This document shows positions 1 to 64,000 of a stretch of 64,000 bases of DNA, in pieces (within the stretch, counting starts at the first letter, position 1; every line of letters starts with the position of its first letter). A model generated the notes under the pieces. It saw nothing but the letters and a program-made list of their open reading frames with translations. It ran no database searches and was not told the origin of the DNA. This stretch comes from Segatella oris (GTDB lineage: Bacteria > Bacteroidota > Bacteroidia > Bacteroidales > Bacteroidaceae): contig NZ_LR134384.1 of the NCBI RefSeq assembly GCF_900637655.1, forward strand, positions 1,116,001 to 1,180,000, read 5' to 3'. Made by a program: the position numbers and the translations under genes.

Positions 1-1
1 C

Positions 2-913
2 AACGTGAGCATCGACTCCACGGAAACAGTCAATATCAAGGCTGCTTATCCGCGCATGGCATCGAAATATGAGGTTACAGGAAGTGTGAACTGCTGCAAG
101 ATCAAGACGCTTGCACTCATGCAGCAAGGCCTTCAGAAGCAGATTAATGATATTATCAAGAACCCTACTTTGGGTGTAGAAGCTGTAGAAGCCAATATTG
201 CTTCAGCCCTCGAAACCTACAAGAATAAGGTGAAACTTAACTACATCTTCAAGGAGCCAATGAAGGCTTATGCCTACTTTGCACTATTCCAAACCGTTAT
301 TATCGGCAATCAACAAACATTGATTTTCAACCCACGAAATAATCGGGAAGACAACAAAGTATATGCTGCTGTGGCAACAAGTTGGGACACTTATTACCCA
401 AAAGCAGAGCGTGGACTCAATCTTCACAACATTGCCCTACAGGGTATGAAGGATGCGCGCATCCTTCAGGCAGAGCAGCAGCAGGCCCAGATTGACGCCA
501 GCAAAGTGAAAGTGAGCGGCATCATCGACATTGCTTTGCGCGACAACAAGGGCAACTTGCGTCGCTTGTCTGACCTTACCGGTAAGGTAGTCATGCTCGA
601 CTTCCATGTCTTTGCCGGTGAAAACAGCACCAAGCGCATCATGATGTTGCGCGACCTCTATAACAAATATCACGCTCAAGGCTTTGAAATCTATCAGGTT
701 TCCATTGATCCCGACGAGCATTTCTGGAAGACCCAAACGGCTGCCCTGCCCTGGATCAGCGTGCATGATGACGCCGGAACCGACTCACAGGTGCTTTCCC
801 AGTATAACGTTCAGCGCATTCCTACCTTCTTTCTTATAGGCAAAGACAACAGTGTGAAGATGCGCGATGTACAGGTGAAGGATATTGATGCAGCAATCAA
901 GAGCCTGCTTTAA
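2..913 (+). CDS. Thioredoxin-fold (TlpA/AhpC-like) envelope protein, 5' end outside window
   Basis: The frame is open at the left edge, so the start is missing. The visible 303 residues have a helical N-terminal half like that of Bacteroidetes proteins with a DUF4369-type domain, then a thioredoxin-like domain from about residue 165 to the end (VVMLDFHVF, QVSIDPDEHFWK, cis-proline RIPTFFLI). The position that normally holds CxxC reads FAGENSTK, so no redox cysteine pair is present. Relatives are exported lipoproteins that reduce or hold periplasmic proteins; without cysteines this one is unlikely to be a classical oxidoreductase. The fold call is firm, the function is open. Confidence 0.75.
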   Translation, partial: NVSIDSTETVNIKAAYPRMASKYEVTGSVNCCKIKTLALMQQGLQKQINDIIKNPTLGVEAVEANIASALETYKNKVKLNYIFKEPMKAYAYFALFQTVIIGNQQTLIFNPRNNREDNKVYAAVATSWDTYYPKAERGLNLHNIALQGMKDARILQAEQQQAQIDASKVKVSGIIDIALRDNKGNLRRLSDLTGKVVMLDFHVFAGENSTKRIMMLRDLYNKYHAQGFEIYQVSIDPDEHFWKTQTAALPWISVHDDAGTDSQVLSQYNVQRIPTFFLIGKDNSVKMRDVQVKDIDAAIKSLL

Positions 914-945
914 CCCTCCGACCATTTATTATCGCGTAAAAGAAA

Positions 946-978
946 CAGCTGCAAATGGACGCAGTCCATTTGCAGCTG
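946..978. terminator. Perfect 15-bp hairpin, probable bidirectional or minus-strand terminator
   Basis: Arms 946-960 and 964-978 are perfectly complementary with a three-base loop. No T-run follows on the plus strand; on the minus strand the hairpin is followed by TTTCTTTT. It lies 33 bp past the stop of the thioredoxin-fold gene and may end that transcript or transcription arriving from the right. Confidence 0.55.
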
Positions 979-1054
979 CCATAAAAGTTTGCACTTGATA
1001 AAGGGTGATTCAATACAGATGATACAGCTCCTTGCCAGCGATTGAAAATTATGG

Positions 1055-1149
1055 GCAAATTACATGCGTTGCAACTTGCGTCAGATTACGCCGTAAAATG
1101 AATGAGATTACACCGTAACATGACGCAAGTTACATGGTTTCTTGATATG
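1055..1149. repeat. 22-bp phased intergenic array (copy 1)
   Basis: Unit starts fall at 1077 (TGCGTCA), 1099 (TGAATGA), 1121 (TGACGCA) and 1143 (TGATATG), exactly 22 bp apart, with a weaker unit at 1055. Between cores the units share an ATTACnCCGTAA-like stretch. Same family as the arrays at 4760, 11242, 17783, 24611, 32096, 36310, 44703 and 53766. Confidence 0.75.
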
Positions 1150-1276
1150 GCTTACTTTCGTTTTCTATTTAGATTTGTTACATTGCATAAAGTCTTTGAT
1201 ACAACATTCCACAAGGCCTCATCATAAAAGCTTTGTCTTTGTCAGCAGTGTTTAATCAAGAAATGTGAAGTATGTC

Positions 1277-1532
1277 ATGAAAAGGGAAACAATATTATTG
1301 GTAGTCTTGGCAGCTTGTAGTATGGTAATTTTTGTGTAGACTGCCACCTTCAAGAATTTCAGTTATGCGGAAAATGATACGTAGTGTCGTGCAGAGTAGT
1401 CGGAAATCACGGCCTATTTCGGCCGAACTTACTGAAGAAGAATCCCAGAAACTATTGATGTTGAAGATTGAAAGTAATGGCCGTTGTTGCAGTTTTTACT
1501 ATGTGCAGAAAGGGGAAAGCTTATATGTCTAA
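1277..1532 (+). pseudogene. Possible remnant of a small lipoprotein-like gene
   Basis: An ATG at 1277 opens a 20-residue peptide, MKRETILLVVLAACSMVIFV, resembling a lipoprotein signal (LAAC), then an amber stop. A second frame from about 1332 runs 66 codons and ends in ELTEEESQKLLMLKIESNGRCCSFYYVQKGESLYV. Together they look like one small exported protein broken by a stop or frameshift. There is no recognisable domain, and chance ORFs cannot be excluded. Confidence 0.3.
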
Positions 1533-1788
1533 GTTCAAGGTGTTGCTGCTGTCAATCTAAGTACGCTTCAGAGCTGTGGCTTTTTTGGGGAGTTGCATCG
1601 ATCTTTATGCTACCCTAAACAAATTGGTATGTGTGAAATAATCTGCTGTTAGATTTTTACTGATTAGCTGCTTTCCCTGCTTCATCGCCATTGTTTCATT
1701 TCCCCTGCAAAACTAATCATCATAAAATATCAGTGGGAGGAAGCTTGACGGCTCCTCCCACCATGATAAACAATGAAATAGAGAAAGG

Positions 1789-2613
1789 CTACTTCTCTAC
1801 GTATGTGATTACAAGCATATTGGTGTATGCTTTGCTTCGCTTCACTTCAACCTCTGTAGGTCTGCCTTTGGTATCTGTTTTGTAAATGTAGGTTGCTGTA
1901 GATGGTGTATCATTCTGCCAGTCTATACTTTCCAGTAAATGGGTGGAACGCAGTCCTAAAAGGTCTGCCCAGAGATACTTCCATGTTGATGAAGCTGCCA
2001 TTCCCTGGAGGAACAGGTTGAGATCAGGGTAAGTATGGTTTGCAGTTGTCGCATACTTGCGGTTTATGGTCGTTGTTTTCCCTTTCGTATAAACAGACTT
2101 GATTAGGTCACCCCTTTGCCATGTCAAGGTCACCGCATCGTAAAACGGAGACTTGTATGAAGTTTGATGCCCCTCGCTGTCATAGACATGGTCTTTCTCT
2201 ATGCGAGTCTCTGTTCCATCTTTGAAGTATATGGTTTCTTTCAATTGCTTCACTTTGTCTTTTGCATCCAATGCCAAACGGATTTCAGTAGGCTTTATCA
2301 AATTCGTTTGGTATTTGTTATTGGTGTAGTTGAGTATGACTTCTTTATCGGCGTAAGTCAGCGTTCCATTATACACTTTCTTGGAATTGGTGCCGGGATA
2401 TGTTTCTTCAAACGATGTAAGACGCTTCTGACCGTCGTAGCTGAAGCTGATTTCATAATTCTTTTTCATGCTTGCTTTGTCGTATTCCTCTATTTTGGAA
2501 ATGTAGTCAAGCTTTTGTTTTACAGGGGGAGGTGGGGTAGGAATGTCCTGATTATCCTTTGAGCAGGAGGTGAGTATGCCTGCTGCTAATAACATAAATA
2601 CAATCTTTTTCAT
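1789..2613 (-). CDS. DUF4595-like lipoprotein with YD-type beta repeats
   Basis: 274-residue lipoprotein. I start at MKKIVFMLLAAGILTSCSK because it gives a type II signal with Cys after LTS; a longer frame reaches 2712 but adds 33 residues without signal character and would include the promoter at 2641-2648. The mature part has a proline-rich linker (PTPPPP) and then repeated strands of the type FSYDGQKRLTSFE, YDSEGHQTSY and YKTDTKGRPTEVEV, as in Bacteroidetes DUF4595 surface lipoproteins. No catalytic residues are evident. It may bind glycan or act as a surface scaffold (inference). Single-gene unit. Confidence 0.7.
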   Translation of the reverse strand: MKKIVFMLLAAGILTSCSKDNQDIPTPPPPVKQKLDYISKIEEYDKASMKKNYEISFSYDGQKRLTSFEETYPGTNSKKVYNGTLTYADKEVILNYTNNKYQTNLIKPTEIRLALDAKDKVKQLKETIYFKDGTETRIEKDHVYDSEGHQTSYKSPFYDAVTLTWQRGDLIKSVYTKGKTTTINRKYATTANHTYPDLNLFLQGMAASSTWKYLWADLLGLRSTHLLESIDWQNDTPSTATYIYKTDTKGRPTEVEVKRSKAYTNMLVITYVEK

Positions 2614-2640
2614 TTTAAAACCAAATTGATAATTCGGGTA

Positions 2641-2648
2641 CAAAGGTA
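2641..2648 (-). promoter_or_regulatory. -7 box for the DUF4595-like lipoprotein
   Basis: Minus strand reads TACCTTTG, matching the Bacteroidetes TAnnTTTG box, 28 bp before the chosen start at 2613. Confidence 0.6.
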
Positions 2649-2921
2649 TATGTTTATTTTGAAATGAGCAAGGATATAGTCCAAAAGAGTCATAAAATGA
2701 ATAATAATCCAAAAGATTTCAAAATTTCTTTTCATGCTCATTTCGAAATCAACAATATGGGAACGCAAAACATTCCTGTTATCAATAGCTTACAACTTAA
2801 TTCTTTTTAAAAGGACATTTATTCTTGCTTGTTTCAAACCTATAATTCGTTTTAAGATGCAAAAGAATATGATATTTCGTTTTTTCAATTCATTTTATAC
2901 TTATATTTCCCAATATTTATA

Positions 2922-2929
2922 TACCTTTG
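2922..2929 (+). promoter_or_regulatory. -7 box for the calycin-like secreted protein
   Basis: TACCTTTG, followed by GCC, in an A/T-rich region about 110 bp before the ATG at 3041, implying a leader of about 105 nt. Confidence 0.6.
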
Positions 2930-3040
2930 CCACAATTTTGAGCATTCTAAATCATAGAAATATCTTGCATATGAAGATTTGCAGATGATTTCACTTATTT
3001 TATATATTTAATAATTATCATTTAATAAAGGACAAAGATT

Positions 3041-3670
3041 ATGAAGACATTTTACAGGATTCCCATGTTAGTATTTATGCTCTTGACGCAAGTTACGATG
3101 TTGATGGCGCAAGGAAATAAACCGGAAAACGTGCCGACATCTGTTTATGGCACATATCAAGGTGAGGCTACAACGGAGATTACAAATGATAAGGGCACAA
3201 CTAAAGGGGCGAAGAAACAGCTGAAAATAGAAATAAGTAAAGGAGAAAACGGTTATACAGTGTTGACTCTTAAGGACTTTTCCGTAGGACAGTACTCTTT
3301 TGATAATATTCCCTTTAAGAATTGTCTGTTGATGTCAAAGGGTAATAAGTGGCAAATATACGTACCAAGTAATCTTTATGGTTCTTTTACTACAAAGGAT
3401 AAAGTATATACATTGCTACTTGAGGGGATTATTTATGAGGATAAAAGCTTTGTGCATAAGGATGGAAGCTTGGATCTCAACTTTTCCATTATCTATAAAA
3501 ATACAAAGATTGAGCATCTGTTCAAGGGTAAGAAAGAAAATGGTACAACGGGTATCCACAAGCTAACTCAGCAGAGTGACAAACAAACTATGTATGATTT
3601 GCAGGGACGCCAGGTAGAGAAACCGCGTAAAGGAATATATATTGTTAATGGCAAAAAGATAGTATATTGA
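3041..3670 (+). CDS. Secreted calycin-like protein with Prevotella-type C-terminal tail
   Basis: 209 residues with a signal peptide (MKTFYRIPMLVFMLLTQVTMLMAQ). Residues 35-165 form a beta-rich domain (VYGTYQGEAT, KKQLKIEIS, YTVLTLKDFSVG, SLDLNFSIIY) of the type annotated in Bacteroidales as calycin-like or lipocalin-like. The last 25 residues, YDLQGRQVEKPRKGIYIVNG and onward, are the short tail seen on many Prevotella secreted proteins, possibly an export or anchoring signal. Ligand unknown. It is transcribed alone, from the box at 2922 to the terminator at 3703. Confidence 0.7.
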   Translation: MKTFYRIPMLVFMLLTQVTMLMAQGNKPENVPTSVYGTYQGEATTEITNDKGTTKGAKKQLKIEISKGENGYTVLTLKDFSVGQYSFDNIPFKNCLLMSKGNKWQIYVPSNLYGSFTTKDKVYTLLLEGIIYEDKSFVHKDGSLDLNFSIIYKNTKIEHLFKGKKENGTTGIHKLTQQSDKQTMYDLQGRQVEKPRKGIYIVNGKKIVY

Positions 3671-3702
3671 TAGTGGGTTGACTTATTTCACAGCCCTATA
3701 TA

Positions 3703-3735
3703 AAATAAGGCAGGAATGTTTCCTGCCTTATTTTT
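3703..3735 (+). terminator. Rho-independent terminator after the calycin-like gene
   Basis: 14-bp perfect stem (3703-3716 with 3720-3733), three-base loop and T-run, 33 bp after the stop codon. The symmetrical A/T ends mean it could also serve the convergent gene that ends at 3765. Confidence 0.85.
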
Positions 3736-3764
3736 GTATGAAATGCCAAATGATTTTCATCTGA

Positions 3765-4277
3765 TTAACTTAATAACGGTTTCATGGCTCGCTCTTCTTG
3801 GCGTATGCGCACAGCAAGCAAACATAGGTAAATAGGCAGACCAATAGATAGCGTGAACCACGCATGACAGAGCAATCCCACACCTATAAGTTCGGGGATA
3901 ATGTTGAGAAAATAGTTCGGGTGGCGCACTGTGCGGAATAGGAAACTACGTTCAATGCGCTGATTAGGCACGATATAGAGCTTGACAGTCCATATATCAC
4001 GAAGCTTGTAAACGACATAGAAAAGTATGAGATAGGCAAACGTCATAATTGCAAGCCCTATGCCTGACACTTTCTCAAACTCGATGCCTGTGGCATAAGC
4101 TTCGTATAAGGCAGAAAAATAATATGCGATGTGTGCCAAAGTGATTAAAAGCGAGTTGAACTTGCCATATTGTATGGCCCCACACCTGAGTAAACGTTTC
4201 TCATTTCGGATTGAAAAATAAAGAGAAAACAGTCTCAATACAAAAAAAGTCATAAAAATAATAATTACGTATTGCAT
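3765..4277 (-). CDS. ICMT/YpbQ-like membrane methyltransferase family protein
   Basis: About 170 residues with several membrane segments. The C-terminal half has IWTVKLYIVPNQ, then RTVRHPNY and EL, the motif of isoprenylcysteine carboxyl methyltransferase and related bacterial YpbQ/phospholipid methyltransferases (RHPxY...E, which binds S-adenosylmethionine). The start MQYVIIIFMTFF at 4277 is preferred over 4322 because the promoter box at 4320-4327 would lie inside the longer frame. The substrate in bacteria is unknown. It stands alone. Confidence 0.7.
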   Translation of the reverse strand: MQYVIIIFMTFFVLRLFSLYFSIRNEKRLLRCGAIQYGKFNSLLITLAHIAYYFSALYEAYATGIEFEKVSGIGLAIMTFAYLILFYVVYKLRDIWTVKLYIVPNQRIERSFLFRTVRHPNYFLNIIPELIGVGLLCHAWFTLSIGLPIYLCLLAVRIRQEERAMKPLLS

Positions 4278-4319
4278 AACTTTAAGATGAATGATGATAT
4301 TATTTATGCGATGCCAAAA

Positions 4320-4327
4320 CAAAGATA
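4320..4327 (-). promoter_or_regulatory. -7 box for the ICMT-like gene
   Basis: Minus strand TATCTTTG, 43 bp before the start at 4277. It supports the shorter reading frame. Confidence 0.6.
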
Positions 4328-4679
4328 CTTGATAAACATCCCTTGTGTTATTTTGAGTTAAGTCAGAGAGTTCTCTCGCAGAAAGCCTCTATCCCGGCAT
4401 CGCTGGAAAGACAAAGGGCTTCGCAAGAGTGTGCAAAGATAGACAGTTCTGCGGTGCTTCCCAAATAAATGAAAGGCAACTTAGAAGTAATTAACTCTTT
4501 TTGTAAGATGTTTTCAAGGTTGGATGTCGGAGAGTCTGGTTTATATGATAGTGAAAAATCTTGTTTGGTACAGCCTTTACGCCATGTGCCCCTAAAGCAG
4601 CAAAGTATTGAAACGTCTCTTCCGTTTCAGCCTGTTTTTCTCTTCTTTCTCATGTTGTGAAGATATCGTTTTGGAGTAG

Positions 4680-4710
4680 TTTTGAATTACTGATAGTCAA
4701 ATGGTTATGA
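4680..4710 (+). repeat. Palindromic side box of the composite intergenic element
   Basis: Begins TTTTGAATTACTGATAGTCA and ends ATGGTTATGA. It aligns over nearly its whole length with 24507-24539 and, in reverse, with boxes at 11331-11364, 44849-44875 and 53910-53942. It stands about 50 bp before the 22-bp array. Confidence 0.6.
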
Positions 4711-4759
4711 TATTTGGGGCAAGTTGTGGGGTAGGGTAATTTCAGAAAGTGCTTCAATG

Positions 4760-4891
4760 AGCGTCAAATGGGGCTATGAAATGGCTTAAATCATGCTGTA
4801 AAGTGACCCAAATGAGGCTGTGAAATGCATCATATTGCAGTGTAATCTGCGTCAAATCACACGCTCAAATGATGTAAATTACTTTCTAAAG
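4760..4891. repeat. 22-bp phased intergenic array (copy 2, six units)
   Basis: Unit starts at 4760 (AGCGTCA), 4782 (TGGCTTA), 4804 (TGACCCA), 4826 (TGCATCA), 4848 (TGCGTCA) and 4870 (TGATGTA), exactly 22 bp apart. The longest array in the window. Confidence 0.75.
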
Positions 4892-4921
4892 GCTTTCGCT
4901 TTGTGTTTTTGTCCAATTCAA

Positions 4922-4949
4922 AATTATGCATGATGAATTATGCATGATG
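4922..4949 (+). repeat. 14-bp tandem duplication
   Basis: AATTATGCATGATG occurs twice back to back (4922-4935, 4936-4949), followed by AATTAAA, directly before the promoter box at 4962. The same ATGCATGATG word, reversed, builds the tandem repeat at 11537-11644. Confidence 0.7.
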
Positions 4950-4961
4950 AATTAAATAGAC

Positions 4962-4969
4962 TATCTTTG
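4962..4969 (+). promoter_or_regulatory. -7 box for the small membrane protein
   Basis: TATCTTTG followed by CACC, 44 bp before the ATG at 5014. Its presence is the main reason to believe the small gene. Confidence 0.6.
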
Positions 4970-5013
4970 CACCACAATTCACCACGAAGTATAATCTGAA
5001 TAGCAATTAAATT

Positions 5014-5208
5014 ATGGCTAATTCTATCTTTGTTGCCGTCGTGTTTGCATTGGCATTCATAGCGAATCTCTATGATTTAATCATCAATGCCCCAAAGATT
5101 GAAGACGAAGAAAAGCGAAAAAAGAGAACTATAAGGGATGTGTTGTTCACTATAGTGTGGGGCGTTCTGCTGATTTTCCGTATCATTTACATTATGCACC
5201 TGCGTTGA
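5014..5208 (+). CDS. Small two-helix membrane protein, unknown function
   Basis: 64 residues: a hydrophobic helix (about 4-25, FVAVVFALAFIANLYDLII), a short charged loop (APKIEDEEKRKKRTIR) and a second helix (about 44-61). The positive charge clusters in the loop, suggesting a cytoplasmic hairpin with both ends outside or flush with the membrane. It has its own promoter box at 4962. I do not recognise a family. Confidence 0.6.
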   Translation: MANSIFVAVVFALAFIANLYDLIINAPKIEDEEKRKKRTIRDVLFTIVWGVLLIFRIIYIMHLR

Positions 5209-5224
5209 GTGCATCATATGATTT

Positions 5225-5257
5225 GTCGCTTCAACAAACAATCTGTGTCGAAGCGAC
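5225..5257 (-). terminator. Hairpin after the GH53 gene
   Basis: Arms GTCGCTTC (5225-5232) and GAAGCGAC (5250-5257) lie just past the GH53 stop at 5273. There is no strong T-run, so this is a weak terminator candidate. Confidence 0.4.
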
Positions 5258-5272
5258 GAGTAATGTCAGTGA

Positions 5273-6472
5273 TTATTCAGCGAATTTCTTCAGTTCATAC
5301 AATGCCGGTGTGGCCTCTCCGGTGGTGCTGTCGAACAGAGGTGCGTTGTACCAACCGCTGAGTTGGGTGCTGAAAGCATTGTATTCGGGCCACCACCAGA
5401 ATAATCCTGTCACGCGTTTGTGGGTTTTCAGCATCGTGATAAGGGCTGCAGTGAAGCGCTGTTGGCCTTGAAGCGAGTAGGGATATTGGGCAGTATAGTC
5501 GAAAGTTGAACCGCCTACGGGCCATTTGTAGGGGTAGCCTGTCTCCACAAGCATGATGTCTTTACCGCTGAACGAGGTCTCTAAACGCGAAATGGCCGCG
5601 TTGAGTTCGCTCATCGGGCCATGGAAATAAGGATAGTAGCTGAGGCCGATGATGTCGTAATCAACCTTTGCCAACTGCATCTGCTGATAGAAATTGAGCA
5701 GTGCCTGATAGTTGGTGTTGTCGCGTTGCTGGGTAGTTGACACACGTTCGGTGTGCAGAATAATCTTTGCTTTGGGGCAGATCTCCCTGCATGCAGCGGT
5801 TGCAGCATGCAGCAATTGCGTGAAACGGTTCCAGTTTTCCTGTGGAGATGAAGGATAACAATAGCGTGCTGTGGCTGCATTCTGCCCCCAGAGCATGCCA
5901 TAACTGATTTCATTGCCGGTCTGGATAAGGTCGGGTTCCGTGCCGTTTTGCTTCATCTTCGTCAGCACTTCCGCTGTATAAGCTTTGAGTTTTGCAGCCA
6001 ATTGACTGTCGTCAAGCCCTGCCCAGGCAGCCGGAGTCCATTGCTTTGCGGGGTCAGCCCACGTGTCGGAGTAATGGAAATCAAGCAGAAGTTTGAAGCC
6101 TGCAGCCTTGATCTGTTTGGCCAAAGGCAGGATATAAGCTAAGTTCTGGCATGCATTCGGGGCGCGATCTGCCCCTTTGTATTGGTCAGGATTGACGAAA
6201 AGGCGCAGTCGCATGGCGTTCCAGCCTGCATTCTTGAACAGCACAAGCGGGGCAACGGCAGTCCCCTTGTCCTTGAAAATGGCTCCCGCTTTCTCGTATT
6301 CCGGCAGGAGTGAAATGTCGCCTCCAACGTATTTCGTCACTGTTTCCGTAGGTTTTACGTCGGGTTTCGGTGTCGTTTTCCCATTTGGTTCATGGTCATT
6401 GCCACCGCAAGAAATAAGAGTCATCAGTGCGGTGAGCACCATAACGCACACTGTCTTCACATTGAATTTCAT
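5273..6472 (-). CDS. ganB: Arabinogalactan endo-beta-1,4-galactanase (GH53) lipoprotein
   Basis: 399 residues. A lipoprotein signal (MTLISCGG, Cys22) and a Thr/Pro-rich linker precede a GH53 barrel from about residue 48. GH53 signatures include GWNAMRLRLF, LLLDFHYSDTWADP (128-141), the acid/base Glu188 in QTGNEIS and the nucleophile Glu310 in MLVETGYP. Family members cut beta-1,4-galactan side chains of pectin; the lipid anchor points to the outer membrane. No SusCD pair flanks it, so it is an orphan enzyme. It is transcribed from the box at 6499. Confidence 0.92.
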   Translation of the reverse strand: MKFNVKTVCVMVLTALMTLISCGGNDHEPNGKTTPKPDVKPTETVTKYVGGDISLLPEYEKAGAIFKDKGTAVAPLVLFKNAGWNAMRLRLFVNPDQYKGADRAPNACQNLAYILPLAKQIKAAGFKLLLDFHYSDTWADPAKQWTPAAWAGLDDSQLAAKLKAYTAEVLTKMKQNGTEPDLIQTGNEISYGMLWGQNAATARYCYPSSPQENWNRFTQLLHAATAACREICPKAKIILHTERVSTTQQRDNTNYQALLNFYQQMQLAKVDYDIIGLSYYPYFHGPMSELNAAISRLETSFSGKDIMLVETGYPYKWPVGGSTFDYTAQYPYSLQGQQRFTAALITMLKTHKRVTGLFWWWPEYNAFSTQLSGWYNAPLFDSTTGEATPALYELKKFAE

Positions 6473-6498
6473 TGCTAAATCATTCTTTTAATTCGCAG

Positions 6499-6506
6499 CA
6501 AAGATA
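6499..6506 (-). promoter_or_regulatory. -7 box for the GH53 gene
   Basis: Minus strand TATCTTTG, 26 bp before the GH53 start. Confidence 0.65.
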
Positions 6507-6525
6507 CAAAAAAGTCATGAAAGCA

Positions 6526-7710
6526 TTAAAATTCGGGAAATCTTTCATTGTGGATAGCCTTCACTGCCATGCATTCCATTTCGATTAACCAGCCTGGTCG
6601 ACACACCGGAGCATGGAGCAGGAGGTGTGGAGTGTTGGGGAATTGCTTCTGGAAGAGGGCTGAAACGACAGCATAATCAGACGGATCACGCAGATAGACA
6701 AGGGCAAACGTGATATCGTTGAAGTTCATTTCGGCTTCTTTCAGCAAGGCTTCAACGTTCTCCCACATGCGTTTTACTTGATGTTTGATGTCGCGTGGCC
6801 AGACCACCTGCCCTTGGTTGTCGATGCTTGCAGTGCCCGAAACGAACACATGTCGGCGATCTCCGTAGTCAATTTGAGTCGCTCTTTCAAAGCTTACGCC
6901 ATATTCGCTCGTGCGGTTCATGTGGTCAAGCGCATAGAGATAAGTCATCTGCCCCGGCAACAAGCCTTTCACGGCGTAGGCATCCATTGTGGCAAACACC
7001 TTGGAATCGGCCACCCGACCACCTATTCCCGTGCTGGAAATGTAGTGAGTTTCGGGCGTTAAGCCCTGCGTCATGAACACTTCATTGCGCGCTTTCACTA
7101 CACCTGAATAGTTGTTGTCAATGTCGTTGACGAAAAACCACGTGCGAACGCAGTTGTCTTTCAACGTACATTCGTTTTCAATGAGGCGCATCACGTAGTC
7201 TTCAAGAATGCGTGTGGTCTGGTGTTCTGAACTTGATGAGTTTGCCACGGCACCTGCATACCACAGGTGTTCGTAGGCACCGCGGGTCACACTATATACA
7301 CCATGCGTGCAATTCTGCCTCTTGATGCCGGATAACAGATAAACCCAGAGGGCGACTTTCGTGCCGTCAAGCGGTGGTTGTTGTACTACGGAGAGGGCAC
7401 AGTCAGACTCATCTGTGGCATAAACTTCGTCTTCCTGATTGGCAGCATCACTCAGAAAATAGCGCTTCATGACGGCTTCTGCATCGGGCATCAGCCTGTT
7501 TTTGATTTCATCGTAACGCGAGATAACCTCCTGGAGCTGTGTAGTAAAGGGCGCACAAGGGTCGGATGCGTGGATGATGAACGAGGCTTCATCCGCAATT
7601 TTTACTGGAAAAGCCTCCCCAGAGCCCTCAGCAAGGAGGGGAGTCCGACCGGAATGGCGGAGTGTTGTGAAGTTGGAAACAACCTCTTGTGTATTTGTCT
7701 TCGGCATCAT
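6526..7710 (-). CDS. Rid-family (chorismatase/FkbO-like layout) protein
   Basis: 394 residues. The C-terminal 120 residues form a YjgF/Rid fold (VFVSGTASIDNQGQVVWPRD, ENVEALLKEAEMNFNDITFALVYLRD, PHLLLHAPVCRPGWLIEMECMAV). The longer N-terminal domain resembles the arrangement in FkbO/Hyg5-type chorismatases and in uncharacterised Bacteroidetes Rid proteins beside ccsBA. It may hydrolyse an enamine, imine or chorismate-like substrate (inference). It is the last gene of the minus-strand metal/heme island, 107 bp after ccsBA. Residues 21-35 (RTPLLAEGSGEAFPV) are encoded by an inserted copy of the dispersed C/G-rich hairpin. Confidence 0.7.
   Translation of the reverse strand: MMPKTNTQEVVSNFTTLRHSGRTPLLAEGSGEAFPVKIADEASFIIHASDPCAPFTTQLQEVISRYDEIKNRLMPDAEAVMKRYFLSDAANQEDEVYATDESDCALSVVQQPPLDGTKVALWVYLLSGIKRQNCTHGVYSVTRGAYEHLWYAGAVANSSSSEHQTTRILEDYVMRLIENECTLKDNCVRTWFFVNDIDNNYSGVVKARNEVFMTQGLTPETHYISSTGIGGRVADSKVFATMDAYAVKGLLPGQMTYLYALDHMNRTSEYGVSFERATQIDYGDRRHVFVSGTASIDNQGQVVWPRDIKHQVKRMWENVEALLKEAEMNFNDITFALVYLRDPSDYAVVSALFQKQFPNTPHLLLHAPVCRPGWLIEMECMAVKAIHNERFPEF
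7611..7646. repeat. C/G-rich hairpin repeat inside a coding sequence
   Basis: AAGCCTCCCC followed 15 bp later by GGAGGGGAGTC, the layout of the intergenic copies at 34787, 34967 and 53450. Here it is in frame within the Rid-family gene and adds about 12 residues near its N terminus. Confidence 0.7.
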
Positions 7711-7780
7711 CTGTTATTCTTTATTCATCAATTGTTTTATTTTGTCGATATCATATGCCCTCTGTCGCCCTCTGCTTTGG

Positions 7781-7817
7781 CTTTCCCCTCGTTATGAAAG
7801 GGTAGGGGAGGCTCTCC
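7781..7817. repeat. C/G-rich hairpin repeat between ccsBA and the Rid gene
   Basis: CTTTCCCCTC and GAAAGGGTAGGGGAGGCTC form an imperfect hairpin immediately after the ccsBA stop. It belongs to the dispersed family and may act as an intercistronic terminator or RNA-stability element. Confidence 0.55.
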
Positions 7818-10094
7818 CTAAGCATAGCTGTGCATGCCTCCAAGCACGTAGTTCACGCCGAAATAAGTCATGACTATCGTCAGAAAAGCAATCGTTGTGT
7901 AGAGGTGGAAGCGTTGAGGAGCGCGGAGAGCAGGTACACTTTGCAGGTGAAGAAGCACCGCATAGACCATGAAAGTGATAAGCGCCCACGTCTCTTTCGG
8001 GTCCCACGACCAGTAGTTTCCCCAGCTGATGTTGGCCCATATCGCACCGATGAAGATGCCAAGTCCAAGCGTTGTGATGGCAGGATAAAGGAAAATGCGG
8101 CTCAATATCATTAAAGCTGCCGACTGTTCCTGTGCTGTTTGCTGACAGCCTCGCATGTGTTGCAGTGCAGAGAGCGTCAAGGCAGTGAGTCCGCAGATGA
8201 AAGTGAGGGCCAGAAGTGCATAACTCATCATGATGATACTCACGTGAACGCTCAGCAACGGACTGTTCAATACGGGCATGATATGGCCGATTGCCGGGTC
8301 CATTTGACCGATATGGCTGACCAAAAGAAAGAAACCGCTCAGCAAGAAGCCAAAAGTGATGACAAGTAAGCGCAGCGATTGCATGGCCAAAGCCGTCACA
8401 AGGGTAATCAACATGACAAACCAAGCCATGGAAAGCATAGACTCATAGCCGTTGCTTAAAGGGATATTGTCGCTGATTATCCAGCGCAATGCCAAGGCAA
8501 ATGACAGTGCAAGGAATGAAACAGCAAGCAACATGATGAGCAATCCATGCAGGATTGACGGACGCAGGCCCAAGAGATGCGTCTTGGAAGTGGTCAACCG
8601 GCGGAGCACAAGGAGCATACTGATGAGGCCAAATGTAAGGTTGAAGATGAAAAGAACCGTTGCAAAAGGCACGCTGTTGTAGCATTTCTCGGCCCGAAAC
8701 TGCATGTCGGTAGGGAGCGAGACGCCTGCATTGCGCTGCTGATAGCTTCGCAGTTGCTCAATGAGTTGAATGGCATTGCCGTCTTCTCGCCCGGAAACGG
8801 CTTGATAGAGTGCCGGAAAATAGCTCTTGATCAATAAGAAATCATTCTTTGGAAGCTGTTTGGGATACACCTCAAATGGTGAAAACCACTGTGTCTGCCC
8901 ACCACGAAACGTATGCGGGAAGATGGCAAGTGGTGTGCCTTTCTGCAGCGACATGATGATTTGAAGCTTGCTGTCCATGTCGGCACAAGCCTTGTGAAGC
9001 GCATCCTGTTGTCCCTGCTGATAGTCGTAGACATATTGCCCGAGGACGTATTCTCCGTCTTGAAAGAATGCTTTCACATTCGTATATTCGGGCAATCCGA
9101 ACGTTTCGCGCATCTCTGCACTGTTGACATGCACAATCGGTTCACTATTCCATGCATCGTCAAAGAATATCCAACTCATCAGCACTTGCGTGGCATCATC
9201 ACCTTTATAGCTTCGTTTGCCATAGATTTTCTTTAGGAAATCAAGGGCGAAAGTCTGCAAGGGACAGATGCGTTCGTTGTAGTTGATATAGAGATCTCCG
9301 AACTTTTCGGCAACGGGTTGGTCGATGACAGGAGCTGAAAAGCGCTCTTTGGTGGCGTGGACTGCCGATGACGATGCGACAAGCAGCAGCAATGTGGCCA
9401 ATGATTTCCTGAGAACGGGACTGCGAAGCAACTTTCTGAATGTTCCTTGAGGGTCGACAAGAAGCCATAAAAGCGAAAAGAACAGCAGGCCATAGCCCGT
9501 GTATGTGACGGGAAGTCCATAGGGATCGCTGTTCACACTGAGGTAACTTCCGTGGTTGTCGGTGTCGTAACTGGCTTGATAGAAACGTGTACCATGGTAG
9601 TAAAATACCTTATTCATCGACACGGTTGCACGTGTAATTGTCTCCCCATCTGTTATGACAAAGTGGGTCGTATAATCCGAAGCAGCCTGTGTCCCGTCGT
9701 GATATTGTATGTCGAAATGGTCGAGACGGACAGAGAACGGCAGCTGATGCGTGCGCGTTTCTGACATGGAGATCATCTCTGTGTAAAGGTTTGTGGGCTG
9801 GTCACCCCGTAGGTGCACCATGCCTTTGAAACCTGTTGTGTGGGTGAGGTAAGCGCCAAGGAGTATCACAATCATTGAGAGATGAAGCAGTAGGAGGTTC
9901 CATTTTCGCAGGCGAGACTTCACGATATAGACCACACCGGCAGCCACCAAGAATGCCCACAACAGGCAGAACCACCATGCACCATATATATATTGTGAGG
10001 CAAAGGGCGTAGAATAGAAGTGTTCAATAATGGTGGCCGCTGCCATCACTACAATCAAAACTACATAGAGAATGAATACTGTTTTCTTAATCAT
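7818..10094 (-). CDS. ccsBA: CcsBA-type cytochrome c biogenesis (heme attachment) protein
   Basis: About 758 residues, a fusion of ResB/CcsB (N-terminal membrane helices plus large periplasmic part) and CcsA/ResC (C-terminal helices). The CcsA part carries the tryptophan-rich heme-handling segment ISWGNYWSWDPKETWALI near the C terminus. This system exports heme and ligates it to CxxCH motifs outside the cytoplasmic membrane. The start at 10094 is chosen because ATGATTAA overlaps the stop of the upstream imelysin gene by 8 bp, indicating translational coupling; the longer frame to 10127 is less likely. Its obvious local client is the di-heme lipoprotein two genes upstream. Confidence 0.9.
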   Translation of the reverse strand: MIKKTVFILYVVLIVVMAAATIIEHFYSTPFASQYIYGAWWFCLLWAFLVAAGVVYIVKSRLRKWNLLLLHLSMIVILLGAYLTHTTGFKGMVHLRGDQPTNLYTEMISMSETRTHQLPFSVRLDHFDIQYHDGTQAASDYTTHFVITDGETITRATVSMNKVFYYHGTRFYQASYDTDNHGSYLSVNSDPYGLPVTYTGYGLLFFSLLWLLVDPQGTFRKLLRSPVLRKSLATLLLLVASSSAVHATKERFSAPVIDQPVAEKFGDLYINYNERICPLQTFALDFLKKIYGKRSYKGDDATQVLMSWIFFDDAWNSEPIVHVNSAEMRETFGLPEYTNVKAFFQDGEYVLGQYVYDYQQGQQDALHKACADMDSKLQIIMSLQKGTPLAIFPHTFRGGQTQWFSPFEVYPKQLPKNDFLLIKSYFPALYQAVSGREDGNAIQLIEQLRSYQQRNAGVSLPTDMQFRAEKCYNSVPFATVLFIFNLTFGLISMLLVLRRLTTSKTHLLGLRPSILHGLLIMLLAVSFLALSFALALRWIISDNIPLSNGYESMLSMAWFVMLITLVTALAMQSLRLLVITFGFLLSGFFLLVSHIGQMDPAIGHIMPVLNSPLLSVHVSIIMMSYALLALTFICGLTALTLSALQHMRGCQQTAQEQSAALMILSRIFLYPAITTLGLGIFIGAIWANISWGNYWSWDPKETWALITFMVYAVLLHLQSVPALRAPQRFHLYTTIAFLTIVMTYFGVNYVLGGMHSYA

Positions 10095-11193
10095 TGTGTT
10101 TTTGTATAAAGTCGTTTGCTTGCTCAAGTTGTTTTCCTAAGTTTTCCAAAGCTTCTATGGCCTGCTTCACGGCGGCATCATTATAGTGCTTTACAAAGGG
10201 TTCGGGCACGCTGTTAATGGCCTGAAGCGCTTTGTTGAAAGCTTCTCCGACAGCTTTTGCAATGGCAGGATTGCGCGTTTTGAACCATGCATCAAAGGCA
10301 TCGTTGCGGCTTCCATACCATAGATTGCTGATGCTCTGCAGGTTATCGCGCAGGTCTTCCAATGAAGTGTGGCTGTAAGGCGACTCAATATAGTCGGCAT
10401 CTTGATGTTCGAAAGGCTCGCCAAACTTCGTGCGTGCCATTTCATCGGCAAGCCCCATCATGCCTTTGTCGCCTGTAAGGATGACTTGAGCTGCCCGCTG
10501 TGGCGTGTAGGCCGTAAGCATATAACTGCGGTAGTCGGTGCCTTCCGGCGATTGATAAGGCAGACTTGCCGCATCAAGTTCAGTCTTATAGCGAGGCTCT
10601 GCATCGGCATTCCAACCGCAATGAAGCTGGAAACAACGCAGTCGGAGATTGCTTGCCAAGGTCTTGGCATATTTGAGTTCACGCGGTTTGATGTCGTCAG
10701 TGGGGCGCGGTTTCCCGTCTCTGAAGATTACATATTCAATGCCATGCCAGCCCACAATGCCTGAAGGCCAGCCTTCTGTACGGTCGAGTGGGTCGTTGCT
10801 TTCCATGAGCTGTTGATAGCGGAGACGGTCTAAAGGCCACGAATTGATGTCAGAATCTACGGAGAAATGGGCGTTGGCACCGAAGAAGAAGGCTTCACTC
10901 TTTTCATAGGTACCGCGGGCTTTGAGAAACAGTCGGCACACTTGGTTTAACTGCTCTTGCGTCATTGCAGGCGTTTCGAGTGCAGACAGCGCTTTATAAA
11001 AGGCGTCGGTGCTTGTTGCCAACACTTTATATCGCTCGCGGATGATACCGTCTATATCGTTCTCTACGACTTGCTGAAGCGTGAGTCTCTGTGTCTTGTC
11101 ACCGTCATCTCCATTTTTATCGCTGCACGAAAACAAGGTTGTGCAGAGCAAGAAAAATGTAAATGCAATGTATTTGAAATGATGTTGAGTCAT
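10087..11193 (-). CDS. Imelysin (M75/EfeM-like) lipoprotein, second copy
   Basis: 368 residues. A lipoprotein signal (LLCTTLFSCSDK) is followed by a helical imelysin domain with the GxHxxE metal motif at 148-153 (GWHGIEYVIFRDG) and the family segments SDINSWPLD and YIESPYSHTSLEDL. Imelysin-domain proteins such as EfeO/EfeM bind iron in the periplasm, and several are iron-regulated. The gene follows the di-heme lipoprotein by about 540 bp and overlaps ccsBA. The old description of the family as peptidases is not supported by a visible catalytic set. Confidence 0.87.
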   Translation of the reverse strand: MTQHHFKYIAFTFFLLCTTLFSCSDKNGDDGDKTQRLTLQQVVENDIDGIIRERYKVLATSTDAFYKALSALETPAMTQEQLNQVCRLFLKARGTYEKSEAFFFGANAHFSVDSDINSWPLDRLRYQQLMESNDPLDRTEGWPSGIVGWHGIEYVIFRDGKPRPTDDIKPRELKYAKTLASNLRLRCFQLHCGWNADAEPRYKTELDAASLPYQSPEGTDYRSYMLTAYTPQRAAQVILTGDKGMMGLADEMARTKFGEPFEHQDADYIESPYSHTSLEDLRDNLQSISNLWYGSRNDAFDAWFKTRNPAIAKAVGEAFNKALQAINSVPEPFVKHYNDAAVKQAIEALENLGKQLEQANDFIQKHND

Positions 11194-11232
11194 GAAGAAA
11201 AACAGTAAAATAACTAATACCTATGAAGTGAG

Positions 11233-11323
11233 GTTCTCATATGCGTCATATCAGCCGCTGACTTGACGCAGATGACACGGTCATTTGACGCATATTGCAC
11301 GCTAACTTGACGCATATGAGAAC
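11233..11323. repeat. 22-bp phased intergenic array with terminal inverted repeat (copy 3)
   Basis: Units start at 11242 (TGCGTCA), 11264, 11286 and 11308 (all TGACGCA), exactly 22 bp apart. The ends form a perfect 16-bp inverted repeat, GTTCTCATATGCGTCA at 11233-11248 against 11308-11323. It lies just upstream of the second imelysin gene. Confidence 0.85.
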
Positions 11324-11330
11324 TCTGTTT

Positions 11331-11364
11331 GTAATGATTTGATTGTCAACGGATTATGTGTTAC
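11331..11364 (-). repeat. Palindromic side box of the composite element
   Basis: GTAATGATTTGATTGTCAAC and the following bases match the boxes at 44849-44875 and 53910-53942 in the same orientation, immediately after the 22-bp array. Confidence 0.55.
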
Positions 11365-11536
11365 AAAACAGGGTGTATGGACTGAAATTCCAACCTCCTG
11401 CATCTGCAATCGCATTTTCACCGTATCTTTCAAGCTGTTGGAGGCGTTTTGCGTTGGCTCGGAAAGCCAACAAACCCTTGGTTAAACGTCTGCAAGCTTG
11501 CTTCCTTCCCCTTTTGTTAATGCATAATGCACAATG

Positions 11537-11644
11537 CATCATGCATCATTGACTGTCGTTGAACTAACATTTCGCAACACATCATGCATCATTGGCTATC
11601 GCAGAACTAACATTTCGCAACACATCATGCATCATAGGCTATCG
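11537..11644. repeat. 43-bp tandem repeat, about 2.5 copies
   Basis: Copies at 11537-11579 and 11580-11622 and a partial third at 11623-11644, each opening CATCATGCATCAT and containing GAACTAACATTTCGCAACA. The first two copies differ at only four positions. Confidence 0.85.
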
Positions 11645-11660
11645 TATTGCGCCATCATAA

Positions 11661-11712
11661 GCCCTTCCCCGCTCGCCCTCCCCTCCCTTCGGGAGGGGTT
11701 GGGGGTGGGTTT
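11661..11712. repeat. C/G-rich hairpin repeat before the di-heme gene stop
   Basis: CCCTCCCTTCGGGAGGG core (11681-11697) flanked by CCCTCCC and GGTTGGGGGTGGG, immediately downstream of the di-heme gene (minus strand). It could end or attenuate the transcript. Confidence 0.65.
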
Positions 11713-11736
11713 TAGAGAGCTTGTGTGTGTTTTTTT

Positions 11737-13494
11737 CTATATCGCATTGATGAATGCTACGACAGCATCTCTATCGGCTTTCTTCAATTTATAGAACTTT
11801 TCAGCGGCAAAATAGGCATCGCTCTCCTTGCTGTAAGCGTGCCACATGATGGCTTCAACCACGTTGTGAGCACGGCAGTCGTGCAGTCTTGAGCCTTCAC
11901 CTGTCTCTTGAATAGACAGTCCGCGACCCCAGAGCGGTGTCGTTCTGCACCATCCCGTGCGGATATTATTCATCATAAACAGCCTGTGTTGCACGAGGTC
12001 AGTGTATGGCCAGATAGTCGTTCCGCTGTAATCAGGCAGACCATGACCTATAGAAGCATAGTTGCGGCTGATGGGATCAACCCAACTGTTGTCCTTTTTG
12101 ATAGTCCATGAAGGACGATGGCAGGCAGTACAGCCCATCTGATAAAAGAGTTGCTTGCCTCGCTGCACTTCTTTCGAGTCGAGATTACGGGCCTGTGGCA
12201 CGCCAAGTCCCTTATGCCATACGGCGAAAGCATAGTAGTCTTCATCCCGCATCTCTTCCTGTCCGTTCCAAGGTGCCATGTCTACGAAGTATTTCTTATA
12301 GGCTTTGTGCGTTTCGGGCTTGTTACTGTTGAGGCTTAACAAGTCATTCACAAGCTTCTTTATACCTGCTTTGGTGCCATCTCCGTAGTAGGGATGAAGC
12401 AGAGATGACGGCTTTTGTCCCTGTTCTTGAATTTCCTTGATGACGCTTTCGTCTTCACTCATGGCCTTTGCCCATGCAGCTGTGGTGTAAAGATAGTGGC
12501 GGTCGCTGCGCGTAACGTTGGTAATGTTCCAGATAGCATTGGCACCTGGGCCGTCAAGAAGCGATGCACGAGTCATTGCATAGGTGAATTTCTTCACGCG
12601 TTTTGTGCCGTCTGCCAGCTTATACCATGCCGAAGCTGCCCAATCTTGGGCTGCAGTGTCCCACATACCAGGGTTGAGTTTCACGTGAGGATTGGCTGCT
12701 TCGCGGGCATACTGCACCTTCATGGAGTCTTGATCAATGGCATCAAGCAGGCCTGTGCCATACATACCAATCGTTGATTCGAGCCGGACTTCATAGTTGG
12801 TAGGCTTCGGATTGGTGTTGAAAGCACTCTGTTCGATGGTTACTTCGGGATAAGTCAGCTCGTATTTCTCACCATCAGGGAACTGCGTTGCAGACAGACC
12901 AGAGGGCATGGTGCCTGAAAGTTTCTTCCATTCCATGTGAATGCCGCGTTCGTCAACAGGTGCCTTGAAAGGATACATTGCCTTGGTTTGCGGCATACCT
13001 GTTACCTGACGGATGTATGAGTTGGCTGCATATTTCACGCCGTCAGGGTCGGTTCCTGCCGTAGGATGATAGATGACGAGCAGGTATCCATTGCCCATTT
13101 GGTCGGCTTCATACTTGTTTTGGCGCTTGCCATGACCGTAAGAAGGGTGGCAGTATTCGCAACCTGAACGCACATATGCAGGACCAAGACCCGTGTAAGG
13201 ACGGTTAAAGAGGGTGTATGCGTGGTCGAAGAAAGTCTCTCCGCGCTTGAAAGTCTGGTATAATCCAGCTTCTTCTATCTCGGGAGATGGGTTACTGTAG
13301 CAGCCTTCTTCATTCGAAGTGGTTCCTTTCTCGCCTCCGGGATACCATTCGGCAGCACTGAAATTGCCTACATTCTTACCGATGTTCTCATTGGGGTTGT
13401 AGGGTTTGATGTTGTCATCGTCGCTACAAGCCGTCACTGCTAACATCATTGTGCCGAGCAGTAAGAGCTTTCCGAAATTCATTTTCTGTATCAT
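11737..13494 (-). CDS. Di-heme c-type oxidoreductase-like lipoprotein (DUF1111 family)
   Basis: 585 residues. A lipoprotein signal (MMLAVTACSDDD) precedes two c-type heme sites, CEYCH at 112-116 and CTACH at 455-459. The C-terminal region matches the DUF1111 'thiol oxidoreductase' family: PLWGRGLS and RLHDCRAHNVVEAIMWH, where the family norm is close to LHDGRA...EAIxWH. It has extra cysteines at about 516 (TGWCRT) and 540 (LHDCRA). With imelysin partners on both sides it may take the role DyP peroxidase EfeB has in EfeUOB-type iron uptake (inference). Hemes would be attached by the nearby CcsBA. Confidence 0.87.
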   Translation of the reverse strand: MIQKMNFGKLLLLGTMMLAVTACSDDDNIKPYNPNENIGKNVGNFSAAEWYPGGEKGTTSNEEGCYSNPSPEIEEAGLYQTFKRGETFFDHAYTLFNRPYTGLGPAYVRSGCEYCHPSYGHGKRQNKYEADQMGNGYLLVIYHPTAGTDPDGVKYAANSYIRQVTGMPQTKAMYPFKAPVDERGIHMEWKKLSGTMPSGLSATQFPDGEKYELTYPEVTIEQSAFNTNPKPTNYEVRLESTIGMYGTGLLDAIDQDSMKVQYAREAANPHVKLNPGMWDTAAQDWAASAWYKLADGTKRVKKFTYAMTRASLLDGPGANAIWNITNVTRSDRHYLYTTAAWAKAMSEDESVIKEIQEQGQKPSSLLHPYYGDGTKAGIKKLVNDLLSLNSNKPETHKAYKKYFVDMAPWNGQEEMRDEDYYAFAVWHKGLGVPQARNLDSKEVQRGKQLFYQMGCTACHRPSWTIKKDNSWVDPISRNYASIGHGLPDYSGTTIWPYTDLVQHRLFMMNNIRTGWCRTTPLWGRGLSIQETGEGSRLHDCRAHNVVEAIMWHAYSKESDAYFAAEKFYKLKKADRDAVVAFINAI

Positions 13495-13604
13495 AATATT
13501 TTTTGTTTTGTAGAGTATCGTTTTTCAAAATGCGTAGATACGGACATGAAGAAGCGTCTCCTTCATGCCCGTATGTATTGCATTGGCAATGCCGGATAGG
13601 TTGT

Positions 13605-14807
13605 TTACTTGTTGTTCTTGCCTACAAAATCAGAGGCTGCAGCAAGTGCATCGTTCAGCTCCTGGCATGCTTTGATTGCATTCTTGCACTGAGGATCCTT
13701 GATATTCTTAACGAATGGGTACTTGATTGCAGCGATTTGCTTCAGTGCATCGCTGATAGCTGTCTCCACACGCTGGCCTACTTTGGCGTCATACTTCTTG
13801 AAGTAGTTGTGGAAACTGTATTCACCGCGCTTGCCTTCTACACCGCCGAACCATACATTTTCAATGCTGTGGATGTTGTTCTGGAAGTCAGTGAGGGAGT
13901 TATAGCTGTAAGGTGACTCGATATAACTTTCGTCTTTACCGGAGAATGGATTGTTGATCTTGGTGTTACCAACCTCATCTGCAATACCACCTGCACTGTT
14001 GTCGCCTGTCAATACAGAGCTGACAGCAAGCTTAACTGTGTTGTATGTGCTCTTGGTTGGGTCGCCGGCATTCTTCATTTCGTAGCCGTAAGAGAAGCCT
14101 TTATCGGTCTTGTAGACGGTTTCCAATTCGTCGAGAACTTTCACATGCTCCTTGTTTGCATTCTCATCCCATGAACATTCCAAGCGATAAACGCTGTTGC
14201 GGAGGTCTTCAGCAACGGCCTTTGCGTAGTCAAGTTCTTGTGTCCCGCTGAAGATAGTGAAGTCAATACCGGCCTGATTGTAGCTGTCATGTGAGTTCAA
14301 TTCAGCTGCTTTGCGTGGTTTACCGTCGCGGAAGAGGATGAATTCAATACCATGGAAGCCGAGAATACTTTGGTCGGTAATCTTGTATTTGTGGTCAGCT
14401 TTGAGGTAATTGTAAAGCTCATTAAGACCGAGAGGCCATGAGTCGATGTGTGGGTCGATAAGAAAGTGAGAGGCTGCACCAAGCAGGAATGCCTCACTGC
14501 TCTCGTAGTTGGCACGCGCTTCGAGGAAAGTCTTGCATACATTATCTACTTGTTGCTGTGTGATTGAACCTGGTGTCAGGGCCTCAAGTTCATTGTTTAG
14601 TTTCTCACATCCGTCGGCCAAAGCCTTGTAAGTGGGGTTAATGGTGTTGTCAACATTGGCTGCAAGCACCTTCTGAAGATACTTGTCGCCCTCGCTTAAC
14701 TGGCCGGTTTGTGGGGTGTCATCATCATTACTGCTGCATGAAGTCATGGCAGTTGTCAGTGAACAAACCATGGCAAAGAGCATGGCATACTTGAAAATCT
14801 TTTTCAT
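13605..14807 (-). CDS. Imelysin (M75/EfeM-like) lipoprotein, first copy
   Basis: 400 residues with a lipoprotein signal ending TAMTSCSS (Cys24). The imelysin domain has GFHGIEFILFRDG (GxHxxE at 150-155), DPHIDSWPL and ESPYSYNSLTDF. The layout is the same as the copy at 10087 but the sequence is clearly diverged, so the two probably split long ago. It lies between the porin (85 bp upstream) and the di-heme gene (110 bp downstream) in one apparent operon. The likely role is periplasmic or surface capture of iron. Confidence 0.88.
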   Translation of the reverse strand: MKKIFKYAMLFAMVCSLTTAMTSCSSNDDDTPQTGQLSEGDKYLQKVLAANVDNTINPTYKALADGCEKLNNELEALTPGSITQQQVDNVCKTFLEARANYESSEAFLLGAASHFLIDPHIDSWPLGLNELYNYLKADHKYKITDQSILGFHGIEFILFRDGKPRKAAELNSHDSYNQAGIDFTIFSGTQELDYAKAVAEDLRNSVYRLECSWDENANKEHVKVLDELETVYKTDKGFSYGYEMKNAGDPTKSTYNTVKLAVSSVLTGDNSAGGIADEVGNTKINNPFSGKDESYIESPYSYNSLTDFQNNIHSIENVWFGGVEGKRGEYSFHNYFKKYDAKVGQRVETAISDALKQIAAIKYPFVKNIKDPQCKNAIKACQELNDALAAASDFVGKNNK

Positions 14808-14892
14808 TTGTTTGTATATTAAGTTAAGATTCCTTGTTACTCTTATTTAAAAAGGTATAGACTTACCTTGTTATTCGTTTCTTTTTTCACCC

Positions 14893-16197
14893 TTAAAGGA
14901 AGAAACCTTCATAGGCAACTCCAAGAGAAACCGATGGCTCATTATTGTAAGCACTCTTCAAGAAGCGGTGAGAATACTCGCCTTTCACAACAATCTGCTT
15001 GATTGGATAGTAGTTGAAACCGAATGCGATGCGGTTTTTTTCAGTATAAGGAAACTTCATTTGTGTGCCACTTGCCTTGTAAGAGTTGTAGTATTCATAG
15101 CGGCCGAAGAGATAAAGTTTCTGATTATCCTGATGCAGACGGGCAATTTGGGAGAACAAATCCCAACCGGCTTCAATGCCTGTAGCTATAGCTGTCTTGC
15201 TGACAGGGTCGTGATTGAAAGGTGAAGTCTTTGTCTGTCGTCCTGGAAGTAACTGTACTTTCTCTGCATCGCCTAAGTGCCCATAGTCAAAGCTGCCTCG
15301 AACAATCCAGTTGAAACGGTTGAATGTGAAGTCAACAGAGCCGATGGTAACGGCTCCCTTGAGTTTAGCTGCTGTTCCATTCGCATCGCGACCGAGTGAA
15401 TTGTCGATGCTGTGACCATAGTATCCGCTTATACCGAGGCGTAGACCAGGGATAGAATAGTTGTCGATACGCAAGGCTACGGCATACTTGTTGGCCGGTT
15501 CGAACTCGAAAGCAGAGCTTGCTCCTTTCTTAATCCAATTGTCGCGGTTGAAGCTCAAGGCATTCAATCCGGCCAAAAACTGCAGTTGATACTTCCAGTC
15601 CTGCCCTATATGACCCCACAGACTGATACCCGTCTGGTGCCAGGTACAGGGAAGTATGGTTGCTTCTCCCTCCGGACGATAGACCGTAAAGAAGTTCAAT
15701 GGCTCGTGATAAGCGTTCGTTAAGCCGATAGGTACAACGATATGGCCTGCACGGAGATTGAACATGCGGGAGAAACTCTTTTGAATCCAGAACTGTTCTA
15801 ACTCAACTTCTCCGCCTTTCTCTACCTCGTGTTCCCATTCTCCACTTTCTTCGTACTCCTTTTCATAGGAACTTCCGCTGCCACCATGCTCGAATTCAAT
15901 CTCTGTTCCCATAGTCCAACCTTTGCCAAAGTCGTAACCTAAGTAGATAACTGCATGGGGGATATCAAACTTTCCATGGCTCGGATCGTTCTTATATTTG
16001 CCGGCTTGGCTGTATTTATAAGGATTGTCACTGAAGAATTCGCGTGTGTAACCGATTTCACCATAGCCACCTACGCTGAGTTTGTTACCCTTTACATGAT
16101 TCATTACGGAGTCGATAGCGTTAACCTGTGCTTGGGATTGCAATGCCAATCCTGCGAAGAGGAGACTCGTTATCATTCTGAACTTACAACTTTTCAT
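14893..16197 (-). CDS. Outer membrane porin-like beta-barrel protein
   Basis: 434 residues. A signal peptide ending QSQAQ is followed by alternating beta-strands, a highly acidic loop (EKEYEESGEWEHEVEKGGEVELEQ, about residues 112-137) and an aromatic C terminus (GVAYEGFFL) typical of outer membrane barrels. The arrangement resembles phosphate-selective porin O/P-like proteins. As first gene of the island it is the probable outer membrane entry for the substrate handled by the imelysins; the acidic loop would suit cation attraction (inference). Confidence 0.8.
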   Translation of the reverse strand: MKSCKFRMITSLLFAGLALQSQAQVNAIDSVMNHVKGNKLSVGGYGEIGYTREFFSDNPYKYSQAGKYKNDPSHGKFDIPHAVIYLGYDFGKGWTMGTEIEFEHGGSGSSYEKEYEESGEWEHEVEKGGEVELEQFWIQKSFSRMFNLRAGHIVVPIGLTNAYHEPLNFFTVYRPEGEATILPCTWHQTGISLWGHIGQDWKYQLQFLAGLNALSFNRDNWIKKGASSAFEFEPANKYAVALRIDNYSIPGLRLGISGYYGHSIDNSLGRDANGTAAKLKGAVTIGSVDFTFNRFNWIVRGSFDYGHLGDAEKVQLLPGRQTKTSPFNHDPVSKTAIATGIEAGWDLFSQIARLHQDNQKLYLFGRYEYYNSYKASGTQMKFPYTEKNRIAFGFNYYPIKQIVVKGEYSHRFLKSAYNNEPSVSLGVAYEGFFL

Positions 16198-16353
16198 TAT
16201 TATTCTTTTAATGTTTCTGTTCTATGATAAAGAGAAAAGTGCAGACTATCTGATTGTGAACCCAGTGTCATGAAATAGCTGAATGCCAAGGATTGCAAGG
16301 CACTTTTCGATGAACAATCCAGGAAGTCAATCACCACTGCACTTATTCGACTG

Positions 16354-16361
16354 CAAAGTTA
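16354..16361 (-). promoter_or_regulatory. -7 box for the porin/imelysin operon
   Basis: Minus strand TAACTTTG, 20 bp downstream of a TTG at the end of the upstream 13-bp motif. The leader is about 155 nt. Confidence 0.6.
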
Positions 16362-16381
16362 TCAAGAAATCCAATTGTTTT

Positions 16382-16438
16382 CAATACCTAAAAATAGTGA
16401 AAATATCATTTCATACATTTCATTCTTTTTAGGTATTG
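16382..16438. promoter_or_regulatory. Inverted 13-bp operator candidate shared by divergent promoters
   Basis: CAATACCTAAAAA at 16382-16394 and its exact complement TTTTTAGGTATTG at 16426-16438, separated by 31 bp. On each strand the motif ends in TTG, placed 20 bp before the -7 box, so it covers the -33 region of both promoters. Confidence 0.65.
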
Positions 16439-16458
16439 CACCTTAATTGCAAAGCCAT

Positions 16459-16466
16459 TAATTTTG
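16459..16466 (+). promoter_or_regulatory. -7 box for flavodoxin
   Basis: TAATTTTG followed by CAAC, 60 bp before the flavodoxin ATG, with TTG at 16436-16438 as the -33 element. Confidence 0.65.
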
Positions 16467-16526
16467 CAACCGTAATCAATCAAATAGAAAATGCTCACAA
16501 GCATAAACTAAGAAAGGAATTAAAAA

Positions 16527-17030
16527 ATGAATAAGACTTGTATTATCTACGGTTCTTCAACAGGCACTTGCCAGGACCTTGCTTCTCGTATTGCAACAAA
16601 ACTCGGTGTAGACAGCGCTGATGTCTTCGATGTTTCTAAAGTTTCTGCCGATCAGATCGGTGCTTATCAGAATCTCATTCTCGGTACTTCAACATGGGGT
16701 GCAGGTGAAATGCAGGACGATTGGTACGATGGTGTGAAGACATTAAAGGCTGCCGGACTCAGTGGAAAGACTGTAGCTATCTTCGGTTGCGGTGACAGTG
16801 AGGGCTATTGTGACACCTTCTGTGGTGGTATGGCCGAGCTTTTCAATGCAGTGAAAGAGGCTGGTGCAAAGGTCATTGGACAGGTTTCAGCCGATGGTTA
16901 CACCTATGATGACTCTGAAGCTGTCGTTGACGGAAACTTCGTTGGCCTTGCACTTGACGAGGTTAACGAGGACGATAAGACCGATGAACGCATTGATGCA
17001 TGGGTGAAGGAAATTCAGCCAGAACTCTAA
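16527..17030 (+). CDS. fldA: Flavodoxin
   Basis: 167 residues, the usual long-chain flavodoxin length. The FMN phosphate loop is GSSTGTCQDLASRIA (residues 9-23). The isoalloxazine-contacting loops are STWGAGEMQDDW and GCGDSEGYCDTFCGGM. It carries low-potential electrons and replaces ferredoxin when iron is scarce. It is divergent from the porin/imelysin island and shares its promoter motif, which fits iron-limited expression. AAGGAATTAAAAA precedes the ATG. Confidence 0.95.
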   Translation: MNKTCIIYGSSTGTCQDLASRIATKLGVDSADVFDVSKVSADQIGAYQNLILGTSTWGAGEMQDDWYDGVKTLKAAGLSGKTVAIFGCGDSEGYCDTFCGGMAELFNAVKEAGAKVIGQVSADGYTYDDSEAVVDGNFVGLALDEVNEDDKTDERIDAWVKEIQPEL

Positions 17031-17041
17031 AATAAAGCAAC

Positions 17042-17386
17042 ATGCTGCAGACTGAAGCTGTACCGACCGACTTGAGAGTGCTCTCCGAGCAGATTTATCA
17101 ATACAAGAAGGGTGTGAGAAACATGGTTCTCTACACCTTTCCTGACCGCTATCAGCAACAAGCTGTATGCAAACTTGAGCGCCAAGGTATTGATTATCTC
17201 ATTCAGCCTGTAGGCAACAAGCGTATCAATCTGTTCTTTGGGCGCAAGGAATGTATGGATGCTATACGCACCTTTGCAGGTCGTCCGCTCAATCAACTCA
17301 CGCCCGAAGAAGATTTCATTCTCGGCACCTTGCTGGGCTATGACATCTGCAGTCAGTGCGAACGATATTGTAAACGCAAGGCATAG
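17042..17386 (+). CDS. DUF2023 family protein, flavodoxin partner
   Basis: 114 residues, starting 11 bp after the flavodoxin stop, so cotranscribed. It matches the small DUF2023 family found next to flavodoxin in Bacteroidetes (QYKKGVRNMVLYTF, NLFFGRKECMDAIR, EEDFILGTLLGYD). The C terminus holds CSQCERYCKR, three cysteines able to bind a metal or form a disulfide. The function is unknown; a role in flavodoxin maturation or regulation is plausible from its constant neighbourhood. Confidence 0.75.
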   Translation: MLQTEAVPTDLRVLSEQIYQYKKGVRNMVLYTFPDRYQQQAVCKLERQGIDYLIQPVGNKRINLFFGRKECMDAIRTFAGRPLNQLTPEEDFILGTLLGYDICSQCERYCKRKA

Positions 17387-17539
17387 CGGCCTTGCCAGTC
17401 TCATATAACTATAGTAACGATAGCGCTTGCAAACTTGAGAAAGTCCGGCAACGCCGTCATACAAGATATTAATTACCATTATCAATTAGAATAATCTTGT
17501 TCGCTACATAGATTTCATAATGTTTTTGTATAAAAGTAA

Positions 17540-17567
17540 AAGGGTTGTCGCGAGACAACTCTTTTTT
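17540..17567 (+). terminator. Terminator after flavodoxin/DUF2023
   Basis: AGGGTTGTC, loop GCGA, GACAACTCT then TTTTT: a 9-bp stem with one G-T pair plus a T-run. Confidence 0.75.
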
Positions 17568-17782
17568 CGTTTTAGGACATGAAGTGTGTGTAGATAAATG
17601 TGTTAAAGATGCATCATGTTATTTTACAAAAGCCTCGTCAGGACGGGCCTTGTTTCAAAAGAAATCGTCACTCGGTGGAAATACGCGAGTTTTGAGGCTT
17701 CTTTTTAATTGCTTGATAACCAATGCTTTAATGTAATTCGTTGCCTCTTATGTAATAAATAGCGGCTCATGGGTCTGTATTT

Positions 17783-17892
17783 TGTGCCATATTAGACGGT
17801 AAAGTGACGCAGAAAGCAAGCTGACTTGATGCAGAAAGCATGGCAATATGAAGCAGATAGCAGCGTCGTTTGATGCAAATGACGTGATATCG
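17783..17892. repeat. 22-bp phased intergenic array (copy 4)
   Basis: Units at 17783 (TGTGCCA), 17805 (TGACGCA), 17827 (TGATGCA), 17849 (TGAAGCA) and 17871 (TGATGCA), exactly 22 bp apart. Confidence 0.8.
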
Positions 17893-17960
17893 TGTTTTTT
17901 CTTGGGCTGCTAAAGGTGTGAAATTCATCCAGACAGTCATGTAAATGGGCAACTCTTTTT

Positions 17961-17993
17961 CTATTTGGTGTGGCCACAAAGAGTTAAAAACAG
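17961..17993 (+). repeat. Outer-end fragment of the composite element
   Basis: CTATTTGGTG, then about 13 bp, then AGTTAAAAACAG. The same pair of words ends the element at 24507-24797 and, reversed, opens those at 44591 and 53654. Confidence 0.5.
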
Positions 17994-18233
17994 GGACATA
18001 AAGTTTACAAATGGAAGTCTTTTCTCTGTTGCTTTTGGGTGGCTTCACCATGCAAAGTCCATTGATAACTGTCTATTTTTTCAAGGGAAAAAAAGACATT
18101 TTGCAGGATAGTTAGCTATAGTCTGCGGATTTTTCGGGCCTGCACTAAGTGTTGTTTTCAATCTTGAATGATGAAATTTAATGAGGAGTTACGCCCTTTG
18201 TATCACGAAATTGTGCTAAAAAAGATAAAAAGA

Positions 18234-18302
18234 AAAAGGGCAAAAGCGTGAATTTGGCCGGCAGATCTGCCATTATTGGCCTTCTCACTCTTTTGCCCTT
18301 TT
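18234..18302 (-). terminator. Terminator after the barrel gene
   Basis: AAAAGGGCAAAAG (18234-18246) pairs perfectly with 18290-18302; inside is a second palindrome, GGCAGATCTGCC. On the minus strand the stem is followed by TTTTCTTTTTATC. It begins 16 bp past the stop at 18318. Confidence 0.8.
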
Positions 18303-18317
18303 ACTTCTTTGTCGTTA

Positions 18318-18869
18318 TCAAATGTCGAACTTATAGCCCAATGTAAACTGGAATACGCTGTTCTTTGTGTTAACACCTTTGGCAACATTTGTTACACCGA
18401 AGTTGTAACGACCATCAAGAACGAAGTTCTTGTACTCGTAAGACAAACCAACTGGGATAGAAAGATCAAAGGTATTTGCTTTTAATTTGTCTTTAGCAAC
18501 GCAGAAACCTGGCTGAACACCGAGCTTAACTGCAAGGTTTTTAACTACATAAACGTTAGCAACTACAGGAATGTTCAAGTAGCTTGGCGCCCAAGTTACA
18601 GAAGCTTTACCTAAACGAGGCAAGTCAACTGTCTGCTTATTACCCTGACTTGAGTAGAGAAGTCCTACTGCAATAGAGTAGATATCGCCTAATTGATATT
18701 CAGCTTCTGCACCAGCTGCCACACCAATTCTTGTGTCACCATTCGTCTTTGTGACGTTAGAAACGTTGAAACCTACCTTAGGTTGAATGGTCAATGAACC
18801 AACTTCGCGCTGTGCAAACGTTGCAACTGAAGTGAGCAACAATGCTGCAGCCAATACAATCTTCTTCAT
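18318..18869 (-). CDS. Outer membrane beta-barrel protein (OMP_b-brl_2-like)
   Basis: 183 residues: signal peptide MKKIVLAAALLLTSVATFAQ, then about eight amphipathic strands (PKVGFNVSNVTK, AEYQLGDIYSIAVGLLYSSQG, YLNIPVVANVYVVKNLAVKLGVQPGF, FQFTLGYKFDI) ending in a barrel C terminus. The size and motifs fit the small eight-stranded 'porin family' barrels of Bacteroidetes. It has its own promoter (18956) and terminator. Exact role unknown. Confidence 0.85.
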   Translation of the reverse strand: MKKIVLAAALLLTSVATFAQREVGSLTIQPKVGFNVSNVTKTNGDTRIGVAAGAEAEYQLGDIYSIAVGLLYSSQGNKQTVDLPRLGKASVTWAPSYLNIPVVANVYVVKNLAVKLGVQPGFCVAKDKLKANTFDLSIPVGLSYEYKNFVLDGRYNFGVTNVAKGVNTKNSVFQFTLGYKFDI

Positions 18870-18955
18870 AATTCTTTCTTTTTAGATTTATAATATACAA
18901 TGTTATTACTGTATACGCAGTGAGTGTTTATTAATTTTATCTCTAATTCTGCCTG

Positions 18956-18963
18956 CAAAGATA
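18956..18963 (-). promoter_or_regulatory. -7 box for the barrel gene
   Basis: Minus strand TATCTTTG, about 87 bp before the start. Confidence 0.6.
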
Positions 18964-19118
18964 TGTTTTAAAAACTTATTTTCAAAATTTTTTTGACTTA
19001 TTTTGCTTTTTATCTTCATTTTCATTGGTTTACGACATGGTGTAGAACGGAAATCAAGATAATTTATCTCAGAAATTCATACTAATTATTCTTATATCTA
19101 AATTGCTTTCATCTCGTT

Positions 19119-20213
19119 TTAATAAAGCCTTTCATAACCCGCTCGCATACTTCTCATTGAGAAGTGTTCGTCGGCAAATCGTCGTGCCATGTCTTTCAAA
19201 TGCTGGCGGTTTATGGTCGGTAATACATCGCTAAATAAATGGATATATTGATTGATATCATTATTTTCTACGCGCAAAGGCCAGTCTTCAGGCAGTGTTT
19301 CATACAGTCCGGGACAGGCATTGATGATAGTAGGAAGTCCATTAAAGCTGGCTTCAAGCGATAGAATACTCAGTCCTTCAAAGCGTGAAGGCATGAGCAG
19401 GAAGTCGAAAGAAGCCATGTATGAGGCTAAATTGAATAGGGGTTTGCAGATTGAAACGTTGCTGCATTCGGCCAATTGCTCGGTGAGAACAGCCTCAAGT
19501 GAACCTCCGCCGATGACATGGAAGTAGCAGCATGGGTTGTCTTTTTGGCTTTTTATGATTTCAATCAGTGTGTCGATGCCTTTCTGTTCCTCAAATCTTC
19601 CGGCGAAAAGAATGTTTGTTTTGTCGGTTTTCAGATGTGGGTAAGGTTGCTGACTGACGGGAGCCACACCATTATATATAATAGGTGGGCAGGCATGATA
19701 AATGTTCTGATAGTTCTTTCTGACGGCTTCTGAAATGGCGACATTGGCATTCTGGCGGATGAAAAAGGCTTCTACACGCTGCCCCGTGCGCTCCATACCG
19801 GCCCAAAGTCGCGTGTTGTGAATGGTTCTTACAATCTTGCAGCGTTTCAAAGTCCAAGGAAACAGACGGAAAAAGCAGTAAGTTGCCAAGTCGGGCATCT
19901 CTGTATGACAGTGTATGGCACGTGGTTTATATTTCAGAAAGAGCCATAGAAACCACAGCGGAAAAGTCAAGGCAGCTAACCGTTCGAAGAGATAATGGAA
20001 ATGAAACTCGGGTATCCAGCCACGATGATAGCAGATGTTGTGGTCTTGAAGTTCCTTAATGAGCACCTTGGTAAAAGCACCATGCGCCCTGATAAGCTCC
20101 ACAACATGATACTCTATGCCCTCGGTGGCCGACTCTGCAATGTTGACCGCCACGCGTTCGGCACCGCCAACATCAAGATGTGAAACGATATGAAAGATCT
20201 TCTTTCGCTGCAT
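19119..20213 (-). CDS. Glycosyltransferase family 4
   Basis: 364 residues with the GT-B fold of GT4 enzymes. The N-terminal acceptor domain opens IFHIVSHLDVGGAERVAVNIAE; the C-terminal donor domain has NILFAGRFEEQKGIDTLIEI and the nucleotide-sugar EX7E motif in PSRFEGLSILSLEASFNGLP. It likely adds a sugar to a surface glycan from the cytoplasmic side. It is divergent from the flippase gene, and the two gene starts are 72 bp apart. Confidence 0.9.
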   Translation of the reverse strand: MQRKKIFHIVSHLDVGGAERVAVNIAESATEGIEYHVVELIRAHGAFTKVLIKELQDHNICYHRGWIPEFHFHYLFERLAALTFPLWFLWLFLKYKPRAIHCHTEMPDLATYCFFRLFPWTLKRCKIVRTIHNTRLWAGMERTGQRVEAFFIRQNANVAISEAVRKNYQNIYHACPPIIYNGVAPVSQQPYPHLKTDKTNILFAGRFEEQKGIDTLIEIIKSQKDNPCCYFHVIGGGSLEAVLTEQLAECSNVSICKPLFNLASYMASFDFLLMPSRFEGLSILSLEASFNGLPTIINACPGLYETLPEDWPLRVENNDINQYIHLFSDVLPTINRQHLKDMARRFADEHFSMRSMRAGYERLY

Positions 20214-20217
20214 ATTG

Positions 20218-20225
20218 CAAAAATA
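20218..20225 (-). promoter_or_regulatory. -7 box almost abutting the GT4 start codon
   Basis: Minus strand TATTTTTG, then CAAT, then the ATG at 20213. Transcription would begin at or next to the start codon. Confidence 0.45.
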
Positions 20226-20258
20226 ATGCTTTTCTTTTGAACTTCAATCAAATAGTCG

Positions 20259-20266
20259 TAATTTTG
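20259..20266 (+). promoter_or_regulatory. -7 box for the flippase gene
   Basis: TAATTTTG followed by CAAT, 20 bp before the ATG at 20286. Confidence 0.65.
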
Positions 20267-20285
20267 CAATTAAAACGAAACGGAA

Positions 20286-21785
20286 ATGGCAGAAAGCTTG
20301 AAAGAGAAGACAACAAGGGGGCTCTTCTGGGGTGCAATGAACAGTGGAACGACGCAATTGCTTAATTTAATCATCGGCATCTTCCTTGGACGGCTCATCA
20401 GTCCGGCTGAATATGGCATTGTAGGCGTGCTTACTATCTTCACACTGCTTGCCGGTAATCTGCAAAGTAGTGGCTTTTCGCAGGGCTTAGTGAACTTAAA
20501 AGCGCCACAAGCAAGCGATTATAATTCGGTCTTCTGGTTCAATATCCTTGCCAGTTTCGTGATTTATACCGTGCTTTTCTTTGCTGCTCCACTCATTGCG
20601 GCATACATCCATGAGCCTTGTTTGATAGAACTGTCACGCTTTGTCTTCTTGAGTTTCGTGATTTCCTCTTTCGGAATAGCCCACAGTGCCTATATGACGA
20701 AGAACATGATGAACCGAGAAATCGCTATCATTGGCGCCATTGCACTCGTCTGTTCGGGCGCAGTGGCCATCACGTTAGCCTTCTTAGGTTTCTCTTATTG
20801 GAGCTTGGCATGGCAACAAATCATTTATATTGCCGTGCTGAACCTTGGCCGTTATTATTTCGTTCCTTGGCGTCCGTCGTTTCATTTCACGTTTGAACCC
20901 GTCAAACGCATGTTCAGTTTCAGTGTGAATGTGCTTATCACAAACATTATCAACACTGTAAGCAACAACATACTGACGTTGTTATTCGGTGGACTTTACC
21001 CCATGAAAGCTGTTGGAGACTTCTCACAAGCCAACAAATGGAACACGATGGGCAGCTCTTTTGTAGCCAATGCAGTGGGTCAGGTGGCGCAACCCGTGTT
21101 GGCTTCAGTGAATGAAGAGCGTGGAAGAGAGGTCAGAGTGTTTCGCAAGATGATGCGTTTCACGGCGTTTCTCAGCTTTCCTGCCATGTTCGGATTGGCG
21201 ATAGTGTCACGCGAATTTATCCTACTCACGATTAAAGAACAGTGGATTGATGCCATTCCTTTGCTTCAAATGCTCTGCATCGGTGGTGCTTTCGTGCCGT
21301 TTTACACCATGTATCAGAATGTAGCTATCAGCAATGGGCGGTCGGATATCTATATGTGTTGCAATGTTTTGCAGATTGTTTTTCAACTTGGTATCATAGC
21401 AATTTTCTATCAATGGGGCATCAACAGCATGGTGATGTTCTATACATTGTTTATCATTGTATGGCTTTTGGTGTGGCAGTTTGCTGCGCATCGCATCATC
21501 GGTGTACGCTTGTGGGAAGTCGTGAAAGATGTTTTCCCGTCGATGTTTGTGGCTGCAGGCGTAATGGCTGTTACCTACTTTGTAACGAGTTTCATTGAAC
21601 ATCTTGCCTTATTGCTCATTGCCCGCATCATCATTGCAGCCTTGTTGTATGCTGCAATCATGAAAATGCTGCGTATGGAAATGATGGAAGAGATGATGAA
21701 ATGGGTGAAAGAGAAGAAGAGAAAACTACCTCCAATCCCTCCTCAAGAGAGGGGAGAGCATGCAGATAGGGTCTCCTTGAAATGA
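20286..21785 (+). CDS. Polysaccharide flippase (Wzx/MATE-like)
   Basis: 499 residues with about 12-14 membrane helices and family features GLFWGAMNSGTTQLLNLIIGIFLGRLISPAEYGIVG and FSFSVNVLITNIINTVSNNILTLLFGGLYPMKAVGDFSQANKW. Such proteins move undecaprenyl-linked glycans across the inner membrane. Neighbouring GT4 and GT2 genes fit a surface polysaccharide or O-antigen role. The last 15-20 residues (KLPPIPPQERGEHADRVSLK) come from an inserted C/G-rich hairpin repeat, which also supplies the stop. Confidence 0.88.
   Translation: MAESLKEKTTRGLFWGAMNSGTTQLLNLIIGIFLGRLISPAEYGIVGVLTIFTLLAGNLQSSGFSQGLVNLKAPQASDYNSVFWFNILASFVIYTVLFFAAPLIAAYIHEPCLIELSRFVFLSFVISSFGIAHSAYMTKNMMNREIAIIGAIALVCSGAVAITLAFLGFSYWSLAWQQIIYIAVLNLGRYYFVPWRPSFHFTFEPVKRMFSFSVNVLITNIINTVSNNILTLLFGGLYPMKAVGDFSQANKWNTMGSSFVANAVGQVAQPVLASVNEERGREVRVFRKMMRFTAFLSFPAMFGLAIVSREFILLTIKEQWIDAIPLLQMLCIGGAFVPFYTMYQNVAISNGRSDIYMCCNVLQIVFQLGIIAIFYQWGINSMVMFYTLFIIVWLLVWQFAAHRIIGVRLWEVVKDVFPSMFVAAGVMAVTYFVTSFIEHLALLLIARIIIAALLYAAIMKMLRMEMMEEMMKWVKEKKRKLPPIPPQERGEHADRVSLK
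21728..21762. repeat. C/G-rich hairpin repeat forming the flippase C terminus
   Basis: ACCTCCAATCCCTCC followed by GAGAGGGGAGAGC, the same layout as intergenic copies elsewhere, here translated as the end of the flippase. Confidence 0.6.
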
Positions 21786-21804
21786 GTTTTACGATGAGAA
21801 ACGC

Positions 21805-22740
21805 TCATATCCTCCTGTAAATACGGTATAAGATATCACTTACTTTCATCGGCAACCACGTTGTCATAGCCTTTAAAAACACTCTGTTGCGGGCTTTTAT
21901 GGGTTGGAACGGGCAATAGGTTGCAATCTCCTTGGGAGGCATACCGTTCTTCATGGCATCGCGATACATATTTAATAATCCCATATCAAGCGCCTGATGA
22001 TAAAGTCGTTTCACATCATTTTTCCTGAAAAAGTCAATCACGACAGCATTCGCTTTGAGCATGGAAACGAGGTTTTTGTGTGAGATTTGATGTGTATAGG
22101 AAGTGATATTGTCCGTGCGGTAATAATAAACAAGATCATCAATTGTCGTATAACGGGCTGAGAAAAAGGCACGGGGAACGACAGCATAATCCTCACAATA
22201 GTTGATATCGGGAATGGATTCAATATGCTGATCCTGTAGGAATGAACGGCGATATAGGCGTCCCCATATGTGATGTTTTACCAGATTTTGACACAACATC
22301 ATACGAAGATACTGATGATGTGAGGTTTTTGGTGGAAAAACTACAGCTCCCAAACGGTGTTCTTTGTACTCGGCATAGGCACCGCTCACGATGTCATACC
22401 GTGCTTTCTGCATTTCATCAACTAACAAGCTTACAGCGTTTTTGGGTACAACATCATCACTGTCAACGTGCAGAATAGCATCTCCTGTCGCATGGGTAAA
22501 GGCTGTGTGACGTGTAGCTCCCAAGCCTTTGTTGGTTTCATGGCGTATGATGTGCACTTGACTTGCCCTGTCAGGATAGTCTTCAAGCACCTTCTTAAGC
22601 ACTGAAATGCTGTTATCGGGGGAGCAGTCGTCCACGAAAATAAACTCTAAGTCACGGTAAGTCTGACTGAAAAGCGACCGAGCGCACTCGGCAATATACT
22701 GTTCAACACCGTAGACGGGAATGAGAATAGATACTTTCAT
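21805..22740 (-). CDS. Glycosyltransferase family 2
   Basis: 311 residues, GT-A fold. It opens with VSILIPVYGVEQYIAECARSL and FIFVDDCSPDNS, and has the metal-binding DxD in HVDSDD at 91-96. It transfers a sugar from a nucleotide donor, probably to the glycan exported by the neighbouring flippase. It starts 6 bp after the preceding membrane gene, so the two are one operon. The 3' end is convergent with the flippase gene, with a 19-bp gap. Confidence 0.9.
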   Translation of the reverse strand: MKVSILIPVYGVEQYIAECARSLFSQTYRDLEFIFVDDCSPDNSISVLKKVLEDYPDRASQVHIIRHETNKGLGATRHTAFTHATGDAILHVDSDDVVPKNAVSLLVDEMQKARYDIVSGAYAEYKEHRLGAVVFPPKTSHHQYLRMMLCQNLVKHHIWGRLYRRSFLQDQHIESIPDINYCEDYAVVPRAFFSARYTTIDDLVYYYRTDNITSYTHQISHKNLVSMLKANAVVIDFFRKNDVKRLYHQALDMGLLNMYRDAMKNGMPPKEIATYCPFQPIKARNRVFLKAMTTWLPMKVSDILYRIYRRI

Positions 22741-22746
22741 AGGCTG

Positions 22747-24099
22747 TCAATGTAACATGAAACGTAGGAAAAGCAGACCGTTGTGGGCCAACATGAACAC
22801 GGTGCAGAATACTAATGTGAGGCGCAGGACTTGCTGCACGGCAGGCCGTTGCTGGCGTTTGAGCAGGAAAGCAGCAGCAATCGGCAGGATGAAAGCCCAG
22901 TGAGCGGTCATGATATAGACTTCGATGAGTCCGAAACCAAGCACTAAATGCAGTAACATATCAAAGCTGAACCACGACAGACAGAACTGCATGAAGCGCA
23001 ACCTGAGGCCTGTCACGATACCACCGACAAGCAACAGCATCATGACAACGGCTATAACGTAGCACAGTTTGTTGTGATAAGCCACGAAAATCGGTCGGTC
23101 TTTGTTGACATCTTGCAGCATATGGTCTTCGTGCAGCATCAAAGATTCACCGAAAAGGTTTTCAATGATGCTGTGAGGTCGCGATAAGTGAAGGTCAGTC
23201 CAGCGGAAGTTCTCCCCTTCCATGATAGCATTGGCGTGGAGATGTGCTGTTTTTTCATTCGTTTCGGCAATGGTTTTACGAAATGAGGCATCTTTTTTCA
23301 GGCGCTCGGCCAATGTGTGTTCCCGTCGCTCCTGCTCGGGTTTCTGTATGTATTCATTGATAAGTGCGTATCCACAACCTATCAACAGCATCGGCATCAC
23401 CATCGAAATAAGGAATGATTTGGGGCAGAAAAAGCGTTTTCCATTGGCAAACCATTGTGCAAGTCCTATCTTTACGCAGTTCGTAGTGGTCACTCCTGTG
23501 GATAGGAAAAGCAGAGAGGCGGTCTTCCATGTACTCAACGGTCGGTTCTCAAGTATTGCTTTGCCTGCTACATAGAGTGTCAACAGCAGGAAAAACAACG
23601 ATAATGCAAAGTGATCGGGAGCCACAACAGTGACCATGATATGGCCGAATGTCAGGAAAAATGCCGATAACAGCAGGCTGTCACGATAGCTGATGCCCAC
23701 GATTTCGCGTAGAATGCGAAACAGAAACAACGTGGAGTAGAGTGACAAGATGATGAGAACCGTGGCCCAAATGAATATGGCACAGTTCATGCCGGTAAGC
23801 CCCATGAGCCAATGATTGAGTTGCGTGAGGGGATAAACAAAGACCGCAAGCAGCGGATGACGCTCCAGACTGTAGAGCGATCGCCATTCAGAAAGCGTGA
23901 TATAGGTAAAGGGATCGTAGCCCGAAAGATTGAAATATTTCATGAAAAGAGAGTAGTAACCGATGCGTCCGCAGCGAGTAAACTCCTCAAAATACTGATA
24001 GATAGCGAGTCCGTTCAGGGCAGACAAGTATATGAAAACTGCCAATGCAGGCCAGCGTTCCTCTTTTCTTATGTTGAATATGCGTAGTGGATTGATCAT
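22747..24099 (-). CDS. Polytopic membrane protein of the polysaccharide cluster (DUF6080-like?)
   Basis: About 450 residues with ten or more hydrophobic helices and a large polar loop at about residues 255-340 (EYIQKPEQERREHTLAERLKKD...). I start at MINPLRIFNIRKEERW because the promoter box at 24121 would otherwise lie in the gene. The overall look recalls membrane glycosyltransferase or polymerase-type proteins, possibly the Bacteroidetes DUF6080 group, but I see no diagnostic motif. Coupling with the GT2 gene suggests a role in glycan assembly. Confidence 0.6.
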   Translation of the reverse strand: MINPLRIFNIRKEERWPALAVFIYLSALNGLAIYQYFEEFTRCGRIGYYSLFMKYFNLSGYDPFTYITLSEWRSLYSLERHPLLAVFVYPLTQLNHWLMGLTGMNCAIFIWATVLIILSLYSTLFLFRILREIVGISYRDSLLLSAFFLTFGHIMVTVVAPDHFALSLFFLLLTLYVAGKAILENRPLSTWKTASLLFLSTGVTTTNCVKIGLAQWFANGKRFFCPKSFLISMVMPMLLIGCGYALINEYIQKPEQERREHTLAERLKKDASFRKTIAETNEKTAHLHANAIMEGENFRWTDLHLSRPHSIIENLFGESLMLHEDHMLQDVNKDRPIFVAYHNKLCYVIAVVMMLLLVGGIVTGLRLRFMQFCLSWFSFDMLLHLVLGFGLIEVYIMTAHWAFILPIAAAFLLKRQQRPAVQQVLRLTLVFCTVFMLAHNGLLFLRFMLH

Positions 24100-24120
24100 T
24101 GTTTGAGGCTCTTGTGTCTG

Positions 24121-24128
24121 CAAAAATA
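24121..24128 (-). promoter_or_regulatory. -7 box for the membrane protein/GT2 operon
   Basis: Minus strand TATTTTTG, 21 bp before the start at 24099. Confidence 0.55.
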
Positions 24129-24506
24129 CATAAAATTTATGATAAATCAGTACGACAAAGCTGCAAAACAGTAATCTGAAGTGCTGCAAAAAATGCTGTG
24201 AAAAGAGATGAAAAGGCTGACTAATTCACAGCATTGATAAGTTTGTGTCGGATATTGTGTATTGTCATGGCGGGGAAAGACAGCCGGCAAGGAACGTGAA
24301 AAGCGCTGACTTACAGGCCACCCCATGCTGTGTTGCTCCGCTTCTTCATCGGTTATCATTAACATATTGTGCCGGATGGCTCAGTTTACTTGCAGATATT
24401 GAACTATAATTCGCCTTTTCTGAAAAATATATACAATAGCTCTCGTGAGATTTACGCATTTGAAAATGAAGTTCCCTTGGCTCTGAATTCGCGCCGTTTT
24501 CTGTCA

Positions 24507-24797
24507 TTTTGCAAACTATTGACTATCAAGCGGTTATGAAAAACGAATTGAAAAGCGAGGTAAAATCAGGCAAATAAATGGCCGATTTAATATGAAAATG
24601 CTTTGTAAAATGCATCATTTCATCGCGCAATTTGATGCAAATAGCCGTGTAATCTGCGTCAAAATGCAGTGCATGATGAATGGAATTACATGGCAAGGAG
24701 ATAAAAATGGAGACATCGAAGCCATAAGATGGCTTCACACTCACGCTGAAGAAGAGTTTCCGTTTCTATTTGGTGAAGGATTGAAGTGTTAAAAAAC
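24507..24797. repeat. Composite intergenic element (about 290 bp), copy G
   Basis: Order on the plus strand: palindromic box 24507-24539 (TTTTGCAAACTATTGACTAT...), 22-bp array 24611-24698, perfect hairpin GAAGCCAT-AAG-ATGGCTTC (24718-24736), then CTATTTGGTG (24766) and GTGTTAAAAAAC (24786-24797). The same modules in reverse order and orientation make up 44591-44880 and 53654-53942. Confidence 0.75.
24611..24698. repeat. 22-bp phased intergenic array (copy 5)
   Basis: Units at 24611 (TGCATCA), 24633 (TGATGCA), 24655 (TGCGTCA) and 24677 (TGAATGG), exactly 22 bp apart. Confidence 0.8.
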
Positions 24798-24958
24798 AGA
24801 CAACAATTTTTATCCAAAAAGCATACGAAAGGAATGATTTTAGCTGTTGCATTACCTTTTACATCGCACGACTTAGTCTTTCAAAACACCTTGAGACAGT
24901 GGAAGAAAGATTGCAGCACATCGCATCTTGGAGCGAATTTCGCATGTCCTATCCCTGC

Positions 24959-25960
24959 TTATCGCGTTCCGTCTCGTTTTTTCCAGTTGTCTTTCGTGTA
25001 GCTGTCAGGGTAAGTTGTCTGATAAAGTATCTGTCCGCCACGTTCCCGAATGTAGGTATCGAAGTTGCGTTGTCCTTCATGAAGCACGATGATGCGGGCA
25101 CCGTTGCGTAGATGGTTGTACTCCGTGTTACCGCCGGAGAAGCGACCATGGGCCAGAAGAACACGGTAGTACATCAGTGAATAGTCGTTATCGTGGTCGT
25201 GACCACAGAAGACTCCCATCACATCACCACCTTCCTTGACAGCCGTAAACATGCCACTGTTGAGGTTAGGAGCGTAGGCTTTCTCCATTCTTGTACCGTA
25301 AAGAACCACTTGTGTGTTAGCAACGGCATCGTTATATTCAGGCAATGGATAGTGCATGAACATCAAAGCAGGCACCGGTTTGCCTCCATTGTGGCGTTTG
25401 AATGCCGCTGACCAGTTGCGATAAAGGCCTATCTGGTTCGACGTAAGCCATTGATAACCGCCTACACCTGCCATTTTACAGTAGTCATGGGTATCCATAC
25501 AATAGAGCACGGCAGCAGTCTTTGTGCCATCACCCGACTTGATGGGCAACGCATAGTCAAGTGTGTTTCCATTGCGTTTCGGCTGCACACAGTAGCTGTT
25601 CTGCTGTGCCTGGTCGTACAACTGATTGACAGGTATGCCCTGTTCAGGGTCATGATTGCCCAACAGATAACAGAAAGGCACCTTCAAATCCGACAGCACA
25701 TTGAGCACTTGTTGCAGGCACATGTCGCCCGGTTTGGAATAAATGACGTCGCCTGTCAGCACAACAAGGTCGGGCTGTTCGGCCTTCACAATCTCATAAA
25801 GGCAATCCGTGGCCTGACGAGATGCAGGATTTCCGAGTTTATAATGTAGGTCGGTGAACTGCACTATCTTGAATTTCCCGTCTTTAAAATGCAGGTTTTG
25901 AGCTGCCATACCTATAGAGAAACTCAGCAATAACCAACAAATAATTATTTTCTTCATCAT
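24959..25960 (-). CDS. Secreted calcineurin-like metallophosphoesterase
   Basis: 333 residues: signal peptide ending GMAAQ, then a metallophosphoesterase domain with all metal motifs visible: FTDLHY (about 35-40), LTGDVIY (about 73-79), GNHDPE, MHYP and FCGHDHDND. Relatives cut phosphate mono- or diesters in the periplasm; the fold is like purple acid phosphatase-type phosphohydrolases. A second Met one codon in is an equally good start. Stands alone, divergent from the Crp-type regulator. Confidence 0.88.
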   Translation of the reverse strand: MMKKIIICWLLLSFSIGMAAQNLHFKDGKFKIVQFTDLHYKLGNPASRQATDCLYEIVKAEQPDLVVLTGDVIYSKPGDMCLQQVLNVLSDLKVPFCYLLGNHDPEQGIPVNQLYDQAQQNSYCVQPKRNGNTLDYALPIKSGDGTKTAAVLYCMDTHDYCKMAGVGGYQWLTSNQIGLYRNWSAAFKRHNGGKPVPALMFMHYPLPEYNDAVANTQVVLYGTRMEKAYAPNLNSGMFTAVKEGGDVMGVFCGHDHDNDYSLMYYRVLLAHGRFSGGNTEYNHLRNGARIIVLHEGQRNFDTYIRERGGQILYQTTYPDSYTKDNWKKRDGTR

Positions 25961-26033
25961 AAATTACTACTTATTTCTCGGTAAAGTTAGAGCTTTTTTG
26001 AATGCGGTGTATCGTTTATAGGCTTTTTATTAC

Positions 26034-26041
26034 TAATTTTG
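26034..26041 (+). promoter_or_regulatory. -7 box for the Crp/Fnr regulator
   Basis: TAATTTTG followed by CACT, 29 bp before the ATG at 26071. Confidence 0.65.
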
Positions 26042-26070
26042 CACTATTATAACAAAACGCAACCCAAAGA

Positions 26071-26742
26071 ATGATAAATGACCATGTGATGCAGGCATTG
26101 CGGAGATGTCCGCTTTTCGCCGGCATGAGCGAACTCAGCATAGACCTTGCCTTGGGCAATATCAGCTATCAACTTGTTGATTATGCGCCCCGCGATGTCT
26201 ACACATTGGCCGGTATGCCCTGCCGATTTGCCGATATCGTCATCAGTGGAAGCCTCATCTGTCGCATGGTTTCGCTCAGCGGGAAGCAGGTGGAGGTGAC
26301 GCGGTTGCGCCCGGGAAACATCATTGCTCCTGCCTTTATCTTCGCCAAAGACAACAGTATGCCCGTCAGTGTTGAGACTGATGCGAACGTAACACTGTTG
26401 AGAATGACCCCTCAGACACTGAAACAACTGATTGACAGAGACGAGGATATCCGCATGAACTATATCCGAACACTCTCCAATATCGATGTTTTCTTGACTC
26501 ATAAGATGAAAGTTTTGAGTCTTTTCACCGTCAGGGAAAAGGTTGCTTATCTGCTTCTTGAACGCGCAGGGGAGCAGAATTCCGATACCATTCACCTTTC
26601 CCGAAGTCGTCAGGAGATAGCCGATTCGTTTGGAATACAGAAGTTTTCGCTTCTGAGAGTACTCAATGAATTCGAGAAAGAGGGTGTTATTCGCGTGGAT
26701 GGGAAAACGATTGAAATTATTGACCGCAGCAGATTGAAATGA
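26071..26742 (+). CDS. Crp/Fnr family transcription regulator
   Basis: 223 residues: an N-terminal cyclic-nucleotide-binding-type barrel (about 15-125: DVYTLAGMPCRFADIVISGSLICRM, QVEVTRLRPGNIIAPAFIF), a dimer helix and a C-terminal winged helix (about 150-220: REKVAYLLLERAG, HLSRSRQEIADSFGIQKFSLLRVLNEFEKEGVI). No Fnr-type Fe-S cysteine set is present. It overlaps the next gene by four bases (ATGA). Confidence 0.88.
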   Translation: MINDHVMQALRRCPLFAGMSELSIDLALGNISYQLVDYAPRDVYTLAGMPCRFADIVISGSLICRMVSLSGKQVEVTRLRPGNIIAPAFIFAKDNSMPVSVETDANVTLLRMTPQTLKQLIDRDEDIRMNYIRTLSNIDVFLTHKMKVLSLFTVREKVAYLLLERAGEQNSDTIHLSRSRQEIADSFGIQKFSLLRVLNEFEKEGVIRVDGKTIEIIDRSRLK

Positions 26743-28307
26743 TATTCCACCCACTTTCAGCCACAACTGCCGACATTCCTGTCCGTATGAACAATCCGTT
26801 CTACTACGAACCTGATGTACTATGCCGCACAGCTGCAAACGAGGTGCAATGCCGGATAGCAGAAGCTGCGCCCGACTTCAAAGCTGAAGTAGACCGAGGA
26901 AAGATGTTTGGCGTGCTCATTGTCAGGTGGAAAGGAGACCTCGGCTATCTTGCAGGCTACAGTGGACAGATATGTGGACGCAGTGACTGGCCCGAATTTG
27001 TGCCTGCAGTGTTTGATTATCTGCAACCAGATGGCTATTTCAAGCAGCATGAGGCAGGCATATCGGCACTCAATGAGCGTATTAACACGCTTGAAAACAG
27101 CGCTGAACTTCGAAAGGCAAGGCAGGAGTGGTACGATATTGTGCATGAGGCGGAAAAGGAAATTGCGGCTTTCAAGGCCGCTGCCAAACGCGAAAAGGAA
27201 GGTCGTCCCAAGGAGTTGACACCCGACATGATACGCCGTTCGCAGTTTCTGAAAGCCGAATTGCATCGCATGAAACAGCATCTGGCACTTCAAATTGCCG
27301 ACAAGAAAGCAATTGTTGACAAGATAGAAGCCGAAATAAAGGCATTGAAAATGCAACGGCATCAGCAGAGTGATGCGCTGCAAAACTGGTTGTTCAGTCA
27401 CTTTGTGATGTTCGACAGCCATGGCAATCAGCAGGACTTGCTCCGCATCTTCAGTCCTATGACGCCTCCGGCAGGCAGTGGTGAATGCTGCGAACCCAAG
27501 CTGTTGCAATATGCTTTCAGCCATCAGATGCAGCCTGTCAGCATGGCTATGTTCTGGTGGGGTGCGAGTCCGCGCGATGAAATACGTCATCATCTGCAGT
27601 TCTATCCTGCATGCAACGGCAAATGTAAACCCATTCTAAAATGGATGTTGCGCAATATCGACATCGAAGAAAACCCATTGGAGCGCGCCAGTCAACAGGC
27701 GTTGGAATGGATTTACGAGGATAAGGACATCGCAGTTGTATGTAAACCCGCGGGCATGTTGAGCGTTCCGGGGAAGAGTCAGCGTGAGAATGTGCGCTCA
27801 CTCGTGCGCCAACGTCATCCCGAAGCTACAGGGCCGATGATTGTCCACCGTCTTGACATGGCCACAAGTGGCTTGCTCGTCGTGGCACTCAACCTCAAAT
27901 CCTATATTGATTTGCAGCGTCAGTTTGAGGAACATAGCGTGCAGAAACGCTATGTTGCCTTACTCTCTCGCCCACATCATGGCGCTCGTTCAGGACAGAT
28001 CAGCCTGCCCCTGCGCCCTGATTTGCATGACAGGCCACGCCAAATTGTCGATGCTGTGCACGGCAGGAAAGCTGTAACCAACTATCAGCAGACAGGAGAA
28101 AACCGCATGAATCTCTACCCGTTGACAGGTCGCACGCATCAACTGCGCATGCATTGTGCCCATGCTGACGGACTCAACAACCCCATAAAGGGCGACGAAC
28201 TCTATGGAACGCGGGATGAACGGCTTTATCTTCATGCCGAAGAGCTGTCATTTGTGCATCCTGGTACAGGCAAAAGAATGCACTTTGAGCGTCATGCCGA
28301 CTTTTAG
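26739..28307 (+). CDS. RluA-type pseudouridine synthase with long N-terminal extension
   Basis: 522 residues. The C-terminal 210 residues are an RluA catalytic domain with CKPAGMLSVPG, the catalytic Asp373 in HRLDMATSG and the late motif LTGRTHQLRMH. The first 310 residues are an extension including a charged coiled coil (about 105-205), a form seen in Bacteroidetes. It isomerises uridines in rRNA or tRNA; the exact site is unknown. It is translated with the Crp-like regulator through the ATGA overlap. Confidence 0.87.
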   Translation: MIFHPLSATTADIPVRMNNPFYYEPDVLCRTAANEVQCRIAEAAPDFKAEVDRGKMFGVLIVRWKGDLGYLAGYSGQICGRSDWPEFVPAVFDYLQPDGYFKQHEAGISALNERINTLENSAELRKARQEWYDIVHEAEKEIAAFKAAAKREKEGRPKELTPDMIRRSQFLKAELHRMKQHLALQIADKKAIVDKIEAEIKALKMQRHQQSDALQNWLFSHFVMFDSHGNQQDLLRIFSPMTPPAGSGECCEPKLLQYAFSHQMQPVSMAMFWWGASPRDEIRHHLQFYPACNGKCKPILKWMLRNIDIEENPLERASQQALEWIYEDKDIAVVCKPAGMLSVPGKSQRENVRSLVRQRHPEATGPMIVHRLDMATSGLLVVALNLKSYIDLQRQFEEHSVQKRYVALLSRPHHGARSGQISLPLRPDLHDRPRQIVDAVHGRKAVTNYQQTGENRMNLYPLTGRTHQLRMHCAHADGLNNPIKGDELYGTRDERLYLHAEELSFVHPGTGKRMHFERHADF

Positions 28308-28496
28308 TTGCTTAGGGGAGACGAGACATCTTGCCCTTGCACAAGAATAGTTTCAAGACAATCGTTCTTGCATGTCGGCACATTTGTTACCACTTAAGGA
28401 CTCGGCATTATTATTGCTGCAACGATATCAGAAAAGAGAGAATGACTTTAAAGAGGTCGGTTATACAGCTCTCTTATGACTTAAAACAAATAAATT

Positions 28497-28820
28497 ATGG
28501 CTACAATTGAAAAAGGAAAAGTATTCAAGGCAACAGAAGTTATCGAATATACAGACGGAGGAGTTGTCAGCAAAGAGTTCATTCACAGCAATGCCGGTAG
28601 TGTAACAGTGTTCAGTTTTGATGCCGGACAGGGGCTTTCTGAGCACACTGCACCCTTTGATGCACTGATACAAGTCATTGATGGGGTCATGCAATTGACC
28701 GTTGAAGGACAGACTTTCGACATCAAAGCCGGTGAAACTTTCATCATTCCGAGCGGTGCTCATCATTCCGTAAAGGCTGTTGAGCGCTTCAAGATGATGA
28801 TAACGATGATCCGAGGATAA
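28497..28820 (+). CDS. Small cupin-domain protein
   Basis: 107 residues, a single double-stranded beta-helix. The first cupin motif region is GQGLSEHTAPFDALIQVIDGVMQLTV and the second is IPSGAHHSVKAVERFKMMI. Histidines at about 45 and 83-84 could bind one metal. Small Bacteroidetes cupins of this type have no agreed function. It lies 95 bp before pflB and may be cotranscribed. Confidence 0.8.
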   Translation: MATIEKGKVFKATEVIEYTDGGVVSKEFIHSNAGSVTVFSFDAGQGLSEHTAPFDALIQVIDGVMQLTVEGQTFDIKAGETFIIPSGAHHSVKAVERFKMMITMIRG

Positions 28821-28915
28821 AGAAATTATGAAAGGAGGAACGGCGTTCCGTCTTGCTTCATGGCTATACAGACGTCGTTATATTTAGTTTTCACAACTCA
28901 AAAAAACGTAATTCA

Positions 28916-31165
28916 ATGATGAGAAAAGAATGGAGAGGTTTCAAAGGAAACAAGTGGCAATCTGAAGTTAACCTACGGGATTTCATTCAGAACAACTACA
29001 CCAGCTATGAAGGAGATGAGTCTTTCTTGGCAGGACCGACCCATAGTACGGAGACATTATGGCAGAAACTGCGCACACTTCAAAAGGAGGAACGAGCCAA
29101 AGGCGGCGTTCTCGACATGGAGACAGAGGTAGTTTCCGGTCTCACGGCATACGGCCCAGGCTATATTGACGAGTCAACAAAAGCGTTGGAGCGCGTTGTT
29201 GGTCTGCAAACCGACAAGCCGTTGAAGCGTGCTTTCATGCCATATGGCGGTATCAAAATGGCCGAACAAGCCTGCACTACCTATGGTTATCAGCCTTCAG
29301 AGAAGTTGCACAACATCTTCACCCGCTATGTAAAGACCCACAACGACGGTGTCTTTGATGCCTATACTGCCGAGATGAAGCACGTGCGTCATAATCATAT
29401 TCTGACTGGTTTGCCTGATACTTACGGCCGAGGACGCATTGTCGGCGACTATCGTCGCGTGGCCTTGTATGGCATTGACTATCTGATTGCAGAGAAAAAG
29501 CGTGACTTAGAGAACATGGGCGACCGCGAAATGATAGACGAAGTCATTCGTCTGCGCGAAGAAGTAGCCATGCAAATCCGTGCATTACAAGGCTTAAAGG
29601 AGATGGCTTCCCTTTATGGTTTCGACATTTCTCAGCCTGCTGACGACGCATGTCAAGCCGTTCAATGGCTTTACTTCGGTTATCTTGGCGCTGTCAAGAC
29701 TCAAAATGGGGCGGCAATGTCGGTAGGTCGCATCTCAACTTTCCTTGATATATACATCGAACGAGACTTTCGGGAAGGTAAACTGACTGAAGAAGAGGCG
29801 CAAGAACTAATCGATCATCTCGTAATGAAGTTCAGAATGGTGAAGTTTGCACGTATTCCGTCCTACAATCAGCTGTTTTCCGGAGACCCGGTATGGGCAA
29901 CTCTCGAAGTGGCAGGTATGGGAATAGACGGCCGTTCAATGGTAACGAAGAATGATTTCCGCTTCCTTCACACCCTCGAAAACATGGGACCATCACCCGA
30001 ACCCAATCTCACGGTGCTCTACAGCAGCCGACTTCCTGAAGGTTTCCGCCACTATGCAGCCAAGATTTCGGTAACAACAAGTTCCATTCAGTATGAAAAT
30101 GACGATGTGATGCGACCGATTTGGGGTGATGACTATTCGATATGTTGCTGTGTCAGTGCTACGCAGACAGGTAAGGAAATGCAGTTCTTCGGAGCGCGTG
30201 CGAACCTTGCCAAGGCAATGCTCTATGCCATTAACGGCGGTGTTGACGGCCGCACTCGCGAGCAGGTAGGCCCGGCCTATCGCCCCATTACAGCCGATGT
30301 GATTACCTATGAAGAGTTCATGCCACGCTTTAATGATATGCTTGACTGGCTTGCGGGCATCTATGTGAAGACATTGAACCTTATTCATTACATGCACGAT
30401 AAGTACTTCTATGAGGCTGCCGAAATGGCTCTTATTGACACAGATGTGCGTCGTACGTTCGCAACGGGTATTGCAGGCTTCAGCCATGTGGTTGATTCTA
30501 TCAGTGCAATCAAGTATGCCAAGGTGCATGTTATACGCGATGAAACGGGCTTTGCCAAGGACTATAAGACCGAAGGCGACTTCCCTCGCTATGGCAACGA
30601 CGACGAACGAGCTGACGAAATCGCTGTATGGCTGCTCAAAACTTTCATGAACAAGATTCGCAAGTACCATACCTATCGCAACTCAGAACCCACAACAAGT
30701 ATTCTAACCATTACCTCAAACGTGGTTTATGGCAAGTATACGGGCAACATGCCTGACGGCCGTCGTGCCGAAACTCCATTGGCTCCGGGGGCCAATCCGT
30801 CGTATGGTGCTGAGCAAAATGGCCTTTTGGCATCGCTCAACTCGGTGGCAAAACTGCCTTACGAATATGCACTCGACGGCATTTCGAACACGCAAACCAT
30901 CTCACCCGAAGCCTTGGGACATGACGATGAGGAGCGTTCACGCACATTGGTTGGCGTGATGGACGGCTATTTCAACCAGGGGGCACACCACTTGAACGTT
31001 AATGTTTTCGGCGTTGACAAGTTGAAAGACGCAATGGAACACCCCGAAAAGGAGGAATACCAGAACTTTACTATCCGCGTAAGTGGCTATGCCGTGAAGT
31101 TCATCGACCTCACTCGCGAGCAGCAACTCGACGTAATTGCACGCCAGGCACACGGCAGATTGTAA
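28916..31165 (+). CDS. pflB: Pyruvate formate-lyase
   Basis: About 749 residues, the normal length. The adjacent active-site cysteines are in [12 protein letters not shown] (about 407-412) and the glycyl radical site is Gly724 in RVSGYAVKF. It converts pyruvate and CoA to acetyl-CoA and formate in anaerobic fermentation. I start at [11 protein letters not shown] (28916); the upstream frame to 28853 has no family similarity. The activase gene follows after 102 bp, separated by a stem-loop at 31197-31235. Confidence 0.95.
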
Positions 31166-31196
31166 ACAAGACCTATTCAATAGGGTAATCATATGC

Positions 31197-31235
31197 GCCC
31201 TCTGTCCTTTCTGTTTGCAGGGAGTGACAGGGGGC
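31197..31235 (+). terminator. Intercistronic stem-loop between pflB and pflA
   Basis: GCCCTCTGTC (31197-31206) pairs with GACAGGGGGC (31226-31235) with one G-T pair; followed by ATTTAT rather than a T-run. It is likely to reduce read-through or stabilise the pflB mRNA, so that less activase than enzyme is made. Confidence 0.5.
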
Positions 31236-31267
31236 ATTTATACAAATTACGGTACAAACATTGCTGA

Positions 31268-32053
31268 ATGATGAACAAGAACAACGCACAAGATACAGCC
31301 TCAGCAAGCGAGAAGCAGGAGAAAGTGGGCTATGTTCACTCCATAGAAAGCTTTGGATCGGTCGACGGACCAGGCATTCGGTTTCTCATTTTCCTACAAG
31401 GCTGCCCCATGCGATGCTTGTTTTGCCACAATCCCGACACTTGGAAGCAAGACAAGACAAGGCCTATGACGGCCGATGAACTGCTTAATCAGGCCGAGAA
31501 ATACCGCTCCTATTGGGGCGAGAAAGGTGGAATCACGGTCAGTGGAGGTGAAGCTTTGCTGCAAATAGACTTTCTCATAGAACTCTTCGAGAAAGCCCAT
31601 GCACGCAGCATCAACACTTGTCTTGACACATCGGCACAGCCTTTTACACGCAAGGGCACGTGGTTTGCGAAGTTTGAACGGCTGATGAAGGTCACAGATA
31701 CCGTGCTCCTCGACATCAAACACATTCGAGAGGACGAACATCGCAAGCTGACCAAGTTCTCCAACAGCAACATTCTTGACTGCGCCCGCTATCTTTCAGA
31801 CATTCAAAAGCCTGTCTGGATACGCCATGTTCTTATCCCCAAGCTCACCGACAACGATGCTTATCTGCACGAACTTGCCGCGTTTCTCAAGACTTTACAC
31901 AACATTGAACGCATTGATATCTTGCCCTATCACACATTAGGCACGTATAAATACGAAGAACTTCACATTGACTATCCACTCAAAGGCATTGAACCGCCGA
32001 CACAGGAACGCATCGACAATGCCAACAGAATCATGGAGTCGGTTTTGGAATAA
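31268..32053 (+). CDS. pflA: Pyruvate formate-lyase activating enzyme (radical SAM)
   Basis: 261 residues. The radical-SAM cluster motif is CPMRCLFC (Cys46, Cys50, Cys53), with VSGGEALLQ as the SAM-binding GGE motif and LLDIKH further on. It uses S-adenosylmethionine and a 4Fe-4S cluster to install the glycyl radical on PflB. A second Met one codon downstream is an alternative start. Confidence 0.95.
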   Translation: MMNKNNAQDTASASEKQEKVGYVHSIESFGSVDGPGIRFLIFLQGCPMRCLFCHNPDTWKQDKTRPMTADELLNQAEKYRSYWGEKGGITVSGGEALLQIDFLIELFEKAHARSINTCLDTSAQPFTRKGTWFAKFERLMKVTDTVLLDIKHIREDEHRKLTKFSNSNILDCARYLSDIQKPVWIRHVLIPKLTDNDAYLHELAAFLKTLHNIERIDILPYHTLGTYKYEELHIDYPLKGIEPPTQERIDNANRIMESVLE

Positions 32054-32095
32054 AGTCTGTTTCTCATGCCTCCTCCCACAACTTACTTTCTCACT

Positions 32096-32205
32096 TGCGT
32101 CAAATGAACGTGTAATCTGCGTCAGATGACACGCTAATATGACGCAGATTGCGAGGTAAAGTGAATGAGATTACAACATGAAATGACGCAAAACATCACA
32201 AAAAC
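32096..32205. repeat. 22-bp phased intergenic array (copy 6)
   Basis: Five units at 32096 (TGCGTCA), 32118 (TGCGTCA), 32140 (TGACGCA), 32162 (TGAATGA) and 32184 (TGACGCA), exactly 22 bp apart. It fills almost the whole 160-bp convergent gap between pflA and the MFP gene. Confidence 0.85.
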
Positions 32206-32213
32206 AACAAGAC

Positions 32214-33323
32214 CTACTTCTCCTCCTCCGCTATTTTCTGCGGACCACGCACCTTATCTTTCTTGCTCAGTCCACTTTTAATCTCTATGTTTATGCCGTC
32301 ACTGAGGCCTGTTACTACGCGTCGACGCTCGAAAGTTTGTTGTTCTCCGCTGCCTTTAACGATATAAACATAGGTGTTATTACCCTCAAACTCAATCGCA
32401 CTTTCAGGCACAGTGAGCACTTGGTTGGCTTGAGCAAGCACGATTTCAGCATTGGCACTGTAGCCCGAACGAAGCTGTGTGCGGCCTAATCCCGTAATGG
32501 CAGCCTTGAGTTCAAACTGATTTGCACCATTGTTTTCTACAGCTTTAGGCGATATATACTCCAATCTTGCCTGCAGTTTCTCGTTCTGAAGCGCCCCAAT
32601 AGTTATCTTCATAGACATTCCTGTGACGAGACTTCCCACTTCGGTTTCATCAATATTACCACGGAAAATCAAGTCGTTCATGTTGGCAACTGTGGCAATC
32701 GTCGTACCGTCATTAAACGTATTACTCAGGATTACGGTGTTACCTACCTTCACAGGAATGTCGAGTATCAACCCACTTACTGTTGAACGAATGAGCGTGG
32801 AACTTGTGCTGGCATTGCTTTTCGACACACCGTCGCGCACCACTTCAAGGTTATCGTTGGCTGCCCGCGCTTCTTCCTGGGCCTGACGCATCGTCTGTCG
32901 CACCTTATCATATTCGTCGGCACTGACCAATCCCTTGTCGAAAAGCACCTTTTCGCGCTGATAATCCACCGTTGCCTGCTTCACATTGACCTCTGCCAAA
33001 CGTACTCTGGCCTCCGCAGAACTAAGCTGTTGCATGTCAGGTATAACCTTTATCTTGGCTATAATCTCCCCAGCCAGTATGGTTTGTCCTGCTTCTTTCG
33101 TGATTTCGGTAATGATTCCACTGATCTGCGGCTTTACATTTACCTCATTTCTCGGCTCAATCTTCCCCGTCACTACCGTTGTCTTCTTCAGGTCCATGAC
33201 TTTAGGCATGAACTCTTCATAAACAATTGACTGGGGGCGTGACTTCATCCAAAGGAACACAAAGGTTCCAATGAAGATCAAAGCAATAATAGCTGCAATG
33301 ATAAACTTAATGTACTTCTTCAT
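32214..33323 (-). CDS. MacA/HlyD-type periplasmic adaptor (membrane fusion protein)
   Basis: About 369 residues: N-terminal membrane anchor (FIIAAIIALIFIGTFVFLW), a lipoyl-like half (EVNVKPQISGIITEITKEAGQTILAGEIIAKI), a coiled-coil hairpin (about 100-165, RVRLAEVNVKQATVDYQREKVLFDKGLVSADEYDKV) and beta-barrel domains. It bridges an inner membrane ABC pump to an outer membrane channel. It is the last gene of the MacAB-like set, whose ATPase and permeases lie upstream. The start MKKYIKF is preferred over one 8 codons upstream. Confidence 0.9.
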   Translation of the reverse strand: MKKYIKFIIAAIIALIFIGTFVFLWMKSRPQSIVYEEFMPKVMDLKKTTVVTGKIEPRNEVNVKPQISGIITEITKEAGQTILAGEIIAKIKVIPDMQQLSSAEARVRLAEVNVKQATVDYQREKVLFDKGLVSADEYDKVRQTMRQAQEEARAANDNLEVVRDGVSKSNASTSSTLIRSTVSGLILDIPVKVGNTVILSNTFNDGTTIATVANMNDLIFRGNIDETEVGSLVTGMSMKITIGALQNEKLQARLEYISPKAVENNGANQFELKAAITGLGRTQLRSGYSANAEIVLAQANQVLTVPESAIEFEGNNTYVYIVKGSGEQQTFERRRVVTGLSDGINIEIKSGLSKKDKVRGPQKIAEEEK

Positions 33324-33324
33324 A

Positions 33325-33360
33325 AACCTAACCCCAACCCTTCCCAAAGGGAAGGGAGCT
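33325..33360. repeat. C/G-rich hairpin repeat
   Basis: AACCCCAACCCTTCCC AAA GGGAAGGG, immediately upstream of the MFP start. Confidence 0.6.
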
Positions 33361-33463
33361 GCACCGCCACGGGGATTTATTATTCGTTATTGTTTGTATT
33401 TAATTATCTCGTTATAAACATTTCTCTATCTTACCATTTGCATGAAATTCACTGCAAGTTCGG

Positions 33464-33497
33464 GCTCCCCTCCCTTGGGGAGGGGCTGAGGGTGGGT
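33464..33497. repeat. C/G-rich hairpin repeat
   Basis: CTCCCCTCCCTTGGGGAGGGG followed by CTGAGGGTGGG, overlapping by position the stop of the MacB-like permease on its downstream side. Confidence 0.65.
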
Positions 33498-33499
33498 GC

Positions 33500-34744
33500 T
33501 TACTCGTCCCTCATTGCATCGACAGGTTTTATAGACATGGCCCTCGCTGCAGGCGCAAGACCGGCCAAGATGCCTAAAACACTCAACAAAGCCACAGCAC
33601 CTATGGCCGTCCAGAAACCGATTTGGAAATGCGAGTTCACGATGCCATCAGTTGTGTTTGCAAGCTCGGCGAGTTGCAATATGATAACCGCAAAGAGGAT
33701 TCCACTCATACCTGCGACCGCAGTAAGAATGATACTCTCGCTGATAATCTGGCTTAATATGTTCTTAGGTGTCGCTCCTATTGCGCGCCGGATGCCTATT
33801 TCGGTGGTGCGTTCTCGTACAGTTACCATCATGATGTTAGACACTCCGATGGCTCCCGCCAATAAGGTTCCGATGCCAACAAGCCATATCAGGAAGTTCA
33901 CTCCGCTGAAAAGACTGTCTACCATGCCGAACATTACCTCGCTATTGAACACGGTTATCGCCTTTTCATCCGTAGGATCTATCTGATGAGCACGGGCAAT
34001 CACGCTGCGCATCTTCTGTGAAATGCTGCTCATGGTGACTCCAGGTTGCCCTGTAACACAGATGAGATGCACGTCATTTCCATAGTTATAGGCCTGCTGC
34101 ATAAGAGTAATGGGAATGATGACACTTTCTTCTGAACTGCCATTGATACTCATATTACTACTTCCATAGTCGACACCAACAACATTATAATAAATGGAAT
34201 CTACACGCACCAACTGTCCGCATGGGTCGCCACCTCTGGGGAAAAGCGACTTATAAAGCTTCTTTCCTATCACGCAGACCTTACGATGTTGCTGCATATC
34301 CATGCTGTTAAGGAAACGGCCATAACGCAGTTTCGGGGTCTCGACCTTGGCATATTCAGGCAGTACTCCTTTCACATGGCATGATGTTTTCTTATCACCA
34401 AAGACAATGTTATTGCCAAATCCGCCCAGCATTGGCGACACTATATCAAGTTCGGGCACTTGTGCTTTAAGCCTTTCTACATCCTTATACTCCATCATCC
34501 ACTGTCGTCCCTTACGGTAACCGGCATAGGGTTTCGTCGTGTTCTGAGCGAAAATAATGGCCGAATTGGTGGCAAAGCCTTCGAAATTCTTGGAAAGAAG
34601 TTCTTTCAGTCCATTGCCTCCGCCCATTAATCCAACGAGCATGAACACGCCCCAAAACACGCCGAAGCCTGTCAGGAACGACCGACTCTTGTTGCGAGTC
34701 AGCGTGTCTAAGATTTCTTTATAGGTGTCAATGTCTATTCTCAT
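33500..34744 (-). CDS. MacB-like ABC transporter permease (FtsX family), 1
   Basis: 414 residues: one N-terminal helix (RSFLTGFGVFWGVFMLVGLMGGG), a large periplasmic MacB-type domain, then three C-terminal helices with the FtsX signature GVSNIMMVTVRERTTEIGIRRAIGATPKNIL. There is no ATPase domain; the ATPase is the separate protein at 36473. The two permeases probably form a heterodimer that works as a mechanotransmission pump on periplasmic substrates. Confidence 0.9.
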   Translation of the reverse strand: MRIDIDTYKEILDTLTRNKSRSFLTGFGVFWGVFMLVGLMGGGNGLKELLSKNFEGFATNSAIIFAQNTTKPYAGYRKGRQWMMEYKDVERLKAQVPELDIVSPMLGGFGNNIVFGDKKTSCHVKGVLPEYAKVETPKLRYGRFLNSMDMQQHRKVCVIGKKLYKSLFPRGGDPCGQLVRVDSIYYNVVGVDYGSSNMSINGSSEESVIIPITLMQQAYNYGNDVHLICVTGQPGVTMSSISQKMRSVIARAHQIDPTDEKAITVFNSEVMFGMVDSLFSGVNFLIWLVGIGTLLAGAIGVSNIMMVTVRERTTEIGIRRAIGATPKNILSQIISESIILTAVAGMSGILFAVIILQLAELANTTDGIVNSHFQIGFWTAIGAVALLSVLGILAGLAPAARAMSIKPVDAMRDE

Positions 34745-35015
34745 AAGCTAAATAATAAGCTACAACCCAGTCCCAACCCAAAGGAAAAGCCTCCCCCTGA
34801 CCCCTCCGAAAGGAGAGGAGACCGCACGCATTGCAAACAACAAGCATGCAGAATGAGTATATATTTGTCGTCCATTTATGCATTTCATTCGTCTATATCT
34901 CTACATCTTCTCTCTGAACTGTTTTCTTTTCCATGACGAAATGTCCTTGAAACTCCCGTAAATTCAGTCTCCCCTCCTTTCGGAGGGGCCGGGGGAGGCT
35001 TCAGAGGAGGCTTCA
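34745..35015. repeat. Gap between permeases holding two C/G-rich hairpin repeats
   Basis: Copies at 34787-34822 (AAGCCTCCCCCTGACCCCTCC ... GGAGAGGAGACC) and 34967-35001 (GTCTCCCCTCC TTTC GGAGGGG CCGGGGGAGGC), in opposite orientation. Otherwise nothing recognised. Confidence 0.65.
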
Positions 35016-36275
35016 CTACTCTGCCCGCAACGCCTCAATCGGTCTGATTTTTGCCGCTTTCTTAGCCGGAATCAAGCCTGCAAGCGTACCTGCAATGACC
35101 ATAACGAGGGTGGCTTCTATGCAGACATCAAGTCCGACTGTAGGGTTTACGAACATCATTGCCTTAAAAACGCCGGCGTCAACCTGCATATGTCCAATCG
35201 TTGCATCCATGTATTCATTGGCTGCAATGCCCAAAATCATCCCCACATAACCAAAGAACGTGGTAATGATGACACTTTCAATGATGATGAGTTTAAGTAT
35301 GGCCCACGGCTTGGCTCCTATGGCCTTGCGAATTCCAAACTCGCGAGTTCGCTCCTTAACAGTAATGAGCATGATGTTAGAAACACCCACTATGCCACTC
35401 AACAAGGTAAAGATGCCGATTATCCAAAGGGCAGTTCGGATGATGCCCATACCCGTTTCCATCTGCATGGCCTGTGTAAATCGGTTCCAAATCCATATCG
35501 CATCCTCGTCGTCGGGGGCTGCTCTGTGGTTGCGGTTCAGGCTTTCCCGATAGTCTTTCTCAAAGGCTTCATTGTCCTGTTCGGTTTTCAAGCCGTGGAA
35601 AGAGAAATGAAACTCGTCGGCCTTATCACCTTTATTATATATTGTGCGCACAGTGTTGAAAGCCGAAAATGCCCGTGCATTGCGCCCCGAATCGTCTTTT
35701 TTACAGATGCCGACAATCTCAAAACTGAACGAACCCACGTTGACATACCGCCCAATAAGTCCCTGAATGTCTCCCGAAGTGAGTTCACGGGCCTGCTCAT
35801 CATTAATGACAAGCACCTTTCTTGACTGCTGATTGTCAATCAGGTTAACGAACCGCCCGTAGCGCATCTCTATCTTGTTGATGTCCTTTTCATTGGGATA
35901 GACTCCCGAAAGTATCGTATTTGTGTAGTTCTCTCCCAATGAAATCGTGACGTTATTCTGCTCTGCCACCGCCCCCATGTCATCGACATTTGCAGAGAAT
36001 TTCTCGGTTGTCGTTGAAAAATCCTTATCATTTAGCGTAATCTCACGTCCCTCTTTCAGTCCCTGATACTCTTTGGAAGTCTGCCCACCAAACACTTCCA
36101 TGGAGTTAGCCATAAAGCGTCCGCTGTTCTGTTCGGTGGCATTGATGAGTCCATTTCCTGCTCCGAGGAGGAAAATCAGCATGAAGATGCCCCACGCAAC
36201 GGCAAAGCCCGTAAGCCCGGTACGCAGTTTATTGCGCTTAGCTGTAGCCCATATTTCAGCAAAAATGTCTCTCAT
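35016..36275 (-). CDS. MacB-like ABC transporter permease (FtsX family), 2
   Basis: About 419 residues from MRDIFAEIWATAKRNKLRTG; the frame continues 18 codons further but without family character. Same plan as permease 1: N-terminal helix, periplasmic domain, and C-terminal helices with GVSNIMLITVKERTREFGIRKAIGAKPWAILKL and LIPAKKAAKIRPIEALRAE. It is separated from the ATPase gene by a 22-bp phased array. Confidence 0.9.
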   Translation of the reverse strand: MRDIFAEIWATAKRNKLRTGLTGFAVAWGIFMLIFLLGAGNGLINATEQNSGRFMANSMEVFGGQTSKEYQGLKEGREITLNDKDFSTTTEKFSANVDDMGAVAEQNNVTISLGENYTNTILSGVYPNEKDINKIEMRYGRFVNLIDNQQSRKVLVINDEQARELTSGDIQGLIGRYVNVGSFSFEIVGICKKDDSGRNARAFSAFNTVRTIYNKGDKADEFHFSFHGLKTEQDNEAFEKDYRESLNRNHRAAPDDEDAIWIWNRFTQAMQMETGMGIIRTALWIIGIFTLLSGIVGVSNIMLITVKERTREFGIRKAIGAKPWAILKLIIIESVIITTFFGYVGMILGIAANEYMDATIGHMQVDAGVFKAMMFVNPTVGLDVCIEATLVMVIAGTLAGLIPAKKAAKIRPIEALRAE

Positions 36276-36309
36276 TACTTCACTCTTTGGTTTACATTGT
36301 TTCTTCTGT

Positions 36310-36441
36310 TCTGTCAAGACTGTTTGCAAGGTGCGTCAACTGCGTTTGCAACTTGACTCAAATCATCGTGCAACTTGACTCAAATCAGCACATAACTTGA
36401 CGCAGTTTGCACGATGATTTGACGCAAGTCAGAAGCTGTTT
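36310..36441. repeat. 22-bp phased array inside an exporter operon (copy 7)
   Basis: Units at 36310 (TCTGTCA), 36332 (TGCGTCA), 36354 (TGACTCA), 36376 (TGACTCA), 36398 (TGACGCA) and 36420 (TGACGCA), exactly 22 bp apart. It sits between the ATPase stop (36473) and the permease start (36275), which are in the same direction. Confidence 0.85.
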
Positions 36442-36472
36442 CGTATCATATTGATGTTCAATGCGTTAGCAA

Positions 36473-37192
36473 CTACTTCATCACTCCGTCTATGCCGAAT
36501 GGCGAAGCATGGTGATCGAAGTTGTTTTCTATCTTACCTATGATGCCATCTTTAATGTGAACAATCTTGTTGGTCTCGTTAGCCACGCCGCTTTCATGCG
36601 TCACCACGACAATCGTTTTGTGCTCTTCGGCATTGAGTTGCTTCAAGAGTTGCATCACTTCGACCGAGGTCTTGCTGTCCAAGGCGCCCGTAGGTTCGTC
36701 GGCAAGGATAATGCGTGGCTGCGTGATTAAGGCGCGGGCAATGGCTACACGCTGCTTCTGTCCGCCCGACATCTCGTTGGGATAGTGGTCGGCCCAAGGC
36801 AGAAGGCCCAGCTTGTCAAGATAGTCGAGGGCCAATTGATGCCTTTTCCGACGGCTGACTCCCTGATAGAAGAGTGGCAGCTCGACGTTTTCGACGGCCG
36901 TCTTGAAGCCAATCAGATTGAAACTTTGAAAGATAAAGCCAATCATCTTGTTGCGGTATTCGGCGGCACGCGACTCAGAAAGGTCTTTGATGAGCGTGTC
37001 GCCAAGCACGTATTCGCCACTGTCGTAGTTGTCAAGTATACCGAGAATATTCAGAAGAGTGGACTTTCCGGAGCCTGAAGCGCCCATGATGGAAACGAAT
37101 TCTCCCTCTTCTATGTCGAGGTTTATGCCTTTGAGAACGTGCAAAGGCTGTGCCCCTTGGTAGGTTTTGTTTATGTCTTTGAGATGAATCAT
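36473..37192 (-). CDS. MacB/LolD-type ABC transporter ATPase
   Basis: 239 residues with Walker A GASGSGKST (about 36-44), signature MSGGQKQRVAIARAL, Walker B IILADEPTGALD and the H-loop VVVTHES. The length and the ADEPTGALD form are those of LolD/MacB-class ATPases. It powers the two FtsX-type permeases downstream. It is separated from the upstream exporter gene by 65 bp. Confidence 0.92.
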   Translation of the reverse strand: MIHLKDINKTYQGAQPLHVLKGINLDIEEGEFVSIMGASGSGKSTLLNILGILDNYDSGEYVLGDTLIKDLSESRAAEYRNKMIGFIFQSFNLIGFKTAVENVELPLFYQGVSRRKRHQLALDYLDKLGLLPWADHYPNEMSGGQKQRVAIARALITQPRIILADEPTGALDSKTSVEVMQLLKQLNAEEHKTIVVVTHESGVANETNKIVHIKDGIIGKIENNFDHHASPFGIDGVMK

Positions 37193-37257
37193 ATATTGCT
37201 TAGACGCAGATAACCGTCATATAGTTGCATCATGTAATGGTTTTTCTTTCCTGTTGG

Positions 37258-38931
37258 CTATATTTTTTCAAGCTTTAATGTTTGATAGCAATAGTCAATC
37301 ACAGCCGGACGGTGGGTGATGAAGATAATTGTTTTGTCGTGAGCAGAAAGGATGTTGTTCAGCAGTTGGCGTTCGGTGTCGGGGTCGAGCGCGCTCGTTG
37401 CCTCGTCGAACAGCATCACTGAACGGTCACGCAGCAGGCTTCGGGCTATTGCTATGCGTTGAGCCTGCCCCTCACTGAGGCCTCCTCCCTGTTCAGAACA
37501 GAGCGTATTGAGACCGTCGGGCAGGTCGTTGACGAAGTCGGCACAGCTGACATGCAGGGCATGGAGCATTTCTTCATCGGTGGCATCAAGCTTTCCAAGG
37601 CGCAGGTTCTCGCGTATGGTGCCGCTCATGAGCGTATTTCCCTGGGGAACATAAACGAAATTGCAGCGGTGAAGGGGTGACAATGCCTGGTGGGTGCTGC
37701 CATGATAAATCTCAATCTTGCCGTCTTGAGGCTGCACCAAGGCCAAAATCATGCGCACAAGTGTCGTTTTCCCGGCTCCTGTTTCACCGAGAATGGCTGT
37801 GCAACTGCCCGGTTTGAAGTCGAACGAAAGCCCGTCTATGACCTTGTCTCCGCCACCATCTTCATAGGCGTAACCTACGTTTTGAAGTCGTATTCCGCAG
37901 GGGGCCTTTATATAAATAGGTGTACCTTGTTCTTCAAGTGGGTCTTCTTCAAGTTCCATCAAGCGTTCGGCTGCCGTGAAAACACTTACGAAAGCGGGCA
38001 CGAGTTTTGTCAGGTTGCGCGCAGGTCCTTGTATTCTGTTGACCAATTGCAGGAAAGCTGTCATGCCACCGAAGCTCAATGTATGGGCCGACATGCGTAT
38101 GGCAGCCCATAAGAAAGCCACCAAATAGCCGAAAGCAAAGCCGAAATTGACCACCATATTGCTGAAAACGCTGAACTTTGTGCGGCGGACAACGCGATGA
38201 CGAAGCTCGCTCTGCGTGTTGCCTAACCGTTCAACCATGGCGCTGTCGCTCTCTAATGTCTTGATAAGCATGCGATGTTGTATCGTTTCCTGCAGCACAC
38301 TCTGCACCTTACTGTCGCTATCGCGCACCTGACGGGTGAGATGTCGCATCTGTCCTACATAGATTTTACTCACTGCCAAGAACATAGGGAAGATGCCAAT
38401 CACTATGACAGCCAGCACCTTGTCCATTGAAAAGAGATAGAGAAAGGCGCCTATGAACATGGCTAATACGGAGAGTGTGCTTGGAATTGTCTCGGTTAAG
38501 AAGTTCACAACGTTGTTGACATCAAACTCAAGTCGGTTGAGAATGTCGGCAGAATGATGATGATTGCGCCCTTTCCACTCTGCTCTCAGCAGCCGATCGA
38601 GCATGCGTTGCTGCATGCGGTTCTGTGCCTTGATGCCTAAGATGTTGCGAACCCATGTGCCTGCAATATTCAATGCAAAGTCGAGTAGTATCAGAACGGC
38701 CATTACTCCGACTGCCCAATAGAGGTTACCTTCCACTGTTCCCGAGGCCACATCAATGGCCCGCTTCATCGCCCATACGTGACCGAGGCTCACACCTACC
38801 GACAGAAGACCGATAGAAGCATTGAGAACAGCCTGCAACTGATTGCCTCTCCACGCATTCCAAAGCCATTTAAGCAATGTCCGTGCATCGTATTTGAACT
38901 TCGGAATCTTTAATAATGTCTTGCAGTTCAT
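37258..38931 (-). CDS. ABC exporter half-transporter (fused permease and ATPase)
   Basis: 557 residues: six-helix exporter domain (about 25-310), then an ATPase with Walker A GETGAGKTT, signature LSEGQAQRIAIARSL, Walker B VMLFDEATSALD and H-loop ITHRP. It acts as a homodimer or with another half-transporter; substrate unknown (lipid, peptide or drug). Its start overlaps the NAD kinase stop by 4 bp, so the two are coupled. Confidence 0.9.
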   Translation of the reverse strand: MNCKTLLKIPKFKYDARTLLKWLWNAWRGNQLQAVLNASIGLLSVGVSLGHVWAMKRAIDVASGTVEGNLYWAVGVMAVLILLDFALNIAGTWVRNILGIKAQNRMQQRMLDRLLRAEWKGRNHHHSADILNRLEFDVNNVVNFLTETIPSTLSVLAMFIGAFLYLFSMDKVLAVIVIGIFPMFLAVSKIYVGQMRHLTRQVRDSDSKVQSVLQETIQHRMLIKTLESDSAMVERLGNTQSELRHRVVRRTKFSVFSNMVVNFGFAFGYLVAFLWAAIRMSAHTLSFGGMTAFLQLVNRIQGPARNLTKLVPAFVSVFTAAERLMELEEDPLEEQGTPIYIKAPCGIRLQNVGYAYEDGGGDKVIDGLSFDFKPGSCTAILGETGAGKTTLVRMILALVQPQDGKIEIYHGSTHQALSPLHRCNFVYVPQGNTLMSGTIRENLRLGKLDATDEEMLHALHVSCADFVNDLPDGLNTLCSEQGGGLSEGQAQRIAIARSLLRDRSVMLFDEATSALDPDTERQLLNNILSAHDKTIIFITHRPAVIDYCYQTLKLEKI

Positions 38932-39758
38932 CGTTGTCGTGTGTCAGCACCCCACATAAGTTTTTCGTGCAAAGTGGAGAAATAACGCTGAGATTTCAAT
39001 TTGATAAGTTTGATAGTATAAGGTGCCTTGCGGATGGTGAGACGTGTTTCTTCAGCCATTTTCATACTTCGTCCGTCAACAGCTACAAGAAAATTATGAG
39101 ACCGTGAGCACACTTCGAGTTCTATAACACTGGTATCATTGATGACAATCGGACGGATATTCAAGCTGTGGGGAGCCACAGGAGTGATGCAAAGACTGCC
39201 ACTTTGGGGCACAATGATAGGGCCTCCGTTAGACAAACTGTAGGCTGTGCTGCCCGTCGGCGTAGCAATGATGAGTCCGTCTGCCTGATAGTTCACCAAG
39301 AAGTCACCGTTCACATAGGCTCTGATGCTTATCATTGAGGCACTGTCTCGCTTCAACACGGCAATATCATTCAGTGCAAAAGGATTGCATTCAACGGTTT
39401 CGCCGTTGGTTTCAAGCTTGATAACCGTGTGGTCCTCTATGATATGATCGCCCCGAAGCACATGGTCGAGGGTTGTTTCTATTTCACTTGGCAACACATC
39501 GGCAAGGAAACCGAGGCGTCCCATGTTGACACCTAAGATGGGAATTTCACGGTCACCAACCTTGTTGGCAGCTTCAAGAAACGTGCCGTCTCCACCCATG
39601 GAAATCACATAGTCGACCCCTTCGATATTCTCAGGTTCGACCAAAGGCGTTGCATGATGACTTTCGAGATAGGCTACTGCACGTTCTATGAAGGGTAAAA
39701 TTGCTTGCCGTTTGTACGCATTCCCATAGATTGCAAATACCAGTTTATGTTCAGACAT
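38928..39758 (-). CDS. nadK: NAD kinase
   Basis: About 276 residues from MSEHKLVFAIYGNAYKRQ. It has the GGDGT motif (ISMGGDGTFLEAA), LNDIAVLKR and TPTGSTAYSLSNGGP, the ATP/NAD-binding signatures. It phosphorylates NAD to NADP. It is divergent from the DJ-1 family gene; both -7 boxes are fused into one palindrome at 39790-39805. Confidence 0.95.
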   Translation of the reverse strand: MSEHKLVFAIYGNAYKRQAILPFIERAVAYLESHHATPLVEPENIEGVDYVISMGGDGTFLEAANKVGDREIPILGVNMGRLGFLADVLPSEIETTLDHVLRGDHIIEDHTVIKLETNGETVECNPFALNDIAVLKRDSASMISIRAYVNGDFLVNYQADGLIIATPTGSTAYSLSNGGPIIVPQSGSLCITPVAPHSLNIRPIVINDTSVIELEVCSRSHNFLVAVDGRSMKMAEETRLTIRKAPYTIKLIKLKSQRYFSTLHEKLMWGADTRQR

Positions 39759-39789
39759 GTTTTGTTTTTGTAGTTTCAATATTTCTTAT

Positions 39790-39805
39790 TATATTTGCAA
39801 ATATA
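39790..39805. promoter_or_regulatory. Fused divergent -7 boxes for nadK and the DJ-1 gene
   Basis: TATATTTGCAAATATA is a perfect 16-bp palindrome in which the plus -7 box (39790-39797, TATATTTG) abuts the same box on the minus strand (39798-39805). Confidence 0.65.
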
Positions 39806-39825
39806 ACGAAAAATATTGAATGACT

Positions 39826-40395
39826 ATGGCAAATGTGTATGAATTTTTAGCAAACGGCTTTGAGGAAATCGAAGGTTTGGCTCCTGTTGACATCCTTCGC
39901 AGGGGTGGAGTCGACATCAAAACCGTCAGTATAACGGGGAGTGAGTTTGTAGAAACCTCGCATGGTGTAACGGTCAAGGCTGATTTGAAGTTTGAAGATG
40001 TAGCTGATTTCAATGATGCAGACATCCTCTTACTGCCGGGTGGCATGCCTGGGTCTACCAATCTGAATGCTCACGAGGGCGTGAAAGCGGCGTTAAAAAA
40101 GCAATTTGAAGCTGGAAAACGTGTCGGAGCAATCTGTGCTGCGCCTATGGTTTTGGCTTCATGTGGTATTCTTGACGACAAGAAAGCTACCTGCAGCCCA
40201 GGCTTTGAGCAATATTTCAACGCATCAACGACCTATACCGGCGAACTCATTCAAGAGGATGGAAACGTCATTACGGGTGAAGGGCCGGCGGCTACTCTGC
40301 CTTATGCTTATAAGATTTTGAGTTATTTCATTGGCGAAGATGCCGTAAAAGACCTTGAAACAAAGATGCAGTTCACTCATCTGATGACTCGATAA
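39826..40395 (+). CDS. DJ-1/PfpI family protein (YajL-like)
   Basis: 189 residues. The family nucleophile Cys104 is in [11 protein letters not shown], preceded by LLLPGGMPG, with conserved glutamates in GFEEIEGL. Members are proposed to protect against glyoxal/oxidative damage or to act as chaperones. I start at 39826 (MANVYEF); an ATG two codons earlier is also possible. It is followed after 5 bp by ispD, so it heads an operon with ispD and recG. Confidence 0.9.
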
Positions 40396-40400
40396 ACTGC

Positions 40401-41066
40401 ATGGACTATATCATTATCGTAGCCGGAGGCAAGGGAATGCGCATGGGAACTGATATTCCCAAGCAGTTCATTCCTGTGGGGGGGATACCCGTTCTCATGC
40501 GTACCATTGAGCGTTTTCATGAATATGAAACTGCATTGAATATTATCCTTGTGCTCCCTAAGCATCAGCAGGACTACTGGAAAGCCCTTTGTAAGGAATA
40601 CAACTTTAATATTCCACATGCCATTGTAAATGGAGGAGAAACACGTTTCGACTCATCAAAGAATGGTCTTGCAGCCATTCCCGACGATGCCGAGGGCGTA
40701 GTTGGCATTCATGATGGCGTGCGCCCATTTGTTTCTGTGAGCGTGATTAAAGAATGTTTTGAAACAGCTCGCGAAGAATATGCCGCCATTCCCGTGCTTC
40801 CTGTGACCGATACTATCCGCTATATTGATGCTCATGGTGGAGGCCGCAATGTGCAACGTTCTGATTATCGCATAGTACAAACGCCGCAGGTCTTTGATAT
40901 TTCGCTCTTGAAACGCGCTTTCAACCAGCCTTATCAAGATAGTTTTACCGACGACGCCTCTGTAGTAGAGAGTCTTGGTTGCCAGGTTTCAATGGTTGAA
41001 GGCAATCGAGAAAACATCAAACTCACCACTCCCTTTGATCTCAAAATCGCTGAAACACTTCTTTAA
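40401..41066 (+). CDS. ispD: 2-C-methyl-D-erythritol 4-phosphate cytidylyltransferase
   Basis: 221 residues. It has the nucleotide-binding start [28 protein letters not shown], then [12 protein letters not shown] and IVQTPQVFD. Third step of the MEP pathway to isoprenoids: CTP plus MEP gives CDP-ME. Its TAA stop shares one base with the recG start (TAATG), so the two are translationally coupled. Confidence 0.95.
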
Positions 41067-43168
41067 TGACCAGCATTCTCGATCAGGATATCATGTATCT
41101 GCCAGGCGTTGGGCCTAAGCGTAAAGAGATATTGAGCAAGGAACTCAATGTCCAGACATGGCGTGATCTGCTGGAATACTACCCTTATAAATACGTCGAT
41201 CGCAGCAAGGTATATGCTATCGACGAGCTTAACGGCACCATGCCCTTTGTTCAAATCAAGGGAAAGATACTCAGTTTCGAGGAGTTCTCAAATGGAGCGA
41301 GGAAGAAACGCATTGTTGCTCACTTCACTGATGGGCACGGAGTGGTCGACTTAGTGTGGTTTCGTGGGGCGCAATATATCTATAAAACCTACACGCTTAA
41401 TACCGAATACATTGTCTTCGGCAAGCCAACGATCTATGGAGGACGCTATCAATTCGCTCATCCTGAAATCGAAAAAGCCGCCGATTTGCAGCTCAATGAG
41501 ATGGGCATGCAGCCCTATTACTCCACAACTGAGAAGATGAAAAACAACGGAATGACGAGCCGTGCCATTGAAAAACTAACGAAAACGCTTATCAGTCGAC
41601 TTCCCGGAGGTTCTATTTCGGAAACACTTCCACCCTTTATCCTGCGCCCTCACCATTTTATATCACGCGAGGCAGCTTTCCACGGCATACATTATCCGAA
41701 ATCACTCGACGAACTCCAGCGTGCACAAGTGCGTCTGAAGTTCGAAGAACTGTTTTATGTGCAGCTCAACATCCTGCGCTATGCCAGCGATCATCGACGC
41801 AAATACCGCGGTTATGTGTTCCAACACGTGGGGCAAAACTTTAATGGTTTCTATCATAACAATCTCACTTTTGAACTCACTGGGGCACAGAAACGCGTCA
41901 TGCATGAGATACGTAACGACATGGCAAGCGGCAAACAGATGAACCGTTTGCTGCAGGGTGATGTGGGATCAGGCAAGACTCTCGTGGCCTTAATGACCAT
42001 GTTGATAGCCATTGACAATGGTTTTCAAGCCTGCATCATGGCACCAACCGAGATATTGGCCGAGCAACACTACGCTACAATCAAAGAGTTTCTGAAAGGA
42101 ATAGACGTTCGTGTGGAGCTGCTCACAGGCATTGTAAAAGGCAAACGACGCAAACAAGTACTCGAAGCTTTAGCTGTCGGCGATGTAAAAATACTCGTTG
42201 GAACACATGCTGTGATTGAAGATACCGTGCAGTTTGCCCGACTCGGTCTGGCCGTTGTCGACGAACAGCATCGCTTCGGAGTGGCCCAGCGCGCCCGATT
42301 ATGGGCAAAAAGCGAAACCCCACCACATATATTGGTCATGACGGCAACGCCAATTCCGCGCACATTGGCTATGACTATCTACGGCGATCTCGACGTAAGT
42401 GTCATTGATGAACTGCCTCCTGGCCGAAAACCCATACAGACCATACACAAGTTCGACAACCAGATGACGAGCCTTTACAACGGCATTCGCCAGCAAATCC
42501 GGCAGGGACGGCAAGTCTATATCGTGTTTCCACTGATAAAAGAAAATGAGAAAAACGACCTCAAAGACCTTGAAAAGGGTTACGAGTCGCTGCTTGAAAT
42601 CTTCCCGGAGTTCCGCATCAGCAAGGTACATGGCAAGATGAAACCGGCTGAGAAGGAAGAGGAAATGCGACGTTTCGTCAGCGGTGAAACTCAAATTCTT
42701 GTTGCCACAACCGTCATAGAGGTAGGTGTTAACGTGCCAAATGCCTCTGTTATGGTCATACTTGATGCCCAACGCTTCGGCCTTTCACAGCTTCATCAGC
42801 TGCGAGGACGTGTAGGTCGCGGTGCAAAACAATCATATTGCATCCTCGTTACGGGTTATAAACTCAGCGAAGAAACCCGCAAACGCATTGATATCATGTG
42901 CGATACCAACGATGGTTTCCGCATTGCAGAAGCCGATCTCAAGCTACGTGGCCCCGGAGATCTTGAAGGAACACAGCAAAGTGGCATCGCTTTCGACCTT
43001 AAGATAGCTGACATTGCACGCGATGGACAGTTAGTTCAGCTTGCACGTGACGAGGCCAAGAAGATTATCGACAATGATCCTACATGCGAAAAGACTGAAT
43101 ATCAGCTGCTCTGGACACGCTTGAAAGAGTTAAGAAAAACTAATATCAATTGGGCTGCAATATCTTGA
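41066..43168 (+). CDS. recG: ATP-dependent DNA helicase RecG
   Basis: 700 residues: N-terminal wedge (OB) domain, then SF2 helicase domains with GDVGSGKTLVALMTM, the DEQH box in VVDEQHRFGVAQRARLW, TATPIPRTLAMTIYGDLDVSVIDELPPGRKPI, and the RecG-type C terminus (GRVGRGAKQSYCILV, LKLRGPGDLEGTQQSG). It remodels stalled forks and Holliday junctions. Last gene of the DJ-1/ispD/recG operon. Confidence 0.96.
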   Translation: MTSILDQDIMYLPGVGPKRKEILSKELNVQTWRDLLEYYPYKYVDRSKVYAIDELNGTMPFVQIKGKILSFEEFSNGARKKRIVAHFTDGHGVVDLVWFRGAQYIYKTYTLNTEYIVFGKPTIYGGRYQFAHPEIEKAADLQLNEMGMQPYYSTTEKMKNNGMTSRAIEKLTKTLISRLPGGSISETLPPFILRPHHFISREAAFHGIHYPKSLDELQRAQVRLKFEELFYVQLNILRYASDHRRKYRGYVFQHVGQNFNGFYHNNLTFELTGAQKRVMHEIRNDMASGKQMNRLLQGDVGSGKTLVALMTMLIAIDNGFQACIMAPTEILAEQHYATIKEFLKGIDVRVELLTGIVKGKRRKQVLEALAVGDVKILVGTHAVIEDTVQFARLGLAVVDEQHRFGVAQRARLWAKSETPPHILVMTATPIPRTLAMTIYGDLDVSVIDELPPGRKPIQTIHKFDNQMTSLYNGIRQQIRQGRQVYIVFPLIKENEKNDLKDLEKGYESLLEIFPEFRISKVHGKMKPAEKEEEMRRFVSGETQILVATTVIEVGVNVPNASVMVILDAQRFGLSQLHQLRGRVGRGAKQSYCILVTGYKLSEETRKRIDIMCDTNDGFRIAEADLKLRGPGDLEGTQQSGIAFDLKIADIARDGQLVQLARDEAKKIIDNDPTCEKTEYQLLWTRLKELRKTNINWAAIS

Positions 43169-43273
43169 AATCCCCTATAAACAGATAGATTACATCATGT
43201 TCTGTCATTAAAACAATACCATTAAAATGTAACAAAATACGTTAACAGACATACATTGTGATGCTTTTTTTCA

Positions 43274-43281
43274 TATCTTTG
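43274..43281 (+). promoter_or_regulatory. -7 box for the M23/LysM peptidase gene
   Basis: TATCTTTG, about 107 bp before the ATG at 43388. Confidence 0.6.
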
Positions 43282-43387
43282 TAACGCTTTTGACTACAAA
43301 TGGTGGACTTTTATCCATTCATTGTTTGATGATTTTGGATTGTTTCATTAATCAATCTGAATTTTATTCGAACCTAAGAACCAAATT

Positions 43388-44344
43388 ATGAGTTTAAGAA
43401 AAAGAATTAGAAGATTTACAATAGCATTATTGTTTGCATTGACAGTTTTACCTACTTCTGTGCAAGCTCAAGACCTCTTAGCACGTCAAGCACCTGTTGA
43501 TCGCAAGATGAAAGCCGTAGATACACTCGTACTTCGCAGCATTATCGAACGCGAACAGGAACAATCTCCGGCAGCAAGTCTCTATAATGACTGGGACAAT
43601 CGCTATGCACATCGTCGCACAGAGATGCCCGACACCTTCAAGATTGACCTCCGTCACTTCTGCATGCCTACCAACAGCCGCGTCGTTACGAGTAATTTCG
43701 GCAGTCGATGGGGGCGTCAACACAAGGGATTAGATATCAAAGTTTATATCGGCGACACTATCCGTGCGGCTTTTAGTGGTAAGGTTCGCATCGTAAGATA
43801 TGAGGCTGGAGGCTACGGAAAATATATTGTTATCCGCCATCCAAACGGACTTGAAACCATCTATGGACACCTTTCAGAACAGCTTGTCACTGAAAATCAA
43901 GTCGTACGTGCAGGCGAAATCATCGGTTTAGGCGGTAATACGGGCCGGAGTACTGGTTCACATCTCCACTTCGAAACCCGTCTCTGCGGTGTTGCACTCA
44001 ATCCCGCACTGATGTTTGACTTCCGTAATCAGGATGTCACGGGCGACTACTTTATCTATAATGTCAATACTTACGATGAACTTTCTGCTGAAGCAACACG
44101 TCTGAGAGGCAAGATTGGAAACGGCGGTTACACGCGTGATCTTGTTCAGAATGGCGAACTTGGCAGCTACAAGAATAAGCAATCGGCTGACAACGGAGAC
44201 CTTCTCTATCATAAAGTCAAGGCTGGCGAAACCCTTGCTTCCATTGCCAAGATGCGTGGTGTGACGGTTGAGAAGATCTGTAGTCTCAACCATTTGAGCG
44301 CTACTTCACGCGTTCGTCCGGGCATGATCCTACGATATTCCTAA
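43388..44344 (+). CDS. M23 peptidase with C-terminal LysM domain
   Basis: 318 residues: signal peptide ending SVQAQ; M23/LytM domain (about 95-205) with zinc ligands in GRQHKGLDI and HLHFETR and the loop YGHLSEQLV; LysM domain at the C terminus (YHKVKAGETLASIAKMRGVTVEKICSLNHL...). It binds and cuts, or regulates cutting of, peptidoglycan cross-links in the periplasm. Both zinc motifs look intact, so it may be an active endopeptidase rather than a degenerate activator. Confidence 0.9.
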   Translation: MSLRKRIRRFTIALLFALTVLPTSVQAQDLLARQAPVDRKMKAVDTLVLRSIIEREQEQSPAASLYNDWDNRYAHRRTEMPDTFKIDLRHFCMPTNSRVVTSNFGSRWGRQHKGLDIKVYIGDTIRAAFSGKVRIVRYEAGGYGKYIVIRHPNGLETIYGHLSEQLVTENQVVRAGEIIGLGGNTGRSTGSHLHFETRLCGVALNPALMFDFRNQDVTGDYFIYNVNTYDELSAEATRLRGKIGNGGYTRDLVQNGELGSYKNKQSADNGDLLYHKVKAGETLASIAKMRGVTVEKICSLNHLSATSRVRPGMILRYS

Positions 44345-44590
44345 AGAAAGCATCCACTCGGCGGGGCTTATAGCAATTTCTCGTCGAGTGTGGTCGCAAT
44401 GATGAAAGTTTCATATAGCATCTTCACGTTCTCCTCATGTTGCCCATGGAAAGAGAACTGCTAAGATTTTCCTTGGTTATTTCAGCCAAATCATGACAAC
44501 AACAGAACTTGCTTTGTCATTCTTTTGATAGATACTGAAAAGAAAGACAAAGCATGTGGTATCTTTAATTGTGTTAATATTACGCCCTCG

Positions 44591-44880
44591 TTTTTAACAC
44601 TTCAATTCTCCACCAAATAGAAACGAGAACTCGTCTTCAGTGTGAGTATGAAGCCATTCTGTGGCTTTGATATTCTCATTTCCAACACTTTGTTTTGTAA
44701 AAAGCCGCATATTGCACTGCAATCTCAGTCATTTTACCACGTAATCTGACTGAGAATGCGGTGCGTTTTGCATCAGTTGATGCAGTGATTCCATACAGAT
44801 GACGTCGTTTTTCTACGTGATTTAGTTTTATAATTAGACTTTAATTTTGTAACCATTTGATTTTTAATAGGTTACAAACT
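44591..44880. repeat. Composite intergenic element (about 290 bp), copy H
   Basis: Order: TTTTTAACACTTC (44591), CACCAAATAG (44611), hairpin arms AAGCCA/TGGCTT (44651-44667), 22-bp array 44703-44812, and palindromic box 44849-44875 opening GTAACC and closing GGTTAC. Same order as 53654-53942 and the reverse of 24507-24797. Confidence 0.75.
44703..44812. repeat. 22-bp phased intergenic array (copy 8)
   Basis: Units at 44703 (weak), 44725 (TCAGTCA), 44747 (TGACTGA), 44769 (TGCATCA) and 44791 (CCATACA), exactly 22 bp apart. It is more degenerate than most copies. Confidence 0.65.
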
Positions 44881-45057
44881 GTTCGAAAACAGCGCGTATT
44901 TGGAGCGAGGGAGTGTTTCATTTCAAGTACGCGAGCTATGCAAAAGCATTTGTAAGAGTTTTTTTAGAAGCAATGAATTTTACTTCAATATTTGTAATTA
45001 TGCGGAAGAATTAGTGATTGTGTGCATCTCTTTCAAATAGACTTTAAGCAGTGGTAT

Positions 45058-48000
45058 TTATGAAAAGATAGTACTGTTGGCTATGAGTTCCTTGAAGACG
45101 GCATCTTGTTCAAGGATTGATCTGCAACCCGTCATGATCATTTGCTTCCTTGCCCGCGTGATGGCTACATTGAGTTTGCGGTCGATAATGTGGCCATCTT
45201 CCTCGAAACAATTGGCAGTAAGGAAGTCGAGTTGATAGCGATGCTGGATTGTAAACGAATAGATGATGACGTCACGCTGGCTTCCTTGATAGCGTTCCAC
45301 GGTGTCGATGCTGATCTTTTCGAGGCCGGTGATGCCGAGTTTTTCTATCTCTTTTCTAATCATGGCAATCTGATTGCGATAGGGAACGATGACACCCACG
45401 GTTTGATTGGCATCAAAACTCGGACCATAGAAACGGTGGATGCGCCCTAAGATACGTGCAACAATCTGGGCTTCATCGGCATTTACCTTATCAGAAAGCT
45501 GCGAATGACGGCATAACTTCGATGGAATGAACATCATTCGATATGCTTTCAGTGCATCATCGAGAGTGTCAATAGACGGTAGGTGATAGTCGAGTTGCTC
45601 CTCCAATTGGTGGGGAAGAGGCACAGGTTTCAGGCATTCTTTGAAGTAGAACATACGGTTTGGAAAGGCGGCAACAGCTGGATGCATGCGTCCTTGTGCC
45701 CGTAAAACGCCCATGAAGTGGGTTCTTTGGGCTGCTTCTTCCACATGAATGAGACGCTCGAAAAGCGAGTTTCGGCAGTTAGTCAGGCCGATTCCATGGA
45801 GCAAAGTATTGTGTACAGCCGAGATATTTGCCTCTTGTTGTACCACCGCAGGCAACTGCTTATAGTCTCCAATGAGGATAAACTTCGGCAAATGTGACAG
45901 TAATCCCACGAGATTTGGCTCGAGAATCTGACTTGCTTCATCGATGATGGTCATGGAGAACGACTTGAGTCGGAAGATATAAGACTTGCTTTGAAGCGTA
46001 CTTGTGGTGCCGACTATGACACGAGATGCCATGAGCTGCTCGCGAATAACATTCAATCGAGGATTGTTCTCAATATATTCGCTAAGCAGATGTGACTTAT
46101 ATCGCTTGTCACAACAGTATTCACTGCCGATGCGGATATAATCGATTGCGTTCTCAGAAAGCATGCCACATATCTCATCTACAGCGCGGTTGGTGTAGCT
46201 CATCAGCAAGATTGACTCGTCTTTAGCCAAGGCTTCACGCACCATGAACTGCAAAGCCATACTCGTTTTGCCTGTTCCTGGAGGGCCGACCAACAGGAAA
46301 TAGTCTTTTGCTTGAAAGGCCTTGAGAAGCAGGGGGTCGTAGGTGGGGTGGTAATTTCGTGTGAGTTGCAAAGTGGTATCCTGCTCCGGAACACGTTGTG
46401 CCAGCAAGAGTTGGCGGCATTTAGGGGCAGACGTGATGAACTGATGCAGCGAACGGATAGCCGAAGTGCCCCCAATGTCGCTGCCACTATGTTCTATCGC
46501 CCACACATTTCCCTCCTTGGGAATGGGGTTTACGGTCTTTACGGTTACACTGTCTGTGTGGATTTCGATGAGATTTCCTTTGAAGAGAAGTGAGTTTCTG
46601 ACGTCAGGACCCTCTAAAGGCGAATAGGAATAGAGGTAAACTAAATCACCCAAGCGGAAGTTGGGCAGGAAATCTTCGCCCTGATTGGGCACGTTCAGTG
46701 TGATGATGTCAAAGCCGTTGATGTCCTTGCTCTTGGCTTTTGCTGCAATTGTGAGGTCTGTATAGATGTTGCCGGCTTCCTTTTTATTAGCCAAGGGCAT
46801 GTTCCAAAGGTCGGCAGTACCGTTTCCTACACCCTCCTGTTCGCCCACTTTGGCAGCCAATTGCTCGCGATAAACGAAGGTCATCATGCGCTCATAGTAG
46901 GCCTTTTCGAGGGGTGAAAGGTTATGAAGTGGATTGATGACGGCATCAAGACGTGGTTGGATATACTTGAAATAGAATGGCGTTGCAAGTTTTTTTTCAT
47001 TGATAATGTCGGCCGAAAGCATGTCGGTTGTGCCCTCAAAGCCGTTGAGTGCGAAGCTGTATTCATAGGCTACGATGCGGTTGCGCAGGCCGATGGCTTC
47101 ACGGAAGAGCTTCTGATAGAAGTTCACTACAACTAATCCGCCTGGCAACGGATATTTGGAGTAGAGCAAACGCATGTCGATTTTGTTGCTCGGAACATGG
47201 AAATTCTGTCGTAAGACCCCGTAATAAAGCAACAGTTGTACATAGTGTTCTTCCTTCTGAAAGCTGCCATATTCGTTGGGCTGATGCGTCTGAATGTTGT
47301 AGTTGTTGCCCGACTTTTGCTCAACAAGCAACTTGAAATCGGTGGTCATCAGGTCGGCACGGCCCTGCAATCCCAATTGCTCGCAGACGAAAGAAGGCTC
47401 AAGGATTGCCTTTTCCCGATTGAAAGTGACGTCGGTTTGCGGCTGCATCAGATCACCATGAAAGTCGCCAAAGAGTTCAGCAACAATCTGTTGGATGTTC
47501 TGGGTCTGTCGAAGTGCGGCCGTTCTGAAGTCTTCCTTACGGTTAAGGTCATCGCAAGTGCAGTATTCCAAGGCTTTCTCCTTGAAGTTCTTTTTAAAGG
47601 TTTCCTGCCAGATATAATGCCCGTTACCATTGATAATGTCGTCCAAAGCAGTGCCGGCAAAGTTTCCAAGCAGGATAGCTTGGCTGTTGGCTGTCGGCGA
47701 CATGGCATTGATGAGGTAGGAAAGTGGGTGGTGTCCGTAGTCAGTAAAGCATCGGGCAATGCTGCTGATATCAATGAGATAGTCGGGCTCATATACGATT
47801 ATAGAGGCTTCTTTGGCTGTATCTACATCGATAAGATTTACCTGTGAGCCTGTCTGGAGTAGGTTCTTGAGATATTCCTGATGAGGTTTGAGGTGGATAG
47901 TCAGCTGTTTTTCGGTGGTATCTTGGTCGATATTGACGGTAAAAGTGTCTTCGGTAACCTTGCTGACAAGACCTCGGATATAGCGGTAGTCGATATGTCT

Positions 48001-48384
48001 GTATTCCTTTTGCGGCATGTCTTCCACAGGAATTCGCCCCACAAGAAAGGATGGAATATCAGTATCAAAGACGACAGAAACAAACATGGCAAGGGCTCGA
48101 CAGGCATACATCAGTTCTTCATGAGGCATGTTTTCGGCCCTGTTGCTGGCCCTTCTCATGTTCTGAATGGCTATAGTGTCACCGACAGCTATGTGATGTT
48201 TCTTGCAAAGGAAGTCCACTTGGGCAAACAAGTTACCGAAAGCAAGATTGCTTCCTGCTAATCCCTCGCTGCATGTGAGCACCAAAGTTTCGTGCAATAA
48301 TTTGTTGACCGGAGTGTCAACTTCGGCCTCTATGATACTTAAAATGCGGTGGAAGAGTTCGTCAGCAGAAATGAAATTAGGCAT
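45058..48384 (-). CDS. Dna2-like protein: PD-(D/E)xK nuclease domain plus SF1B helicase
   Basis: About 1108 residues. A RecB/Cas4-like nuclease region at about 280-400 has GRADLM (about 340) and LVEQKSG (about 355), giving D...ExK. A superfamily 1 helicase follows, with Walker A GPPGTGKTS (about 700), Walker B IIDEASQ (about 815), GDYKQLPAVV, ERYQGSQRDVIIYS and LNVAITRARKQ. This is the order of eukaryotic Dna2. The C-terminal cysteine cluster of Cas4/Dna2 Fe-S nucleases is not evident. I start at ATG 48384, which overlaps the ogt stop by 8 bp. Role in DNA end processing or repair is inferred. Confidence 0.85.
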   Translation of the reverse strand: MPNFISADELFHRILSIIEAEVDTPVNKLLHETLVLTCSEGLAGSNLAFGNLFAQVDFLCKKHHIAVGDTIAIQNMRRASNRAENMPHEELMYACRALAMFVSVVFDTDIPSFLVGRIPVEDMPQKEYRHIDYRYIRGLVSKVTEDTFTVNIDQDTTEKQLTIHLKPHQEYLKNLLQTGSQVNLIDVDTAKEASIIVYEPDYLIDISSIARCFTDYGHHPLSYLINAMSPTANSQAILLGNFAGTALDDIINGNGHYIWQETFKKNFKEKALEYCTCDDLNRKEDFRTAALRQTQNIQQIVAELFGDFHGDLMQPQTDVTFNREKAILEPSFVCEQLGLQGRADLMTTDFKLLVEQKSGNNYNIQTHQPNEYGSFQKEEHYVQLLLYYGVLRQNFHVPSNKIDMRLLYSKYPLPGGLVVVNFYQKLFREAIGLRNRIVAYEYSFALNGFEGTTDMLSADIINEKKLATPFYFKYIQPRLDAVINPLHNLSPLEKAYYERMMTFVYREQLAAKVGEQEGVGNGTADLWNMPLANKKEAGNIYTDLTIAAKAKSKDINGFDIITLNVPNQGEDFLPNFRLGDLVYLYSYSPLEGPDVRNSLLFKGNLIEIHTDSVTVKTVNPIPKEGNVWAIEHSGSDIGGTSAIRSLHQFITSAPKCRQLLLAQRVPEQDTTLQLTRNYHPTYDPLLLKAFQAKDYFLLVGPPGTGKTSMALQFMVREALAKDESILLMSYTNRAVDEICGMLSENAIDYIRIGSEYCCDKRYKSHLLSEYIENNPRLNVIREQLMASRVIVGTTSTLQSKSYIFRLKSFSMTIIDEASQILEPNLVGLLSHLPKFILIGDYKQLPAVVQQEANISAVHNTLLHGIGLTNCRNSLFERLIHVEEAAQRTHFMGVLRAQGRMHPAVAAFPNRMFYFKECLKPVPLPHQLEEQLDYHLPSIDTLDDALKAYRMMFIPSKLCRHSQLSDKVNADEAQIVARILGRIHRFYGPSFDANQTVGVIVPYRNQIAMIRKEIEKLGITGLEKISIDTVERYQGSQRDVIIYSFTIQHRYQLDFLTANCFEEDGHIIDRKLNVAITRARKQMIMTGCRSILEQDAVFKELIANSTIFS

Positions 48385-48883
48385 TGTCAACAGTCTTTTT
48401 TTCCCACTCCAAGAGTTGTTTCTTCAGCTCACGTCCCCAATGATATTCTCCCGTAGTGCCGTCTTTGTGGATAATTCTGTGGCAAGGTACGAGCATGGCA
48501 ATGCGATTTTCGGCCACAGCTGAAGCCACAGCACGCACTGCTTTGGGTTGATCGATGCGCTCTGCCAACTCTTGATAGGAGAGCGTTTCGCCCTTCTTGA
48601 CCTTTAAAAGCTCGCTCCAAACTTTCTTTTGAAAGTCAGTTCCTTGGAGATCAAGCTTCAAGGGGTGGTCGTATTCATCAAAGATTACGCGCTTTACTGT
48701 GTCGGCCATCAGGTCATTCTGTGTCGTTGGCGTATATACTCCCCAATGACTTGCTAACTCATGAATTACTTCCATGCGGTTCCAACCTAAGAACTGGAGG
48801 TCGCAGATGCCGTCAATCGTGCGTGCAACGATAATTGTTCCGAACGGAGTTTCAGCGAACCCATATACGATTTCGTTTGCCAT
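48377..48883 (-). CDS. ogt: Methylated-DNA-protein-cysteine methyltransferase
   Basis: 168 residues. N-terminal ribonuclease-H-like domain, then the DNA-binding domain with FQKKVWSELLKVKKGETLSYQELAERI, the recognition helix RAVASAVAENR, and the acceptor Cys134 in LVPCHRIIHKDG. It removes O6-alkyl groups from guanine in a suicide reaction. It is coupled to the nuclease-helicase by overlap and lies 41 bp after the Fic gene, so all three are likely one operon. The start MANEIVYG is preferred over 48955. Confidence 0.93.
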   Translation of the reverse strand: MANEIVYGFAETPFGTIIVARTIDGICDLQFLGWNRMEVIHELASHWGVYTPTTQNDLMADTVKRVIFDEYDHPLKLDLQGTDFQKKVWSELLKVKKGETLSYQELAERIDQPKAVRAVASAVAENRIAMLVPCHRIIHKDGTTGEYHWGRELKKQLLEWEKKTVDNA

Positions 48884-48924
48884 TGTAGTGTCTGATATTT
48901 CTTTTTGTTGTCTAATCTGCCTTG

Positions 48925-50217
48925 TTATCTTGAAGCATCCATAAGATATGCGCAATACTTATTCAGCAAAGACTGCAGTGAAAGATTGCCTTTCATATAG
49001 CGTTCTACGTCAAGTCGAAGAAGTCTGTTGCGCACTTTCTGCTTGCCTTTGTATGTAGTCAGCAGATAGAATGTGCCATTTTCCTCTTCTATTCGGGTGT
49101 CAGAGAACCATGAAGTGAGATCTTCAGGATCGTAAACAATGGCATAACAAGGTCGTTTTGCCCCTGGAATTTCCTCACGTAACACTCCTTTTGTCACCAA
49201 ATCCTGTATATCTCGAATGGCTGTGTCCTTTGAACAGTTGCCTAAAACAGCCCATGTCTTCGAGGTTATCTTGGCTTCATAGCCATCAAGAAACAGGTTG
49301 ATAACCTGTGTCTGGCGGTCTGTCATGATTACACTTGCATTTCGTTGCCAGAAAAAACTCTTGTTCAGAATGCTGTTAACGCTTGTTTCTGCTTCTTCAA
49401 CTGAAGCTATCAGTGTTTTGATATACCATGTCAGCCACGCAGTAATATCGCCGTTTCCGTGCTGAGTCTGTTCAAGAATGTTGTAATATTGTTTTTTGTT
49501 ACGATTGATTTCCGCTGAAATGTTATAGAAGCGAAACTCATTTTTGTCGCTTTTTGCTAAGAGGATATCAGATAAGATGCGTGCTAAGCGTCCGTTCCCG
49601 TCTTCAAATGGGTGAATAGAAACAAACCAAAGATGTGCTATGCCAGATTGAACGATGCTGGATGTTGACGGTGGCTGATTGAACCATTGAATGAATTTTG
49701 TCATTTCGTTCTCTACGAGTTGCGGTGCAGGAGCAATGTAGTGAATACGTTCTCTGCCGAATATTCCTGACACAATGTGTTCTTCATGCGTTCGATAACA
49801 GCCCACTTCGACAGGAAATCCGTCACTATATCCTGTCGGGAAGAAAGCACTTTGCCATCTGCATAGCGTCTCTTTTGTCAGCGGTTGCATATAGTGTTCT
49901 ACGGCATCAAGCATCACTTTAACTACAGATTCAACATAGTGTGAAGGCGCAGTGTACTTTACATTGTCGATACCTAAATGGCGGGCAATGGACGAACGAA
50001 CCTCTTCTGTGTTCAAACTAACCCCTTCTATCTCTGATGACTGCACTACATCATGTGTAAGATTCTCAGCCATGGCTTGCAGTTTGTTGTCGAAACCAAG
50101 GTTGTTTAGCCTGCCATAAAGCAGTCCAATCTTACGACTTGCCAGCTCAGTCAGTGCATCTATAGCGCTGTTTTCCCAGTGGAAATCAGTCCAGTTCTCT
50201 CTTTCGTGAATATACAT
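48925..50217 (-). CDS. Fic family protein (DUF4172-Fic, self-inhibited class)
   Basis: 430 residues. The catalytic Fic motif HPFEDGNGRLAR at about 202-213 is complete. The N-terminal part has the inhibitory helix motif SSEIEG (60-65, fitting [S/T]xxxE[G/N]), so autoinhibition within the protein is expected. A DNA-binding-like winged helix follows (about 300-360: MTDRQTQVINLFLDGYEAKITSKTWAVLGNCSKDTAIRDIQDLVTKGVL). Fic enzymes transfer AMP to target hydroxyls. The target here is unknown. It heads the operon with ogt and the nuclease-helicase. Confidence 0.9.
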   Translation of the reverse strand: MYIHERENWTDFHWENSAIDALTELASRKIGLLYGRLNNLGFDNKLQAMAENLTHDVVQSSEIEGVSLNTEEVRSSIARHLGIDNVKYTAPSHYVESVVKVMLDAVEHYMQPLTKETLCRWQSAFFPTGYSDGFPVEVGCYRTHEEHIVSGIFGRERIHYIAPAPQLVENEMTKFIQWFNQPPSTSSIVQSGIAHLWFVSIHPFEDGNGRLARILSDILLAKSDKNEFRFYNISAEINRNKKQYYNILEQTQHGNGDITAWLTWYIKTLIASVEEAETSVNSILNKSFFWQRNASVIMTDRQTQVINLFLDGYEAKITSKTWAVLGNCSKDTAIRDIQDLVTKGVLREEIPGAKRPCYAIVYDPEDLTSWFSDTRIEEENGTFYLLTTYKGKQKVRNRLLRLDVERYMKGNLSLQSLLNKYCAYLMDASR

Positions 50218-50290
50218 GATAGCTGTTTTGAGTGTATATAATCATAGGAGATGCGACATTATACATCGAATATCGTCGCAAATTCTGCGA

Positions 50291-50298
50291 CAAAAATA
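50291..50298 (-). promoter_or_regulatory. -7 box for the fic-ogt-helicase operon
   Basis: Minus strand TATTTTTG, about 74 bp before the Fic start. Confidence 0.5.
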
Positions 50299-50401
50299 CG
50301 TATAAAATGTCGCAAAAGCAAGTGCTTTTAGTGTTTTCTTGCGGTTGTTTGTATTAAAATTTCTATGAATTAGCTTTTTTCCTACTTGTTTTCTCTTTCT
50401 T

Positions 50402-50428
50402 TTAAGGGTGTGGGGGAGGCTCTCTCTT
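50402..50428. repeat. Partial C/G-rich repeat
   Basis: AGGGTGTGGGGGAGGCTCTC, half of the dispersed hairpin, at the stop of the esterase fusion gene. Confidence 0.4.
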
Positions 50429-51416
50429 ATTGTCCTCCCAATCGTTCGAAGAAAGTAATCACCTCTTCCCACGTCTTAAACTCATCGTTTCCGAATGCGA
50501 TAGTCGTGCCCATGAAGTCGGGATGAGGCTTGGGATCAATGAAGTAATCGCCGTAGAGAAGGTTTTTCTGATTGGTGAATATCACGTGATTATAGGCAGG
50601 TGCAGAGAAGAACTCCTCCGTCCAATGCTGTACTTCCTCTGTATAGGCGTGGTTGTTGGTGGGCACTGGTGCCACGATATACACCTGATAATGTTCCAAC
50701 AGCAGTTCATAAGCCTTGTGCATGCTGCTCAATGGCTTACCGAAACTATCGTGAAGGGCATCAAAATGCAGGTAGACTATGGGGCGTTCTGTACCGTTCT
50801 GTCGGTCGTCTATCCATTGAATGACGGGTATAAGATAATGAAGTGCCACCTTATCTATCAGTCGATGCTCGCCATGGAAATAGATTGCATTGGGATAATG
50901 CTGTCGGAAAAGGTCGAAAGTATGCACCACTGGGTCGTTATCTCCAAAGAGACCATAGACGCGTTCACGCTCCTCGGTATCTATATTGGCAAAACATTGC
51001 ATCGTAATATCCTTGTATTCTTTGATGAGTCCCTTAGTAACCATGAGGTCTTGCACACCGTCTTTGCGTGGATTTTGAAACTCCTGATGTCCTGTCATGC
51101 TGCTCATTGTGTCGCCCATTGCAAAGGCAGGGTTGACAAGAATGCGGTCGAAGCCGTGCAACATCTCGGTGTACATGCCGCCCATCGACGTACCTATGAT
51201 GAGATCGGGCTGTTCGTTGTCAGCCATTTTGCGTAGCATTTGCATGGCTTCTTCGGGATGTACGGGGATATCCTCTGCGATAACAGAGGCTTCGGGCATA
51301 AGTTCTTGCAGCATTTTCACAGTTCCACTCTGTGCCGAAGAAAGGAAACCGTGCACATACATGATTTTTTTCCCTTTCATTAATGAAGGAAATTGTTTGC
51401 TATAAGGGTTGTCCAT
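50427..51416 (-). CDS. YqiA/YcfP-like esterase fused to a degenerate dNT-type HAD domain
   Basis: 329 residues. Residues 15-195 resemble YqiA-type alpha/beta hydrolases: MYVHGFLSSAQSGT, the nucleophile elbow GTSMGGMYTE, GDNDPVV and FHGEHRL supply Ser, Asp and His. From about 205 onward the sequence follows 5'(3')-deoxyribonucleotidases (HAD): VYLHFDALHDSF, YQVYIVAPVP, VIFTNQKNLLYGDYFIDPKPH, IAFGNDEFKTWEEVITFF. The HAD nucleophile Asp appears replaced by His (LHFDA instead of xDxDx) and IDDR by IDPK, so this half is probably inactive. Promoter box at 51447. Confidence 0.7.
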   Translation of the reverse strand: MDNPYSKQFPSLMKGKKIMYVHGFLSSAQSGTVKMLQELMPEASVIAEDIPVHPEEAMQMLRKMADNEQPDLIIGTSMGGMYTEMLHGFDRILVNPAFAMGDTMSSMTGHQEFQNPRKDGVQDLMVTKGLIKEYKDITMQCFANIDTEERERVYGLFGDNDPVVHTFDLFRQHYPNAIYFHGEHRLIDKVALHYLIPVIQWIDDRQNGTERPIVYLHFDALHDSFGKPLSSMHKAYELLLEHYQVYIVAPVPTNNHAYTEEVQHWTEEFFSAPAYNHVIFTNQKNLLYGDYFIDPKPHPDFMGTTIAFGNDEFKTWEEVITFFERLGGQ

Positions 51417-51446
51417 ATCTATCTTTTCCTTTTAAGTTTATAGCTG

Positions 51447-51454
51447 CAAAGCTA
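51447..51454 (-). promoter_or_regulatory. -7 box for the esterase fusion gene
   Basis: Minus strand TAGCTTTG, 31 bp before the start at 51416. Confidence 0.55.
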
Positions 51455-51490
51455 CGAAAAAAAGGCTGATATGCAAAATAAAGTCAGGTG

Positions 51491-51814
51491 TTATGGTTCT
51501 GAAAAGGCTGTTATCTCCCATTGCGCTTGCTTCAAGTCAACATTTCCATTCGGCTTGAAAAGCACACCTTCGCTTTCAAGAAGCTGCCGTTGTTCGGGCC
51601 AATTCGGTGCAAGTCGCCCTGCACTGTTCACGACCCGATGACACGGAATGGCTTCATCAGAAAGTCCATGGAGGGCATTCCCCACGTGTCGGGCATGCAA
51701 GGGATGGCCGGCCAAGCGTGCAATCTGGCCGTAGGTGAGCACGCGTCCACGTGGAATTTGGCTGACGATATTGATGACTTCCTGTCTGAAAAGTTCGGAA
51801 TTGAAGTGAGGCAT
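51491..51814 (-). CDS. Single-domain MGMT-family protein with intact PCHR motif
   Basis: 107 residues: only the C-terminal DNA-binding domain of alkyltransferases (IPRGRVLTYGQIARLAG, ARHVGNALHG, IPCHRVVNSAGRL). Alkyltransferase-like proteins of this size usually have Trp or Ala in place of the acceptor; here Cys58 is kept. It may sense O6-alkylguanine or repair it without an N-terminal domain. It lies 14 bp after the barrel-protein gene, so likely cotranscribed. Confidence 0.85.
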   Translation of the reverse strand: MPHFNSELFRQEVINIVSQIPRGRVLTYGQIARLAGHPLHARHVGNALHGLSDEAIPCHRVVNSAGRLAPNWPEQRQLLESEGVLFKPNGNVDLKQAQWEITAFSEP

Positions 51815-51828
51815 GGGGCGAAGATGCT

Positions 51829-52614
51829 TTAATGATAAGCCTTAGAACCAATCCAAGAGGATAAAATCATGAGCAGATTGTTTACTGCTGTGTCAGAGAT
51901 TGGCTTCGTTGGAAAGTCTATTTTTACCCCCAGACTAAATGCAGAGCGGATGTTGTCGGCTTGATAATGGCAGATTTGTCCTGTGAGTGGATGGTCGAGA
52001 AAGCGCACATCGGCACGGTGATGTCCCCATAATCCGAAGCTGAGGTCATAAGCAAAGCAGAGTGAAACTGTGCTGATGACGCGCAAATCGAGCCCAACTC
52101 GTGGCTTAACTGCCAATGCAGGACACTGCACATCATAATCCAATTGGACATGACTGCCGGGATATCCCTGCTTCAGCTCATGCTCTTCGCTGCCTTTCAT
52201 GTGGCCAAGATTGAGGAAATTTGTCTGCACAAGCGCACCGATATGTGGTTGGATAATCCATTTTTTCGGAAAGAAATACCACTTGATACCCCCTTCGATA
52301 CCCAACATGTTGACTTTTTTCAGGCCAATCCCCGAGGCATAATAAGTGGCTATTCCTTCTTGCTCATAGTATAAACCGCCCGTCAATGCAAGACGGTTCT
52401 TTAGAAAATAGTCGGCTGAAAGGGCGAAATAATTGCCTTCTTCATCACCCATATAAAAGTCTTGTCCGTCGGGTGTGTTGTCGGTTAGTGTCGTTCCACC
52501 GAAACTGGTCTGCAAAGACCAGCGCTTGGAAGCATTATCTTTGTCGTTGGTTGCCATTCCATGGAGTGGCATGAGAGAGCAAATCGCGAGAAGAAATGAT
52601 GTTTTGAAGTTCAT
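51829..52614 (-). CDS. Exported outer membrane barrel-like protein
   Basis: 261 residues, signal peptide ending LHGMA. Strands include WSLQTSFGGTTLTDN, YFALSADYFLKNRLALTGGLYYEQEG, MLGIEGGIKWYFFPKKWIIQPHIGALVQTNFLNLG and SAFSLGVKIDF, typical of small porin-family barrels. The last 25 residues (TAVNNLLMILSSWIGSKAYH) extend beyond the expected end strand. Function unknown. Confidence 0.7.
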   Translation of the reverse strand: MNFKTSFLLAICSLMPLHGMATNDKDNASKRWSLQTSFGGTTLTDNTPDGQDFYMGDEEGNYFALSADYFLKNRLALTGGLYYEQEGIATYYASGIGLKKVNMLGIEGGIKWYFFPKKWIIQPHIGALVQTNFLNLGHMKGSEEHELKQGYPGSHVQLDYDVQCPALAVKPRVGLDLRVISTVSLCFAYDLSFGLWGHHRADVRFLDHPLTGQICHYQADNIRSAFSLGVKIDFPTKPISDTAVNNLLMILSSWIGSKAYH

Positions 52615-52671
52615 ATTCTTTTGTATGTTGTTGCTTTATATTATTGTTTTCCCGTTATGATCAACTTCTTC

Positions 52672-53262
52672 CTATATCTCGGTTTCCGTGTCGTCAGTAG
52701 GCGAATAGGCAATGGTTTTGATGACACGGCAGGGATTTCCCACGGCGATTGAACCGTCGGGAATGTCAGATGTGACCACCGAACCAGCACCAATCGTGCA
52801 GCCATTGCCGATAGTTATGCCGGGGAGAACGGTCACATTGCCGCCAATCCACACATCATTGCCTATCGTAATGGGCTTAGCCCACTCTGTTCCCTTGCGT
52901 CGTTCAACAGGGTCGGTGGGGTGACAAGCCGTGTAGAGGCTCACATTCGGGCCAATATAGGCATGGTTGCCGATAGTGACCATAGCTTCATCAAGTATGG
53001 TAAGGTTGAAGTTGGAAAAGAAATGGTCTCCCACATGGATATTACAACCGTAGTCACAGTAGAAAGGTGAGTTCACAATGGGGTGCTCTCCGCAACTTCC
53101 TAAGATAGCTCTGACAGCTGTTTCCCGGCTTTCATTGTCGCTCGGTGGCAGTTGATTGTATTGCCGGATTCGGTCTTTTGTCTTGAAAAGCAAGTCGAGA
53201 ATTTCAGCATTTAGAGCGTCATAGGGTTCTCCTTTCAGCATTTTATTCCATTCGTTGTTCAT
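52672..53262 (-). CDS. Sugar O-acetyltransferase (Maa/LacA-like)
   Basis: 196 residues. An N-terminal helical Maa-type segment (EWNKMLKGEPYDALNAEILDLL) precedes a left-handed hexapeptide helix (INVHVGDHFFSNFNLTILDEAMVTIGNHAYIGPNV pattern) with the catalytic His in YTACHPTD, and PITIGNDVWIGGNVTVLPGITIGNGCTIGAGSVV. It uses acetyl-CoA to acetylate maltose- or galactoside-like sugars. Promoter box at 53284; no operon partners downstream within 50 bp. Confidence 0.92.
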   Translation of the reverse strand: MNNEWNKMLKGEPYDALNAEILDLLFKTKDRIRQYNQLPPSDNESRETAVRAILGSCGEHPIVNSPFYCDYGCNIHVGDHFFSNFNLTILDEAMVTIGNHAYIGPNVSLYTACHPTDPVERRKGTEWAKPITIGNDVWIGGNVTVLPGITIGNGCTIGAGSVVTSDIPDGSIAVGNPCRVIKTIAYSPTDDTETEI

Positions 53263-53283
53263 TGATTAATGGGTTTATTGCTG

Positions 53284-53291
53284 CAAATTTA
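53284..53291 (-). promoter_or_regulatory. -7 box for the acetyltransferase gene
   Basis: Minus strand TAAATTTG, 21 bp before the start at 53262. Confidence 0.55.
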
Positions 53292-53413
53292 CATATTTTT
53301 CTTGGGAAATAGATGAGCGAAAGCACTTGTCTTAAACTTGCTTTCGTCTTTTTGTGAAAGTTAGGGAGCATGAGAATGCTATTAAACAGTACGTGTATAG
53401 AAGGGACAAGGAA

Positions 53414-53627
53414 GCCTCACCCCCAATCCCAAACAAAAGAAAGGAGAAAGAGAATAAGGCCTCTCCCCCGGCCCCTCCCCGAAGAGGGAGGGGAGTAAAA
53501 TGCCTTGGAAATAGAAAGCAAATAGAATACAATTGGAGAACATATCACTCCCCTCTCCAAGGAGAGGGGTTGGGGGAGAGGCCTTATTCTCTTTCTCCTT
53601 TCTTTTGTTTGGGATTGGGGGTGAGGC
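53414..53627. repeat. 56-bp perfect inverted repeat of C/G-rich elements
   Basis: Arm 53414-53469 (opens GCCTCACCCCCAATCCCAAA) is the exact complement of 53572-53627. Each arm runs inward into its own C/G-rich hairpin (53465-53496 and 53545-53577), leaving about 100 bp between arms. Confidence 0.9.
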
Positions 53628-53653
53628 ATTGTCTTTGTCAACTTTCTTCCTCA

Positions 53654-53942
53654 TTTTTAACATTTCATGGTTCCACCAAACAGAAAAGAAGACTCCATTT
53701 CTCCGTTTGTGCGAGGCCATTTTATGGCTTCAATGACTCCGTTTTTATCTTCTTGCTGTGCAACTCCATTCACCATGCACTGCATTTTGACGCAGATTAC
53801 ACCGCTATTTGCACCAAATTGCGTGGTAATCTGATGCAATTTGGAAGCTCATTTGATGCAAATTGCATGGATTTTCAGCGTGAACACAGGACGTTATTTG
53901 ATTGCAATTTTATAACAACTTGATTGTCAGTAGTTTATAAAA
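53654..53942. repeat. Composite intergenic element (about 290 bp), copy I
   Basis: Order: TTTTTAACATTTC (53654), CCACCAAACAG (53673), hairpin GGCCATTTTATGGC (53716-53729), 22-bp array 53766-53875, palindromic box with CTTGATTGTCAGTAGTTTAT ending at 53942. Closest in sequence to copy G (reversed). Confidence 0.75.
53766..53875. repeat. 22-bp phased intergenic array (copy 9)
   Basis: Units at 53766 (weak), 53788 (TGACGCA), 53810 (TGCACCA), 53832 (TGATGCA) and 53854 (TGATGCA), exactly 22 bp apart. Confidence 0.8.
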
Positions 53943-54210
53943 CCCTAAAAATGAGGCGTATTTGAGACAAGAGTGCGCCTTCGGTTTGAATTTACAAACC
54001 TAATGAAAGCAATTGTAAAGTTCTTTGAAAAGATTTAACCTATTTTCCGCTTATAGGGATATCAGAGCGGCATAGGCATGAAATGAAAAGACTACGCAAC
54101 ACTTATGGCTTTATTATCTTACGGCATTCTTCAGACTGGGTTGCCTTGCTTCACTCGCTAACACCGCCTTATAAAAGGCTCCTAATCACGTTGCGGTATG
54201 TCTTAGGATG

Positions 54211-54246
54211 AAGCTTCTCCCGACCTCTCCAAGGAGGGGAGCATGA
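54211..54246. repeat. C/G-rich hairpin repeat
   Basis: AAGCTTCTCCCGACCTCTCC followed by AAGGAGGGGAGC, same layout as the other dispersed copies. Confidence 0.55.
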
Positions 54247-54485
54247 GCCTGCTGTGTCTTCTTAAGAAATAAAAAAGATTTGCTTGTTCTTAAAATAGCT
54301 TTATATATTCTGGAATATTCTATGATATTCTTCGATGTCGCTTGCGATAAGGAGGCCTAAAAACGCAGGAGAGAAGACCGTAAAAGAGGGAGTCATTGTG
54401 ACAGTGCATGATGAAACGTAACTTTGGTATTAGCCAATTACAACATTACGCATGGGAAAAGATAATGGCAAACAACAGCAAAAAA

Positions 54486-54516
54486 GCAGCCATCGAATGT
54501 CAAATCCGATGGCTGC
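54486..54516 (-). terminator. Terminator of the sus-like operon
   Basis: GCAGCCATCG (54486-54495) pairs with CGATGGCTGC (54507-54516). Read on the minus strand it is followed by TTTTTTGCTG. It stands 50 bp past the last PUL frame. Confidence 0.85.
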
Positions 54517-54566
54517 TCCCTATTTATCATGAATGAAAGTACTGCAAAACAGACTCTCGTTTCATA

Positions 54567-55591
54567 TTAATTGTTGTGCTTGGACGGTGCAACCGGTGTC
54601 AACTCACACTTGCCCTTACCATCTGCCCAAGCATAGAGTTTGATGTTGTAAGTGCCTGCAGTGACAGCAATATTATCACCATTGTCGGTTGTCAAGCTGT
54701 TAACAGTGCCACCCCAACTAATCTTCCAATCGTTGTTGGCACGGAACTTTATCGCTTCATTTGTCAGCGTAAAGCCGTGCAAGTCCATGTCTGATCGAGT
54801 AGATTGAAGCTGAGTTTGTAGCTATTTGCGCCAGGAACGACATCGAAACTGAAGTTGCCACCGGCATTATTGGTAGCGAGTTTGCCATCTTCCTTGGCTG
54901 CAGAGATACACTCTGACCAGTCGTTTGTGCCAATCTTTGACTTTGGGGTGAGTTTGAATTCCACCTTGCTTTGGCCTGCAACCTGCGCTGCTGTGAGCGT
55001 GATATTGAATACAGGATCGGTGTAAACATCGGCACCACTGTTCTTCACTGCATACGTTTTGTCGTTATTATTCCAGCTGTTAATGTTGCCGGTCAGATAA
55101 TATTCTATTTCAATCTTCGGCGCTTTAGGTGTTGCAACAACCTTAACGGTGCCTGCATCGATATAAGCTGCTTGTCCGTTTTTAATGGCGTTGACAAATA
55201 CATGTGCATTAAGTGTGCGGGGAATGGGGCGGAGTCCGAACGCTTCAGAAACCACTTTCTGTATCGTAGCACTGTCAGCCAAACCTGCAAGGGTAGTGCT
55301 TACAGTTGTAGTTTTGGCATTGGCTACGCCGTCGGCCGTTAGTTCTATGCGTGCATTGGCAAGCTTATAACCCTCCGGAAGGGCAGCTTCGTTGAGTGCA
55401 AAGGTCTTTACCTGAGCACCGGGATTATTCAAGTCAAAGGCTTTTACGGCTGTTGCTTTGAAGTCGGGAAAGGTGATGGCGTCTTCCTGTGCATTCGACT
55501 GAGGACTTGTCCAATCCGTGTAGTCGTCACTGCAAGCCCCCATGAAGAGGCCTGCAAGTGCGAGTGTGATATATAATGATAACTTTTTCAT
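54567..55591 (-). pseudogene. SusE/SusF-like surface lipoprotein gene with frameshift
   Basis: Frame one (55591-54764, 275 residues) begins with a lipoprotein signal (FMGACSDDYTDW), a SusE-type domain and a starch-binding-like domain (YYLTGNINSWNNNDKTY), ending in SFNLLDQTWTCTALR. Frame two (54788-54567) continues with GFTLTNEAIKFRANNDWKISWGGTVN and GTYNIKLYAW, the usual C-terminal pattern of SusE/SusF proteins. The frames overlap at 54764-54788, so one inserted or lost base near there splits a normally continuous protein. It could be genuine decay, a slippery-site event or a sequencing error. Confidence 0.7.
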
Positions 55592-55617
55592 TGTGTTATA
55601 CTTTATCTGTTAGGTGA

Positions 55618-56784
55618 TTACTTGATTTCTCCGGTTTCAGAAGTGAAGTTCAGATAGAGCTTCTGTCCGGCCGTGGCATTGACACGTTCCTGGTCACCTC
55701 CGTTGCCACGATACTTGATCTTCTTGTCGAATACCATGAACTCAGACTTCCACCAGTCGTAACCAGGAATCTTTGCATACACACGAAGACCAGCGTCACC
55801 ACTTGTGTTATTGGCGAAAGCAGGTGAAACGAACTGACCATCTTTCGTGGTTGGAACCGTGAAAACCTGATCAGGTTGCTCCTCTGCCCATGCTCCTGGT
55901 GTGGCAGTACCAATGAGATATACATTTGGTTTATTGAAGGTCACGTCGTAACTGATATCGCGTCCTACTACCTTTGCATCTACAATCATGAGATACCAGC
56001 CAGGATTTGACGAGGCAATATTGCCTCCTGCATCCTTGATTTCGCTGCCCAATTCACTTGAAGCATTGACAGTAATGCCGGCAAAGCCTTTCTCGTTGCC
56101 GTCCCATTTCTTGGCAGTGTTGAACTTGATACCCGTTCCGTCAATGTAAACAAGATGCCAATAGACGTGGTCAACGCCATTAACCATAACCATATCCAAT
56201 GGATTATCCCATGACCAGTTATTGAAACTACCCGTAATATAGATATGTTCAGGAAGACTTACCGGAGGCAATGAGAAGGCCAGATGAACGTGTTTCAGCG
56301 TCACAATGTTTGACTGTATGGCATAACTGTGGTTCAAACTGTCGATTTCAGAGCCCATGGCAGTCAGTGGAGTGGCTTTCGCACGCACATAAACAGGAAT
56401 GTCAATAGGGAAATCGGCCTCGGTTTTACCCTCCTTTATGGCCTGTTCGGTCAGTGCAGCTGCCATTTCTGCTGCGTCAACTTGCATCTTGGCAGTCTTG
56501 AAACTGTTGCTCATTGAGGTGGCATTCGACATGTCGGCCTTGGTCGCTACCTCGATAGTGTATTTCGTTGTGATAGGAAACCCGTAGTCAGGTTGTGTGC
56601 ATGTGAACTCTACTGTCGATGAGTTGGCGAGGTCGTACGTGCCGTTTGTTGCTAATGCGGGCGTGTTCAAGACGAACTTCGTAGGCTTCTGAAGCACCGG
56701 ATTAGAGTCGTTGTCGTCTGCACATGAGGCCAAAATAAAGGCTCCGCACATGAGTAACAAGGTTGACTTTAATATATTTTTCAT
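55618..56784 (-). CDS. SusE-like outer membrane starch-binding lipoprotein
   Basis: 388 residues: lipoprotein signal (GAFILASCADD), SusE N-terminal domain (about 30-165: PTKFVLNTPA, GTYDLANSSTVEFTCTQPDYGF, KYTIEVATKADMSNA), then two carbohydrate-binding modules beginning IYITGSFNNWSWDNP (about 187) and VYLIGTATPGAW (about 289). SusE-class proteins sit on the cell surface and hold starch chains. It follows susD by 67 bp. Confidence 0.85.
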   Translation of the reverse strand: MKNILKSTLLLMCGAFILASCADDNDSNPVLQKPTKFVLNTPALATNGTYDLANSSTVEFTCTQPDYGFPITTKYTIEVATKADMSNATSMSNSFKTAKMQVDAAEMAAALTEQAIKEGKTEADFPIDIPVYVRAKATPLTAMGSEIDSLNHSYAIQSNIVTLKHVHLAFSLPPVSLPEHIYITGSFNNWSWDNPLDMVMVNGVDHVYWHLVYIDGTGIKFNTAKKWDGNEKGFAGITVNASSELGSEIKDAGGNIASSNPGWYLMIVDAKVVGRDISYDVTFNKPNVYLIGTATPGAWAEEQPDQVFTVPTTKDGQFVSPAFANNTSGDAGLRVYAKIPGYDWWKSEFMVFDKKIKYRGNGGDQERVNATAGQKLYLNFTSETGEIK

Positions 56785-56851
56785 TGTTATTCAGTTTAAA
56801 ATGTTGTTTGGTTAGGAAAGGAGAACGAGTCTCCTTCCCTTATATTCTGAA

Positions 56852-58492
56852 TTAATAACCAGGGTTCTGTTTGATATTTGGATTGACATTCTTGTCGTTT
56901 GTAGGTATGGCGTAGATGTTCTTTGTAGCAGGAATCTGCGTTCCTTCATGCACACCACCCTTCCAAGGCCATGTATAATTGTTGTTACCACCGAAGCGTC
57001 CGAAGCGAATGAGGTCGCTGCGACGACGTCCTTCAAAGTAGAATTCACGGCTCCATTCATCGAGAATGTCGTCTAAAGTATAGCTTCCGCCTGTACGTTC
57101 TTGGGCATGTGCACGTTTGCGGAGGGCATTAACAGCAGCTGTTCCCTCTGTTGTCGTCTGATTACCGTTTAGGCGTGCCGTTGCTTCTGCATAGGTGAGA
57201 TAGGCCTCTGCAACACGCATCAGGAAGAAATCGGTATCCGGATACTTGGCATCATGACCGGCAGAACCGTCTGAATGGAAGTTAGTGAACTTGGCAACTG
57301 CGAAACCATTGGAGAAAACACTTACCTGATCAGCATTTGCCTGATCTATGTTGCGCTTGTTACCATCGGCTTGTAATGCATCGAAGAGGGCGCGGTCATC
57401 ACCTGCAGCAGCAGTCATTTGGTTGGCATGAACGTAAGGTGCGTTATTGTTGGGGAAGAACTTGTCAACCAAACTCTTGCGAGCGCGGTTACCAGCCCAG
57501 TTCTCTGACGTGTTGTTACCTGCAGTTCCGTTTGAATTTACAATGACTCCGGCATCGAATGTGCTGGCCATGAGGAACAAAGTCGTACCAAATGAAGCAG
57601 TCTTCTTACCGTCTTGAAGTACAGGGAAGATTGCTTCGACAGAAGCACCGTTCTCTCCATTGTCGCCCATGAAGAGCTGTTGGTAAGCTGTCCAGCCGTT
57701 CTTTGTCGCACCGGTATAAAGCTTATAGTTGGAATCCATTACCTTTTTAGCGTATTCAGCAGCCTTTTGCCACTGTGCTGTTCCCGTATAAACTTGTGCA
57801 TTGAGATACAAACGAGCCAGTAACATCCATGCAGCAGCCTTGTCAACACGGCCATAACCAGCTTCGGTTGATTTCTTTGGAGTGGCTGCAGAGAGTTTCG
57901 GTTCAATCTCAAGCAACTCTTTCTCAAGGTAATCATACATCTGTTTGCGCGTGTATTGAGGTGCAGCTGCAGCAGAAACTTGCTCTGTAAACGGCACGTT
58001 TCCATAAAGATCCATCAGATAATAATAGTTCAATGCACGCAGGAAACGCACTTCTGCTGTCTTCGTTTCATCCACTTTAGCAAAGGTTGCAAGGTATTGA
58101 TTGCAGATAGTAACGCCAAAATACAGGCGATAATAAAAGCCTTTAGCCATTGGATGGTTAGAATCGAAGCTGATATAATTGAACTCTGCTATGCCAGGAT
58201 CTCCCCAGTTACAGATTGCTTCGTCTGTAGGAAGCTCGTTGGTATTGAATAGTTGGCGTACGAAACCAGTCGTACCACCATCTAAACCATCGATATCACA
58301 GTCTCCATCTGGTCCACTTTGACCCGCTAAAGCGAGGTCAGCGTAACACTTGGTAAATAGCTGATCGGGATTAGGTTTAGTGTTCTTGTTAGGATCAATC
58401 GGGGTTACATCAAGGTCGCCTATACAAGAACTCAATCCCATAGACAGCAGTAGTGCTGCAGCTGGAAGTATATTCTTAATAGATTTTTTCAT
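56852..58492 (-). CDS. susD: SusD/RagB family substrate-binding lipoprotein
   Basis: 546 residues. Lipoprotein signal (SMGLSSCIGDLD), TPR-like helices (EVRFLRALNYYYLMDLYGNVPF, RVDKAAAWMLLARLYLNAQVYTG) and the family C terminus (FYFEGRRRSDLIRFGRFGGNNNYTWPWKG, NKNIYAIPTNDKNVNPNIKQNPGY). It binds the oligosaccharide over the SusC barrel. It starts 19 bp after susC. Confidence 0.95.
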   Translation of the reverse strand: MKKSIKNILPAAALLLSMGLSSCIGDLDVTPIDPNKNTKPNPDQLFTKCYADLALAGQSGPDGDCDIDGLDGGTTGFVRQLFNTNELPTDEAICNWGDPGIAEFNYISFDSNHPMAKGFYYRLYFGVTICNQYLATFAKVDETKTAEVRFLRALNYYYLMDLYGNVPFTEQVSAAAAPQYTRKQMYDYLEKELLEIEPKLSAATPKKSTEAGYGRVDKAAAWMLLARLYLNAQVYTGTAQWQKAAEYAKKVMDSNYKLYTGATKNGWTAYQQLFMGDNGENGASVEAIFPVLQDGKKTASFGTTLFLMASTFDAGVIVNSNGTAGNNTSENWAGNRARKSLVDKFFPNNNAPYVHANQMTAAAGDDRALFDALQADGNKRNIDQANADQVSVFSNGFAVAKFTNFHSDGSAGHDAKYPDTDFFLMRVAEAYLTYAEATARLNGNQTTTEGTAAVNALRKRAHAQERTGGSYTLDDILDEWSREFYFEGRRRSDLIRFGRFGGNNNYTWPWKGGVHEGTQIPATKNIYAIPTNDKNVNPNIKQNPGY

Positions 58493-58511
58493 ACTGTGTA
58501 TTCTTTAAAAA

Positions 58512-61500
58512 TTAGAAGTTGAGGTTGACACCAAGGATGAATGACATCGGACGTGGATATACATTATTGTCAATTCCCATGACCCATTTGCCGTCAACAA
58601 AGTTTGTAACTTCAGGGTCAATGCCGTCATATTTGGTAATCGTTAATAGGTTAGAAGCGGTGCCATAAATGCGACCTGAGATGCTTGTATTGAACAGTTT
58701 GCTGAAACTATAGCCTAAAGTAACGTTGTCAAGTTTCAGGAATGAAGCATTCTGGATCCAGCGATCGCTCAGCAAAGCACGCTCATCGTAGGTCTGCCAA
58801 TTGTCAGACAGGAGTGCACGAGGACGGTTTGAGAGATAGTTGGAGGGTGCAACAATCTCGGCAGGGTTCATGTTTGAACGATCAGCATACTTGTCGTTGT
58901 AAACATAGTTGCCGATGTTGGCACGGAAACTGAAGCCAAAATCCCAGTTCTTATACTCCAAACGAGATGACAGGCCCATAGTAACAGGAGGTGCAGCCTG
59001 CTTGTAGATGTAGCGGTCGGCATCTGTAATCTGCCCATCTCCATTGCGATCTACGACAGCACCTTCGATAGGTTTGCCGTTCTGATCATACACTTGCTGA
59101 TATACAAGGAATGAGTTTGCAGGATAACCGACTTTATGTGCGCCTACGTTTAGACCCGTTCCAGCGGATATTCCCATTCCACCCGGTGATACATAGTAGT
59201 CTGAACTACCGCCGGTTAGCTTCGTAATCTTGTTCTTGTTGTAAGTAAAGTTGTAGTCAACTTTCCAGAACCAGTCTTTAGAATTCTGCTGATTGAGGAT
59301 TGTCCAGCTTAAAGTTGCCTCGATACCCGTGTTGGTAAGACTACCGATATTCGATGAAACCTGATTTCGGAAGTTAGAACCTGCGGGCACATATACCGTA
59401 TTCAACAGGTCGGTTGTCTTGCGGAAGTACCAATCAATGCTACCTGTGAGGCGCTGATCAAGGATACCCCAGTCGAGACCTACATTATAAGTTGTGGTGG
59501 TTTCCCAAGTCAAATCCTTGTTAACTGCATCGGGACGAACCATTGAACCGTCACCTGTTAAAGGATAATAGTTGTTGGTTCCTGTGTTAATCTGATAGAT
59601 ATCGAAGTAGGTATAGTCGCCGATTCCTTCTTGTTGTCCGGTCATACCCCAACCTAATCTCAGTTTCAAATCAGAGAGCCATTTAATCTCTTTGAACTTA
59701 TTCTCATCTTTGACGCGCCATGCGAAAGCGAAAGATGGGAATGTAGCCCAGTGCTTCTTGAAGCGTGATGCACCATCAGCACGGACAGTTGCCGTAAGAT
59801 AATAGCGCTGCATCCAGTTCCAGTTGGCACGCCCGAAGAATGAAACGAGATAGTTCTCTGTCATATATTTGTAGTCTTCTTTCTTGCCATCACCATTGTA
59901 GTCCTGTCCGGAATCGCTGTTAAGCTCACCCGGATGCACGCTGTTAGTCTTTGGATAATAAGATAGGTAGCGTGATGTTTCCTTTCTCCAGAAGTGTTGC
60001 CACTCATAACCTGCCATGATATCAAAGTGGTTCTGATATTTATCTTTGAAGTCATGATAGTACTGTGCATAGGCATTGAGCAACAGATTGCGCTTCAACG
60101 ACTTCTTGAAACCGGTAGAACCAAAGTAGAAAGCCAACGGAGATGTACGGTCAACGTCTGTAGTTTGCTTACCTTCTGCAATGTCAGCACCGGCAGTTGC
60201 ATGCAAGCGGAGGTCTTCGAAGCCGTGTACCTGATAGTCAACATCGGCATTACCGATAAAGTCTCGGCTCGTAGCCCGGTCGTTCTTGAGCATCAAGTCA
60301 GCAACAGGGTTGTTGGGAGCAAGGCTGTTTTTGTTGAAAGGATAAGTCGGATCATTGAGAGAAGCACCGGGGCCACGCCATGCAAAATATCCTCCGAAGT
60401 TATCTTTGTCAGCTGAAGTTGTGTCATAAACAGGCTGAGTTGGGTCCATGCGTGTAGCTGCACCGATAGCGTCACCATCGGCATAACGGTTCTTGGCAAC
60501 CATGCCTTTGGCATTCATGTTGAGCGTAAGATGATCGTTCAGCAAGTGTGGATTGAGGTTCAATGCAGCAGTGAAGCGCTCAAACTTAGAGGTCTTCACG
60601 ATACCCTGTTGATTGGTATAGCCGGCAGAAACACGCCAAGGAAGATATTCTTTTGGGTTTCCTAAGCTCTGAGATCCCGACACTGTGACGTTGTGGTCAT
60701 GGCTCCAAGCCGTACGATAGATTTCTTTCTGCCAGTCGGTATTGGCTTTTCCAAGAAGCGAAAGCGCCAAAGCTTCACGCTGGTTGCCTGCATAGGTCTT
60801 CTTGATGAACTCACGATACTCGTCACCGGTCATCACATCGAGTGTCTTTTTCTTCATGCTCATCGTCACACTACCGGCATACGACACCTTAACAGGCTGG
60901 TTGGCATGTCCTCGTTTGGTCGTAATGATGATAACACCATTGGAACCTCGCGAACCATAGATAGCAGTTGCCGAAGCATCTTTCAGCACATTGAAGCTTT
61001 CAATGTCCTGAGGGTTGACCATAGAGAGAGGATTTGACAGTCCCTGTACACCGTTGTTGTCCATTGCAACACCGTCAATCACAATCAACGGATCGTTGGA
61101 CGCATTCAGCGAAGAACCGCCACGGATACGGATACTGGCACCACTACCCGGTACACCACCACCGGTTGTGACGTTCACACCGGCTATCTTGCCTTGCATC
61201 ATATCCTGTGCATTGACAACAAGACCTTTGTTCTTGCTGTCCGGTTGAATTTGACTTACCGAACCAGTAAGGTCTGATTTCTTCACGGCACCATATCCGA
61301 TAACAACAACTTCATTGAGTGTTTTGTTATCATCTTCGAGAGTTGTAGAGAGATTGTCGGTTGCCTTAACCTTCTTTGGGGTCATACCGACATAGGTAAT
61401 CGTAATTTCTGTGCCCTGAGGTACATTCACAACGTAGTTTCCATCAAGGTCGGTTACGCCCACGGGTTTACCGTTTGCCATAATCGTGGCACCGATAATA

Positions 61501-61631
61501 GGCTCTCCGGAAGCATCCTTGACCTGACCTCTGACAGAACCTGACTGTGCAAAGGCCGTTGCAGAAAGGAACAGACCACCGGCAATGGCCAGACTCCTCA
61601 GAGGCAATTTGAATTTTACCTGCTTCATCAT
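58512..61631 (-). CDS. susC: SusC/RagA family TonB-dependent transporter
   Basis: 1039 residues: signal peptide (ATAFAQ), a carboxypeptidase-regulatory-like domain (SVRGQVKDASGEPIIGATIMANGKPVGVTDLDGNYVV), the TonB-box-like LNEVVVIGYG, the plug (VNAQDMMQGKIAGVNVTTGGGVPGSGASIRIRGGSSLNASNDPLIVIDGV) and a 22-strand barrel ending FILGVNLNF. It imports the oligosaccharide captured by SusD. First gene of the operon, divergent from lacI. Confidence 0.96.
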   Translation of the reverse strand: MMKQVKFKLPLRSLAIAGGLFLSATAFAQSGSVRGQVKDASGEPIIGATIMANGKPVGVTDLDGNYVVNVPQGTEITITYVGMTPKKVKATDNLSTTLEDDNKTLNEVVVIGYGAVKKSDLTGSVSQIQPDSKNKGLVVNAQDMMQGKIAGVNVTTGGGVPGSGASIRIRGGSSLNASNDPLIVIDGVAMDNNGVQGLSNPLSMVNPQDIESFNVLKDASATAIYGSRGSNGVIIITTKRGHANQPVKVSYAGSVTMSMKKKTLDVMTGDEYREFIKKTYAGNQREALALSLLGKANTDWQKEIYRTAWSHDHNVTVSGSQSLGNPKEYLPWRVSAGYTNQQGIVKTSKFERFTAALNLNPHLLNDHLTLNMNAKGMVAKNRYADGDAIGAATRMDPTQPVYDTTSADKDNFGGYFAWRGPGASLNDPTYPFNKNSLAPNNPVADLMLKNDRATSRDFIGNADVDYQVHGFEDLRLHATAGADIAEGKQTTDVDRTSPLAFYFGSTGFKKSLKRNLLLNAYAQYYHDFKDKYQNHFDIMAGYEWQHFWRKETSRYLSYYPKTNSVHPGELNSDSGQDYNGDGKKEDYKYMTENYLVSFFGRANWNWMQRYYLTATVRADGASRFKKHWATFPSFAFAWRVKDENKFKEIKWLSDLKLRLGWGMTGQQEGIGDYTYFDIYQINTGTNNYYPLTGDGSMVRPDAVNKDLTWETTTTYNVGLDWGILDQRLTGSIDWYFRKTTDLLNTVYVPAGSNFRNQVSSNIGSLTNTGIEATLSWTILNQQNSKDWFWKVDYNFTYNKNKITKLTGGSSDYYVSPGGMGISAGTGLNVGAHKVGYPANSFLVYQQVYDQNGKPIEGAVVDRNGDGQITDADRYIYKQAAPPVTMGLSSRLEYKNWDFGFSFRANIGNYVYNDKYADRSNMNPAEIVAPSNYLSNRPRALLSDNWQTYDERALLSDRWIQNASFLKLDNVTLGYSFSKLFNTSISGRIYGTASNLLTITKYDGIDPEVTNFVDGKWVMGIDNNVYPRPMSFILGVNLNF

Positions 61632-61759
61632 TTGCTTTGAATTTAAGTTAACGTTAGTATATTTATTTGTTATTTTATCGTTTAGGCAACACGTTTCGTT
61701 TTCTTATTTGCTTAGTTGTTGCTTTCATGACATAGCATATTGTCATTAGGTTTATACTG

Positions 61760-61767
61760 CAAAAGTA
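61760..61767 (-). promoter_or_regulatory. -7 box for the susC operon
   Basis: Minus strand TACTTTTG, giving a leader of about 120 nt before susC. Confidence 0.55.
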
Positions 61768-61793
61768 ATTTTGTTTGACCAACTTTCTTCTTT

Positions 61794-61805
61794 TTTAACG
61801 TTAAA
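61794..61805. promoter_or_regulatory. Palindrome TTTAACGTTAAA, possible operator
   Basis: Perfect 12-bp palindrome with central CG, upstream of the susC -7 box and 29 bp (centre to centre) from the stronger site at 61823. Confidence 0.45.
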
Positions 61806-61822
61806 TCTATTCGTAAAGTTGC

Positions 61823-61834
61823 GCAAACGTTTGC
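61823..61834. promoter_or_regulatory. LacI-family operator GCAAACGTTTGC
   Basis: Perfect 12-bp palindrome with central CG, matching the usual LacI/GalR-family operator form (NNGCAAACGTTTGCNN). It lies between divergent susC and the LacI-type gene, the expected place for its binding site. Confidence 0.75.
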
Positions 61835-61889
61835 ATAATCTTTTGTTGTTTAAAACTTAAGTAATCGAGAAACTTTTTGTAGTTTTGCA

Positions 61890-61897
61890 TATCTTTG
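61890..61897 (+). promoter_or_regulatory. -7 box for the lacI-type gene
   Basis: TATCTTTG followed by TTGC, 21 bp before the ATG at 61919; TTTTTG at about 61874-61879 may be the -33 element. Confidence 0.65.
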
Positions 61898-61918
61898 TTG
61901 CGTAACTAATTACCAACC

Positions 61919-62944
61919 ATGAAAGAAACTTCGCCTATAACGATGAAAGATATAGCCCGCGAGCTTGGTGTTTCGGTGGCTACGGTGTCGCGCGCACTGA
62001 AAGACAGCCCCCGCATCAGCCAGGAGAAACGCGAGGCTATCAAGGCCTTTGCAGAAGAACATCATTTCTTTCGGAATGTCATTGCAGAGAGTTTGCGCAA
62101 CAGTCGCACGAAGCCTGTCAAGGTTATTGGCGTCATTATCCCGCAGTTTACGCATTTCTATTTCTCTTCAATTCTTAGTGGTATTGAGGAAGAAGCATCT
62201 GCCCGAGGCTATAGAATCATGGTAGCGCAGAGCAATGAAAAGTATGGTCGCGAGGTAGAAATATGCAAGTCGTTTTATGAAAACAAGGTTTGTGGCATCA
62301 TTGTGTCGCAGGCTAAGGACACCATTCAATACGATCATTTCCAGCATTTGATTGACCATGGCGTGCCATTGGTGTTCTATGACCGCATCTGCACAGGTGT
62401 CAATTGCAGCCGGGTCGTGGTAGATGATTACATGGGAGCCTATACAGCGGTGAACTATCTCATTGATACGGGATGCCGAAAGATTGCTTTCTATGGATCT
62501 TCCATGAAGCTTGAGATTACGAAAAACCGTTATAATGGCTATCATGATGCTATGGTCAATAAGGGATTACAGCCCGATGAACGGTTTGTCAAACTGTGTG
62601 ACAACCGCACAGATGCCGAGGTTATCACACCTGACATCTTGGCCAATGCCGACCGTCCTGATGCATTCTTCGCCGTCAACGACGACACTGCAATCGGTAT
62701 TCTCTATACCGCTAAGCGCATGGGGCTACGCGTTCCCGACGATATCAGCATCTGCGGGTTCACCAACGGACAGCGAGCTATCGCCTGTGATCCTATGCTT
62801 ACGACGGTCGAACAGCGTGGAATGGTGGTGGGAGAAGAGGCCGCCAACATTCTCATTGGCTTGACAGAAGGCTCCATCCCCAAGGGTAAGGTGGAAAAAC
62901 GCGTCGTCAGAACACGCCTGATTGTGAGGGGAACAACGCGATAG
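61919..62944 (+). CDS. LacI family transcription regulator of the sus-like locus
   Basis: 341 residues: N-terminal helix-turn-helix (TMKDIARELGVSVATVSRALKDSPRISQEKREAI, residues 8-42), then a periplasmic-binding-protein-like effector domain (VIGVIIPQFTHFYFSSILSGIEEEA, GVPLVFYDRI, DAFFAVNDDTAIGILYTAKRMGLRVPDDISICGF). Related Bacteroidetes regulators control maltodextrin loci and respond to the sugar or a product. Operator candidates are at 61823 and 61794. Confidence 0.93.
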   Translation: MKETSPITMKDIARELGVSVATVSRALKDSPRISQEKREAIKAFAEEHHFFRNVIAESLRNSRTKPVKVIGVIIPQFTHFYFSSILSGIEEEASARGYRIMVAQSNEKYGREVEICKSFYENKVCGIIVSQAKDTIQYDHFQHLIDHGVPLVFYDRICTGVNCSRVVVDDYMGAYTAVNYLIDTGCRKIAFYGSSMKLEITKNRYNGYHDAMVNKGLQPDERFVKLCDNRTDAEVITPDILANADRPDAFFAVNDDTAIGILYTAKRMGLRVPDDISICGFTNGQRAIACDPMLTTVEQRGMVVGEEAANILIGLTEGSIPKGKVEKRVVRTRLIVRGTTR

Positions 62945-62954
62945 GTTTTGAGAT

Positions 62955-63018
62955 TTGAACTTTAAACTTTGAACATTGAGGTGTTGGATATTGAGCTTTG
63001 AGCGTTGAACTTTGAATT
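62955..63018 (+). repeat. 7-bp tandem repeat (TTGAACT-like), nine units
   Basis: Units TTGAACT, TTAAACT, TTGAACA, TTGAGGT, an 8-bp GTTGGATA, TTGAGCT, TTGAGCG, TTGAACT and TTGAATT run without gap between the lacI-type gene and the transporter gene. Confidence 0.75.
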
Positions 63019-63108
63019 TTATGAGATGATATCAGCCTGTGAATTCCACAGCATGAACGGCCATACCGTAAGCAATAAAGACAGAAAGAACCAAACAAAA
63101 CAATAAAA

Positions 63109-64000
63109 ATGAATAGCGGATTGACACAAAAACCTGACATGAAGTTCTGGGGGTTATGGAACCTCAGCTTCGGTTTCTTCGGCGTACAGATAGCTTACGC
63201 CCTGCAAAGTGCAAACATTTCGAGAATCTTCGCCACGCTCGGCGCTGACCCTCACAACCTTAGTTATTTCTGGATATTGCCCCCGTTGATGGGCATTCTG
63301 GTGCAACCCATCGTCGGAACACTAAGTGATAAGACATGGTGTCGCTTCGGTCGCCGCATACCTTATTTATTTATAGGGGCAGCCATGGCTGTTTTCGTGA
63401 TGTGCATGCTGCCCAATGCAGGGTCGTTAGGGCTCACCTTGGGAGCTGCCATGATATTCGGACTCATTGCATTGATGTTCCTCGACACGAGCATCAACAT
63501 GGCCATGCAACCTTTCAAGATGCTCGTTGGTGACATGGTCAACGGAAAACAGAAAGCCTTAGCCTACAGTATTCAGAGCTTTCTCTGTAATGCCGGCAGT
63601 ATCGTGGGCTTTGTTTTCCCTTTCTTCCTGACGAAAATCGGCATTAGAAATGATGCCCCCAGGGGTGTAATTCCCGACTCTGTCATCTGGGCTTTCTATG
63701 GCGGAGCGGCCATACTGATACTCTGTGTGCTCTATACTACGCTCAAAGTGAAAGAGTGGAACCCGCAGGATTACGCGCGATATAACGGTGAGACCAAGGT
63801 GGCTCAGGACGAAAAGAAAGAGGAAAGCAATTGGCTGACCTTGTTGAAGAAGGCACCTGCCACGTTTTGGCGTGTCGGATTGGTGCAGTTCTTCTGCTGG
63901 GCTGCGTTCATGTACATGTGGGTTTACGCCAATGGCACTATTGCCGACACCTGTTGGGGAGTCGACATGCAGGATGCCCACGCTTCAACTTCCAAGGCTT
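63109..64000 (+). CDS. SLC45-like MFS sugar transporter, 3' end outside window
   Basis: 297 residues visible, no stop before the edge. It begins MNSGLTQKPDMKFWGLWNLSFGFFGVQIAYALQ, with the motif GTLSDKTWCRFGRRIPYLFIGA (MFS A-motif between helices 2 and 3) and about seven membrane helices so far. It resembles the SLC45/GPH-type maltose or glucoside carriers that accompany LacI regulators and SusCD in Bacteroidetes maltodextrin loci. It would carry the periplasmic product into the cytoplasm. It is probably cotranscribed with the regulator, with a gap of 164 bp. Confidence 0.85.
   Translation, partial: MNSGLTQKPDMKFWGLWNLSFGFFGVQIAYALQSANISRIFATLGADPHNLSYFWILPPLMGILVQPIVGTLSDKTWCRFGRRIPYLFIGAAMAVFVMCMLPNAGSLGLTLGAAMIFGLIALMFLDTSINMAMQPFKMLVGDMVNGKQKALAYSIQSFLCNAGSIVGFVFPFFLTKIGIRNDAPRGVIPDSVIWAFYGGAAILILCVLYTTLKVKEWNPQDYARYNGETKVAQDEKKEESNWLTLLKKAPATFWRVGLVQFFCWAAFMYMWVYANGTIADTCWGVDMQDAHASTSKA

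Follow-up and report, generated by a model that had tools for sequence, protein, structure and literature searches.

REP/BIME elements of enterobacteria are intergenic palindromic repeats that occur by the hundreds, some of them thought to bind topology proteins, and plasmid iterons and partition centromeres are direct repeats of 11 or 20-22 bp that are cooperatively bound. The arrays that we describe here from a Segatella oris genome differ from both, as REP/BIME elements consist of longer hairpin units that follow no 22-bp helical phase, and iterons and partition centromeres come as one or a few arrays per replicon as opposed to about 290 along this chromosome. To our knowledge, no system of such a kind has been described for Prevotella chromosomes, and neither the 22-bp geometry, nor its wide spread in the genus, nor the turnover of its core was found in print in searches of one open-access library.

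PINSR is a 188-bp intergenic repeat of P. intermedia, two strains of which carry 177 and 184 copies (Naito et al. 2015, PMC4755523). In the parts of that report used here, PINSR is without terminal inverted repeats, is missing from most strain-specific CTn/MTn regions, has about three quarters of its positions in common between the two strains and has one copy downstream of tnaA; its authors call it specific to one species group and give its source and function as unknown. The S. oris arrays are likewise intergenic, non-coding and present in hundreds, but the element size of PINSR differs from that in the genome studied here, as its sequence probably does, and section 3.4 of the report, as far as used, describes no 22-bp period, no dyad symmetry and no relatives with other cores (PMC4755523). 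The BrickBuilt MITE of Porphyromonas gingivalis, of which there are 19 elements, is built on a 23-nt repeat, AGAYCATARTATCCTCTCRTRTG, and has terminal inverted repeats resembling those of IS elements (PMC4596501; the repeats are also in PMC5771137). BrickBuilt resembles our arrays in that it is dispersed in a related genus and has a tandem array inside, together with a conserved leader and tail; we reject identity with it, as the period is 22 instead of 23 and the sequence is another.

Arrays in the window and along the chromosome

The window, a stretch of 64,000 nt of the S. oris chromosome, had been reported in an initial annotation to hold nine intergenic arrays with an exact 22-bp period, and all nine were found again; the accompanying estimate of four to six units per array proved too narrow, as the scored length runs from three to seven units in the window and from two to nine across the 46 arrays of a larger sample. 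None of the nine is assigned a strand. The array at 1077..1142 has three scored units, with a weak fourth at 1055 (score -2.1), and convergent genes on either side; six units make up the array at 4760..4891 and five scored units that at 11220..11329, where the best cores lie at 11242-11329. Seven scored units are found at 17761..17914, five at 24589..24698 and six each at 44681..44812 and 53744..53875, all four arrays lying within a larger dispersed element and those at 17761 and 44681 being flanked by convergent genes; a weak gene call (53657-53776, score 14) under the left end of the array at 53744 is probably false. The two remaining arrays, of six scored units each, fill gaps of 160 and 155 bp, with genes on both sides at 8-20 bp. 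The array at 32074..32205 occupies the convergent gap between a radical-SAM protein gene (31268..32053, + strand, Pfam PF04055), which comes after a pyruvate formate-lyase-like gene, and an HlyD-type membrane-fusion protein gene (32214..33323, - strand, PF13437/PF16576). The array at 36332..36463 stands between two adjoining same-strand ABC-transporter genes, encoding a MacB/FtsX-type permease (35016..36317, - strand, PF02687/PF12704) and an ABC ATPase (36473..37192, - strand, PF00005). The window also contains tandem repeats of 43-bp and 36-bp period (11537-11644 and 62943-63015, respectively), which are unrelated to the arrays.

A symmetrised 22-bp matrix, iterated on a 464-kb sample made up of the window and 20 evenly spaced 20-kb stretches, yielded 46 arrays, the window's nine among them, and found 0 arrays both on one order-1 Markov copy and on the reversed sequence. 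When the period of the matrix was varied, 45 arrays were obtained at 22 bp and none at 20, 21, 23 or 24; periods of 11, 33 and 44, which have a phase in common with 22 as a fraction or multiples, gave 31, 11 and 81. At a cut-off of 24 there were 77 arrays in 830 kb (37 in the evenly spaced samples, 400 kb, and 40 in the window with its surroundings, 430 kb), with 0 arrays in 10 x 464 kb of Markov sequence and 0 in 50 intergenic shuffles, and the density of about 92 per Mb extrapolates to about 290 arrays per genome. The midpoint of none of the 77 falls in a gene predicted by our simple purpose-written caller, which bears out the earlier claim that all copies are intergenic. The same is true of the 22-bp period in a comparison fixed beforehand as its refutation test: pairs of TGNNNCA at lag 22 numbered 82 in 68.8 kb of intergenic DNA, with a shuffle mean of 1.3 and 0-3 pairs at each of the other lags from 15 to 30, and in 391 kb of coding DNA they numbered 6, within a span of 2-16 over lags 15-30 and hence without an excess at lag 22.

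Other parts of the initial annotation hold with amendment. Its statement that the arrays show no slippage is correct for the window (0 slips), with one slip between adjacent segments among the 77 arrays; with a looser matrix, two arrays, one of them that at 24589, come after a weaker segment and are offset from it by one base more than a multiple of 22, the starts of segment and array being 1140478 and 1140589 in one case and 1271043 and 1271132 in the other, in chromosome coordinates. Convergent gaps, where many copies were said to lie, are favoured without being required: among gaps of at least 140 bp, an array is present in 21 of the 43 that are convergent, in 13 of the 51 that are divergent and in 37 of the 134 that are tandem, and four of the window's nine arrays are convergent. 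The pattern TGACGCA-15N-TGACGCA, at no more than two mismatches, has 400 matches in the S. oris genome, against 42 for the backward control, and between 2 and 53 in every one of 59 relatives; the TGACGCA core itself is a property of this genome. The nine reported arrays are thus confirmed as real, and the phenomenon is larger than first described, with dyads every 11 bp, the flanks of a larger element and a core that differs between species as additions.

Arrays are also under-dispersed along the chromosome. With arrays closer than 300 bp merged and a random choice among intergenic gaps as the null, neighbour distances below 4.5 kb made up 6 of 48 in S. oris, where 14-15 were expected (p <= 0.0014), and 3 of 39, where about 10 were expected (p <= 0.0016), in the sister species G323, the closest relative found among 398 genomes (the pyruvate formate-lyase-like genes of the two are 83% identical in DNA); the median spacings of 8.4 and 9.9 kb, respectively, are not significant alone (p 0.09-0.12). 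One array-free stretch of 88 kb (G000:C1:1341864-1430148, loci L242-L246 and L040, GC 0.418) encodes TraG, a CTnDOT-type TraJ, TraM and a tyrosine integrase among eight proteins examined, and therefore holds a conjugative transposon. Arrays are absent from this acquired island, the one element examined, and resemble PINSR in this respect too. In G323 there are five array-free stretches, of 22-45 kb each.

Symmetry of the unit and larger dispersed elements

The 22-bp matrix, built from 41 units, is two-fold symmetric, its best axis, at unit position 4, scoring 4.87 and the next best 0.82; at period 22 this entails symmetry about position 15 as well, and therefore one dyad every 11 bp. The dyad at position 4 is flanked by TG and CA, and that at position 15 by TTRC and GYAA. 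Scored length averages 123 bp (s.d. 27, n = 46), and the commonest of 223 cores are TGACGCA (50), TGATGCA (33) and TGACTCA (22); the letters of the units diverge and the phase is kept. Among 485 dyad centres, 232 have the form C.T or A.G and 253 neither; counts summed over both dyad kinds, with the middle bin excluded, gave 76 C.T and 27 A.G to the left of the array's middle and 28 and 82 to its right, so that in S. oris the whole array is symmetric. The dyad centre triplets of G323 differ from these.

Covariation between symmetry partners is slight, and for the most part they act like half-sites independent of each other. Over 120 distances of up to 60 bp the top z values are 4.1, for a single covarying position pair (9 bases, about dyad 4), 2.9 and 2.1; anti-complementarity is seen at the centre pair (z -6.2 and -5.3). 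RNAalifold predicted 0 pairs on 43 arrays. Since covariation is nearly absent and no pairs are predicted, half-sites on double-stranded DNA fit the arrays better than a hairpin. The arrays also combine a fixed helical phase with degenerate linkers, a feature expected of a protein-binding array.

In about half of the cases the array is the middle of a larger dispersed element. Profile searches of the 464 kb matched a left flank at 25 of the 46 arrays, one of them weakly (E 0.03), and a right flank at 18; the raw matches number 36 and 18, the left tally including overlaps on both strands, and all lie within 87 bp of an array. Around the array at 24589, conserved left and right modules were matched at 24401..24570 (+ strand, nhmmer E 2.7e-32) and 24707..24812 (+ strand, E 5.5e-22). 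The arrays at 32074 and 36332 matched neither profile. The spacings of the flank matches vary by about one unit, copies of one element elsewhere in the genome are 65-86% alike, and a second flank family links four loci (L032_12382, L037_743, L047_777 and L047_18897). By eye, GTTAA...TTTACA boxes stand near both ends of the element in direct orientation; in the relative G107 the ends read TGTAAA...TTTACA and are thus inverted. The GTTAA...TTTACA boxes may be promoter-like boxes or element ends. The larger element (24401-24812 of the window and similar copies) also carries an inverted repeat, AAATACGCG.

Arrays in the sister species and other relatives

The main cores differ between the two species. 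In G323 the commonest of 174 cores are TCAGCCA (46), TCACCCA (26) and TGGCCCA (21), i.e. TGGSYSA; some cores occur in both species, TCAGTCA 12 times in S. oris and 7 times in G323, and TGACCCA 3 and 6 times. The S. oris matrix finds 41 arrays on G323 C1, where the G323 matrix finds 40, and the G323 matrix finds 43 on 506 kb of S. oris, where the S. oris matrix finds 55. The plan is common to both genomes, with a core that has shifted rather than been swapped for another altogether. Intergenic DNA of G323 C1, e.g. around 355100 and 375900, also carries a dispersed palindrome, GGACGCACGG..CCGTGCGTCC, beside several arrays.

Arrays stand at several matching sites of the sister species. Six arrays of the window lie in or beside segments conserved in G323, and for four of these (17761, 24589, 36332 and 44681) the matching gap holds an array of the symmetric kind. 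The gap matching the array at 32074 holds no array, and that matching 11220 holds unrelated 22-bp repeats (C1:344560-344800, locus L205: two adjacent 22-bp repeats with unrelated cores). At 36332, the array and that in the same gap between ABC ATPase and FtsX-type permease genes of G323 are in phase and 58% identical over the stretch, the alignment having one single-base gap only, outside the array; none of the four paired cores reads alike in the two species, and the first S. oris core is without a counterpart. At this one site the aligned letters show cores that changed in place; for the other five loci the quality of the alignments does not permit a judgement. Across 42 orthologue gene sides with gaps of at least 100 bp, arrays were present in both species at 10, in S. 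oris only at 7, in G323 only at 3 and in neither at 22 (Fisher p 0.16 for upstream and 0.03 for downstream sides, which are not fully independent, as some gaps count for two sides), and where the orthologues are adjacent on both sides of the gap, one of three arrays is shared (p 0.07). Array positions are likely, but not securely, conserved between the two species.

A sequence-only model built from 43 arrays, R1, matches 64 of the 299 genomes of the genus at E <= 0.001, S. oris included, with 14 candidates scored per genome. Periodicity was also read with a lag scan, which is blind to sequence and so catches arrays with other cores that R1 misses; the relatives scanned were mostly chosen by an R1 match, G023 and G107 being without a listed one. 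Lag-22 matches, followed in brackets by palindromic ones, which are upper bounds because the palindrome threshold is loose, numbered 48 (47) in 464 kb of S. oris, 72 (64) in 475 kb of G323, 22 (22) in 120 kb of G107, 10 (10) in 120 kb of G275, 8 (7) in 60 kb of G284, 6 (6) in 60 kb of G309, 6 (5) in 80 kb of G084, 5 (2) in 80 kb of G145, 2 (2) each in 60 kb of G197, 40 kb of G207 and 40 kb of G023, and 1 (1) in 39 kb of G248; 19.7 kb of G001 gave 0 de novo, yet R1 has 12 matches in that genome. Lag 22 tops lags 19-25 in S. oris, G323, G309, G284, G084, G107 and G275, ties in G145 and G023, and is not top in G197, G207, G248 and G001. The period stands out in 6 of the 12 relatives, and in the other six 20-80 kb were read each. 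Other families of the order show no enrichment, with 2 (2) matches at lag 22 in 296 kb against 14 at lag 21.

By eye, the main core reads TTTGCGKCAAA in G309, ATGCCACAT in G284, TTTGCAGCAAA in G197, AATGGGCCATT in G207, TTTGGGCGAAA in G084, AAAACCTACGCTTTT in G107 and AAAAGCAATGCTTTT in G275; 22-bp repeats with unrelated cores are also found in G145, G309, G284, G107 and G323, and one core per genome is an approximation. Arrays carry an AT wave of period 11, with a mean power of 4.4-11.3 in eight of nine genomes and 2.7 in G284 (the G197 and G207 values being those of two arrays each), compared with 0.6-2.0 in other intergenic DNA; AT power at 22 is 0.4-4.2. A set of arrays picked for repeating every 22 bp will tend to show power at 22 and at the harmonic 11 in any case, and the informative part of the wave is that the power lies mostly at 11 rather than 22. 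What is common to the relatives is the 22-bp period and the 11-bp AT wave, not the letters of the core. A universal TTRCnnnGYAA motif at the second dyad was rejected, as its lag-22 pairs, 6 in S. oris, 14 in G323, 16 in G107 and 1 in G275, are absent in G309, G284 and G084.

G107 has a dispersed repeat that is itself a 22-bp array, its length estimated by eye at about 190-200 bp from a consensus of 19 members. A 459-aa Beta_elim_lyase-family gene, presumably tnaA, has one copy immediately downstream, and all 22 lag-22 matches in the 120 kb pass the loose palindrome threshold, at least two having unrelated cores. By description, not by the letters of a consensus, this repeat is probably PINSR, and because its core is unlike TGACGCA, the repeat of S. 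oris is unlikely to be the PINSR consensus.

TGCGTCA-type loci of period 22 were also inspected in other records, 36 among 80 listed of 93 stretches. Six (L051, L053, L054, L072, L124 and L126) resemble genuine symmetric arrays. The non-Prevotella loci among the 36 look like homogeneous 22-bp minisatellites or like shorter repeats that lack the symmetric plan, and they were caught since a period of 22 is built into the search pattern; five loci of Prevotella records (L052, L057, L058, L077 and L105) and four matched viral contigs look like minisatellites as well. Homogeneous 22-bp TGCGTCA minisatellites were seen in Treponema RUI307 (L059, L092, L098, L113 and L116) and in Nonlabens (L075, L081, L088 and L120), where the search pattern has probably selected them.

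Candidate explanations for the arrays

Because phase and symmetry are kept while letters are free, because each genome has its main core and because placement is intergenic and spread out, our best reading, to which we give slightly less than an even chance, is that the arrays are rows of dyad sites for a putative cooperative DNA-bending protein and serve as marks on the chromosome. Each array would be a platform of two-fold symmetric sites on which a dimeric DNA-binding protein assembles side by side, each full unit taking up two helical turns and each turn holding a dyad. The protein would bend or wrap about 120 bp of DNA and co-evolve with the core, and the intergenic platforms, typically about 8-10 kb apart, would probably be marks that organise the chromosome or insulate. 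The initial annotation had already proposed a cooperatively binding protein with its sites in a row, and the phasing, the two-fold units, the lack of an RNA pairing signal, the 11-bp AT wave and the arrays with other cores at some matching sites of the sister species fit that proposal best; the protein is the part that we infer. Several findings count against our reading: cores overlap between species and each matrix finds the other's arrays, positional conservation concerns few sites, six of the 12 relatives are without a clear lag 22, several genomes have more than one core, G323 has its array-free stretches, and one position pair covaries. In addition, larger dispersed repeats enclose about half of the arrays, and the spreading of an element would fit this too.

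The AT wave of period 11 recurs in genomes whose cores differ, and this recurrence, together with under-dispersed spacing, is also what a purely structural signal would give, in which phased AT blocks form curved DNA that pins supercoil plectonemes without any sequence-specific protein. In the parts of the literature used here, periodicity of about 11 bp is commonly tied to negatively supercoiled DNA (PMC4132750) and plectoneme position is sequence-dependent (PMC6301789), but periodic motifs have also been argued not to impart bending (PMC7537859). Curvature alone requires neither a genome-specific core, nor exact two-fold symmetry, nor a 22-bp over an 11-bp repeat, and we regard this explanation as quite unlikely: it accounts for the wave, not for the core. 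The flanks point instead to MITE-like miniature mobile elements, with the array as their internal minisatellite and the pattern a result of copying, not function, for which BrickBuilt, as far as its description was used, is a precedent. The flank matches at 25 (left) and 18 (right) of 46 arrays, the spacings that vary by about one unit, the 65-86% likeness between copies and the presence of at least one second flank family all agree with such elements. However, the arrays at 32074 and 36332 lie within 8-20 bp of genes on both sides without such flanks, units lose letters yet hold phase, the acquired transposon is without arrays, and copying alone is insufficient for 36332, where each species has its own core in a matching place. 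A mobile minisatellite accounts for the flanks and leaves the other features unexplained, and we hold it to be unlikely, if a serious contender.

Neisseria and Pasteurellaceae have DNA uptake sequences with dialects, and an uptake or self-recognition signal whose dialect changes between species along with its receptor would be spread out, with one main motif here and another in the sister species, and missing from the acquired island, as is the case in the one examined. Known uptake signals, however, are single short words that occur in genes too and have no 22-bp phasing, whereas none of the 77 arrays has its midpoint in a gene and all share that phasing, so that we find this highly improbable. 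More improbable still is that the arrays act as RNA, in the form of long hairpins at which transcription terminates or mRNA is processed. Two-fold symmetry permits such fold-back and convergent gaps are favoured, but the near-absence of covariation at distances to 60 bp (one pair excepted) and the RNAalifold result disfavour a hairpin, arrays stand in divergent gaps too and between two genes of one transporter, and an Rfam search of the window for a known RNA family gave no match at gathering score.

Returning to the rows of dyad sites, the wider form of that reading is that platforms for a putative sequence-specific organiser mark the chromosomes of Prevotella at intervals of about 10 kb, and that its recognition core turns over between species while the 22-bp/11-bp architecture stays fixed genus-wide; this we consider possible but doubtful. 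If true, core turnover at hundreds of sites would be comparable to that of centromeres or PRDM9, but in bacteria. A fixed geometry with changing letters would make the arrays a ready bait for the missing DNA-binding protein, and the relatives would offer a natural series of matched site variants in which to follow the joint change of a protein and its sites, hundreds in number. The arrays may also offer an explanation for PINSR, whose 2015 description came with none.
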